A stretch of 33,631 nt of DNA, from positions 1 to 33,631 of IMG/VR virus record IMGVR_UViG_3300027734_000197; one strand, written 5' to 3'. How positions within the stretch are numbered: the first letter of the stretch is position 1; every line of letters begins with the position of its first letter. This DNA comes from a virus. The notes below the pieces were generated by a model. It had not been told where the DNA came from, did not search any database, and was given only the letters and a program-made list of their open reading frames with translations. This document shows, piece after piece, positions 1 through 33,631 of this stretch. Both the position numbers and the translations under genes were made by a program.

Positions 1-236
1 ACCGTATAACTACTAATGCCGCCATTCCCCAAATCAGTCGGTGCTGTAAATGCTATGGAGGCAGAACTAACACCAGCAGTAGCAGTCACAGAGGTAGGGG
101 CGCCGGGACTGCGAGGCCACAACCCAAGTTTGGTGTAAGAAACAGCTTGAGTAAGCGTCCAAATTCCTTTAGCTGAAGAAGTTGTTGGAATAGTAGGATT
201 CTTGGTGACGATGCCACCGGGGAACTGGTTAGACAT
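1..236 (-). CDS. Receptor-binding fibre/adhesin, N-terminal part (cut by window edge)
   Basis: The 78 visible residues start MSNQFPGGIVTKNPT and contain a short N-terminal stretch, GIWTLTQAVSYTKLGLWP, then the beginning of a fibronectin type III (FN3)-like module (APTSVTATAGVSSASIAF, continuing to ISSYTV). The rest lies beyond the left edge. The start codon overlaps the stop of the preceding gene by 8 bp. The FN3 start matches those in the genes at 582-1967 and 1974-3113 in protein and DNA, so this is a third member of a paralogous adhesin set. A virion-surface, host-binding role is inferred from family style and position at the end of the late block. A glycine-rich C-terminal domain is expected but not visible. 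Confidence 0.72.
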   Translation of the reverse strand, partial: MSNQFPGGIVTKNPTIPTTSSAKGIWTLTQAVSYTKLGLWPRSPGAPTSVTATAGVSSASIAFTAPTDLGNGGISSYT

Positions 237-573
237 TCACAACCTCCACCCAAGATGTTGTTGCCTCATCCCAAGTGTAAAATTTGTTATCAGTTGGGTG
301 CGGTATTGGGGAACTCCACAAGCAAGTATTCTCATCAAACAACCATGATGGGTATGGCTGTGGTGGGATAAATGCGTCACGGTTTGCGTCGTATGTGTAA
401 CCAATCCCAGCGTAGTTTTTACGTAATGGACGACCTTCAGGATGCTGTCCTCCGCGAGTGTTGTACGAAGTTTGAACCCATCCTGTACCAAACATACCAG
501 AATCAATGACATCCTGATCTGCCACAATAACTTGTGTAACTATGCCGTTTTCAACTTTTGCAAAATGACTCAT
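229..573 (-). CDS. Conserved phage tail-region protein, unknown function
   Basis: A 114-residue protein starting MSHFAKVENGIVTQVIVA. I chose this ATG because a GAGG-type ribosome site lies about 8 nt upstream and the family usually begins with MSHFA. A longer reading of 127 residues would overlap the upstream gene. It contains a well-conserved core (SYNTRGGQHPEGRPLRKNYAGI, then DAFIPPQPYPSW) and ends with a Trp-rich segment, WDEATTSWVEV. Proteins like this are common in tail-fibre regions of marine and freshwater phages, but I know of no demonstrated role. Its place among the adhesin genes suggests a small virion or fibre-associated protein (inference). The stop overlaps the next gene's start. 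Confidence 0.8.
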   Translation of the reverse strand: MSHFAKVENGIVTQVIVADQDVIDSGMFGTGWVQTSYNTRGGQHPEGRPLRKNYAGIGYTYDANRDAFIPPQPYPSWLFDENTCLWSSPIPHPTDNKFYTWDEATTSWVEVVNV

Positions 574-581
574 GTTTCGCC

Positions 582-1967
582 TCAGAATGTAATTGAACCA
601 GAAGAAGTCCACGTGTAATAACGATAGCCGCTACTTACTGTAACTGTAGGTGACCCAGTTGTAGACGCGGCGACAGGAAAAGTGCTAGCGTATCTAATAA
701 TCACAATACCTGAACCGCCAGCGCCACCAGTATTAGTATTACCATAACCACCAGCGCCACCACCGCCAGCACCTCTGTTAGTAGTTCCAGCAGTGCCCGC
801 ATTGTTTCCTGTGCCGCCTGTGCCGCCGCCACCCGAACCACCGCATGATTGTGTGCCACCTAGTGAATATGTACCACCACCACCACCGCCTGCGTAAAAG
901 GTGCCAATTCCTAGCCAATTTATACCGTCGCCGCCGTTTCCACCTCTGGAACTACCGCCAGTGTTACCTACTCCAGTTGCACCACCACCGCCGCCGCCTG
1001 AATTGCATGAAGCATTACCGCCTCGATTTCCTTGCCCTGATGTTCCGCATCCATAACCTGCACAGTTATGACCACCGCCACCACCAGAGCCGCCAGTACC
1101 GCCTCCATTGCCTTTTCTACCACCATAGCCACCGCCAGTAGAGGTGATAGAACTGAACACTGAATTTGAGCCGGGGTTGCCATTTGTACCAGTACTTCCA
1201 GTACCACCTGCGCCAACTGTGACGGTATATGAAACACCTGTTGAAACAGCAAGTGTTGATGTTCTATATCCACCCGCGCCACCGCCTCCGCCACCATCGT
1301 AACCTCCTGAGCCGCCACCCGCAACAACCATATATTCAACAGATGTAATAGCAGGCGCAGATGGCGTTACGCTGTTACTTGCCGCACTAGCCGCGCCTGT
1401 ACCAATTGCATTTGTAGCTGTAACCGTGAACGTATAACCTGTACCGTTACTTAAACCAGAAACAGTAATAGGAGAGCTTGCTCCAGTACCTGTAATGCTA
1501 CTGGGCGAACTTGTAGCCGTGTAACCTGTAATAGCCGACCCGCCATCGCTTGCTGGTGCAGTAAAGGTGATAGAGGCAGTTGCATTGCCAGCGGTAGCTG
1601 TACCAATCGTAGGCGCCCCGGGCACCGTGGCTGGGCTTACACTATTGCTTGCGGCACTTGCCGCACTTGTTCCTAATGGGTTTGTTGCTGTAACAGTGAA
1701 GGTATAAGAAGTTCCTGAACTTAAGCCTGTAACTGTAAGCGGTGAAGAACTGCCAGTTGCAGTGAAACCTCCGGGGCTAGAAGTCGCGGTATACGTTACT
1801 GGTGTTGAATAATTTGAACTACCCGCCGTAAACGACACAGAAATAGAACTTGACGACGCAGAAGTTGCGGTGCCAATTGTCGGAGTCGCAGGCTTGGTAG
1901 GCCAAAACCCCGAGCCTATGGCTTGCATTTGTTGTCTTGAAGTCCAAATTCCACTAAAAGTAGGCAT
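582..1967 (-). CDS. FN3/polyglycine-rich phage adhesin (461 aa)
   Basis: Layout: an N-terminal docking-like peptide (residues 1-25, GIWTSRQQMQAIGSGFWP); two FN3-like modules (about 27-113 and 115-205); a long Gly-rich domain (about 210-425) with GGGGGG runs ending GGAGGSGIVIIRYA; and a short C-terminal cap ending in TVTVSSGYRYYTWTSSGS. The Gly-rich domain starts VEYMVVAGGGSGG, typical of the glycine-rich adhesin domains in which polyglycine II-like helices are capped by short specificity loops (known from the gp38-type adhesins of T-even-like phages). The likely job is binding a host-surface receptor from the tail tip. The cap is nearly the same as in the neighbour at 1974-3113. Start is supported by an AGGTGG about 10 nt upstream. 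Confidence 0.78.
   Translation of the reverse strand: MPTFSGIWTSRQQMQAIGSGFWPTKPATPTIGTATSASSSSISVSFTAGSSNYSTPVTYTATSSPGGFTATGSSSPLTVTGLSSGTSYTFTVTATNPLGTSAASAASNSVSPATVPGAPTIGTATAGNATASITFTAPASDGGSAITGYTATSSPSSITGTGASSPITVSGLSNGTGYTFTVTATNAIGTGAASAASNSVTPSAPAITSVEYMVVAGGGSGGYDGGGGGGAGGYRTSTLAVSTGVSYTVTVGAGGTGSTGTNGNPGSNSVFSSITSTGGGYGGRKGNGGGTGGSGGGGGHNCAGYGCGTSGQGNRGGNASCNSGGGGGGATGVGNTGGSSRGGNGGDGINWLGIGTFYAGGGGGGTYSLGGTQSCGGSGGGGTGGTGNNAGTAGTTNRGAGGGGAGGYGNTNTGGAGGSGIVIIRYASTFPVAASTTGSPTVTVSSGYRYYTWTSSGSITF
1355..1620. repeat. FN3-module DNA repeat, copy 1
   Basis: Codes the second FN3 module of the 461-residue adhesin. It aligns over its length with 2790-3055 in the next adhesin gene (identity by eye about 70 percent) and with the partial copy at 1-103. 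Shared stretches include GCTGT(A/G)CCAAT.GTAGG and the GCATTTGTAGC run. Confidence 0.65.
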
Positions 1968-1973
1968 ATTTAT

Positions 1974-3113
1974 TTACCACCTGATTGAACCAGAAGAGTT
2001 ATATGTGTAATAACGATAACCGCCTGTTACAGTAACCGTAGGTGATCCAGTTGTAGATACGGCGGCATCATAAGTATCAGGGTACGCAACAATTACAATA
2101 CCTGAACCACCTGACGCACCAAAAGCGCATGGGTTATCGCCACCACCACCTCCGCCGCCGCCTCGGTTAGCAGTCCCAGCGGTTGGGGATATTGTGACGC
2201 ATCTACCACCTGCACCACCACCACCTGAGCCTCCAGCTCCGCCATTATTACATTGACCAGTACCGCTACCGCCACCGCCACCAGCGTAAGTCGTTCCGTT
2301 AATCCATGTGTATCCAGCACCACCTGCTCCGCCATTTGGATAAGAATTGATTCCGTTTTGACCTGCCGCGCCAGCACCACCGCCGCCAGCACCCATGTAA
2401 TAGGTTGTGCTTGCTGGAACAGAACCGCCTACGTTACCTTGACATGCTGTTGCAGTACCGCCTGATTGCGCCCCACCTGATGGCTCACCACGACTTGCAC
2501 CGCCGCCTGATCCTCCATTGCCACCTGCTAACGAAGTGCCTGTGTAACCAGCACCTCTACCTCCACCTACAGAAGTATTTCCAAATCCTGTAGAGGATGA
2601 GCCTTGCGTTGCGGAACCAGCGCCTATTGCTGAACCAGAACCGCCACCACCAATCGTAAATGAATACGTAGTTCCAGTCGTCACAGAAACACATGTTCTG
2701 ATTAAACCGCCAGCACCTCCACCCGCACCACGTTTAGAGCCACCACCACCGCCACCAGCCGCCATAAGGAAACTAACAGATGTTGGCGCGCCTGTAACCG
2801 TTACGCTATTGCTTGCGGCGCTAGATGGGCTATTCCCATATGCATTTGTAGCAACAACTGCAAATGTATAACTTGCACCATTTGTTAGACCACTTACGGT
2901 AATAGGGGAAGATGCCCCTGTACCAGTAAAGTTACTTGGCGTCGAGGTCACCGTATAACTACTAATGGCTCCACCACCCACATTGGTTGGCGCTGTAAAT
3001 GCCACAGACGCAGACAAGTTTCCAGCAGTAGCTGTGCCAATAGTAGGGGCGTCAGGAATTAGTAACGGAAAATATGATGCCGTTAAAAAACCAGCTTGAT
3101 AGCGCATCGACAT
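1974..3113 (-). CDS. FN3/polyglycine-rich phage adhesin (379 aa)
   Basis: A paralogue of the gene at 582-1967 with one FN3-like module instead of two. An N-terminal segment (MSMRYQAGFLTASYFPLLIP) leads into the FN3 module (about 21-110). A Gly-rich domain (about 113-345, with GGGGGGGG runs, starting VSFLMAAGGGGGG and ending GGSGIVIVAYPD) follows, then the C-terminal cap TVTVTGGYRYYTYNSSGS. Start: an AGGAG lies 6 nt before the first ATG; a second in-frame ATG is 6 nt downstream. The stop is 6 nt from the next gene. The Gly-rich domains of the two paralogues differ in loops but share the framework, as expected for receptor-specificity variation (inference). Confidence 0.78.
   Translation of the reverse strand: MSMRYQAGFLTASYFPLLIPDAPTIGTATAGNLSASVAFTAPTNVGGGAISSYTVTSTPSNFTGTGASSPITVSGLTNGASYTFAVVATNAYGNSPSSAASNSVTVTGAPTSVSFLMAAGGGGGGSKRGAGGGAGGLIRTCVSVTTGTTYSFTIGGGGSGSAIGAGSATQGSSSTGFGNTSVGGGRGAGYTGTSLAGGNGGSGGGASRGEPSGGAQSGGTATACQGNVGGSVPASTTYYMGAGGGGAGAAGQNGINSYPNGGAGGAGYTWINGTTYAGGGGGSGTGQCNNGGAGGSGGGGAGGRCVTISPTAGTANRGGGGGGGGDNPCAFGASGGSGIVIVAYPDTYDAAVSTTGSPTVTVTGGYRYYTYNSSGSIRW
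2790..3055. repeat. FN3-module DNA repeat, copy 2
   Basis: Codes the FN3 module of the 379-residue adhesin. The start of the edge-cut gene (1-103) shares its ACCGTATAACTACTAATG (2951 onward versus 1 onward), showing a recent common origin or exchange. Confidence 0.7.
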
Positions 3114-3125
3114 TAGCGACTCCTA

Positions 3126-3545
3126 TCAGGATGTGATTGCTTCAAATGATGCAGTGAAATTGATTGCGTTAGCTGTGCCAACCGTTACACCAACAGATTG
3201 AAATTGGGTAACATAAAAAGCCGTGGTCTTGTCAGTCACAATCAATGATGCATTTGCTGGAACACTCACCTGATACACAATGTAGTAAGGCGTACCGCTT
3301 GCAAATGTTGGGTTGTTTGCAACCGCAACACTTACGTTAACAGCAGAAGCGGTCACGTTAGAAGCAACAATGTTGTTGATCTTATTGACTGTGCCTGATG
3401 CGGGGGATAGCCCCGGGAGCGAGACTGTACCGCTTGTACTTGGGTCAGCATACGTCCATGTTGCAACAGCACCTGTACCAGAAGGAGCAATATATGCTGT
3501 TGTTCCGTTAATGGTCGTTACATTGACGATATTTGGGTTTGCCAT
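3126..3545 (-). CDS. Putative virion structural protein (139 aa)
   Basis: Starts MANPNIVNVTTINGTTAYI, with a strong AAGGAG ribosome site about 6 nt before the ATG. It is rich in Thr, Ala, Val and small residues and looks all-beta, without membrane segments or recognisable catalytic motifs. The beta-strand pattern (ALNVSVAVA-like, YYIVYQVSVPANASLIV) resembles small phage virion proteins of unknown role. It lies between two fibre-type genes and the adhesin cassette, so a tail or capsid surface role is inferred from context only. Confidence 0.68.
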   Translation of the reverse strand: MANPNIVNVTTINGTTAYIAPSGTGAVATWTYADPSTSGTVSLPGLSPASGTVNKINNIVASNVTASAVNVSVAVANNPTFASGTPYYIVYQVSVPANASLIVTDKTTAFYVTQFQSVGVTVGTANAINFTASFEAITS

Positions 3546-3555
3546 TTATAGCTCC

Positions 3556-4071
3556 TTAGAAACCGAAGATCATCGCCATAGCGATGGATTTGCCTGTTGA
3601 TACACCAGAAGACGCCTGAAAGGTTGGAGCGGCTCCTGAACCATTTGAAGTCAGCACATAAGTCGCAGTCCCAGCAGAAGTTGAAGTAGGTGCGGCTCCT
3701 GCGCCACCTCCAATAACAACACCATACTGAGTCAATGCGGCGGATGAGGCCCATGAACTTGTACTTGAGAAGTAAGGCACACCGCCTGACGTTCCTGCAA
3801 CAGTTAAAGCAAGGGTTCCTGAAGTTGTTATGGGAGATCCAGCAACCGAGATTAGTCCACCTGTAAATGATTGAGCAACGCTCGAAACAGTACCTGAAGC
3901 ACCTGTACTTGATGCCAACAGCGTAACAGTGCCTGCGCTGTTCTTTGCGTACAGCTTCATGTCAGCTATGTTTAATCCTAACTCGCCATTGGCAAGGTTT
4001 CCAGAAGTAGGGACAGCAGAAGCCGTTGTGCTGTAGTACAGCGATATTGGGGTAAAGCCTGAAGCCGCCAT
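3556..4071 (-). CDS. Fibre-like virion protein (171 aa)
   Basis: Starts MAASGFTPISLYYSTTASAVPTSG, followed by NLANGELGLNIADMKLYAKNSAGTV. This N-terminal segment is widely used at the start of phage tail-fibre proteins. Residues 60-110 repeat the vocabulary of the 994-residue neighbour (SGTVSSVAQSFTGG, SPITTSGTLALTVAGT). The C-terminus is a short hydrophobic tail (KSIAMAMIFGF). Its ATG overlaps the stop of the upstream fibre gene (TAATG), so the two are probably translationally coupled. It may be a short companion fibre or a truncated relative of the large fibre; I cannot choose between these. Confidence 0.72.
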   Translation of the reverse strand: MAASGFTPISLYYSTTASAVPTSGNLANGELGLNIADMKLYAKNSAGTVTLLASSTGASGTVSSVAQSFTGGLISVAGSPITTSGTLALTVAGTSGGVPYFSSTSSWASSAALTQYGVVIGGGAGAAPTSTSAGTATYVLTSNGSGAAPTFQASSGVSTGKSIAMAMIFGF

Positions 4072-7055
4072 TAGAAGGTTCCTCCGAAGATGCCAGTTGT
4101 AGCATTCAATGTTGTAAACGCACCCGTTGATGTCGTTGTTGCACCAATCGATGTTCCGTTAATTGTCCCACCAGTTATAGCTACTGCGCCAGCACTTTGT
4201 GTGGACATTGTCCCTAAACCAGTGATTGCTGTGTTAGGGATCGTGGTGGACGCAGACATTGCGCTTGTGCCGTTGCCGTACACATAACCAGTCAGGGTAG
4301 TAGCACCTGTACCGCCGTTTGCGACGACCAAAGTACCAGCAAGGGTGATCGTCCCTGACACGGTGACGGGGCCTCCGCTCGTGGTCAGTCCAGTCGTACC
4401 GCCAGACACATCCACGCTTGTCACCGTACCACCAGCGGAAGGGGTAGCAGAAATTGTGATGCCGCCAGAAGTATTTGAGATACTGACGTTCGTGCCAGCA
4501 GTCAAAGTAGCCAGTGAGTAGCCTGAGCCGTTACCGATAGCCAACTGGCCGTTTGATGGTGTAGCCGTTAAGCCAGTACCGCCGTAAGCAACACCGATAG
4601 CTGTGCCGTTCCATGTGCCTGCTGTCAGAGTTCCAACACCAGTAATACCAGTGTAGGAGCCACTCAAACGAGCCGCTAGAAGCGTTCCAGAGGTGATATT
4701 GGCGGCGTTGGTTGTGTCGGTGGTGGCTGAAGGAGCCAAACCAGATACAGCTCCCGCGGCAATAGCAATAGACGTATTGGTGACCGACGTGAGGCGACCA
4801 TAAGTATCTACAGCAAAGACTGGAACCTGTGAGGCAGAACCGTAGGTCGCCGCAGTTACGCCAGAAGCCGCCAAAGCAATCGTGACAGCCGCCGCACCTG
4901 TGTAGCTTGTACCTGTCAAACCTGTGCCGATGGTCAAAGCATTTGGGTTAGCCGCCGTGATTGTTCCAGACGCACCTAAAGAGATGGATGTGCCATTCAC
5001 GGTCACTGCGCTGTTGGTCAAAAATGCATTGCTAAACGTACCAGAAGTAACTTGAGAGGCGGCAATTGCAATAGCCGTATTGCTGGCGCTGGTAATCTGA
5101 CCTTGCGCGTTAATTGCAATTGTTGGTACAGATGCCGCAATACCATAAGACCCAGCCGAAACGCCAGTGTTGGCAATGTTGAACGTGTAAGAGGGCGACT
5201 CGTTCAGACCTGTACCAGCAGAATAGGTCAAAGGAGCGCCAAACTGTACCCAAACAATTGCTGTAGTACCAACCGTAATTGGAAGAGGTGTCTGTTGAAC
5301 CCAAGATGTATTGGCGTAAGAAGTGCCAGACAAAATCAAAACAAAGTCGCCTTGATCAATTTCGTTGGTTCCAGAACCGCTTGTGTCGTAGTCAGTAGCG
5401 CGAGTCAGAATAAAAGGCGTTCCTGCTGTACCTACTTGCGTAACAACATAAATACCGTTTTGAGCACCGCTAACTTGGTTCTTAACTAAAATTCGGTTGT
5501 TTACAACAGTCAGCACGCTATCTACAGTCAGCGCACCATTTGCCGTAGCAGTCAACGTAGCGCCAACACCAGAAGCACCGTTGTTATATGTGCAAGATGC
5601 AAGAGCGGCTGTTGTCGCTAAATTACATGATTGGTGAAAGTTAATACCAGATGCAATTGAATCTGCGTATTCTTTGTTGACAATGTCAGTATTGGCAGTT
5701 GGAAGAGTCGTAATCGTTCCAGTGGTCATTGCTACATTGGTAAACGTACCAGCGGCGGCTGTTGTTGCGCCAATTGTCGTGCCGTTGATCGTGCCACCAG
5801 TTACCGCTACCGCACTTGCGTTCTGTGTGGACATCGTGCCCAAGCCAGAGATCTGCGTGTTTGTAATCGCAATTGGTGTTGCCGCCATCGCTGTCAATTG
5901 ACCTTGCGCGTTGACAGTTGCAGTCAAGGTATTGCTTGCAGATCCGTACGAGGCGGCAGTCACTGCGGTATTCGCTAGATTAATCGTCTGAGCAGTTGCG
6001 CCAGTGTAAGATCCCGCAGTGAATCCAGTCCCGAAAGTCAAGGCATTTGGGTTCGCGGCAGTAATCGTGCCGGAAGCTCCAAGGTTAACACTTACACCAT
6101 TGAACGTAACATTAGGATTCGCGATTTGGGCATTAGTAACCGTTCCTGATAAGTCAGTAGTTGGAATAGTGGCAGAAGCGTACATAGGGGATGTGCCGCC
6201 ACCTTGGATGTAACCAACCAAGTAGCTTGTACCAGTACCGCCACTTGTAACATTAAGTACGCCGCCAAGAGTTATTGCTCCGCCTGTTGCCGAAGATGGC
6301 GTAAAACCTGTGCTACCAGCAGAAAATAATGTAACACCACCAACCAACGAGAATTGGCTCCACGAACCTGATGCATAGCCATCAAATGTTTGCGTGTCAG
6401 TATTAAATCTAAACTGACCTGCGGTGCCTACAGGTTGCTGCGCCGTTGTTCCCTTAGGTAAGGTTACGCCGCCTGTCCCAGGTAGTGTTACGTTATCAAC
6501 AACTGAAATCGTTGGATTGCCTGAGCCATTACCATTGGCAACAGCAATTTGATTTGCTGTGCCAGTAATTTCGCGACTTGCAACAGTTGTGCCACCCACT
6601 ACTGCAATCATGCCTGTGCCGCCTAAGCTAGCTACAGCTGCTGCAATTCCAGTTAATTGCAACGTGGGGTTACCACCAGTACCATCAGCATTAGATACAC
6701 TCAAGCCATTGCCTGAAGTTGCTATAGAACGGTTAATCAGTGAACCGGCACCGTCTTTAACAACAATACCACCGCCAAGCGCGTTTAACTGTGAAACTGC
6801 GCCTGTTAATGCAACTTGATAGTAAGACTGCGCGCCGCCATCAACCAATGTAATACCAGTGTTGGTTGATAAATAGCGGCTGTTGGGTAGTGTAGGCTCT
6901 TGGTTTTTAGTTAAAAACGTTGCAGTTAGCGCAGGTGATGCAGCAATGGCGCCTGTAGTTGTCTTAACCGTAACGCCGTTTTGCACAATTGGCACTGACT
7001 CGGTGCCTGTGATTGCACCAGCTGCTGGTAGTTGCGTAATTTGTATATTGGCCAT
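4071..7055 (-). CDS. Long repetitive tail fibre (994 aa)
   Basis: Starts MANIQITQLPAAGAITGTES, a typical N-terminal attachment segment of phage fibres. The body is low-complexity, Thr/Ala/Gly/Ser-rich and contains internal repeats. A block with SLGASGTITAANPNAL occurs near residues 322 and 690, and a block GLGTMSTQ...TGGTINGT.IGATT occurs near residues 402 and 947. A distinct insert (about 465-615: INFHQSCNLATTA through ILVKNQVSGAQNGIYVVTQVG to VWVQFG) is less repetitive and probably folds as a globular domain. No catalytic depolymerase motif is evident. Likely role: trimeric beta-structured fibre that positions receptor-binding tips. It lies 1 nt from the upstream Cys4 gene. Confidence 0.82.
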   Translation of the reverse strand: MANIQITQLPAAGAITGTESVPIVQNGVTVKTTTGAIAASPALTATFLTKNQEPTLPNSRYLSTNTGITLVDGGAQSYYQVALTGAVSQLNALGGGIVVKDGAGSLINRSIATSGNGLSVSNADGTGGNPTLQLTGIAAAVASLGGTGMIAVVGGTTVASREITGTANQIAVANGNGSGNPTISVVDNVTLPGTGGVTLPKGTTAQQPVGTAGQFRFNTDTQTFDGYASGSWSQFSLVGGVTLFSAGSTGFTPSSATGGAITLGGVLNVTSGGTGTSYLVGYIQGGGTSPMYASATIPTTDLSGTVTNAQIANPNVTFNGVSVNLGASGTITAANPNALTFGTGFTAGSYTGATAQTINLANTAVTAASYGSASNTLTATVNAQGQLTAMAATPIAITNTQISGLGTMSTQNASAVAVTGGTINGTTIGATTAAAGTFTNVAMTTGTITTLPTANTDIVNKEYADSIASGINFHQSCNLATTAALASCTYNNGASGVGATLTATANGALTVDSVLTVVNNRILVKNQVSGAQNGIYVVTQVGTAGTPFILTRATDYDTSGSGTNEIDQGDFVLILSGTSYANTSWVQQTPLPITVGTTAIVWVQFGAPLTYSAGTGLNESPSYTFNIANTGVSAGSYGIAASVPTIAINAQGQITSASNTAIAIAASQVTSGTFSNAFLTNSAVTVNGTSISLGASGTITAANPNALTIGTGLTGTSYTGAAAVTIALAASGVTAATYGSASQVPVFAVDTYGRLTSVTNTSIAIAAGAVSGLAPSATTDTTNAANITSGTLLAARLSGSYTGITGVGTLTAGTWNGTAIGVAYGGTGLTATPSNGQLAIGNGSGYSLATLTAGTNVSISNTSGGITISATPSAGGTVTSVDVSGGTTGLTTSGGPVTVSGTITLAGTLVVANGGTGATTLTGYVYGNGTSAMSASTTIPNTAITGLGTMSTQSAGAVAITGGTINGTSIGATTTSTGAFTTLNATTGIFGGTF

Positions 7056-7056
7056 A

Positions 7057-7392
7057 TTACGGACTCAGGTTATCAAGGTTGCCATTGGTCTCTGGATCAT
7101 CAGTATTCTGCTCCGGAGAGATGTTGTACGTATTATAAGGCCCAGTGATCAAGGAGTCTTGGTTTGCAGCTACACTGACATCAGGCCTTGGAAATCTAAG
7201 TGCAATCTTTTCAGGCTGCCGCGCTGGTAAACGGTATGGGTCAAACTGATCTCTGCAGCCATGGTCACAGACTTTTAAGCCCGGGTTATTGCCATCAGGC
7301 ATCAGTTCAACATACGCTCTCTTCATGTGACATCTGTCACAAATTGCAATACTTAATACCGCATTGCCAAGAGTATCTAGCGTACGTGGCAT
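7057..7392 (-). CDS. Small Cys4 zinc-binding-like phage protein
   Basis: A 111-residue protein with four cysteines in a zinc-knuckle/ribbon arrangement: C18-x2-C21, then C42-x3-C46 (CDRCHMKRAYVEL... LKVCDHGCRDQFDPYRLPAR). The C-terminal half is polar and probably unstructured. Its start follows the gp4-like gene by 2 nt. The family is common in phages of this style, placed between the tail accessory factor and the fibres, but its role is not known to me. Zinc binding is inferred from the spacing of the cysteines. A structural role in the virion or in assembly is possible. Confidence 0.72.
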   Translation of the reverse strand: MPRTLDTLGNAVLSIAICDRCHMKRAYVELMPDGNNPGLKVCDHGCRDQFDPYRLPARQPEKIALRFPRPDVSVAANQDSLITGPYNTYNISPEQNTDDPETNGNLDNLSP

Positions 7393-7394
7393 AC

Positions 7395-8453
7395 TTACCT
7401 CGTATAGTAACTAATATTGGGAGCAAAGTAAATCGGACTCTTGTCTCTTTCTTCCTGCTCAGCAATATTCCAATACTTTTCAGCTTGTCCTTCAAGATAG
7501 GCAATACGCTCTCCGGCAACTGTGGGTAGTTCCATAGCCATCTGATGCGCGAGCATATTCTGAATGGCCAGATACCATCTCTGGGGAATTTCTATCTCAC
7601 CTGATAAATCACCTACATCCTGGATTTGCCGATGTCTCCAGACCACGAGTTGTGGAGCGAATGATGATGGCGCAGGCCAAACGTACATTGCAGGCTGCGG
7701 AATGTTACGGTCAAACCAAAATTGTAGCGGGTAAAGACTGGTAAAGTTCTTGTTAGGCAGGTTGGTGTAGTCATCACGATTCAATCGAGCAAGTGGTATT
7801 TCATTGGCGTTTGAGCCAAAAACCACCTGATAAACACCCATATTGGCGCCTGCTGTTTGCAAGATCCTCCAGTACGGCGTGCTGGCAGAAGGCTCTAAGT
7901 CGTAGTAAAGCCATGTGCCTGCAGACCACGTAACGGCTCCAGGGCTATAAACAGTTGTCCATGTATTACCATTGGTAGAAGACTGAATTGAGATGGTCAC
8001 TGAGCCGGATATTGCTGGTAGTATACCCACGGTCCCCATGTAGATGTCATTTCCAGACCCGTTATTGATGCCAATATAGCCCGTGTTGGTGGTTAATTGA
8101 CAAATGTTGGTGTATTGACCATCAAAGGCGTTAGCCGTAACACCAGAAGAACTATTAGCCCCAGTGTTATTTGCAGTGACTGTTCGGTAATTGGAGTTCA
8201 AAACATCTACCGTGCCAGTTGGCAGGTAGTAAACATACTTGTCGGGATTAAGACCTATCACAGTCTTATCAATACACCAGTACTGAATTCCGCGATTTGC
8301 AAGATTAGAAAGCAAGTAATAAAGACTGTCTTTTGAAGACTGCACTTGTTCTACCGTTAACTCTTCAGCCAGCTTTCCGGCACGACGCGCGCCGTGATCA
8401 ATCAGATTCTGAACCGTGATTGTTGTTTGGCCAACTGTTCCACTAGTGCTCAT
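7395..8453 (-). CDS. P22 gp4-like tail accessory factor/head-completion protein with inserted lectin-like domain
   Basis: N-terminal helices (12-60, LIDHGARRAGKLAEELTVEQVQSSKDSLYYLLSNLANRGIQYW) and the C-terminal part (217-350, ARLNRDDYTNLPNKNF..YPLQFWFDR..PAMYVWPAP..IPQRWYLAIQNMLAHQMAMELP) match the P22 gp4/packaged-DNA stabilisation family. That family docks under the portal and seals the head after packaging. Between them, residues about 92-216 form an extra beta-rich domain (FDGQYTNICQ..., VTISIQSSTNGNTWTTVY, YWRILQ, YQVVFGS) resembling an F5/8 type C (discoidin) galactose-binding fold. P22 gp4 is about 166 residues, so the doubled length is explained by the insert. Start supported by GAGG five nt upstream. 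Confidence 0.8.
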   Translation of the reverse strand: MSTSGTVGQTTITVQNLIDHGARRAGKLAEELTVEQVQSSKDSLYYLLSNLANRGIQYWCIDKTVIGLNPDKYVYYLPTGTVDVLNSNYRTVTANNTGANSSSGVTANAFDGQYTNICQLTTNTGYIGINNGSGNDIYMGTVGILPAISGSVTISIQSSTNGNTWTTVYSPGAVTWSAGTWLYYDLEPSASTPYWRILQTAGANMGVYQVVFGSNANEIPLARLNRDDYTNLPNKNFTSLYPLQFWFDRNIPQPAMYVWPAPSSFAPQLVVWRHRQIQDVGDLSGEIEIPQRWYLAIQNMLAHQMAMELPTVAGERIAYLEGQAEKYWNIAEQEERDKSPIYFAPNISYYTR

Positions 8454-8456
8454 ACA

Positions 8457-8864
8457 TTACCACCCAGGACAATTCCAACGTTTAAGAGATGCGGCCTTAC
8501 GAGTAAGCTCGCCTTTTTCATCGCGCTTAGGCCCCGGCATTCCAGACATTCTAGCACAAAACGAGGCTTTTCTTCCCGCATCAGCTTTTGTTTTTGGGTG
8601 CGGTGCAGGTGCTTTAAGATTAGAGCCAGTTGCTCGATTAAACTTATCACGCCCTTTTTGCGTTAAACCTGCGCCTTGACTTGTGGGTAGCTTCTCACCG
8701 CGTGAGACTGAAAGCCTAGGGTCGCCACCATCTTTCATCTTCTGCGCGCCACGCTTTACCGAGTACGCAATGGCAACGGCTTGCTTGACAGGCTTGCCAG
8801 CCTTCACCTCAGCTGAGATGTTCTTCTTAAAAGCTTTATCAGATTTGCTTTTAATCAAAGGCAT
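8457..8864 (-). CDS. Basic phage protein with DUF6321-like C-terminus
   Basis: A 135-residue, Lys-rich protein. The N-terminal part (1-42, MPLIKSKSDKAFKKNIS...PVKQAVAIAYSVKR) resembles a short basic protein found alone in many environmental phages. The C-terminal part (about 60-133, GAGLTQKGRDKFNRATGSNLKAP...KASFCARMSGMPGPKRDEKGEL...RKAASLKRWNC) resembles the DUF6321 family. The two segments appear fused here. Function is unknown. The net positive charge and late location suggest contact with DNA or a packaged virion role (inference). No membrane segment or signal peptide is visible. Confidence 0.7.
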   Translation of the reverse strand: MPLIKSKSDKAFKKNISAEVKAGKPVKQAVAIAYSVKRGAQKMKDGGDPRLSVSRGEKLPTSQGAGLTQKGRDKFNRATGSNLKAPAPHPKTKADAGRKASFCARMSGMPGPKRDEKGELTRKAASLKRWNCPGW

Positions 8865-8866
8865 GA

Positions 8867-9148
8867 TTAGCCACAGAAAATCGTAATTGCCGCGCTTGTT
8901 GGTAACACTACATAAATACTTGTGTTAAACCGAATTCCATTTCCGGGCAACAGCGTTGCAATAACAGCAGTGTTCGTTGTAATATCCAACTCCAGCAATA
9001 GCGTGCCGCTTGCACCACCATCACGAATTTCAATTGTGCCAGCAGTACCACCGGGCTTAATTTGATAGCCACCAAGATTGGTTGCGCCTGCGTAAACTGA
9101 CCCTGTAGCATTTGCATGTGCAGAGAATACATTGGTTAGTGTGCTCAT
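8867..9148 (-). CDS. Small putative virion protein (93 aa)
   Basis: Starts MSTLTNVFSAHANATGSVYAGATNLGGYQIKPGGTAGTIEIRDGG. A short beta-rich protein (GTLLLELDITTN.., YVVLPTSAAITIFCG) without recognised motifs. It follows the hairpin at 9168-9181 and has an AAGGA-type ribosome site upstream. Proteins of this size and style are often minor capsid or tail decoration proteins of environmental phages. I do not recognise a family with an assigned function. Confidence 0.65.
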   Translation of the reverse strand: MSTLTNVFSAHANATGSVYAGATNLGGYQIKPGGTAGTIEIRDGGASGTLLLELDITTNTAVIATLLPGNGIRFNTSIYVVLPTSAAITIFCG

Positions 9149-9167
9149 AATAAATCCTTAAAAGGAA

Positions 9168-9181
9168 GGGGCCGAAGCCCC
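9168..9181 (-). terminator. Intercistronic UUCG-tetraloop hairpin
   Basis: On the leftward transcript the sequence reads GGGGC-TTCG-GCCCC, a 5-bp GC stem closed by a very stable UUCG tetraloop, between the genes at 9190-9648 and 8867-9148. The following CTTCCTTTTAAGG is only weakly U-rich, so this may be a partial terminator, a processing site or an mRNA stabiliser. An almost identical hairpin (tetraloop UCCG) follows the capsid gene. Confidence 0.6.
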
Positions 9182-9189
9182 GACCTTGA

Positions 9190-9648
9190 TTAGCAAGAAC
9201 CGCCGTAAGCTTTTTTCATCTTACCACCAGTTTTGTACTTTTGAATTACGCCACCTGTAGCGTACTTCTCAATTACTCCACCAGTTTTCAGACCTTTATG
9301 CGCTTTAGACGCAGACTTATTAGCATGAGACTTAAGATCGCCTTTAATGCCTTTAATAGCTGACATCTCAGCTTTGTGCATCTTAGGAGACTCAACCTCA
9401 CCGCCCTTTTTACGCGCCATAGGCATTGGGCCGGTTTCCATTTTTGTAGGAATACCACCCATACCGATACCGCGACTAGGCATGGCGGGGGCCATACCAC
9501 GACGAGCTGCCATAGGGGCGCCACGTGCAGAAGCTTTTTCAGGGATAATTCCACCCATAGCTTTCTTTACTGCGCCGCCTTTTTTAAGCTTCAGTTCAAC
9601 TGAAGGCTCTGTAGTCATCATCTTAGGCATTGGTTTAAACTGTCCCAT
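9190..9648 (-). CDS. Basic low-complexity late protein with GGxV/GGxK repeats
   Basis: A 152-residue Lys/Met/Gly-rich protein. It carries at least eight short motifs of the form K/A-x-GG-[AIVEK]: KKGGAVKKAMGG near 23-33, KKGGEVE near 80, and LKTGGVIEKYATGGVIQKYKTGGKMKKAYGGSC at the C-terminus. The segment VIQKYK(T/S)GG is shared with the protein at 13,785-14,072, and related YAEGGPV/YQAGGSV motifs occur near the C-terminus of the 1,953-residue protein. No enzymatic domain is visible. It is likely disordered and DNA- or capsid-associated (inference). The gene sits between two small structural genes downstream of the major capsid protein. Confidence 0.68.
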   Translation of the reverse strand: MGQFKPMPKMMTTEPSVELKLKKGGAVKKAMGGIIPEKASARGAPMAARRGMAPAMPSRGIGMGGIPTKMETGPMPMARKKGGEVESPKMHKAEMSAIKGIKGDLKSHANKSASKAHKGLKTGGVIEKYATGGVIQKYKTGGKMKKAYGGSC

Positions 9649-9660
9649 GATGATCCCCTT

Positions 9661-10053
9661 TTAAGCAAAAGCTTTGTAAATGATAGTCACACGAGCTGCG
9701 CCTGCAGTAGCTGCAGTTCCAGTTTGTGTAAATGTCACCGTTGCGTAGTCAACATCACTGTTACCCACGTCAGCCCAAGCGCTGTACACACCAGTTGAAG
9801 CAACTGATGCGCGACCTGCCGAGCCTACGGAAGTAGAAGTGACATAAGCTGCAGCAGTGCCAGTTTTACCAACGGTCACAGTGTTGGTAGTGCCAGCATT
9901 AAACGCAGTCGTTACGTCGATGTGGACGTTCTGAATCTGCGCGTTTGCTGGAATAGTACCAATAGTGACTGCACCGGTATTGCTAAACGCAATCGTTGTG
10001 GTGATTGCGGACAGCTGGCCTGCCGAGTTAGTTACTGCATTATTGTATGCCAT
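9661..10053 (-). CDS. Small structural/decoration-like protein (130 aa)
   Basis: Starts MAYNNAVTNSAGQLSAITTTIAFSN and consists of alternating short beta strands rich in Thr, Ala, Val and Gly (GAVTIGTIPANAQIQNVHIDVTTAFNAGTTNTVTVGK...AARVTIIYKAFA). It immediately follows the capsid gene after the hairpin at 10,073-10,092, with AAGGA about 11 nt before its ATG. Position next to the major capsid gene and all-beta composition fit a decoration or head-surface protein, but no family is recognised, so the function remains inferred. Confidence 0.68.
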   Translation of the reverse strand: MAYNNAVTNSAGQLSAITTTIAFSNTGAVTIGTIPANAQIQNVHIDVTTAFNAGTTNTVTVGKTGTAAAYVTSTSVGSAGRASVASTGVYSAWADVGNSDVDYATVTFTQTGTAATAGAARVTIIYKAFA

Positions 10054-10072
10054 TGTCTTTTTTCCTTAAAGT

Positions 10073-10092
10073 GTAGGGGCCGGAGCCCCCAC
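10073..10092 (-). terminator. Hairpin directly after the major capsid gene
   Basis: On the leftward transcript GTGGGGGC and GCCCCTAC form an 8-bp stem (one G-U pair) around a TCCG tetraloop, starting 7 nt beyond the capsid stop. The downstream run TTTAAGGAAAAAAG is not U-rich, so readthrough to the next gene is likely. It may set capsid mRNA level by attenuation or by blocking 3' exonucleases. Confidence 0.62.
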
Positions 10093-10098
10093 TTGGGT

Positions 10099-11013
10099 TT
10101 AGACGCCGGGTGTACCGAACATTGAACGCCAGTCAGTCCAACCAAGGTCATAACGCTCAGTGGCCTTATAACGCATTGAGTCGGTCTCAAAGTCGCCTTC
10201 CATGGTCTTTTCCAAGCCACGGCGCATCATCAACTTCATGCCTTCAGGGGCATCAGTCTGAACCCACCATGCTGTGGCAGAAGTCAAGCGGGAGATAACT
10301 GAAGCGCCTTCAGGCATCAAACCGATAGACTTAATTGGGTTGATGTCGTTGTTGGCTGTACCAGCACGAAGAACGCTCTTCAGCAAAACTTCAGCTTGGA
10401 AGACATTACCGGGAGCAACCACTAACTTCAGGGGTTGCAAACGGATCTTCTTGCCGTTGTTATCCACTGCTTGACGAACTTGGATCAGCATCTGCTCCAA
10501 GGAAGTCTGGCTCAAGTTAGCAGCTGTGTTCAGCAAGTTACTTGCTGTACCACTAACCAGTGGGTGTGTAGAAGCATTCAACTGAACACCATCGCCGCCA
10601 GCATATGCTGAGTTGAACGCTTGGTTCAACACATTGGCTGCCAATGTCTCTTTGGTTTCCACCAAAGACTGGGCCAAATGCTTAGCGTAAACTTGACCAA
10701 TACGGATGTGGTCGCCGTCTTCAACCAATACCTTGGTCAATGCAAAGGCCAAGCCATACACATTGTAGAGGTAACGTTTGAGGAACAGGACACCACCTTG
10801 TTGGTAAGCAACAGGGCTGCCGTCAGGCAACTGAGGTGCTGCACCAAAACCGTACAAGACAGGTTCTTCGTGGTAGTTACGGGGGATACCTTGTTGTTCA
10901 CGGAAGACCGTGGACCATTCATCCGAGCGTTGATCGTATACACCGTCGAAACATTCGTTTAAGATAGGTTCGACGATGCTACGAAAGTCGGTACTGCGCA
11001 TTGGAGCTGCCAT
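10099..11013 (-). CDS. Major capsid protein (Mu gpT-like)
   Basis: 304 residues resembling the Mu gpT-type, HK97-fold major head subunit family. Visible hallmarks: an N-terminal arm (FRSIVEPILNECFDGVYDQRSDEW), a mid-protein segment with ASTHPLVSGTASNLLNTAANLS (about 147-168), an iRqavDnnGkkirLqPlkLVVAPGNVFQAEVLLKS segment (about 178-218), and the C-terminal TSATAWWVQTDAPEGMKLMMRR...FETDSMRYKATERYDLGWTDWRSMFG. It would form the icosahedral shell around the scaffold. The start is fixed by a very strong AAGGAGG site. It is preceded by a conserved structural gene and followed by a stable hairpin, consistent with high expression. Confidence 0.88.
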   Translation of the reverse strand: MAAPMRSTDFRSIVEPILNECFDGVYDQRSDEWSTVFREQQGIPRNYHEEPVLYGFGAAPQLPDGSPVAYQQGGVLFLKRYLYNVYGLAFALTKVLVEDGDHIRIGQVYAKHLAQSLVETKETLAANVLNQAFNSAYAGGDGVQLNASTHPLVSGTASNLLNTAANLSQTSLEQMLIQVRQAVDNNGKKIRLQPLKLVVAPGNVFQAEVLLKSVLRAGTANNDINPIKSIGLMPEGASVISRLTSATAWWVQTDAPEGMKLMMRRGLEKTMEGDFETDSMRYKATERYDLGWTDWRSMFGTPGV

Positions 11014-11022
11014 GGTTCACTC

Positions 11023-11029
11023 CCTCCTT
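11023..11029 (-). promoter_or_regulatory. Strong Shine-Dalgarno of the major capsid gene
   Basis: The leftward strand reads AAGGAGG nine nt before the capsid ATG, one of the best ribosome sites among the late genes. It overlaps the stop codon of the upstream gene, so termination and capsid initiation are close enough for coupling. Confidence 0.75.
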
Positions 11030-11601
11030 TAAACTGCAACAACGGACGCATTGAACTGCGACTCGTTGATAGTTACGCGCACAATCGTGTACGCATCGCC
11101 CCAAGCATTGTCAGGGTACGGAGCTAATTCACGGATCAACATCTGTGCGCTATTACCAGCGCCAACCAATGTGGTTGACAAGGTGCAAGCAGACAAACCA
11201 GTTGTAGTTGAACCAGCAGTGGTGTTGCTCAAATCAGCCATGTCACCCACGGATGTTTGCGCTAACGAACCCGCAGCTTGGATCTCATACACAATGTTAG
11301 GATCGTTGTAATAGTAAGCAACGCATGAGCCAGCTGTATACGCAGTATTTGCGGGCCAATTGTTGGATACACGTGCACGACCTGTACTGTCAGTAAACTG
11401 CACGCCAGCAAAGGCGCCCTGGAATGAATCCCCAGCAGCAGCGACGACAATATTACCTGAAGTGTTCAACTTTACGGGTTGACCTTTTAGGATAGCCGTG
11501 TTATAGGCAGAAGCAATGCCGTCAGCCAGCGTCACAGCGCGATCTAACCCTGAGGGATGATACGCGGGACGAAGACCAAACGGCGCATTAGTTGCACTCA
11601 T
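11029..11601 (-). CDS. Conserved phage structural protein next to the capsid (190 aa)
   Basis: Starts MSATNAPFGLRPAYHPSGLDRAVTLADG and contains SAYNTAILKGQPVKLNTSGNIVVAAAGDSFQGAFAGVQFTD, a beta-rich pattern typical of capsid-associated proteins. Its position directly upstream of the major capsid gene matches where decoration or head-stabilising proteins are often coded. It contains a segment, YTAGSCVAYYYNDPNIVYEIQAAGS, that recurs in phages with this capsid type. It probably decorates or stabilises the head, but this is inference. A GAAAGGA ribosome site precedes the ATG. Confidence 0.75.
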   Translation of the reverse strand: MSATNAPFGLRPAYHPSGLDRAVTLADGIASAYNTAILKGQPVKLNTSGNIVVAAAGDSFQGAFAGVQFTDSTGRARVSNNWPANTAYTAGSCVAYYYNDPNIVYEIQAAGSLAQTSVGDMADLSNTTAGSTTTGLSACTLSTTLVGAGNSAQMLIRELAPYPDNAWGDAYTIVRVTINESQFNASVVAV

Positions 11602-11643
11602 GATTGAGTCCTTTCAAAGATTGAAATAAAAACTTTGTCATGT

Positions 11644-12180
11644 TTACTCAAAAACAGGACGGGGTTTAACTTTTGCATCGAAACCTACACCGCCGCCTTC
11701 AATTGAAACCAATGTCTTGCCATTGCTATCACGTTCACCCAGCAATTGTTCTTGTTGAACCTTAATCTTCTGTTGCTCCTCCATAGGGGCAAGATGATGA
11801 AGTTCGTACATGAGCTCTTGATAAATGTCCATAGGCAATTTATACAAAAGCATCTCGTTACAAGCAACAAAGCCTACGTGTTCGCCAGCTTTCACTTTCA
11901 AATGCTCAAAGCCGGGTAATTCTTCGGCTTTTACTGGTTCATAGCCCAGTCGCATACGCTTGTGAATTGGGTCATATTGGTTGGTAGAAGACAACCAGCA
12001 TAGGTGGTATCCCGGTATCTCGGGAGGGGTCGGAAGCGCCTCTTGCAGCCACTCCGAGCGGAACATCCTACGACGTTCCTCGGAAGAAACAAATTTTTCT
12101 TCAGGTGCAGCGCGTGAATCATCTTGCGATGCACGATTCTCACGTCCTGCGTTGGTGTTCTTTTTAATACGATCGTCCAT
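11644..12180 (-). CDS. Conserved phage protein between scaffold and capsid genes (178 aa)
   Basis: A charged, disordered N-terminus (1-40) is followed by a conserved core (GYHLCWLSSTNQYDPIHKRMRLGYEPVKAEELPGFEHLKVKAGEHVGFVACNEMLLYKLPMDIYQELMYELHHLAP). The tail is Gln/Glu-rich. Proteins with this core are frequent in phages with the same head module, always near scaffold and capsid genes. The biochemical role is unknown; assembly or minor head protein is the most economical guess. Its ATG lies 2 nt from the scaffold stop. Confidence 0.7.
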   Translation of the reverse strand: MDDRIKKNTNAGRENRASQDDSRAAPEEKFVSSEERRRMFRSEWLQEALPTPPEIPGYHLCWLSSTNQYDPIHKRMRLGYEPVKAEELPGFEHLKVKAGEHVGFVACNEMLLYKLPMDIYQELMYELHHLAPMEEQQKIKVQQEQLLGERDSNGKTLVSIEGGGVGFDAKVKPRPVFE

Positions 12181-12182
12181 GC

Positions 12183-13166
12183 TTATTTCCGTTTCTGTTG
12201 TTTATCATATTCTGCAAACTTGCGAATCATTTTGTTTCGCTGTTCGATGTTATCCCACATGCCTGCCTCTTTAATGGCAGCAACACGCTTAGGATCAACG
12301 ATGTATTCGTTGGCCCTTGTCGTCGCAGTGGTATCACGTCCTGAACTTGTCACAACAGATCTCGGTCTTGGGTTTCTCGTACCATTACTATACCCCGAAT
12401 TATATCGGTGTGGTAAATATTTTTGCAATCTGTCGTCGAGCTCATCCCAGTAGTCGGGAAGTGCTGGGTCGTAGCCTTCTTCGGTCAACGCCACGTCAAT
12501 GGTCTGCGCAATCTTAGAATCTGCATCCTTCAATTGGGGGTCATACCACTTATTCTTATCGATCCAATCTGAAGCCATTTTCTGGACCATTGGATCGGGA
12601 AGTTTAATGTTCTGAGAAGTCTGAGTAAGCTGCTTGTTAGCAGTTTCACGCAATGACTGCAAAGACTCTAAATGCCGTTGGCTATCGTACCAGAGCTGTT
12701 GGGCTTTGGTAACTTCTTCACCATTTCGAGCATTGACAGCCTCTTGTAGCTTCATTTTGGCGTACTCAAGCCTTGTGCCCGCGTCGTCAATGGCCTTATC
12801 AACCCTTGCTAACTCAGCACCAGACGTGCGTTTCTCCAAAAGAGCTACTCGCTCCGCCATTTGTGAGTTCTGCTTACGCAGAGCCGTAATCAAGTGATTA
12901 GATTCACGGGCTTTTTCACGATGAAGTTGCTTCTTAAGCTTACGTTCTTCACGTCGAGCGGCACGAATGGCCTCTCTTTCCGGGTCGTCTGTGGTAGAAC
13001 CTTCACCCTCGTCATCTCCGGGTCCCTCAGTGTCATCTGATGCATCAGATACGCCATCTTCGTCATCATCAGACTGGGGATTTGACATTCCGTCAGGTAA
13101 TTGCGCAATGGCTGCGCCGTCTTTGGTCTCGTCGACCTGCATTTCCAACTTTTCAGTTGCATTCAT
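12183..13166 (-). CDS. Capsid scaffolding protein (putative)
   Basis: 327 residues with the usual scaffold layout. The N-terminus is highly acidic (about 32-62, SDDDEDGVSDASDDTEGPGDDEGEG), followed by a long predicted coiled coil rich in Lys/Glu/Leu (about 65-185, EERKLKKQLHREKARES...LEKRTSGAELARVDKAID). The C-terminus is basic (KRVAAIKEAGMWDNIEQRNKMIRKFAEYDKQQKRK) and would be the capsid-binding tail. It lies between the GroES-like gene and the capsid module, the expected place. The call rests on composition and position rather than a specific family match. AAAGGA precedes the ATG. Confidence 0.75.
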   Translation of the reverse strand: MNATEKLEMQVDETKDGAAIAQLPDGMSNPQSDDDEDGVSDASDDTEGPGDDEGEGSTTDDPEREAIRAARREERKLKKQLHREKARESNHLITALRKQNSQMAERVALLEKRTSGAELARVDKAIDDAGTRLEYAKMKLQEAVNARNGEEVTKAQQLWYDSQRHLESLQSLRETANKQLTQTSQNIKLPDPMVQKMASDWIDKNKWYDPQLKDADSKIAQTIDVALTEEGYDPALPDYWDELDDRLQKYLPHRYNSGYSNGTRNPRPRSVVTSSGRDTTATTRANEYIVDPKRVAAIKEAGMWDNIEQRNKMIRKFAEYDKQQKRK

Positions 13167-13184
13167 GTATCATCCTTTCAAAGC

Positions 13185-13607
13185 TTAAATAAAAGCTTTA
13201 ATATCACGAGGGTCGCCAGTGACTTTGCCAATGAGTTCATGATCATTGAAGAAGGTAAAAAGGCATTTGCCTTCAGCACCCTGCTCGTCTTTGAAATCAA
13301 TCTCCCATCGATCACCGCCCCACTTAGGTACACGAACAAAGTCGCCTACCTGTGCCCATGCACCTTCAGGCCAAGGCTCCATGGATTCGCGTTTCTTAAA
13401 TGCAAGAGGCCCGATTGAAATGATCTTCCCAACTTGGGTATTCCACTTCTCGGTCTCCTTAGTTTCCTGCGGAATAAAAATTCCAGCAGATGAGACTTTT
13501 TCTTTAACTGCTCGTAACTGCACAAGAATCCTTGCGCCATACGGTGCCATTAAAGGGTCTATTACAGGAAACGCTTCTGCAAGCGTCTGTTCAACGTCAT
13601 TCGACAT
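13185..13607 (-). CDS. Phage-encoded GroES-like co-chaperonin (Cpn10)
   Basis: 140 residues. The Cpn10 pattern is visible: GARILVQLRAVKEKVSSAGIFIPQET (25-49), then VGKIISIGPLAF (59-70) and VGDFVRVPKWGGDRWEIDF (87-105). The segment around residues 34-54 corresponds to the mobile loop, with hydrophobic GIFIP (42-46) in place of the GroEL-binding tripeptide. Phage co-chaperonins (T4 gp31 is the best-studied) cap host GroEL to fold the large capsid protein. Location between portal and scaffold/capsid supports that role here. The C-terminal extension (EGKCLFTFFNDHELIGKVTGDPRDIKAFI) is longer than in bacterial GroES. Confidence 0.8.
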   Translation of the reverse strand: MSNDVEQTLAEAFPVIDPLMAPYGARILVQLRAVKEKVSSAGIFIPQETKETEKWNTQVGKIISIGPLAFKKRESMEPWPEGAWAQVGDFVRVPKWGGDRWEIDFKDEQGAEGKCLFTFFNDHELIGKVTGDPRDIKAFI

Positions 13608-13782
13608 TTTTTTCCTCTTCTAAGAGTTGGTTAATGATAAGCAAGGCTTCCTCCAAGCCTTGGTGCTGGCCAACTAAGCGCTGGTAGGCTTCAAATGTGA
13701 CTGCATTTCCCTGAACTAGGGATTCAGCAATTCGCTCTTGCCTTTGCTTAATAAGACCAATGAAATTTGCAAGCGCTGCCAT
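13597..13782 (-). CDS. Small helical protein upstream of the co-chaperonin
   Basis: A 61-residue, all-helical protein, MAALANFIGLIKQRQERIAESLVQGNAVTFEAYQRLVGQHQGLEEALLIINQLLEEEKNVE. The heptad-like spacing of Leu/Ile suggests a coiled coil. Its end overlaps the GroES-like start by 11 bp, implying translational coupling. It resembles small assembly chaperones or minor virion proteins in size, but no family is recognised. Confidence 0.68.
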   Translation of the reverse strand: MAALANFIGLIKQRQERIAESLVQGNAVTFEAYQRLVGQHQGLEEALLIINQLLEEEKNVE

Positions 13783-13784
13783 GT

Positions 13785-14072
13785 TTAGCGGCCACGACCT
13801 GCAGACTTCTTCACGGGGATCGCGATGGTTACTGCAAAGCCAGACATCTTCTTGGCGGCTCCGCCTTTTTTCATCGTCGCAATTTTGCCAGTAGGCTTAG
13901 GCAAGGGTGGAGGCGCTGAACCACGTGCTGGCAAATTAGCCACACGAGACTCAGGCATCACGCTGCCGCCTGACTTATACTTTTGAATCACGCTCTTGCC
14001 CTTGGCTGTAGCAACGGAATCACCCGCTCCCATTGCCAAGCGCTTGTGCATGTTAATTCCTTCATCAGCCAT
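13785..14072 (-). CDS. Basic GG-motif protein downstream of portal (95 aa)
   Basis: Starts MADEGINMHKRLAMGAGDSV; rich in Lys, Gly, Ala and Pro. It carries VIQKYKSGGSVMPESR (about 29-44) and KKGGAAKKMSGF, clearly related to the C-terminal motif of the protein at 9190-9648. The C-terminus (IAIPVKKSAGRGR) is basic. It overlaps the portal stop by 8 bp. No enzymatic features are visible. It is likely a disordered virion or assembly factor (inference). Confidence 0.68.
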   Translation of the reverse strand: MADEGINMHKRLAMGAGDSVATAKGKSVIQKYKSGGSVMPESRVANLPARGSAPPPLPKPTGKIATMKKGGAAKKMSGFAVTIAIPVKKSAGRGR

Positions 14073-16605
14073 TTTGAGCTCCTAGGGTTTGTTGAATTAG
14101 ATTCTGCGCTTCTAAAGCAGTTTTAACCTGCTCGTGTTGTAAGCTAGCGGCATCGCGCGTAAGGTCCGCTGACTTAATTCTTTCTTGCGTGAGATTGTTC
14201 TCAGTATTCTTAGCCATATCGGCTTGAAGTTTCTGAGTTGCAAGTTGCATATCCTGCTGAAGCTTAGCAGCTTCCAGTTGCATCTCGGCTTGATCCTTGG
14301 TAGCGCGGCGCTGTGTCTCGGCCATGCTGGTTTGGACAAATGCTTGCGTTGCGGGGTCTGCAGGCGGTGAGCCTGACAATTGCTTAATGGCAGCAATGGC
14401 GTTCTGGATGATGGGTGGCAATGCCTTAAAGGTCTCACCAGTATCTTTATGCACGTGCTGCGCAACGGCTGCAAGCAACTGATCCGCGCCTTGCGGCAAT
14501 GTCTGCTCTTTCAAGACATTGAATGGTCTATTCAACGCTGCTGAGCTATATGAATCCACTTGGTTAAGGTACCACAGGGTCAAGTGCTGCTTTAAATGCT
14601 CCAAACACAATGGGATGAAAGCCGGAGCCATGATGGGATTAGCACCATACATTGGGTCTTGCAAATAATCCAAGTGAACCTGAATGTGGGACAAGTGATC
14701 TTGCCGCGGGAATGCACCGGCGTGGCGACCAAAAGTCATGGCCACGTTCTCCAAAGCCGGATTCATTTCCTTCACCTCGTTAGGATCAGGCAAAACCTCG
14801 TTGACGTCAGGCAATCTGATTTGCTTAAGGATTCGCTTCTCAACAGCAAGTCTGTTATACAAGTCAGGGTTGGCCTGAGCTCGTGCAGCCAGAGTCTGGA
14901 TCTGCGCGTACCGCTGTGTCTCTGCAAAGATATGAGGGTCAGACACTGGAACAATGTCTGAGTTCTTGGCAAAGTCTTCTTTGGTAACTTCCAAGTCCTC
15001 AACCATCTCGCCTTTAACCTGCTCATCCAAGTACCAGTTATTCAACCTTGCAATAACTTTCAATACTCGGCGCTGAGAGTCATGCAATCGTGCATGCACA
15101 GCGCTAAACACCGCGGCGCCTTGCTCAATCAAAGCTTGCGTAGTACCTACTGGCGCGTTGCTTGTAATGTCTGCAATCTTTTCTTCGCTTGTAGTAACCA
15201 CGCCTTTTGCAGCTGTGGTTAACCAACCTAGCAATTCAAGCAGCACAGGAGAGGGCTGGTTAAATGGCAATGGCATGGCAATTTTACGAATATCGTCAAT
15301 GCCCGGTGCGCCTTCAATCTCACTAACCTGCGTAGGCTCAATGGTCAGCGACTGGCCTGACATCTTTGCGCCTTTAAGCTTAAGCATTGTAGGCGCGTTG
15401 GTAATGTGCGCTGAGTCAAGCAGTGCGCGCAACGAGCCAGTAAGCGCTGCAGATAGGCCACCAATAAGATGCGGTAAGCCAATTGCGTAAGCACCACGCC
15501 ATGGGATGAACTTAAACTCGATCAACCAGTCCAGCTTGGTCATGGTCTCGTCGCCATCCGCCCAGTTACGGTATAAGCCAACAACCTCAGTTGTTAGGTC
15601 ATCAATCATCAAGATGTACGGCGCACGCTTTGAATCTGAGTAGTTGTCATCATCCAAAGAAAGCCAAGTATAGATGTGGTATACACGGCGCACACCGTCT
15701 ACGTTATCCGCTTGGCTCTTACGGCCTTCAATCTTATTGTTTGCTTTCTCGGACTTGGACTCCTCAGGCTCCATAGAGGCACGAACAATATCAATGTCAA
15801 CGTAGAGGCCACTTTCAACGCGCTCTTCAAAAGTCTCTTGTGTAATGTCTTGGACTTCAGTGACGCGGCCTGCAGTGTAAAAGTTAACAGCTGCAAAAGG
15901 TAAGTACACATTATCAATAGGCACAAACTCAGCGCAAGGCCTGCGTTTCTGGTCGTCGTACCAGATCTTCATGTATTGGCTACCACCAAGCGGCAACTGA
16001 GTTAACAGCTGCTCTTCCTCATCGCGGTATTCTTCAATCTGCTCAGTGAGCTGCCAGTTCATATAGTCGCGCTTACGCTCTGCGCGTTCTACCTTCTCAT
16101 CTGTAGTCTCACCAATGATCTTTGTTTTAACTGGCCCATCGGCGGGGAATAGCTCCTTGATGGCTCGAGCTGAGAAGTCAACGCATGCTTCAGCCATGAG
16201 TGGGTGGACAACCTTGCTGGCTCCGGTGAATTGCGCTCCGCCCGGCGCATCGTGGCCTAAGCCCGTACGACGCAGACCTTCTTCATATTGCTTATCACGC
16301 TCCTCGCGAGCTTCTTTGTCTTTCTCAATCAGCTCAACGTACTTGTGAGCCAATTTGCTGAGGTCGTAGCTGTCAAGCACGTCAGCCAAGTTCTCGTAAA
16401 AGTCAGGCTCACCTTCTGGCCCTTTGGAATCATCTTCCATTCTTACGATGGCCGAGCCGTCGGGCAATTCTTCTACTTCCGGAGTCTCATCTTCCATCTC
16501 ATCGAACATGGTGAGAGCAGAAGGCCCAGCGGCTTCGGCTTCATCGTCTGACATGGGCTCGATGAAACGATCGAAGTCCGGTGGAATTGGCATCTGTGTG
16601 GCCAT
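14065..16605 (-). CDS. Portal protein (P22-type)
   Basis: 846 residues, larger than most portals and in the range of P22 gp1-like ones. Features seen in order: an acidic disordered N-terminus (1-65); helical EERDKQYEEGLRRTGLGHDAPGGAQFTGASKVVHPLMAEACVDFSARAIKELFP (about 100-155); the wing segment around KIWYDDQKRRPCAEFVPIDNVYLP; TWLSLDDDNYSD; and the PPF-like core with SHITNAPTMLKLKG-type helices (LRALLDSAHITNAPTML). The C-terminus is a long Gln/Ala-rich coiled coil (about 755-846), the predicted barrel or internal helix. It forms the dodecameric DNA channel and packaging-motor dock. It lies 3 nt from the upstream giant gene. Confidence 0.84.
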   Translation of the reverse strand: MATQMPIPPDFDRFIEPMSDDEAEAAGPSALTMFDEMEDETPEVEELPDGSAIVRMEDDSKGPEGEPDFYENLADVLDSYDLSKLAHKYVELIEKDKEAREERDKQYEEGLRRTGLGHDAPGGAQFTGASKVVHPLMAEACVDFSARAIKELFPADGPVKTKIIGETTDEKVERAERKRDYMNWQLTEQIEEYRDEEEQLLTQLPLGGSQYMKIWYDDQKRRPCAEFVPIDNVYLPFAAVNFYTAGRVTEVQDITQETFEERVESGLYVDIDIVRASMEPEESKSEKANNKIEGRKSQADNVDGVRRVYHIYTWLSLDDDNYSDSKRAPYILMIDDLTTEVVGLYRNWADGDETMTKLDWLIEFKFIPWRGAYAIGLPHLIGGLSAALTGSLRALLDSAHITNAPTMLKLKGAKMSGQSLTIEPTQVSEIEGAPGIDDIRKIAMPLPFNQPSPVLLELLGWLTTAAKGVVTTSEEKIADITSNAPVGTTQALIEQGAAVFSAVHARLHDSQRRVLKVIARLNNWYLDEQVKGEMVEDLEVTKEDFAKNSDIVPVSDPHIFAETQRYAQIQTLAARAQANPDLYNRLAVEKRILKQIRLPDVNEVLPDPNEVKEMNPALENVAMTFGRHAGAFPRQDHLSHIQVHLDYLQDPMYGANPIMAPAFIPLCLEHLKQHLTLWYLNQVDSYSSAALNRPFNVLKEQTLPQGADQLLAAVAQHVHKDTGETFKALPPIIQNAIAAIKQLSGSPPADPATQAFVQTSMAETQRRATKDQAEMQLEAAKLQQDMQLATQKLQADMAKNTENNLTQERIKSADLTRDAASLQHEQVKTALEAQNLIQQTLGAQNG

Positions 16606-16608
16606 AAG

Positions 16609-19600
16609 TTATTTTCTCCGCATCGTGAGGGCGTATCGCATTTGATCGGTAGTCGGATTTTGTTGGACTATACCACCATTCGCCTTTTTAATGAAGGCTT
16701 GACCCTGAGTTTGTGTACGAGATGCACGCTCGGCTTCCGCCTGTACGAGATCTTCTAGCTCTGCTTGAGACTTGGCACGTTGCCCCAGTTCTGCTCCAAA
16801 ACGGTTGTTGTGGGTATCCATACCATAATCTGCTGGCATTTGCCCTCCAAACATGGATTTGACAGCTTGAAGTGGGGAAGTCGTGAACTCGTGAGCTTTG
16901 CCTAAGAACTCAGCTGTTTTAGGTCCGTACTTACGTGAAAGCGTGCCAGCAGCCAGCATATGCCTTGCAGCGTCCCGCTGGTCATCCTGCCCTTTTTGGC
17001 CGGGGTACATCTCATAGGCCACAGTCTCCGAGTAAGTCGGGACACTGAATAGCCAAGGCGTTGGCACGTCAGGCTTTTTGACAGACCCACCGGCTTGGTA
17101 GCCACGAACTGGACCGCCTTCAGCGTAGTCGTCCATGCCTTGGTATCTTGCAACAAGCGCTTCAAGCTTAACTTTAAGAGCCTGCATAAGCTCAGGTGAC
17201 CATTCATATCCTGTTGTGGCCATGCCTAAGATGTCTTCAAATGCCTGTTCGCCACTGCGATTCAACGCACGTAAATGCTGTCGAATTAAACGAACAGCAG
17301 CACGCGGATTAGGCGTGTCTGTATAGTAGCCGTCCTCAAGCAAGTTTACAATCTCTTCAGCTGTTGCACTATACTCAGCGTTTCTAGCAAGAGCTTCAGG
17401 TAAACCACGTGTCTCAACAAGTTGTGCTAACGCCTCGCGGTCGGCCTGTGTTGGATTATGCGTGCCAATCTCATCGTCGCCTCGAATAAAGTCAGCTAAT
17501 TCAGCCGGCGTCCAAGTCTCAGTAATCTCACCCTCATCAAGCAAGCGTTGATAATCTCTAACATAGTTATTGTATAGAACATCTAATTGCGCTGGGCTTA
17601 TTTGCGTAACGTTGCCTTGATTTGTTATAGGTCTATCAGGGCGTATTTGCGTAATAGGCGGCGCAATCAAATCAACCATGTTAGCCAAGTCTCTAAGCGC
17701 TTGCGCAGTTGTAGGATTAGTCTCTATCTCTGCGGCCTCGTTAAGTCGAGTTGCAAACGCCGCAGGCTGTTCTCTAAGAGCTTCATCTACGTCAGGAAAA
17801 CCTATGCCATCAGCAATAGTTTCACTAATGTGGCCAACATCACGTGCAGTAGGCGCAGGCGCGTTTTCGCGTAGATAATTAACAAAGAGGTTAAAGTCTC
17901 CAACTTCAAAGCGTCGCATTGCAGGGGCAGGCGGTACGCCATTCGGATTCAGTGCTCTAAGTTGCGCGTCAGCCTGCATACCTTGCGCTGCTTCCAATGT
18001 AGGCAATAATCTTTCTAAGGCGACAGCAGTAAGATGTGCTGCGCGGCCAACCTCGTAGTCAGGCAAGCCTCGCAAAACTTCATGGTCGAATTCTGTGTTA
18101 TACAAAGCCTGCACTGTGTCACGTAAGTCAGCAATATTTAAGCCTGCCTCGTTTGCTAATTGCGCAGCAAAGTCAGTAGGGTTAAACTCAATGTAGTTGG
18201 CGCGTTGGTAAAGTTGGTTAGATAAAGAACGGCGATCAGCTTCTGCCAATGGCGACCAATGCTGATTACCCATACCTGACATTGCAAACGCTGTGGCGCG
18301 CAAGTCTTCAGGGTTTAACTCCGGGTCATTAAGCATGTCTTCAGCTTGAATCATACGGTCATTGCGCATGTTATCAAGATCAGCTGCACGTGGGACAGGC
18401 GGCTGGGTATGTAGCTCAATTCGATTTGCAAGACCTTCTAGTTCCCTAATAACAGCTTCATGCTCAAGTTCAGGATTCACAGCTCGCAAAGCATCTGCAT
18501 AGCCTGAGGGGTCTAGTCGTGGGTTATGGTTTTCAGCAACACGGTGCGCAATGGTGTCAAATCGATCAGCAATAACAGGCCCAAAATTTATAGCAATGGA
18601 ATTAGATGCGTTGTCTACTGCGCCAACCCAATCAAACTGCGGCGCTACTTGCGCAACTGGTGCTTGTACTGCTTGAGCAGGTGGCGCAGTTGCCTCAACT
18701 TGGTCAGCTAATCTGCGTAACTCACGCCCAATAGTGGCATCCGCAACATCCCTACTTGCTGCGCGCAATGCAGTGGCGTAGCCTACAGGGTCTACCCGTG
18801 GACTGTGTTGCGCAGCTACGCCGCGTGCAATTGACGCGTAGCGACGAGCAATGGTCTCACTTAAGATGCGCAGCTCATCAGCAGCTGTATCCACATAATT
18901 TTCAAAGTCAAAAGCCTGAGGTTGACGCGCAGGTGGTTGTGGCGCAACTTCAGGTTCCCAGTCCCGCATGTATGCGCTTTCCATTTCATTAGCTAAGTTG
19001 CTTAATGCAATATCGACAGTGCCTAATGGCGACGCATGCGCAGCCACTCTTAATGCAGTAATAAACGGATCTGTGCTAATTTGTGGGTCAATACCTTGCT
19101 GTTCAATAATCGATCTAACAGCAGATCTCATCTCATTAGCTGCTTCTGTGCCAAAGTCATTTTCAAGTTGCATAAACGCGTCATGCGTCATACGCAAATA
19201 TTGTGGTCGACCATTTTGACCTACAGGCGCAGCAGGCGCTAAACGATTAGCATCTCTCCAACGAGCAAACTCCTCAACCATGACTTGGTGAATACCTAAA
19301 CCTGCAGGAGAGTCATCAACATCAGCTTCCCAACGTTCTGAAAAGTCTTGCAACCAGTCTACTTGCTCAGGCGATAAGCGATCACGGTATTGCTCAAGCA
19401 ACTCTTCGGTATCCATGTTAGGCATTGGGTCACCTTGCATTGCAACAGCACGAGGTTGCGCACCCTCAGCGGCTATACGCGCGTTTACGTACTCTGCTTG
19501 CAAGCCTAAGTTTTGCATTAAGTCCAGAATACCATCGGCAATGATATTGGCAACTATACGTGGGCTATTAGAGTATTCATTTTCAAGATCATACAAGCGC

Positions 19601-22470
19601 TGCGTGGCACGATCCAACGCGCGTACAGGCCCTTCAGCTTGTAAATATCTATTAAAGTGATCTAAAGTATCTCTAAAGAATACTTCTGCTTGAACAAACT
19701 GATTGCTCTCACCTGCCTCATCAAACGCAAGTCTTTGAGAATCAAGTATGTTGTCAATTGATGACGCCACAGCGCCTGCGGTAGATACTTCTAAGCTTTC
19801 ACTAGGTCGCTGCGACAAGATTGCAGGTGCCAATTCTTGCGGCGCATTAGCTTTAAGCTCTTCAACATAATTGCGAATGTCGCTGCTTGTGACAAACCGC
19901 GGCAGGCCTGACAGGTCATACTTTTTAAACGTAGTCACAGGTGTATTAACAACAGCGGCCAGCGCACTGTTCGACATACGCTTGCTATCGTAGATACCTA
20001 GGTTCTCATTCATCTTATTGCTAACACCACGAATTCTATCTTCACGGCTGTTCAGATAAGACTTAATGCCTTCAACATACTCAGTCTTAACAGCACCGTT
20101 TTTGCGACCTGACGCAAAGTTAATGTCATACTTACCAGATGAGCTAGGGTTAAAGTCAAAAATGGCAACAGGCTCACCTGTAACTACATCTCTAAAGCTA
20201 ACCATTTGTGAGCCATTTGCAACAGCATTAATGTATGTGCCTCTTGGGCTGGTTGCATCCGGGTTACGCTGACCTGTGACAATATCGTAAATTGGAATGT
20301 ACTGACGATCGCCTGTGCCGGGATGCCAAGGGTTTGGCTTATTTTTAACATTACCGCCTTCGCCAATGCAAACGTCCAAAGCCAAGGTGTCTTCACTTAC
20401 CAACTGCGCAACCTGCGTAGGCGTAAAGCGATCACTAATCTCCAATGCGCCAACGTTGCCAAAGACTTTGTCATTTGGAATATACAACGCAGCGCTTCGT
20501 GCAAACTGATTGTCAGCATCAATCTTAAATTGCTTCTCTTTAGCTTGCGCAAGCTTTTCTTTAGCAATACGACCTTCGGCAGTATCGCGTATATATTTTT
20601 CAACAGTCATCTTTGGAACTTTGTCCAACTTTATCTTACGCGACATTACGTCGTTGTAAAAGCTCTTTGCAAGGTCGCCAAACCCGAGTTCACGCAATCG
20701 ACTTGGTGATGCAGTGTACACACGCTCTTCATCAGGTGTTCGCATTAACGCAGGATAAAACTGCCGCTCACCGTATTCAAGGTCTTCTTTCAGGCCCTTG
20801 GCTGTATCTGCGCTAATTGCAGTGTCAGTTGCATACTCATACGCAGCGCCTAAACGCAAATTGTCAACCACCTTTTGTTGCTTTCTATACGCGGCGTTTG
20901 CTTTATCAGACTCACGTGATGCCTGTGCAAAAGGCTCATACCTTCCAAGATTCATACCTTCAGGCACAACACCTGTATTAGGGTCAACTGCGCCGTAACC
21001 TAGCTGCTGCGCAATAGCTTCTTGTTCGCGTTTACGAGTTGCAGCGTCAGCAGCTTGTTGTACCAATTCTAATAGCTGTTGGTCTGCCGCAATCACTGCT
21101 TCGTCTGTAGGTGTCTTGGCAGGCATACCTGCTGCGATGCGCTTATCCTCTATACCGTGACTGAAGCCTGTTGACAAGTCAAATACATCTGAAGGCGGGA
21201 CAAACGTTAAGCCTTGGCTTGCCAGCTTGGCTGCAGGCTCATTAGGCGTGCCAACTTTTTCAATGATGTAATTGGTAAACTGCGAGTTAAGCCAGTTGGC
21301 AGCAGCCTCGTGCATTGCAGGCAACTCTTCTGCAGACGGCAAGTCAAGCTCCGCTTTGTATTGCATACCTTTAGGCGTATTTAAGAACTCGTCGTACATC
21401 TCTAATGAGTGCGCAGCAGATGCTTCCCTATCTCCGAATCTGGCTTTATACGCCGCCAATGCCGCGCCTTCAGACGGCGCATCAGGGTACATCTCATTAG
21501 CCTTTGTCTTAAGGAAAGACTCGAATGCCCTGCGTGCAGATGCAGATTCAGGTTTACCTAAAATGTTGTGCTGTATCTCGTCCAATGCTTGTACAGGCGT
21601 CATAGTTGCATCACTAATGACACTACGAACAAGATCACGTGCAGGTGTGTAAGTTGCAGCATCTTGCTTTGCAGTTGCAGGCAACGTAGCAGATGTAACC
21701 CTTGACCCTTCAGGTCGCATGGCATACAGCTTAGGGTTTGTTGGCTGCATGGAAGCTGGGAGCCCAGGGATAGGTGGCAACCCTTGCATTTCCCTTTGCG
21801 CCATGATGTCGCCAATGCTATCAGCAACACCTTGGAGCTTGGCGCCGTACGTTGGCTGACCTGTGATTGGGTCTAACTTCTGCAGACCAGATTGCGCGTT
21901 GTAGAAGTCTGTGGGTATATCCTTGACTTGCCTGCCTACACGCGTGGCCTCAGCGCCCATAACCCGCAGATCATTAGGGGTAAATGCTGGGCGGCCAGTT
22001 TGTAGGTGCCCGAGGTACGCAGGCAGCTCGGCCATGTACGGCGCAATGGCGCCTGCAAATTCCTGCGCCATTGGTGTTTGCGGCGCGTTCTGTTGCATGA
22101 ACTGCGTGGCAACTTTCTCTGCGTATGCAGGCGCCTTGCCTGATGTGAACGTGCCAGCAGGTGATGTGGTTAAGCTTTCACCTACGCCTTTGACAGCAGC
22201 CACAGCAGGCACGGTGATGATACCTGCAGCTTCACGCATGGACTTGGCCATCATCAGCGGATTGAACTTAGTTGCCAACTCGGTGAAGTTACCAGCAGCT
22301 GAGCCTAGTGGGTCAGGCGGTGTTTGTGATGGTGGGACTGGTCGTCCGTAGCCGGGAATTTGTGAAGACAGAGGCTGGTTCTTTTTGACCAGCTCCAGCT
22401 TCATTTGATCTAAGTCAGGGGCGCCATCATCGCCTATGTAGTTACCTTGCGGATCGTAGATTGCTGCCAT
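16609..22470 (-). CDS. Giant multi-domain virion-like protein (1,953 aa), PcfJ-like and HxHNN domains
   Basis: Between TerL and portal, unlike the usual TerL-portal adjacency. Seen: low-complexity N-terminus (1-110); helical region; a segment near 690-815 (LDVCIGEGG...MVSFRDVVTGEPVAIFDF...INFASGRKNGAVKTEYVEGIKSYL) resembling the PcfJ-like domain of plasmid and phage proteins; helical repeat units near 1190-1258 and 1281-1352 sharing IA.R...IA..VA..H.PR.DP.GYA.ALRA, with weaker copies to about 1600; GG motifs (1783-1797); and a C-terminal domain (about 1815-1915) with D1833, H1837, H1860-E1861 and D1885-x-HNN, similar to DUF6973-type putative metal-binding domains. No clear signal or membrane segment. 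Likely packaged or ejected with DNA (inference from size and position). An AAGGTG precedes the ATG. Confidence 0.72.
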   Translation of the reverse strand: MAAIYDPQGNYIGDDGAPDLDQMKLELVKKNQPLSSQIPGYGRPVPPSQTPPDPLGSAAGNFTELATKFNPLMMAKSMREAAGIITVPAVAAVKGVGESLTTSPAGTFTSGKAPAYAEKVATQFMQQNAPQTPMAQEFAGAIAPYMAELPAYLGHLQTGRPAFTPNDLRVMGAEATRVGRQVKDIPTDFYNAQSGLQKLDPITGQPTYGAKLQGVADSIGDIMAQREMQGLPPIPGLPASMQPTNPKLYAMRPEGSRVTSATLPATAKQDAATYTPARDLVRSVISDATMTPVQALDEIQHNILGKPESASARRAFESFLKTKANEMYPDAPSEGAALAAYKARFGDREASAAHSLEMYDEFLNTPKGMQYKAELDLPSAEELPAMHEAAANWLNSQFTNYIIEKVGTPNEPAAKLASQGLTFVPPSDVFDLSTGFSHGIEDKRIAAGMPAKTPTDEAVIAADQQLLELVQQAADAATRKREQEAIAQQLGYGAVDPNTGVVPEGMNLGRYEPFAQASRESDKANAAYRKQQKVVDNLRLGAAYEYATDTAISADTAKGLKEDLEYGERQFYPALMRTPDEERVYTASPSRLRELGFGDLAKSFYNDVMSRKIKLDKVPKMTVEKYIRDTAEGRIAKEKLAQAKEKQFKIDADNQFARSAALYIPNDKVFGNVGALEISDRFTPTQVAQLVSEDTLALDVCIGEGGNVKNKPNPWHPGTGDRQYIPIYDIVTGQRNPDATSPRGTYINAVANGSQMVSFRDVVTGEPVAIFDFNPSSSGKYDINFASGRKNGAVKTEYVEGIKSYLNSREDRIRGVSNKMNENLGIYDSKRMSNSALAAVVNTPVTTFKKYDLSGLPRFVTSSDIRNYVEELKANAPQELAPAILSQRPSESLEVSTAGAVASSIDNILDSQRLAFDEAGESNQFVQAEVFFRDTLDHFNRYLQAEGPVRALDRATQRLYDLENEYSNSPRIVANIIADGILDLMQNLGLQAEYVNARIAAEGAQPRAVAMQGDPMPNMDTEELLEQYRDRLSPEQVDWLQDFSERWEADVDDSPAGLGIHQVMVEEFARWRDANRLAPAAPVGQNGRPQYLRMTHDAFMQLENDFGTEAANEMRSAVRSIIEQQGIDPQISTDPFITALRVAAHASPLGTVDIALSNLANEMESAYMRDWEPEVAPQPPARQPQAFDFENYVDTAADELRILSETIARRYASIARGVAAQHSPRVDPVGYATALRAASRDVADATIGRELRRLADQVEATAPPAQAVQAPVAQVAPQFDWVGAVDNASNSIAINFGPVIADRFDTIAHRVAENHNPRLDPSGYADALRAVNPELEHEAVIRELEGLANRIELHTQPPVPRAADLDNMRNDRMIQAEDMLNDPELNPEDLRATAFAMSGMGNQHWSPLAEADRRSLSNQLYQRANYIEFNPTDFAAQLANEAGLNIADLRDTVQALYNTEFDHEVLRGLPDYEVGRAAHLTAVALERLLPTLEAAQGMQADAQLRALNPNGVPPAPAMRRFEVGDFNLFVNYLRENAPAPTARDVGHISETIADGIGFPDVDEALREQPAAFATRLNEAAEIETNPTTAQALRDLANMVDLIAPPITQIRPDRPITNQGNVTQISPAQLDVLYNNYVRDYQRLLDEGEITETWTPAELADFIRGDDEIGTHNPTQADREALAQLVETRGLPEALARNAEYSATAEEIVNLLEDGYYTDTPNPRAAVRLIRQHLRALNRSGEQAFEDILGMATTGYEWSPELMQALKVKLEALVARYQGMDDYAEGGPVRGYQAGGSVKKPDVPTPWLFSVPTYSETVAYEMYPGQKGQDDQRDAARHMLAAGTLSRKYGPKTAEFLGKAHEFTTSPLQAVKSMFGGQMPADYGMDTHNNRFGAELGQRAKSQAELEDLVQAEAERASRTQTQGQAFIKKANGGIVQQNPTTDQMRYALTMRRK

Positions 22471-22484
22471 GTGCGCACCTTAAG

Positions 22485-23912
22485 TTAGACGGCGTAGGGG
22501 TTTACCCGCTTAGGACGATCTTCTTCGTAGTCGTCATCCGGATTGTATACCGGGTCGATGGAAATTAACCCTAAGTCTCGCAAAAGCCTTAAAGCTTGAG
22601 ATGTGGAGTCTACCAAGTCATCGTGCCGGACTTCGGGGAAGGAGCATAGCTGGCTGATCAAAGGCTCTGCCCAATCACGAGCCATGCCCGCATTGACTGA
22701 GGACTCGGGAATGTAGACACGGCCCTTGGCAATGATGGGAGCCACGATGTTAAGGCGTGTAGTCTTGTCCGCGTTCCCGGGATTGTAGCTTCTCACAGGC
22801 AGACCTGCGCGTTGCAGATCTTGGATAAGCTGCGTGCCGGCTGACTTGTCCTCGATCAAGATCATGTCTACCTTTTTCCCGTGACCAAACTCATTCTCAT
22901 CACCGTAAATGGCGGTGGACTCCTCGATCACCTTAGGTCGCAGCTCAGGGTACTGCATGTACTCCTCCCAGCAATCAATGAGCATGACACTCATAGCCTT
23001 GTCGGGACTTGGCCTAAAGATACCCCACACAGTGCAGGCCGTCGGGTCGTTCTTGGTCTTGTCACTGGTCGCGCAGTCATAAGACTGAAGCACGTACTCA
23101 AATCTAGGCAGCGGCTTCTCATTGTCCCACAGCTTGAACCAATCACGCTTGATAATGCCCGCCTCTTCAGGGTCTAGAATCTCGGCGTAGATCTCTTGGC
23201 GTCCAAGCTTTGTGCCTTCGTACTGCAAGATCTGCGCTTGGAACGATGGGGCGAGGTTGTGGATGTTGTCGTACGTGCTGGCCTTGGTACATATCACATC
23301 CTCGCCGTCTCTGTTCACCAGATCCACGATCAATGGCTTGGGCTTAGGCGTTGTGGTGCATAGCATCAGGGGTTTCTGACCTAAGCGCATACCAAACTGG
23401 ATCATGTTCCAAGAGTCGTCAAGGTAATCCCATGCAGCAAGCTCGTCAAACCAGCCACCGTGGAACTGCGGACCTCGAAATCGTGATGGCTCAGACGCAG
23501 GGATGCCTTTGATCAGCGTGCCGTTGATGAGGACTATCTCATGTAGCGACCGTGTGTAGTGGTCGACCAACTGCTCGGGGATCACAGTCATCAGACCTGA
23601 GTCGCCTTCGAAGCAGACGTCGCGGACATCGGATGATGTGGGCGCAGAGACAAGCCATCTTGTCTTGGGGTGCGTCCATGCTTCCCACCACAGCCACTCG
23701 GCAGCTGCGCGAGTCTTGCCTGCGCCTCGTCCTGCGAGCAAGAGCCATATGCTCCACCAATTGCCGGGTGGCGGAACCTGATGATCATTGGCTATTGTTA
23801 GCCAGCTTTGTCGAGCCTTGTGCGCAGCTTTGCGCTCAGGTAGCATGAGGTTAAGATCAGGACCCTTGCGGATCCGATCTGCAAACTCACTTGCTCTTGC
23901 TTGGCTTAGCAT
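22485..23912 (-). CDS. terL: Terminase large subunit (TerL)
   Basis: 475 residues. ATPase: Walker A LAGRGAGKT (59-67), Walker B GGWFDE (152-157, catalytic E157), coupling motif CTTTPKP (185-191). RNase H-like nuclease: D279 (SYDCATSDK), E354/D355 (LIEDKSAGT) and D431/D432 with D435 (RHDDLVDSTSQAL). The protein packages concatemeric DNA into proheads through the portal, using the nuclease to cut. The C-terminus is charged. It overlaps TerS by 26 bp, so the two are coupled. The giant gene follows 14 nt downstream. Confidence 0.93.
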   Translation of the reverse strand: MLSQARASEFADRIRKGPDLNLMLPERKAAHKARQSWLTIANDHQVPPPGNWWSIWLLLAGRGAGKTRAAAEWLWWEAWTHPKTRWLVSAPTSSDVRDVCFEGDSGLMTVIPEQLVDHYTRSLHEIVLINGTLIKGIPASEPSRFRGPQFHGGWFDELAAWDYLDDSWNMIQFGMRLGQKPLMLCTTTPKPKPLIVDLVNRDGEDVICTKASTYDNIHNLAPSFQAQILQYEGTKLGRQEIYAEILDPEEAGIIKRDWFKLWDNEKPLPRFEYVLQSYDCATSDKTKNDPTACTVWGIFRPSPDKAMSVMLIDCWEEYMQYPELRPKVIEESTAIYGDENEFGHGKKVDMILIEDKSAGTQLIQDLQRAGLPVRSYNPGNADKTTRLNIVAPIIAKGRVYIPESSVNAGMARDWAEPLISQLCSFPEVRHDDLVDSTSQALRLLRDLGLISIDPVYNPDDDYEEDRPKRVNPYAV

Positions 23913-24357
23913 CGACTTGGCGCGTTGTTAGGAGATCATCCAACAAGTCTTGTGAGAAGTCATGCACCATGTCGACTTGGATGGGCCCGTCATTCTTACC
24001 TGTGACCTCGAGCTTGGAGTTCTCGCGGTATTGCTCGGGAAAGCGTGCTGCCATGCTTCGGCTCCACAACCCAGTGTTGAGTCTTGGCCCGCCGGGGTTC
24101 TCAATCATGTGATTCTGTGCGAGCTCTTCCCAATAACATAGCGCATCAAGTCGTGCTTCTTCCAATGCAGCCCGAAAATCGTCATGTGCGCCTTCCCAGT
24201 TTTGGAGATTGCGCCATCCGATGTTAAGCTTCGATGCGATTTGCCAACGCGATAAGCCCTCTTTGCCAAGGGCTACGATTTGATCGCAGTACGCTGGGTC
24301 GTACGTTGTAGGACGGCCCAAGAACTTACCGTTCTTAGATGGTGTCTTTGTAGTCAT
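23887..24357 (-). CDS. terS: Terminase small subunit-like DNA-binding protein
   Basis: 156 residues from MTTKTPSKNGKFLGRPTTYDPAY. This ATG is preferred to an upstream TTG that would add 21 residues and run into the GGTAACA repeats. A helix-turn-helix lies near residues 36-54 (LSRWQIASKLNIGWRNLQNW), followed by HDDFRAALEEARLDALCYWEELAQ and GGPRLNTGLWSRSMAARFPEQYRE, the layout of phage TerS-type proteins. The C-terminus (VDMVHDFSQDLLDDLLTTRQV) may contact TerL. No strong ribosome site is seen. It recognises packaging sites and activates TerL (family knowledge). Confidence 0.75.
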   Translation of the reverse strand: MTTKTPSKNGKFLGRPTTYDPAYCDQIVALGKEGLSRWQIASKLNIGWRNLQNWEGAHDDFRAALEEARLDALCYWEELAQNHMIENPGGPRLNTGLWSRSMAARFPEQYRENSKLEVTGKNDGPIQVDMVHDFSQDLLDDLLTTRQVDAKPSKSK

Positions 24358-24406
24358 GTGCGGATTGTAATCATAAAGTTGGAAGTGTGTACATTTTATT
24401 GCGGCA

Positions 24407-24566
24407 GGTAACGGTAACAAGGTAACATATGGTCCAGAAAACTATATAGCTATACACTATTACTATATATACTATACTTTATAAAATAATAGTTACCTAC
24501 TGTTACCTTGTTACTATTCAATCCAGATAAGGCTTTCAGAAGTAACAGTTTGGTAACAGGTAACAA
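24407..24566. promoter_or_regulatory. GGTAACA repeat array with AT-rich core (candidate origin or late control region)
   Basis: Between TerS and the primase-helicase, this stretch carries GGTAAC-type motifs at 24,407, 24,413, 24,421 (plus), 24,492, 24,501 (minus orientation, GTTACC), and 24,552 and 24,559 (plus). The central stretch (about 24,429-24,491) is almost all A/T with repeated TATAG/ACTAT steps. The layout (short repeats in both orientations beside an AT-rich melting zone) is like iteron origins and like operator clusters. It also lies just upstream of the late gene block, so leftward late promoters may be inside. Neither function can be shown from sequence alone. Confidence 0.62.
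24414..24514. repeat. Perfect 14-bp inverted repeat around AT-rich spacer
   Basis: The left arm GTAACAAGGTAACA (24,414-24,427) and right arm TGTTACCTTGTTAC (24,501-24,514) are exact reverse complements separated by 73 nt of mostly A/T. Each arm is two copies of the GTAACA unit. Confidence 0.9.
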
Positions 24567-24576
24567 GTGCTGAACA

Positions 24577-26664
24577 TCAGAAACTACCATTTTGCTCCAA
24601 TTCACGCTGCAGTGCGTCCTCTGTTCTCGTGACAACCTGTGACCAAGTTGGCTCGACCCTTCGAGCTAATGTTACCTCAGACGTGATAAACGTGGTGTAG
24701 CGTGAAGGTTTACCATGCACTTTTATGAGCTTACTAGGATCAATTGTCCCTTGGGGTTGCAAAGCTTTACGTATATATTGAGCCTTTGCGCGGCTATCAT
24801 GGCCCCAACGCTCACATAAAACTTGCAGCTGGGGCGCGGTGAACGCCGCCATCCCTTCAAGGTGATCATTGACCCAAGCTTTAAGCTCTAATGCAAAAGC
24901 TTCAAGTGGAGTCTTGGAAAGCTGGATCGCAGTCTCACGATACTGAGTCTTTGGTGCAGCTTGCTTGCAATCAAAGCCAGATATATCACGATTCATGTAC
25001 CAGTTAAGCATGATGCCAAAGCCCTGCTGCGCCTTGGCCCACTTCATCAAAGCCACGACCTTGGGGTGCGTTTCTTGGTTGGATAAACTGGCTGGACTGT
25101 AGATAGCTTCACGCCTTGCGGTATCACCCATGTGCGTAACGTAGCTCTTATTTGTCGTGAATACGAAGTTGATGTAGTTAGTGATGGCGTACTGCGCGCC
25201 ATACTTATTGTTGATGGTGAGCTCATTAGATGTGATGTAGTTCTTAAGCTTCGCCGAGTGGTCATCACGATCAGACGATGGCTCATTCACGACTATGAAG
25301 ATCTTACCTTTTAACATGCCGTTGAAGTTGCCAAATAGCTCATCAGGCCCGATGATGGCAGCCGGGCCTCCGTCCCCAATGCCTAGCATCTCGGCTATAA
25401 ACTCGGCGATAGCTGATTTGCCGATGCCCTCAATGGAAGAAGCGAACTGCGGTGTGGTGTAGTTTCTTCTCCATGGGAATTGGACCACATTGGCCACCCA
25501 GTTATGCCAGTAGTCGGCAAAAGCAGGCTCATCACGAAAGAAGTATTGGCAAAACTCAAGGTAAGGTGTAGGATCACCCACGGTGGGCTCATTGGACCAG
25601 TCCTTAAACAGGTTGTAATGCCTTGTTGGCGTGATAGTGAGGCCTTGGTACTCGGGATACATGCCTACGCCATCCAGATCACACCGCTTTGCCCAGTCCT
25701 TATAGGCATCCAAGATGTAGATGGTCTTGCTGCTGGTGCCACCGTTTGGCCTTTGCGTGACTTGCACGAAGTAATCCTGCGCTGCGTCTATGCGTGCTTT
25801 GTTCCACCCAAGGATGAGACCGTCTTTGAGCCTGATCACATCGCCGTTGATGAGGGCGTACTGCGTTTTGAACTCATAAAGCTTGGTTTCAAGGGTGTCG
25901 ATGCCGTTCATCACCGTGCTGGTGCTGGTGAGGACTTGACCTAGGTTGCCGCCAGCTTGTAGGTGGTCATCAATAGCGTACTTGGTGCCCTTACCAGCGC
26001 CGAATCTGCCGACACGACAAAGGTGTACCTCGGCGCCAAGACCGCGAAGCGTGACAGCAAGCTTTGTTTCGGCCATGCCAACCTGTTCATTAGGCTCACC
26101 ATCTTCGCCGGCCCCATCATAATCGAAGACAATGTAAACCTTGCGGTGCTTCTCCGCGAAGCTGGTCTTACGCTGCCATATGATCTTCATCAGGTCTTTG
26201 TGCAGGTGTAAACCAGATTTGTCAGTCCAACTTGTAACACCGGCTAAACCTAGTGTAGCGTAGTTAAGGGTGTCCTTGCTGATCTGCTTGGCGATGGCCC
26301 ATGTCTTAAACTCACCCTCGGTGATGATGATGGGAACATCTACATCCTGCGCGACCTGCTTCCAACCGATAGTTGGTGGAAAGTATACGTGGCTTCCGCT
26401 GGCTCGAGCCTGAGAATACTTCATTTTGCCCTTCGGTGTCAGTATCCTGACCCGATTAAAGCCGGTTTCTTGGCCCAGCATATCAAAATACGGGATTTTG
26501 ATGCTCCACTCACGAGTGTGGCCTAGTAGTTGGTAACATTCCTCGGGGTCAAGCAAAGATAGGCCCAGCGCCTGTATATCTTTGTCCTCAAATGCCCTCG
26601 CCGCTAGGAAGTTAGTGTATAATTCTGTCGGCTGTGTTGTTAGTGCTGCAAAACCTGATGACAT
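24577..26664 (-). CDS. Bifunctional primase-helicase (TOPRIM/DUF3854 plus SF3/DUF5906 ATPase)
   Basis: 695 residues. N-terminal TOPRIM-like module: IIITEGEFKTWAIAKQ (E116), ATLGLAGVTSW, VYIVFDYDG (D181, D183), as in DUF3854. C-terminal SF3-type ATPase: Walker A SIEGIGKSA (K416, S417), Walker B KIFIVVNEP (N460, E461), polar sensor FTTN (N505), and Arg finger candidate RR (517-518), as in DUF5906. It would unwind the fork and prime DNA. It is on the minus strand although the polymerase is rightward. No strong ribosome site precedes the ATG. Confidence 0.85.
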   Translation of the reverse strand: MSSGFAALTTQPTELYTNFLAARAFEDKDIQALGLSLLDPEECYQLLGHTREWSIKIPYFDMLGQETGFNRVRILTPKGKMKYSQARASGSHVYFPPTIGWKQVAQDVDVPIIITEGEFKTWAIAKQISKDTLNYATLGLAGVTSWTDKSGLHLHKDLMKIIWQRKTSFAEKHRKVYIVFDYDGAGEDGEPNEQVGMAETKLAVTLRGLGAEVHLCRVGRFGAGKGTKYAIDDHLQAGGNLGQVLTSTSTVMNGIDTLETKLYEFKTQYALINGDVIRLKDGLILGWNKARIDAAQDYFVQVTQRPNGGTSSKTIYILDAYKDWAKRCDLDGVGMYPEYQGLTITPTRHYNLFKDWSNEPTVGDPTPYLEFCQYFFRDEPAFADYWHNWVANVVQFPWRRNYTTPQFASSIEGIGKSAIAEFIAEMLGIGDGGPAAIIGPDELFGNFNGMLKGKIFIVVNEPSSDRDDHSAKLKNYITSNELTINNKYGAQYAITNYINFVFTTNKSYVTHMGDTARREAIYSPASLSNQETHPKVVALMKWAKAQQGFGIMLNWYMNRDISGFDCKQAAPKTQYRETAIQLSKTPLEAFALELKAWVNDHLEGMAAFTAPQLQVLCERWGHDSRAKAQYIRKALQPQGTIDPSKLIKVHGKPSRYTTFITSEVTLARRVEPTWSQVVTRTEDALQRELEQNGSF

Positions 26665-26801
26665 AGTGCTTTTCTTTGCAAGTTGCCTACTTTATAAGGA
26701 TCTAGACTTACCTCTAGGTCCTTTTCTTTTGCCTGTGTGCAGGCTATATCAGGTGCGAATATGCTCGGCCAATGGTGGCCATGCGTAATGTCAATAGTCA
26801 T
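26640..26801 (-). CDS. Possible small protein upstream of the primase-helicase
   Basis: A 53-residue reading frame, MTIDITHGHHWPSIFAPDIACTQAKEK...LQRKALCHQVLQH, starts within the divergent intergenic region and ends 25 bp inside the primase-helicase start in another frame. A GGAAC lies 5 nt before its ATG. The protein has no recognised motif apart from a His cluster near residues 7-10. It could be a short leader gene coupling translation to the primase, or a chance frame. Composition is not obviously non-coding, but I cannot confirm it. Confidence 0.3.
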   Translation of the reverse strand: MTIDITHGHHWPSIFAPDIACTQAKEKDLEVSLDPYKVGNLQRKALCHQVLQH

Positions 26802-26908
26802 AATGTTCCAATTTATCAATAAAAATCTACCCTGTACGGCAGACGGTGGGGTAAGTAATATACATCAGCTGCAGTGGCGGTAAAAAGTATTTCTTTTCGG
26901 TCTTTTGA

Positions 26909-26920
26909 GTAACTGTTACC
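26909..26920. promoter_or_regulatory. GTAACTGTTACC palindrome (operator candidate)
   Basis: GTAAC and GTTAC are mirror halves with one base between. Read in reverse it gives GGTAACAG, the same 8-mer as at 24,552-24,559 and 24,500-24,507 on the other side of the primase-helicase gene. This suggests the same protein binds both flanks. Confidence 0.5.
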
Positions 26921-27019
26921 TCGAGAAACAAAAGTATACAGAAGCACTAACCGCTGCAGTTTTTGAATACTCGAGTTTTCAAAAATAAATGCAAATAAAT
27001 TGAAAATAATTGCAAAAAC

Positions 27020-27041
27020 CTGTTTTCAATCACGAGAACAG
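27020..27041. promoter_or_regulatory. Palindromic operator candidate overlapping the early promoter
   Basis: CTGTTTTC (27,020-27,027) and GAGAACAG (27,034-27,041) are inverted arms matching at 7 of 8 positions, separated by 6 nt. The left arm covers the -35 and the right arm ends 3 nt before the -10, so a bound repressor would exclude RNA polymerase. It does not fit a LexA box. Confidence 0.5.
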
Positions 27042-27050
27042 ACGTATAAT
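27023..27050 (+). promoter_or_regulatory. Rightward early promoter candidate
   Basis: A perfect -10 TATAAT at 27,045-27,050 with -35 TTTTCA at 27,023-27,028 (4 of 6, 16-bp spacing), preceded by an A/T-rich tract. Predicted start of transcription is near 27,057, about 55 nt before the DUF932 gene start. Confidence 0.65.
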
Positions 27051-27054
27051 TCAC

Positions 27055-27083
27055 TTACAGCAACAAACTTCAGATTGCTGTAA
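27055..27083 (+). repeat. 5' leader inverted repeat (hairpin)
   Basis: TTACAGCAA (27,055-27,063) and TTGCTGTAA (27,075-27,083) are perfect 9-bp arms around an 11-nt loop. The hairpin would be almost at the 5' end of the early transcript and lies before the GAAAGG ribosome site, so it could protect the mRNA 5' end or act as an operator. Confidence 0.65.
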
Positions 27084-27111
27084 CTTAACTGACTTTTGAA
27101 AGGTATTTATC

Positions 27112-28074
27112 ATGGCACACTTAATCGCAAACACTATCTCCGGCAAAGCAGCAATCGCTTACGTTGGTGAAACTCCATGGCACGGTCTTGGCCAGCAGTT
27201 GACTGCTGACTCAACCATTGAAACATGGGCCGAGGAATCTGGCCTTGACTTCCAATTGGCTACCGCCGATGTCCAATTCACTCCACCAGCCAGTGTGTGG
27301 AATGGCTTCAAGGCGCAGGCCCTGCCTTATGACGGCAAGAAAGTTATGTATCGCACAGACAGCAACTTGCCCCTCGGCTTGGTGTCTAGCCAGTACAAAA
27401 TTGTTCAGCCGATCGAGGTCCTCGAATTCTTCCGCGACATGGTCGGCAATATTGCTCACCTTGAAACAGCCGGTGTTCTTCGCAATGGCGCGCATTACTG
27501 GGCCCTCGCCAAGATGGATGGCGAGTTCAACATTGCAGGCGATAAGGTTAACCAATATCTCTTATTGGCCAGCTCCGCTGATGGCTCTCTGGCCACTCAG
27601 GCTCGCCTCACCAGCGTTCGTGTTGTATGTAATAACACATTGCAATTGGCGCAGCAAAAAGGCAAGGCCAACGTAAGTGTTCGTCATAACTCCATCTTCC
27701 GCCCCGAGTCCATTAAAGCCGAGTTAGCTAACAGCAACGAAGCATTCCGCATGTTCGAGCAAACGGCCAAGTTTTTGGCTAGCATCAAGGTTGGCTCCAC
27801 ACAAGCACAGGCCATCTTCACCAAGATCCTCGGCGGCGATGAAAAGAATCCTTCACGCGCAGCAGCCAGAGCATTGGCTCTCTTCGAAGGTGCAGGCATT
27901 GGCGCTGAGTTGGAATCAGCCAAGGGCACAGCATGGGGCGCGTTGAATGCAGTCACACAGCTGATGGATTGGGAAACAGCACGCACCGGCGATGCTCGGT
28001 TGGCCAATGCTTGGTTCGGCGGCGGCGTTAATGTTAAGCAACAAACTGTTGATGCCCTCTTGGCTTTGTCATAA
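27112..28074 (+). CDS. DUF932 / TIGR03299 phage-plasmid protein
   Basis: 320 residues. Family marks: ETPWHGLGQQL near 20-30, PLGLVSSQYKIVQPIEVLEFF (87-107), YLLLASSADGSLATQARLTSVRVVCNNTLQLA (about 148-179), and VRHNSIFRPESIKAE. Length matches the family (about 310-340). The biochemical role is not firmly known; DUF932 proteins are common early genes of phages and large plasmids. It is the first gene of the rightward operon, has its own promoter and leader, and is followed by a terminator-like hairpin, so it is probably made at high level very early. GAAAGG lies about 8 nt upstream. Confidence 0.82.
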   Translation: MAHLIANTISGKAAIAYVGETPWHGLGQQLTADSTIETWAEESGLDFQLATADVQFTPPASVWNGFKAQALPYDGKKVMYRTDSNLPLGLVSSQYKIVQPIEVLEFFRDMVGNIAHLETAGVLRNGAHYWALAKMDGEFNIAGDKVNQYLLLASSADGSLATQARLTSVRVVCNNTLQLAQQKGKANVSVRHNSIFRPESIKAELANSNEAFRMFEQTAKFLASIKVGSTQAQAIFTKILGGDEKNPSRAAARALALFEGAGIGAELESAKGTAWGALNAVTQLMDWETARTGDARLANAWFGGGVNVKQQTVDALLALS

Positions 28075-28077
28075 TAT

Positions 28078-28107
28078 TTTTAGGGGTACCTCACACGGCC
28101 CCTAAAA
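28078..28107 (+). terminator. Hairpin terminator or attenuator after DUF932 gene
   Basis: TTTTAGGGG (28,078-28,086) and CCCCTAAAA (28,099-28,107) form a perfect 9-bp stem with a 12-nt loop, 4 nt after the stop codon. The downstream TTGTTG is only partly U-rich. Because the stem is flanked by T and A runs it may work in both directions. Confidence 0.7.
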
Positions 28108-28171
28108 TTGTTGTACAATTTAATCTCACGTTACTAGTCCTCCTGTTTTTTTGATTATTGAAAGGTATTGT

Positions 28172-28684
28172 ATGAACATCTTTTTCTTACACCATCTGCC
28201 CAGCATTGCGGCAGTTATGCATTGCGACAAGCATGTCGGCAAAATGCTTATCGAATCCTGCCAGCTGCTTGCAACTGCGCATCACTTTTACGGCAACGGC
28301 GACAAAGTATCCTATCGCCCCACGCATGCCAATCACCCCTCAGCCGTCTGGGTTCGCGAATCACGGTTGCATTACAACTGGGTTAGCGATCTTGCACGTT
28401 TCCTTGGCCGTGAATTCAAGTACCGCTATGGCCACGGCCACAAAAGCAATGATGTACTACACGCCGAGCTTCTTGTGTGCCCCGAGGCCATGCTCATGCT
28501 TCCTACCAAATGGTCTCCACCTACATTGGCAATGCCCGATGAATTCAAAAGCAACGACCACGTCGCATCATATCGTCGCTATTACGCTAGCAAAATTGCT
28601 ACCATGCCGCTTGTGTACAACAAAGGCAAAGACCAGCAGCCATTGTGGTTGCAAGACTTACTCAACCAAGTGGAGTCCGTATGA
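28172..28684 (+). CDS. Conserved phage protein (HCDKHVxKM family)
   Basis: 170 residues from MNIFFLHHLP. The ATG at 28,172 has GAAAGG 7 nt upstream, identical in context to the DUF932 leader; an upstream TTG adds 7 residues and is less likely. Conserved marks: HCDKHVGKMLIESCQLLATAHH (17-38), NHPSAVWVRESRLHYNW (54-70), YRYGHGHKS (84-92) and KWSPPTLAMPDEFKS. The family is frequent in T4-like and cyanophages, where it is sometimes annotated as a pyrimidine-dimer glycosylase-like protein; I see only weak support for that activity. Stop overlaps the next start (ATGA). Confidence 0.75.
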   Translation: MNIFFLHHLPSIAAVMHCDKHVGKMLIESCQLLATAHHFYGNGDKVSYRPTHANHPSAVWVRESRLHYNWVSDLARFLGREFKYRYGHGHKSNDVLHAELLVCPEAMLMLPTKWSPPTLAMPDEFKSNDHVASYRRYYASKIATMPLVYNKGKDQQPLWLQDLLNQVESV

Positions 28685-29133
28685 CTAAAACTGTAACCAT
28701 CCCTCTTATCGAGCTGCAGGAAATCTACCAAGGCATTGAGGCTTTTGTTCTTAATGCACCTGCTGATGCTACTGCCTTGGCATCATACAAAGAGCAATTG
28801 GAATTGCGTATGTCAGCAGCACGCGCACTTGGCCACCTCAGCGCATACGTTATTTACGCAACACCAAAGCCTACCATGCCACATGAATACGAATACTCCT
28901 TAGATCACTATGGCTTAGACAATTGGCAAGCCGAGTGGGGTGATGGCGACATTGAACGCGACATTGTTGTTATGTATACCCCCACGCATCGCGGTTTTGA
29001 TTACTGCGTTTTGATGGATGGCAAAGACATTACAGCAATGCTTAACCCTGCCAATCGCAATGCGTATGAGGCCCTTATGTCAAAAGAATGCGCAGCCCGC
29101 GCTACAATAGCAAATGATTATGCATATGACTAA
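28681..29133 (+). CDS. Hypothetical early protein (150 aa)
   Basis: Starts MTKTVTIPLIELQEIYQGIEAFV at an ATG overlapping the upstream stop by 4 bp (ATGA), a sign of translational coupling. An N-terminal helical region (1-60) is followed by a beta-rich part (AYVIYATPKPTM..., DIVVMYTPTHRGFDYCVLMDGKDITAML). No family is recognised. It is followed by the pyrophosphohydrolase gene with an 8-bp overlap, so it belongs to the same early operon and may act in nucleotide or replication biology (context only). Confidence 0.7.
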   Translation: MTKTVTIPLIELQEIYQGIEAFVLNAPADATALASYKEQLELRMSAARALGHLSAYVIYATPKPTMPHEYEYSLDHYGLDNWQAEWGDGDIERDIVVMYTPTHRGFDYCVLMDGKDITAMLNPANRNAYEALMSKECAARATIANDYAYD

Positions 29134-29533
29134 TTCAGAAAAAGTACTGGCCTTCCGTCGCAAGATGGGCCTGCCAGTTTCCACTACACCTACTCTGCTC
29201 TCGTCTGAGCAGGCCAGTTACTTTGCTCGCTTCATCATGGAAGAGCTTAGTGAATACCTTCGTGCTTGCGAGGAGAATAGCCTTGTTGATGCTGCTGATG
29301 CTTTGGTCGATCTTGTCTACGTCACCATGGGTTGCAGCCATGCTATGGGGCTACCTTTTGACCAGCTTTTTAATGTGGTACACGAAGCCAACATGAACAA
29401 AGAACCAGCCAATGACTACATTAGGTCGTTGCGCGGCTCACAATACGACGTCATTAAGCCTATGGGTTGGCAAGCACCTGAGGCCATGATGTTGGCCATC
29501 ATTCAAACCGAACAACAGAAAGCAAGGCCATGA
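29126..29533 (+). CDS. MazG/PRA-PH-like nucleotide pyrophosphohydrolase
   Basis: 135 residues from MTNSEKVLAFRRKMGLP; in-frame ATGs at 29,114 and 29,120 are possible but the one at 29,126 gives the usual overlap. The all-alpha NTP-PPase metal motif is clear: MEELSEYLRACEE (E39, E40, E43) followed by LVDAADALVDLVYVTMG (D55, D58, D62), then GLPFDQLFNVVHEANMNK. These enzymes hydrolyse nucleoside triphosphates between alpha and beta phosphates. In phages related proteins are proposed to adjust nucleotide or alarmone pools; substrate is not predictable here. The stop overlaps the next gene by 4 bp. Confidence 0.84.
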   Translation: MTNSEKVLAFRRKMGLPVSTTPTLLSSEQASYFARFIMEELSEYLRACEENSLVDAADALVDLVYVTMGCSHAMGLPFDQLFNVVHEANMNKEPANDYIRSLRGSQYDVIKPMGWQAPEAMMLAIIQTEQQKARP

Positions 29534-29898
29534 ATCTTAAAGATCTTATTGACATATATGTCGAAACTAAAAATGCTCGTGAAGAGTTATCCTCACAGGT
29601 CAAAGAAAAAACTGAAAAGCTAACAAGCTTGGAAAGTGACATCATGGCCCTTATGTCTGATGCTGGCATCAGCAAGGCGGCGTCGGATAAAGCATCATGC
29701 ACTATGCGCATGAGCAAACACCCTGCCATTGATGATTGGCAAGCTTTTTACGGCTATGTCGCTGCGACAAGCCAATTCGAATTGCTGCATAAGCGGCTTT
29801 CCTCAACAGCCTTCCGTGAGCGGTGGGAAGCTGGTGAGGCCATCCCCGGTACTTCAGTCTCTGAGGTCTGGGAACTTACCGTCGTTCGTCGTAAATAA
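29530..29898 (+). CDS. Hypothetical early protein with coiled-coil N-terminus (122 aa)
   Basis: Starts MNLKDLIDIYVETKNAREELSSQVKEKTEKLTSLESDIMALMSDAGISKAASD, a strong coiled-coil segment. A compact C-terminal part (HPAIDDWQAFYGYVAATSQFELLHKRLSSTAFRERWEAGEAIPGTSVSEVWELTVVRRK) follows. The latter half resembles a small domain repeatedly seen next to phage replication genes, but I cannot name the family. ATGA overlap with the upstream gene suggests coupling. Confidence 0.72.
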   Translation: MNLKDLIDIYVETKNAREELSSQVKEKTEKLTSLESDIMALMSDAGISKAASDKASCTMRMSKHPAIDDWQAFYGYVAATSQFELLHKRLSSTAFRERWEAGEAIPGTSVSEVWELTVVRRK

Positions 29899-29924
29899 TC
29901 TCTTGTTAAACTTTAAGGAATCAC

Positions 29925-30674
29925 ATGTCTAAGACTACTACACAACTGGCTTTGTTTGAAGACCAGCTTGCCGCATTGGCCATTGAATCGGTGAAGGCCG
30001 AGCAAAGCAGCCTCGCCACTGCATTTCTTTCCACCAAGGGGGGTAACCTCACATACCGCGGTGATGTAATCACTGGCAACAAGCTGGCCTGCGTCGTATT
30101 GGCCGCTCCCATTGAGCGTTTGTACTACAGCAGCCGCTATGACCCTACCAAGGTCACAGGGCCTGATTGCTTTGCCATCAGCTCAACTGCAACAGGCATG
30201 GCCCCATCATCTGCTTCACCTGCAGTTCAGCACGCAACCTGCGAAGGCTGTCCTAAGAATGAGTGGGGCTCCGCCGCTAATGGCGGTAAAGGCAAAGCTT
30301 GCCGTGAAACACGTCGCCTGCTGCTAATCCCTGCTGATAGCATTGGCAGTGTTGATGCCGTCAAGGCTGCTGAAGTTGCAGCACTGCGTCCGCCCGTTAC
30401 CAGCTTAAAGAACTACGCAACATACGCGCAGACTTTGGCTGCAACACTGAAGCGTCCACCGCTGGGTGTGATTAGTGAAGTTGCTGTTGCACCTGATGCC
30501 AAGACACAGTTCAAGGTAGTCTTCAACATGGTCAAGGCCATTGAGGATAACGCTGTCATTGGCGCATTGATTGAGCGTGCCAAGACCGAAGTGCAAAAAG
30601 CTATTGACTCAGCCGGTGCTGTTAACGAAGAAGTTGATGCCGCCGTAGCTGTGGATGGCAATCCAAAGTACTAA
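29925..30674 (+). CDS. Cys4 DNA-replication-associated protein, possible ssDNA-binding
   Basis: 249 residues. A probable zinc site of four cysteines: C82 (GPDCFAIS), C106 and C109 (TCEGCPKNEWGSA) and C126 (GKGKACRETRRLLL). The same CxxCP-N-x-WGS...GKGKAC signature occurs in conserved phage proteins coded next to DNA polymerases. The acidic C-terminus (NEEVDAAVAVDGNPKY) is like that of many single-stranded DNA-binding proteins. Together with location 41 nt before the polymerase, this supports a replication-accessory, ssDNA-binding-like role (inference). TTTAAGGA about 8 nt upstream marks the start. Confidence 0.72.
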   Translation: MSKTTTQLALFEDQLAALAIESVKAEQSSLATAFLSTKGGNLTYRGDVITGNKLACVVLAAPIERLYYSSRYDPTKVTGPDCFAISSTATGMAPSSASPAVQHATCEGCPKNEWGSAANGGKGKACRETRRLLLIPADSIGSVDAVKAAEVAALRPPVTSLKNYATYAQTLAATLKRPPLGVISEVAVAPDAKTQFKVVFNMVKAIEDNAVIGALIERAKTEVQKAIDSAGAVNEEVDAAVAVDGNPKY

Positions 30675-30680
30675 AGCGCT

Positions 30681-30706
30681 GGGGGAAAGCCTACGGCAAG
30701 TACCCC
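30681..30706 (+). repeat. Small nested hairpin before the DNA polymerase start
   Basis: GGGG (30,681-30,685 run) pairs with CCCC (30,703-30,706), and inside it GCC (30,689-30,691) pairs with GGC (30,695-30,697). No Shine-Dalgarno is visible before the polymerase ATG ten nt further on, so this structure may affect its translation. Confidence 0.35.
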
Positions 30707-30715
30707 GCCTTCATT

Positions 30716-32536
30716 ATGAAACCTGTTTATCTTGATTTTGAAACAATGGCTATTGGCCCACGGCCGGAGTATCCTCCGGTGCCAGTTGGCTTGGCCGTCT
30801 ACGACCCTGAAGGTGAATACCCAGATGGCTACCACGCCTTTGGCCACCTCACAGGCAATAACACAACGCAGTCAGCTGTTAAAGCTATGATGGAGTTGAT
30901 CTATGCTAGCGGTCGCGATATCTGCTTTCATAACGCTATGTTTGACCTTGATGTTGCTGAGACTCATTTGGATATACCCATCCCTCAGGACACCACAGTC
31001 ATACATGATACTCTTATACTTGCTTTTCTCCACGATCCTCACGTTCAATCTCTTTCCTTAAAAGACTTGGTTGTCACTTGGAGCTTGGACACACCTAATG
31101 AAAGGGATGAGCTGAAGGAGTGGATCCTTGCTAATGTCGATGAGGCACGTCGTAAAAAGTCTACGTGGGGTGCATACATTTCCCGCGGCCCCGTGGAATT
31201 GGTTGGCAAATACGCCGCAGCTGATGTACGGCTTACAAGCAAGCTTTATGAGTATCTCAGCGAGCAGGTTTTACCCGCACAGCAGGAGGCTTACCACCGT
31301 GAGGTGGCTTTGATTCCAATGTTACTTGAAAACTCCCGGTTAGGTGTAAGGGTTGATCGAGTCGGTTTGCAAAAAGCAAAAGAGCAAGCAGTAATAGATA
31401 TTGAAAAGTGTAATGTTTGGGTTCGTGCATTGTTAGGTTCTCCTGATTTGAATCTTGACAGCGATAAAGAGCTGGTCAATAGTATTTATCCCACAGAATA
31501 CTGGATCAAAGATAATGGGTGGCCTACCACGGATAAGGGCCAACCTAGGGCAGACAAGGAAACCTTTGAAGAACTAATCACCCATACGGAGTTAAAAGAT
31601 GTCCTCAGATATAGAGCCAACCTATCAACATGTTTGTCAACTTTCATTGAGCCCTGGTTACAAGCTTCTGCATCTACAGGTCGAATCTACACCAACTGGA
31701 ACAGTGTACGAGGTGAACGTGGGGGCACACGAACCGGCAGATTATCCTCAACCCCAAACTTTCAAAATGCGCCTGTCCGTTACCCGAAAGTTGGGATCCC
31801 ACCCGACTTGGATGTGGCAACCCTCCCACTCATCCGAAGCTTCATCCTAGCCGATGAAGGGCATAAGCTAATTGCGTGTGACTTCAACGCTCAAGAGCTG
31901 CGTATCTTTGCGCACTTTGAAGGCGGTGATTTGATGAAGCAATATCAAGCCGATGCTCGTGCTGATCTGCATACTTACGCTGCCAAGATGATGACTGAGG
32001 CCAGCGGCCGTGAGGTGTCAAGGACTTACTCCAAAGGCGTATCATTTGCTATTCTTTATGGCGCTGGGCCTAAGAAAATCAGTGAAATGCTTGAGGTGGA
32101 TTATGAAATGGCAAAGACATTGATGGATGCGTATACCACCGCCGTGGCTCCGGGCCTCAAGATAATGCAATCAACAATGCGGACAAGGTATAAATTGAAC
32201 CAACCATTGAAAACCATTGGCGGGCGTCTGATCAAGATGGAACCGCCCAAGATTATCAATGGCCGTCTGCGTGAGTTCGACTACAAAGGGGTTAACCTTT
32301 TAATTCAAGGCTCCGCGGCTGATCAGGCCAAGGCCGCCATGCTGCTATACCAAAGCAAACGTCAGGGTAGTAGGCTTCTGCTTAGTGTGCATGATGAGCT
32401 GGTTATCTCAGCTCCTGAAGAGCATGTGGTACGTGAGGCTGAATGCCTGACATGGTCTATGTGCAATGCAATAACAATGGATGTGCCTATGGTTAGTGAT
32501 TACAAAATCGGCAATACGTATCAGGAGGTCAAATGA
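30716..32536 (+). CDS. polA: Family A DNA polymerase with 3'-5' exonuclease domain
   Basis: 606 residues. Exonuclease: YLDFET (D7, E9), FHNAMFD (D77), KYAAAD (D170). Polymerase: motif A CDFNAQELR (D389, E394), motif B R436-x3-K440-x3-F444-x3-Y448-G449 (RTYSKGVSFAILYG), motif C SVHDE (H559, D560, E561). No 5'-3' exonuclease domain. The residue matching E. coli Pol I 762 is Phe. It replicates the phage genome with the primase-helicase coded on the other strand. No ribosome site is seen upstream, but later in-frame starts would delete exonuclease motif I. The stop overlaps the microprotein start. Confidence 0.93.
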   Translation: MKPVYLDFETMAIGPRPEYPPVPVGLAVYDPEGEYPDGYHAFGHLTGNNTTQSAVKAMMELIYASGRDICFHNAMFDLDVAETHLDIPIPQDTTVIHDTLILAFLHDPHVQSLSLKDLVVTWSLDTPNERDELKEWILANVDEARRKKSTWGAYISRGPVELVGKYAAADVRLTSKLYEYLSEQVLPAQQEAYHREVALIPMLLENSRLGVRVDRVGLQKAKEQAVIDIEKCNVWVRALLGSPDLNLDSDKELVNSIYPTEYWIKDNGWPTTDKGQPRADKETFEELITHTELKDVLRYRANLSTCLSTFIEPWLQASASTGRIYTNWNSVRGERGGTRTGRLSSTPNFQNAPVRYPKVGIPPDLDVATLPLIRSFILADEGHKLIACDFNAQELRIFAHFEGGDLMKQYQADARADLHTYAAKMMTEASGREVSRTYSKGVSFAILYGAGPKKISEMLEVDYEMAKTLMDAYTTAVAPGLKIMQSTMRTRYKLNQPLKTIGGRLIKMEPPKIINGRLREFDYKGVNLLIQGSAADQAKAAMLLYQSKRQGSRLLLSVHDELVISAPEEHVVREAECLTWSMCNAITMDVPMVSDYKIGNTYQEVK

Positions 32537-32625
32537 TGACACGCATAGAAAAGTTTGAAAGAGTTGTGTTCCTTGTAGGCATTATTGTTGTGTTGATGGA
32601 TCTTTACGTGTGGAGGCCGTTATGA
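32533..32625 (+). CDS. 30-residue single-span membrane microprotein
   Basis: A short frame MMTRIEKFERVVFLVGIIVVLMDLYVWRPL with a very strong AGGAGG site 4 nt before the first ATG (7 nt before a second). The ATG overlaps the polymerase stop and the stop overlaps the next start (ATGA), so it is embedded in the operon. Residues about 11-26 form one hydrophobic span, with basic residues (R4, K7, R10) at the N-terminal side. No family is recognised. It may act at the host membrane; a link to lysis, host takeover or anchoring is speculative. Confidence 0.6.
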   Translation: MMTRIEKFERVVFLVGIIVVLMDLYVWRPL

Positions 32626-32840
32626 CTGCAGAAGATGAAGCATTTGATGAGCTTGAAAAAGCATTGGGCTGGCGCAAACGGCAAGTAGTTATGAAACAGC
32701 TTGACCCCATCTCAAATAAGATCAGAAACGACGCGCTTGAAGAAGTGGCAAAAGAAGTTGGCAACTTCAAAGCATTTGAAAAAGATACTATGGCAAGCTT
32801 TGCCGCATATATAAGGAGTATGAAAGGTGCCCAGACCTAA
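32622..32840 (+). CDS. Small helical early protein (72 aa)
   Basis: Starts MTAEDEAFDELEKALGWRKRQVVMKQLDP with GGAGG five nt upstream; this ATG is favoured over an upstream GTG because of that site and the 4-bp overlap. Mostly helical and charged (SNKIRNDALEEVAKEVGNFKAFEKDTMASFAAYIRSMKG). No family is recognised. It overlaps the next gene by 14 bp. Confidence 0.68.
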   Translation: MTAEDEAFDELEKALGWRKRQVVMKQLDPISNKIRNDALEEVAKEVGNFKAFEKDTMASFAAYIRSMKGAQT

Positions 32841-33021
32841 ACCGCCTGAGCCTTTGCTAGGCAGACAAGTACGGATGTCAGATAGACAATGGATTATTTT
32901 TAATCATCTTGGCGGTGCTGAGTGGTTAAGACAGTTGCTAGATAAAAAAGACCCGTTCCCTAAACAATACTATGAAAAACAACAAAATGCACATAATGGA
33001 ACTAATGACCTACGATCATGA
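32827..33021 (+). CDS. Small early protein, possible DNA-binding (64 aa)
   Basis: GTG start (GGAG 8 nt upstream). Sequence PRPKPPEPLLGRQVRMSDRQWIIFNHLGGAEWLRQLLDKK looks like a short basic protein with a helix-rich core similar to 'MSDRQW..F..LGGAEWLR' proteins found in phages and bacteria, reminiscent of ribbon-helix-helix repressors. The DNA-binding idea is an inference from that resemblance. Confidence 0.6.
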   Translation: MPRPKPPEPLLGRQVRMSDRQWIIFNHLGGAEWLRQLLDKKDPFPKQYYEKQQNAHNGTNDLRS

Positions 33022-33220
33022 AAAGAATTGCTTTGTTGCAAAAGACAATAAGCCTACTGTTGCGCTTGACCCTTGGGATGAGTTGGCACAAGTAAAAAGG
33101 CCTAGCATCTTTTTGCAAGATGTTAGATTTCGTAGCCGTAATGGCATGCAACAAGTAAAGTTAGTTGCCGCAAACCCAAAGCCCTTCTTCCCTTACACTG
33201 ATACTCTGAAAGACAAGTGA
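32972..33220 (+). CDS. Small hypothetical early protein (82 aa or shorter)
   Basis: The frame starts at 32,972 but in-frame ATGs at 32,987, 32,996 and 33,005 are also possible; none has a strong ribosome site, and 33,005 would shorten the overlap with the preceding gene from 50 to 17 bp. The shared part, MTYDHEKNCFVAKDNKPTVALDPWDEL..., has no recognised motif. Its stop overlaps the nuclease start by 1 bp (TGATG). Confidence 0.6.
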   Translation: MKNNKMHIMELMTYDHEKNCFVAKDNKPTVALDPWDELAQVKRPSIFLQDVRFRSRNGMQQVKLVAANPKPFFPYTDTLKDK

Positions 33221-33631
33221 TGGCATACTCAAACTCATCAATCAAAACTTACGAAGATTGCCCTTACAAGTACAAGCTGACTCGCATTGAGCATCGACAT
33301 GAGCCAGCCGGTGATGCCGCAACACGTGGCAAAATGATTCACGCAGAGTTTGAGGATGCTTTGATCAATCTCAATCTGATTCCAGATGAACATAAATACT
33401 GGTTCCCTTATCTTGAAGAGCTTGTTGCAAAGAAAACACGCAGTGAGGTAGAGTTTGCTGTGACCAAAGATTGGCAACCATGTGACTTCAAGGCCCCCGA
33501 GGCTTGGGTAAGGGGTATCTATGATGCTGTGTACTTTGATGGCCCCAGAGCCCACGTCCTCGACTGGAAGACCGGCAAAGAGCGTGAGTATGGTGAGCAA
33601 TTAAAGTTGTATGCAACAATCATCTTGGCTA
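33220..33631 (+). CDS. PD-(D/E)XK nuclease, RecB/Cas4-like (cut by window edge)
   Basis: The visible 137 residues begin MAYSNSSIKTYEDCPYKYKLTRIEH, then RGKMIHAEFEDAL (37-49), EVEFAV (76-81), WVRGIYDAVYFDG (96-108) and HVLDWKTGKEREYGEQLKLYATII. D115 and K117 of VLDWKTG, with the earlier D102 and E/H residues, match the PD-(D/E)XK core of RecB-family exonucleases (PDDEXK_1). In phages such proteins recombine or degrade DNA. The C-terminus lies beyond the right edge. A Cas4-type iron-sulphur cluster cannot be judged because the distal cysteines would be outside. Confidence 0.8.
   Translation, partial: MAYSNSSIKTYEDCPYKYKLTRIEHRHEPAGDAATRGKMIHAEFEDALINLNLIPDEHKYWFPYLEELVAKKTRSEVEFAVTKDWQPCDFKAPEAWVRGIYDAVYFDGPRAHVLDWKTGKEREYGEQLKLYATIILA

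Follow-up and report, generated by a model that had tools for sequence, protein, structure and literature searches.

A 1,953-residue polyvalent-type protein between terminase and portal of an aquatic phage lineage, with a DUF6973 domain in an exchange slot framed by GG boxes

The window, the whole stretch of DNA analysed here, is a 33,631-base IMG/VR virus record. Its largest gene, already recognised as such in a sequence-only reading, encodes a polyvalent-type protein of 1,953 residues and occupies positions 16609..22470 of the minus strand (ATG start, stop codon included). The coordinates and size given by that reading were borne out; it had named no strand, and the minus strand can now be assigned. 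A plus-strand reading of 16609-22470 was ruled out, the frame being riddled with stops. Gene order on the minus strand is primase-like protein, TerS, TerL, the 1,953-residue gene, portal, small genes, a GroES-like gene and the capsid genes. TerS (23887-24420, minus; phrog_309) and TerL (22485..23912, minus; Terminase_6N/6C) lie upstream, the latter ending 14 nt from the start codon, and the portal gene (14065..16605, minus; phrog_1216, E 4e-23) has its ATG 3 nt beyond the end of the gene; the proposed location between terminase and portal is therefore correct. The stretch 582-3113 (minus) additionally encodes two tail-fibre-like proteins, both rich in glycine and bearing fibronectin-type-III-like repeats.

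Two scans of IMG/VR located 66 relatives of the protein, those complete at both ends ranging from 1,393 to 2,404 residues. TerL is directly upstream in 64 of the 66; the portal gene is visible downstream in 30, mostly 4 nt off, and about half of the contigs end within the gene. Since it is kept across these relatives, the TerL–gene–portal arrangement is not due to chance. No relative of the whole protein was found by tblastn in 50,697 deposited phage records, and none of its DUF6973 domain in isolate phage records. No relatives of the protein were found in GTDB bacterial genomes, which hence gave no host or prophage evidence. The lineage therefore looks non-lysogenic and uncultured; it is aquatic and known almost only from metagenomes. 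The nearest named phages by portal and TerL are MW202545 (an assembled Manatee Spring phage), Caulobacter phages RW, KcrB, RLK and GB2A, Roseobacter phages CRP-901 and CRP-902 and Pelagibacter phages HTVC023P and HTVC027P. Compared with three relatives (L008, L003 and L025), dN/dS is at most 0.39 in each region where it could be computed. The DUF6973 domain and the C-terminal tail have the lowest values (0-0.09), with normal synonymous change in two of the three comparisons (L003 and L025). The gene is real and under purifying selection.

Comparison of slot contents revealed that the interval between TerL and portal varies among related phages. No large gene is present there in Caulobacter phage RW or Roseobacter CRP-902, whose portals are homologous to that of the window (47% and 34% identity, respectively). 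The slot of MW202545 holds an unrelated 890-residue protein of GP88 type, that of HTVC027P two proteins (483 and 892 residues), that of psg01 also two, and that of DSL-LC04 a PcfJ-like protein (WJZ48068.1; PF14284, E 5e-9). In MW202675, ART-PolyVal/M15 and InPase proteins are placed after the portal. A second slot gene of 391-436 residues sits between TerL and the homologue of the 1,953-residue protein in L001, L009 and L046. As the slot is variable and sometimes has no large gene, the gene is accessory and of cargo type, outside the minimal head. As a separate observation, the product of the second slot gene in L001, L009 and L046 starts DEELARMRAQML and includes a Tat-like SRRDVLKRAG motif, to which the SKRKFIK motif of HTVC027P gp42 is similar. 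In L030 an ORF of 184 residues with an HNH-like HHIVPRSLGG motif, probably a homing-type endonuclease, is inserted between the homologue and the portal gene.

The N-terminal region, residues 1-384 (21319..22470, minus), is conserved in comparison with relatives and has no known domain. It is followed by an extended PcfJ-like module, residues 385-840 (19951..21318, minus), located by profile–profile matching and AlphaFold, with the motifs WxxxxxxNY, CIGxGG, SFRDxxTGxP and SGxxNG. The sequence-only reading had suggested a PcfJ-like domain at 690-815; the relationship holds, with limits that were drawn too narrowly. A Pfam search at E ≤ 10 gave no match of the protein to PF14284, the curated cut-off thus not being reached; the PF14284 HMM likewise matched nothing in the L058 and L064 records. 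Residues 372-872 align over the whole module with IMG/VR relatives of the DSL-LC04 PcfJ region, and hhalign of the family against relatives of the DSL-LC04 protein returned 98.9%, E 3.2e-17, over 283 columns. Because these relatives match by profile and the DSL-LC04 protein itself passes PF14284, the module is homologous to bona fide PcfJ proteins. The protein shares with WJZ48068.1 the same TerL–portal slot, some 450 homologous residues and the C-x-G, RDxxGxP and GxxN motifs; it differs in an insert of about 45 residues following C-x-G and in about 1,100 extra C-terminal residues.

The AlphaFold model of the PcfJ-like module has a mean pLDDT of 90 and a pTM of 0.70. A PDB fold search with it gave no match at E ≤ 0.001; GNAT acyltransferases make up most of the top 50, the best being weak at E 0.12, and the GNAT motif [QR]xxGx[GA] is degenerate in the module (SGRKNG). 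A PDB sequence search with the module gave nothing useful. We regard a GNAT-type, acyltransferase-like module as a lead from modelling, not a finding.

Residues 1090-1640 (17551..19203, minus) form a region of copy-variable, putatively helical repeats with units of about 75-90 residues, the repetition being seen in self-comparison of the sequence. The repeats previously placed at 1190-1600 are evident, units 1188-1262 and 1274-1350 being 41% identical (E 6e-15); weaker copies, similar to unit 1188-1262, occupy 1515-1605 (E 2e-4) and 1090-1175 (E 1e-3). Copy number varies among relatives through indels, and this region is among the fastest-evolving parts of the protein (dN/dS 0.22-0.39). The helical nature of the repeats was modelled by AlphaFold for the distal part alone.

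Towards the C-terminus, residues 1816-1911 (16738..17025, minus) form a toxin-like DUF6973 domain (PF22322, 29.9 bits against a curated cut-off of 27), the identity of the HxE/DxHNN domain noted earlier at 1815-1915. It bears the motifs DxxDAxRH (1830-1837), HE (1860-1861) and DxHNN (1885-1889). PF22322 is the sole family passed by the protein at curated Pfam cut-offs, and searches of Pfam, NCBIfam and PADLOC gave nothing convincing beyond it. An absence of similarity to PcfJ or DUF6973 families, named by the earlier reading as one half of the case against itself, was looked for and is not what was found (profile E 3e-17; PF22322 cut-off passed). The best PDB sequence match of the DUF6973 profile is 9uu0, the Bacteroides fragilis type VI secretion system (T6SS) effector BteO (E 0.001), with the RHxL, GxxHE and DxxNNxxG motifs in register; in the PDB fold search 9uu0 ranks third, as a weak match (E 1.7, prob 0.41). 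Unlike BteO, which is delivered by the T6SS, the domain described here is phage-encoded, would be delivered by the particle if at all, and is embedded between GG boxes (below). A literature search returned no paper on DUF6973 activity or on BteO. The top BFVD entry, annotated as a phage 'PcfJ-like protein', shares this domain (59% identity, E 2e-11); the PcfJ–DUF6973 combination is therefore already in sequence databases, unremarked.

The GG box is a short element with the consensus [YFMKH]xxGGx[VI]. Box 1 (YAEGGPV, residues 1782-1788, 17107..17127, minus) and box 2 (YQAGGSV, 1791-1797, 17080..17100, minus) precede the DUF6973 domain and are predicted to be disordered; box 3 (KANGGIV, 1929-1935, 16666..16686, minus) lies in the linker at the start of the tail. 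In the AlphaFold model two box-bearing stretches are disordered linkers (pLDDT <50) flanking a compact helical domain. The tail itself, TTDQMRYALTMRRK (residues 1940-1953, 16612..16653, minus), is a predicted helix, the last 12 residues being helical in the model, and is kept when the preceding domain is swapped. Among the 32 relatives with intact C-termini, the slot holds DUF6973 in 26, a JAMM-like domain in two (L011, L037) and something else or nothing in four. In L048 and L051 the flanking boxes are adjacent with no domain between, the second box being degenerate in L051. Of these relatives, all but L053 and L058 still have MRxxLMMRR, or a sequence very like it, as tail motif. GG boxes thus border a site at which the C-terminal domain is exchangeable, while the tail beyond it stays fixed. 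The JAMM-like domain was read by eye from an HTHP...PSDAD motif; Pfam and PDB searches with that of L011 gave no confirmation.

Bacterial polymorphic toxins likewise have an exchangeable C-terminal toxin-like module behind a conserved N-terminal part. The phage protein differs from them in its conserved tail beyond the exchanged module and in its setting within an operon of phage head genes. We also noted solo DUF6973 genes of about 145-172 residues (L128, L129, L130, L136, L138, L140 and L143), whose products close with a GG box and then KECxCGR, or a sequence near to it, as a tail that may bind metal. A further domain, as yet without a name and marked by a motif resembling E[EL][LI]QSD, recurs in L048, L051, L030, L084 and MW202675 (L072:19376-21919).

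Boxes are also found outside this family. The window encodes a 95-residue GG-box protein after the portal gene (YKSGGSV; 13785..14072, minus) and a 152-residue protein rich in boxes near the capsid gene (9190..9648, minus); MW202545 has a 449-residue counterpart of these small proteins with six boxes. DUF6973 modules were located at 53 loci outside the 1,953-residue family. With near-duplicates removed and with a box pattern chosen post hoc from the sequences viewed, embedded copies have a FAEGGEV-type box 27-48 residues ahead of DxxDAxRH in 18 of 19 cases, and N-terminal or solo copies have a box immediately past the domain in eight of nine. A fixed pattern, [YFMKH][AKQDENSRT]xGGx[VI], found 53 boxes among ORFs from the window and from 11 phage records, where shuffles led us to expect 8.3. 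These cluster in slot proteins and in small genes by portal and capsid; in phage records lacking a slot protein the head genes have few or no boxes, the GroES loop aside. Matches in GroES (KTKGGII) were excluded, as we take them to be its known mobile loop. The unchanged pattern gave 22 boxes in InPase proteins (1.6 expected), the domain being preceded in 16 of 22 by a box no more than 70 residues away (10-12 in most), and 33 in ART proteins (1.2 expected), seldom directly ahead of the ART domain. Together these are 55 boxes against 2.8 expected with the pattern fixed beforehand, in a check that is partly independent only, the set being relatives of one InPase and one ART protein of MW202675 that were among those from which the pattern was taken. 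Polyvalent proteins that are unrelated to each other thus have GG boxes where their domains meet. A literature search found no earlier description of them, and they appear to be an undescribed border tag. As cleavage sites of the adenain or double-glycine-leader type they were rejected, since residue preferences fit poorly and no protease was identified.

A second short element lies near the termini. The N-terminal motif DLDQMKLEL (residues 19-27, 22390..22416, minus; at 14-17 in several relatives) and the tail share the pattern xLxxM[RK]xxL, with T, I or V allowed for L, which is present near both ends of the 1,953-residue protein and of L046, L048, L049 and L064. In the MW202545 slot protein, which is unrelated, the pattern stands seven residues short of the C-terminus, and the second slot protein of relatives has it close to the N-terminus. 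Counts were 17 and 3 against 1.6 and 0.1 expected, for a pattern chosen after inspection and with homologous copies included. Because the motif is found at the ends of proteins that share little else, its placement would fit a targeting signal. In phage T4 a short capsid-targeting sequence loads the internal proteins and Alt into the head, a precedent for short head-loading peptides. Unlike the T4 sequence, the motif described here lies near both ends, and no sequence similarity between the two is claimed.

Taken together, the GG box and the terminal xLxxM[RK]xxL helix could, as a tentative proposal, amount to a code, so far unrecognised, for the loading and release of cargo in aquatic tailed phages. 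Such a code would mark head cargo and keep apart the effector cassettes (DUF6973, JAMM-like, ART, InPase, PcfJ) that can be interchanged within a polyvalent protein or between several; the small box-only proteins by the capsid gene would perhaps serve as adaptor or scaffold. Boxes and terminal motifs might instead be flexible linkers or recombination seams with no role at the protein level, as the position of the boxes in predicted-disordered stretches (pLDDT <50) and at domain-swap sites would suggest. A plain linker, however, needs neither a fixed aromatic or basic residue before GG nor V/I after it; the GG codons differ between the three boxes of the gene, which speaks against a seam; and small box-rich proteins exist that join no known domains. 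The tail is, moreover, kept as protein, since its dN/dS is 0-0.09 despite normal dS in two of three comparisons. We therefore consider the linker or seam explanation rather unlikely; it would in any case be compatible with a polyvalent protein.

Iyer et al. 2017 assign such large proteins, where portal-terminase phages encode them, to an injected, polyvalent class, with P1 DdrB, N4 vRNAP and T4 Alt as precedents for packaged members or analogues (PMC5512222). The 1,953-residue protein resembles this class in its very large size, multidomain build, late-gene context in a portal-terminase phage and modular domain swapping, and has distinct domains in one polypeptide, of which two or more are expected (PcfJ-like module, DUF6973 and repeat region). 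It differs from these proteins, which are predicted to be packaged and injected, in that Pfam detected no signature polyvalent domain in it (ART-PolyVal, InPase, ArdC-N, LPD, PBECR etc.); such a domain is typical of the class and not obligatory, and signature domains do occur in other GG-box proteins. The main text of PMC5512222 makes no mention of PcfJ, glycine or linker; the class thus seems to be extended here by the PcfJ–DUF6973 combination, by the GG boxes and by the twin terminal motif.

We consider it likely that the protein is a phage polyvalent protein with several effector modules, a late product that travels in the head and reaches the host together with the phage DNA. It would be expressed late together with the packaging and head genes, enter the procapsid, most plausibly near the portal, and leave along with the DNA, the PcfJ and DUF6973 modules then acting immediately in the new host. 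The terminal helix motifs and GG boxes may serve loading into the head or release from it, as signals for docking or processing, and the repeats may be a spacer or threading segment. DUF6973 may be the active effector, directed at the infected cell, at host defence or at rival phages; the PcfJ module may contribute a second activity, perhaps of acyltransferase type. These proposals for loading, ejection and activity draw on gene position, on the precedents of T4 Alt, N4 vRNAP and P1 DdrB and on the match to a T6SS effector.

The earlier interpretation is thus partly supported. Its broad idea of multi-effector cargo is strengthened by slot exchange, by the toxin homology of the last domain and by absence from phages with homologous TerL and portal. 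It did not notice that the C-terminal slot is exchangeable, nor the GG boxes or the twin terminal motif. Its case against a structural role by default, argued from size, is weak, given that tape-measure proteins and ejection proteins are large too. A structural protein of the virion core or ejection channel (internal core), with its long helical parts forming or lining the route by which DNA leaves, would account for the size, the helix-rich character, the repeats and the position beside the portal. Such a role is nevertheless improbable: RW and CRP-902 manage with homologous portals and a slot without the protein, so that the head can do without it; in MW202545 large genes of tail/ejection type, among them one for an SLT transglycosylase, form a cluster of their own; and some relatives have exchanged or lost the C-terminal domain. 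A protein that acts late inside the producing cell and never enters the particle, such as a toxin, an exclusion factor or an assembly factor, would suit the late expression there that the operon position implies, and carries an equally low probability, since the gene is grouped with TerL and portal and proteins of this class are generally read as injected, with P1 DdrB, N4 vRNAP and T4 Alt as packaged precedents (PMC5512222).

Polyvalent proteins are proposed weapons of early infection, injected with the genome, and how they are recognised for packaging and then released is the question at stake. A border tag that can be counted, together with a natural series in which one site carries varied cassettes or none, makes this question directly testable. 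The tag also provides a handle for finding as yet unknown anti-host domains in metagenomic phages, and a T6SS-type effector domain is now linked to a candidate phage-delivered effector.

Follow-up and report, generated by a model that had tools for sequence, protein, structure and literature searches.

A repeat array between the primase-helicase gene and the terminase small subunit gene (terS) of an uncultured tailed phage is very likely a replication origin bound by the phage's own primase-helicase. The array at 24407-24565, together with a unit inside the primase-helicase gene at 24670, would be recognized by the C-terminal winged helix of this enzyme. The comparison of related sequences reveals a conserved architecture, a concerted switching of the core units from one DNA word to another, and a co-variation of the word with the wing of the winged helix. 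The window, meaning the whole stretch of DNA that was analyzed (33,631 nucleotides), is a 33.6-kb fragment from a phage group with genomes of about 52-57 kb.

Organization of the repeat array

The array occupies a gap of 219 bp between the primase-helicase gene and terS, which starts at 24357 on the minus strand. The features of this region are as follows.

24577-26664, minus strand: primase-helicase, presumed initiator, with DUF3854, a DUF5906/P4-family SF3 helicase and a C-terminal winged helix
24541-24565, plus strand: upstream cluster of three units, AGTAACAG ... GGTAACA GGTAACA
24492-24515, minus strand: F set of iterons, three units, AGTAACAA GGTAACAGTA GGTAAC on the minus strand
24427-24491, no strand assigned: AT-rich core, presumed melting zone, 65 bp, 80% A+T
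24407-24426, plus strand: R set of iterons, three units, GGTAAC GGTAACAA GGTAACA, closest to terS and conserved in relatives

Within the array, GGTAAC was found at 24407, 24413 and 24421 (plus strand), at 24492 and 24502 (minus strand), and at 24552 and 24559 (plus strand). Five of these seven clustered copies have the full form GGTAACA, and GTTACT at 24510 and AGTAAC at 24541 are additional array members. The F set is inverted relative to the R set, and together they form a 14-bp inverted repeat with arms at 24414-24427 and 24501-24514. The core carries a conserved block, TATATAG(T)TTTC as read on the minus strand, beside the R set. The upstream cluster begins 11 bp past the primase stop codon, and the same location is used in relatives. 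Read along the terS strand, the order is the intragenic unit, the primase stop, the upstream cluster, the forward units (AGTAACaaGGTAACagtaGGTAAC), the core with TATATAGTTTTC, the inverted units (GTTACCttGTTACCGTTACC), a promoter-like sequence, and the terS start.

The motif copies to the left and to the right of the gene, and the inverted repeat, were all found where the first-pass annotation had placed them. The sequence GGTAACAG is located at 24500, 24552 and 26913, and also at 9758, a site absent from that annotation. In the whole window, GGTAAC occurs 26 times against 12 expected, and a count of 26 was reached in none of 100 shuffles. The motif is clustered far beyond chance: seven copies lie in a 160-bp stretch, and the maximum was three in 400 simulated windows (first-order Markov).

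A further proposal of the first-pass annotation was that sites on both sides of the gene govern primase expression. Because the primase is encoded on the minus strand, the left-hand cluster follows the primase gene and precedes terS. From this downstream position the main cluster is unlikely to control the primase, and the site on the right does not switch with the array, as described below. Further along the window, 28151-28684 encodes a phrog_624 protein, annotated as DNA-binding, within the early operon.

Conservation of the architecture in relatives

The architecture is conserved in relatives: 71 distinct loci carry the array in the same gap, with the order of the parts kept at primase identities down to 48%. 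Sixty-six of the 71 loci were parsed automatically, and all 66 displayed opposed unit sets around a core of 62-87 bp with a mean of 80% A+T; no misoriented unit was found on either side of the core. The five unparsed loci represent two groups with divergent words, L059/L063/L074 and L111/L112. This architecture supports the earlier proposal of a probable iteron-type origin with an AT-rich melting zone and a phage protein as the binder. In L008, L021, L037/L108, L040 and L043-L047, an extra 120-200 bp with conserved sequence is present between the primase stop and the array.

Primase homologues of isolated phages share 24-26% identity with the window protein, and their matches stop mostly before residue 600. 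The three isolated phages that were checked (PW916, AXL_3, and ctUtU524), with primases of 24-25% identity, are without such an array, and their matches stop at about residue 520-595, short of the winged helix. A scan of genome contigs returned distant homologues only and no host.

GC skew was also compared. Only three or four of five genomes have a shallow minimum no more than about 5 kb from the array; this is a weak hint of an origin near the array, and gene orientation confounds the skew.

Word classes and concerted switching of the core units

The relatives fall into four word classes. Class A (GGTAACA or AGTAACA) comprises the near relatives of the window, class B carries GGTTACA or AGTTACA, class C carries ATTACA, and class D carries GATACA (one case). 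Each word is uniform across its core array.

The switch is best seen between L036 (class A) and L097 (class B), two phages with about 95% DNA identity across their primase, terS, and terL genes. The AT-rich core and the spacers are almost unchanged between them, and all six core units have changed from GTAAC to GTTAC. The primase-helicase changes concentrate in the wing region, where KLIKVHGKPSRF is replaced by RMIKVHGKAGRY (wing region compared: KLIKVHGKPSRFTTFITPEVTSAQRA in L036 versus RMIKVHGKAGRYTTFITPEVTQHKLF in L097), and the helix-turn-helix (HTH) of TerS is identical. Copying is unlikely to homogenize short inverted units that are separated by 65 bp; the concerted change is most simply explained by selection through a DNA-binding protein.

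In L033/L097 and L107, old and new words are mixed in the outer (upstream) cluster but not among the six core units, which are uniform, as though the core were the first to switch. In the near-complete class B genome G003 (L121-L123), an accessory block of six ORFs (about 27466-29845 of the contig) has the DNA polymerase gene on one side and conserved genes on the other, and it has no counterpart in two class A genomes or in the more distant G004.

A unit of the array inside the primase-helicase coding sequence

The word is also found within the coding sequence of the presumed initiator.

24670-24676, minus strand: intragenic unit GGTAACA, within the Glu-Val-Thr codons GAG GTA ACA; class B has GTT ACA

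Among distinct sequences, the last 43 primase codons contain the class A unit in 26 of 29 class A sequences versus 2 of 24 class B sequences. The class B unit is present there in none of the 29 class A sequences and in 22 of the 24 class B sequences (Fisher p about 1e-9 for the A unit and 6e-13 for the B unit, kinship ignored). Segments of equal length elsewhere in the primase gene contain either unit in 5-8%. Val-Thr is spelled GTA-ACA at a class A to class B ratio of 29:0 and GTT-ACA at a ratio of 0:23, counts that, together with the column statistics below, partly share descent; class C spells Ile-Thr as ATT-ACA. The codon choice for Val-Thr follows the class, which indicates that the DNA word is selected inside the coding sequence.

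Two copies at the ends of the gene had been noted in the first pass. The copy at 24670 belongs to the array. The copy at 26532 does not switch with it and has no link to class; counts in the primase body are at background, and this copy was rejected as an array member.

The winged helix of the primase-helicase as the candidate reader

The DUF3854 part of the primase-helicase is Toprim-like, with Toprim Pfam matches below threshold. DUF5906 was matched in Pfam, and a P4-family primase_Cterm match in NCBIfam was below threshold. The full model resembles the NrS-1 helicase and SaPI5 PriRep1 (Foldseek), and NrS-1 is both the best structural match and the best PDB sequence match for the helicase region. 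Two features of the C-terminal part are central here.

24595-24909, minus strand: C-terminal winged helix, presumed iteron-binding domain, residues 586-690, H-S-H-H-S-S-H
24682-24729, minus strand: wing hairpin, residues 646-661; Leu646 divides class A from all others

The winged helix was modelled separately with a mean pLDDT of 85, about 90 over the fold. When this domain alone was used for a fold search, the only matches were generic winged helices (Z about 5), none of them strong. With the winged-helix profile (24595-24760), ETS factors such as PU.1 were matched weakly in the recognition helix (E 0.03-0.2); the likeness is not significant and is perhaps convergent.

In a post hoc column scan of 695 positions, the best single-residue predictors of class A were residues 646, 660, 653, and 661, all of them in the wing hairpin. 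All class A sequences have Leu646, and all other sequences lack it (100%). Five of five independent tree pairs agree with this result, a number of pairs that cannot attain p 0.05. In the recognition helix, Arg632 is constant in class A and is Lys in all class C sequences.

A partial Mantel test on word distance, controlled for the rest of the primase, gave 0.44 for the wing, 0.34 for the whole domain, 0.16 for the TerS HTH, and -0.06 for the helicase; the array adjoins the winged-helix codons, so physical linkage could inflate the correlation between word and wing. On the evidence of this co-variation, the C-terminal winged helix makes the primase-helicase itself the best candidate for the reader of the units.

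terS, the right-hand site, and other readings of the array

Three further features bear on other readings of the array.

23887-24357, minus strand: terminase small subunit (terS), next gene downstream; its HTH does not follow the repeat class
24364-24393, minus strand: terS promoter-like sequence, TGTACA (24388-24393), 18 bp, TACAAT (24364-24369)
26909-26920, no strand assigned: right-hand site GTAACTGTTACC, between the divergent primase and DUF932 genes

TACAAT ends 6 bp ahead of the terS ATG, and a TACAAT-like element is kept in many relatives. With so short a distance to the ATG, terS may be transcribed into a leaderless mRNA.

The right-hand site has been kept in near relatives. It remains GGTAAC in L033/L097 and L039/L107, although their whole core arrays are now GGTTAC; more distant class B phages (the L048 group) have GGTTAC at this site, so a lagging auxiliary site is possible. 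The right-hand site is either unrelated to the array or lagging behind it. The first-pass annotation had described an array on both sides of the gene. A site is indeed present and conserved on the right, but it does not switch together with the core array, and its membership of the same set was not upheld.

The array could instead be an operator at which a phage regulator controls the late operon led by terS, and possibly the early genes via the right-hand site. About 14 bp separate the R set from the terS promoter-like sequence downstream of it, and a GGTAAC site is also present in the divergent early promoter region. An operator, however, needs neither symmetrical inverted sets around an AT-rich core nor a unit inside the primase gene. 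When the array switches, the early-region site does not follow, and the protein that co-varies with the word is the primase-helicase wing, as far as can be judged from the part of the phage genes that is comparable between classes. The operator explanation is therefore improbable. Control of late transcription by the array, which had also been suggested in the first pass, is possible from its position only.

Still less probable, with a very low likelihood, is a role of the units as a packaging site (cos or pac) to which the small terminase would bind. The array is directly upstream of terS, and TerS has an N-terminal HTH. In that case the word should follow TerS, but there are two HTH alleles and each occurs with both word classes, so that all four combinations exist; L036, of class A, and L033, of class B, have the same TerS HTH. 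Since its alleles are uncoupled from class, TerS cannot be what determines the word. The weaker partial correlation of the TerS HTH (0.16) and the contigs passing unbroken through the array also argue against a packaging site.

Shared descent and drift of repeats without a reader can practically be discarded: close relatives have most of the region in common by descent, but all core units alter at the same base with the adjoining sequence unchanged, the architecture persists at 48-60% primase identity, and synonymous codons track class.

Proposed mechanism and comparison with known systems

In the origin reading, the C-terminal winged helix of the primase-helicase would bind the GGTAACA units. 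With opposed unit sets on both flanks of the AT-rich core, two helicase rings would probably be placed head to head. Melting of the core would follow, and the SF3 helicase would load and unwind the DNA in both directions, while the Toprim-type primase domain would synthesize the first primers. Binding, ring loading, melting, and origin activity are steps that we infer.

PICI origins contain an AT-rich region between two iteron sets, an organization then known from no other bacterial replicon (PMC6092414), and the C-terminal domain of SaPI Rep acts on iterons directly downstream of its own gene (PMC7581432). The phage array is similar in that it lies immediately 3' of the primase-helicase gene (the first unit being 11 bp past the stop) and, in the 66 parsed loci, has an AT-rich region flanked by two sets of short iterons. 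Reading of the iterons by the helicase C-terminal domain is suggested here by co-variation. Unlike PICI/SaPI, the array is in a tailed phage of about 55 kb with its own capsid and terminase genes; the window and its relatives carry portal, terminase, and structural genes, and so differ from PICI satellites. The units here are 6-7 bp, the sets are inverted, one unit is inside the gene of the initiator, and the word differs between clades.

The P4 alpha protein combines a Toprim-type primase, an SF3 helicase, and a winged helix in a single protein, and its C-terminal winged helix binds the ori repeats (PMC4234260). The phage enzyme likewise has an SF3-type helicase and a C-terminal winged helix, with Toprim indicated by sub-threshold Pfam matches. 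Its sequence similarity to P4 alpha is weak, however; the P4 origin-binding domain was absent among the listed fold or sequence matches of the winged helix, and no crr-like second region has been demonstrated here. NrS-1 resembles the phage primase-helicase in the structure and sequence of its SF3 helicase part but has an AEP-type Prim/Pol. On the best reading, an arrangement of the same kind as in the PICI/SaPI and P4 replicons appears to be present in a group of uncultured tailed phages.

In the system of PLE RepA and the ICP1 Odn nuclease, iterons and initiator diversify together under origin attack (PMC8263062); RepA is a RepA_N initiator without helicase or primase, unlike the phage primase-helicase. 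A comparable cause for the phage array is doubtful, though less so than the operator: word and matching wing might change together owing to attack or competition on the word, and the classes might be incompatibility or immunity groups. The attackers could conceivably be satellites, origin-directed nucleases, or superinfecting relatives using the same origin. Class B phages that switched recently and hold old outer words would, on this tentative view, have been caught mid-switch.

Read as an origin bound by the primase-helicase, the array indicates where replication would start, and with which initiator, in an abundant group of uncultured freshwater phages. The iteron/AT-rich/iteron type of origin, served by a self-loading primase-helicase, would thereby be extended beyond satellites to a tailed phage. 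The word classes are paired with wing sequences, so that natural variants indicate which residues go with which DNA word. This natural series, including the near-identical L036 and L097, would allow a direct test of the code by which an SF3 initiator recognizes its DNA and of the way it changes its origin.
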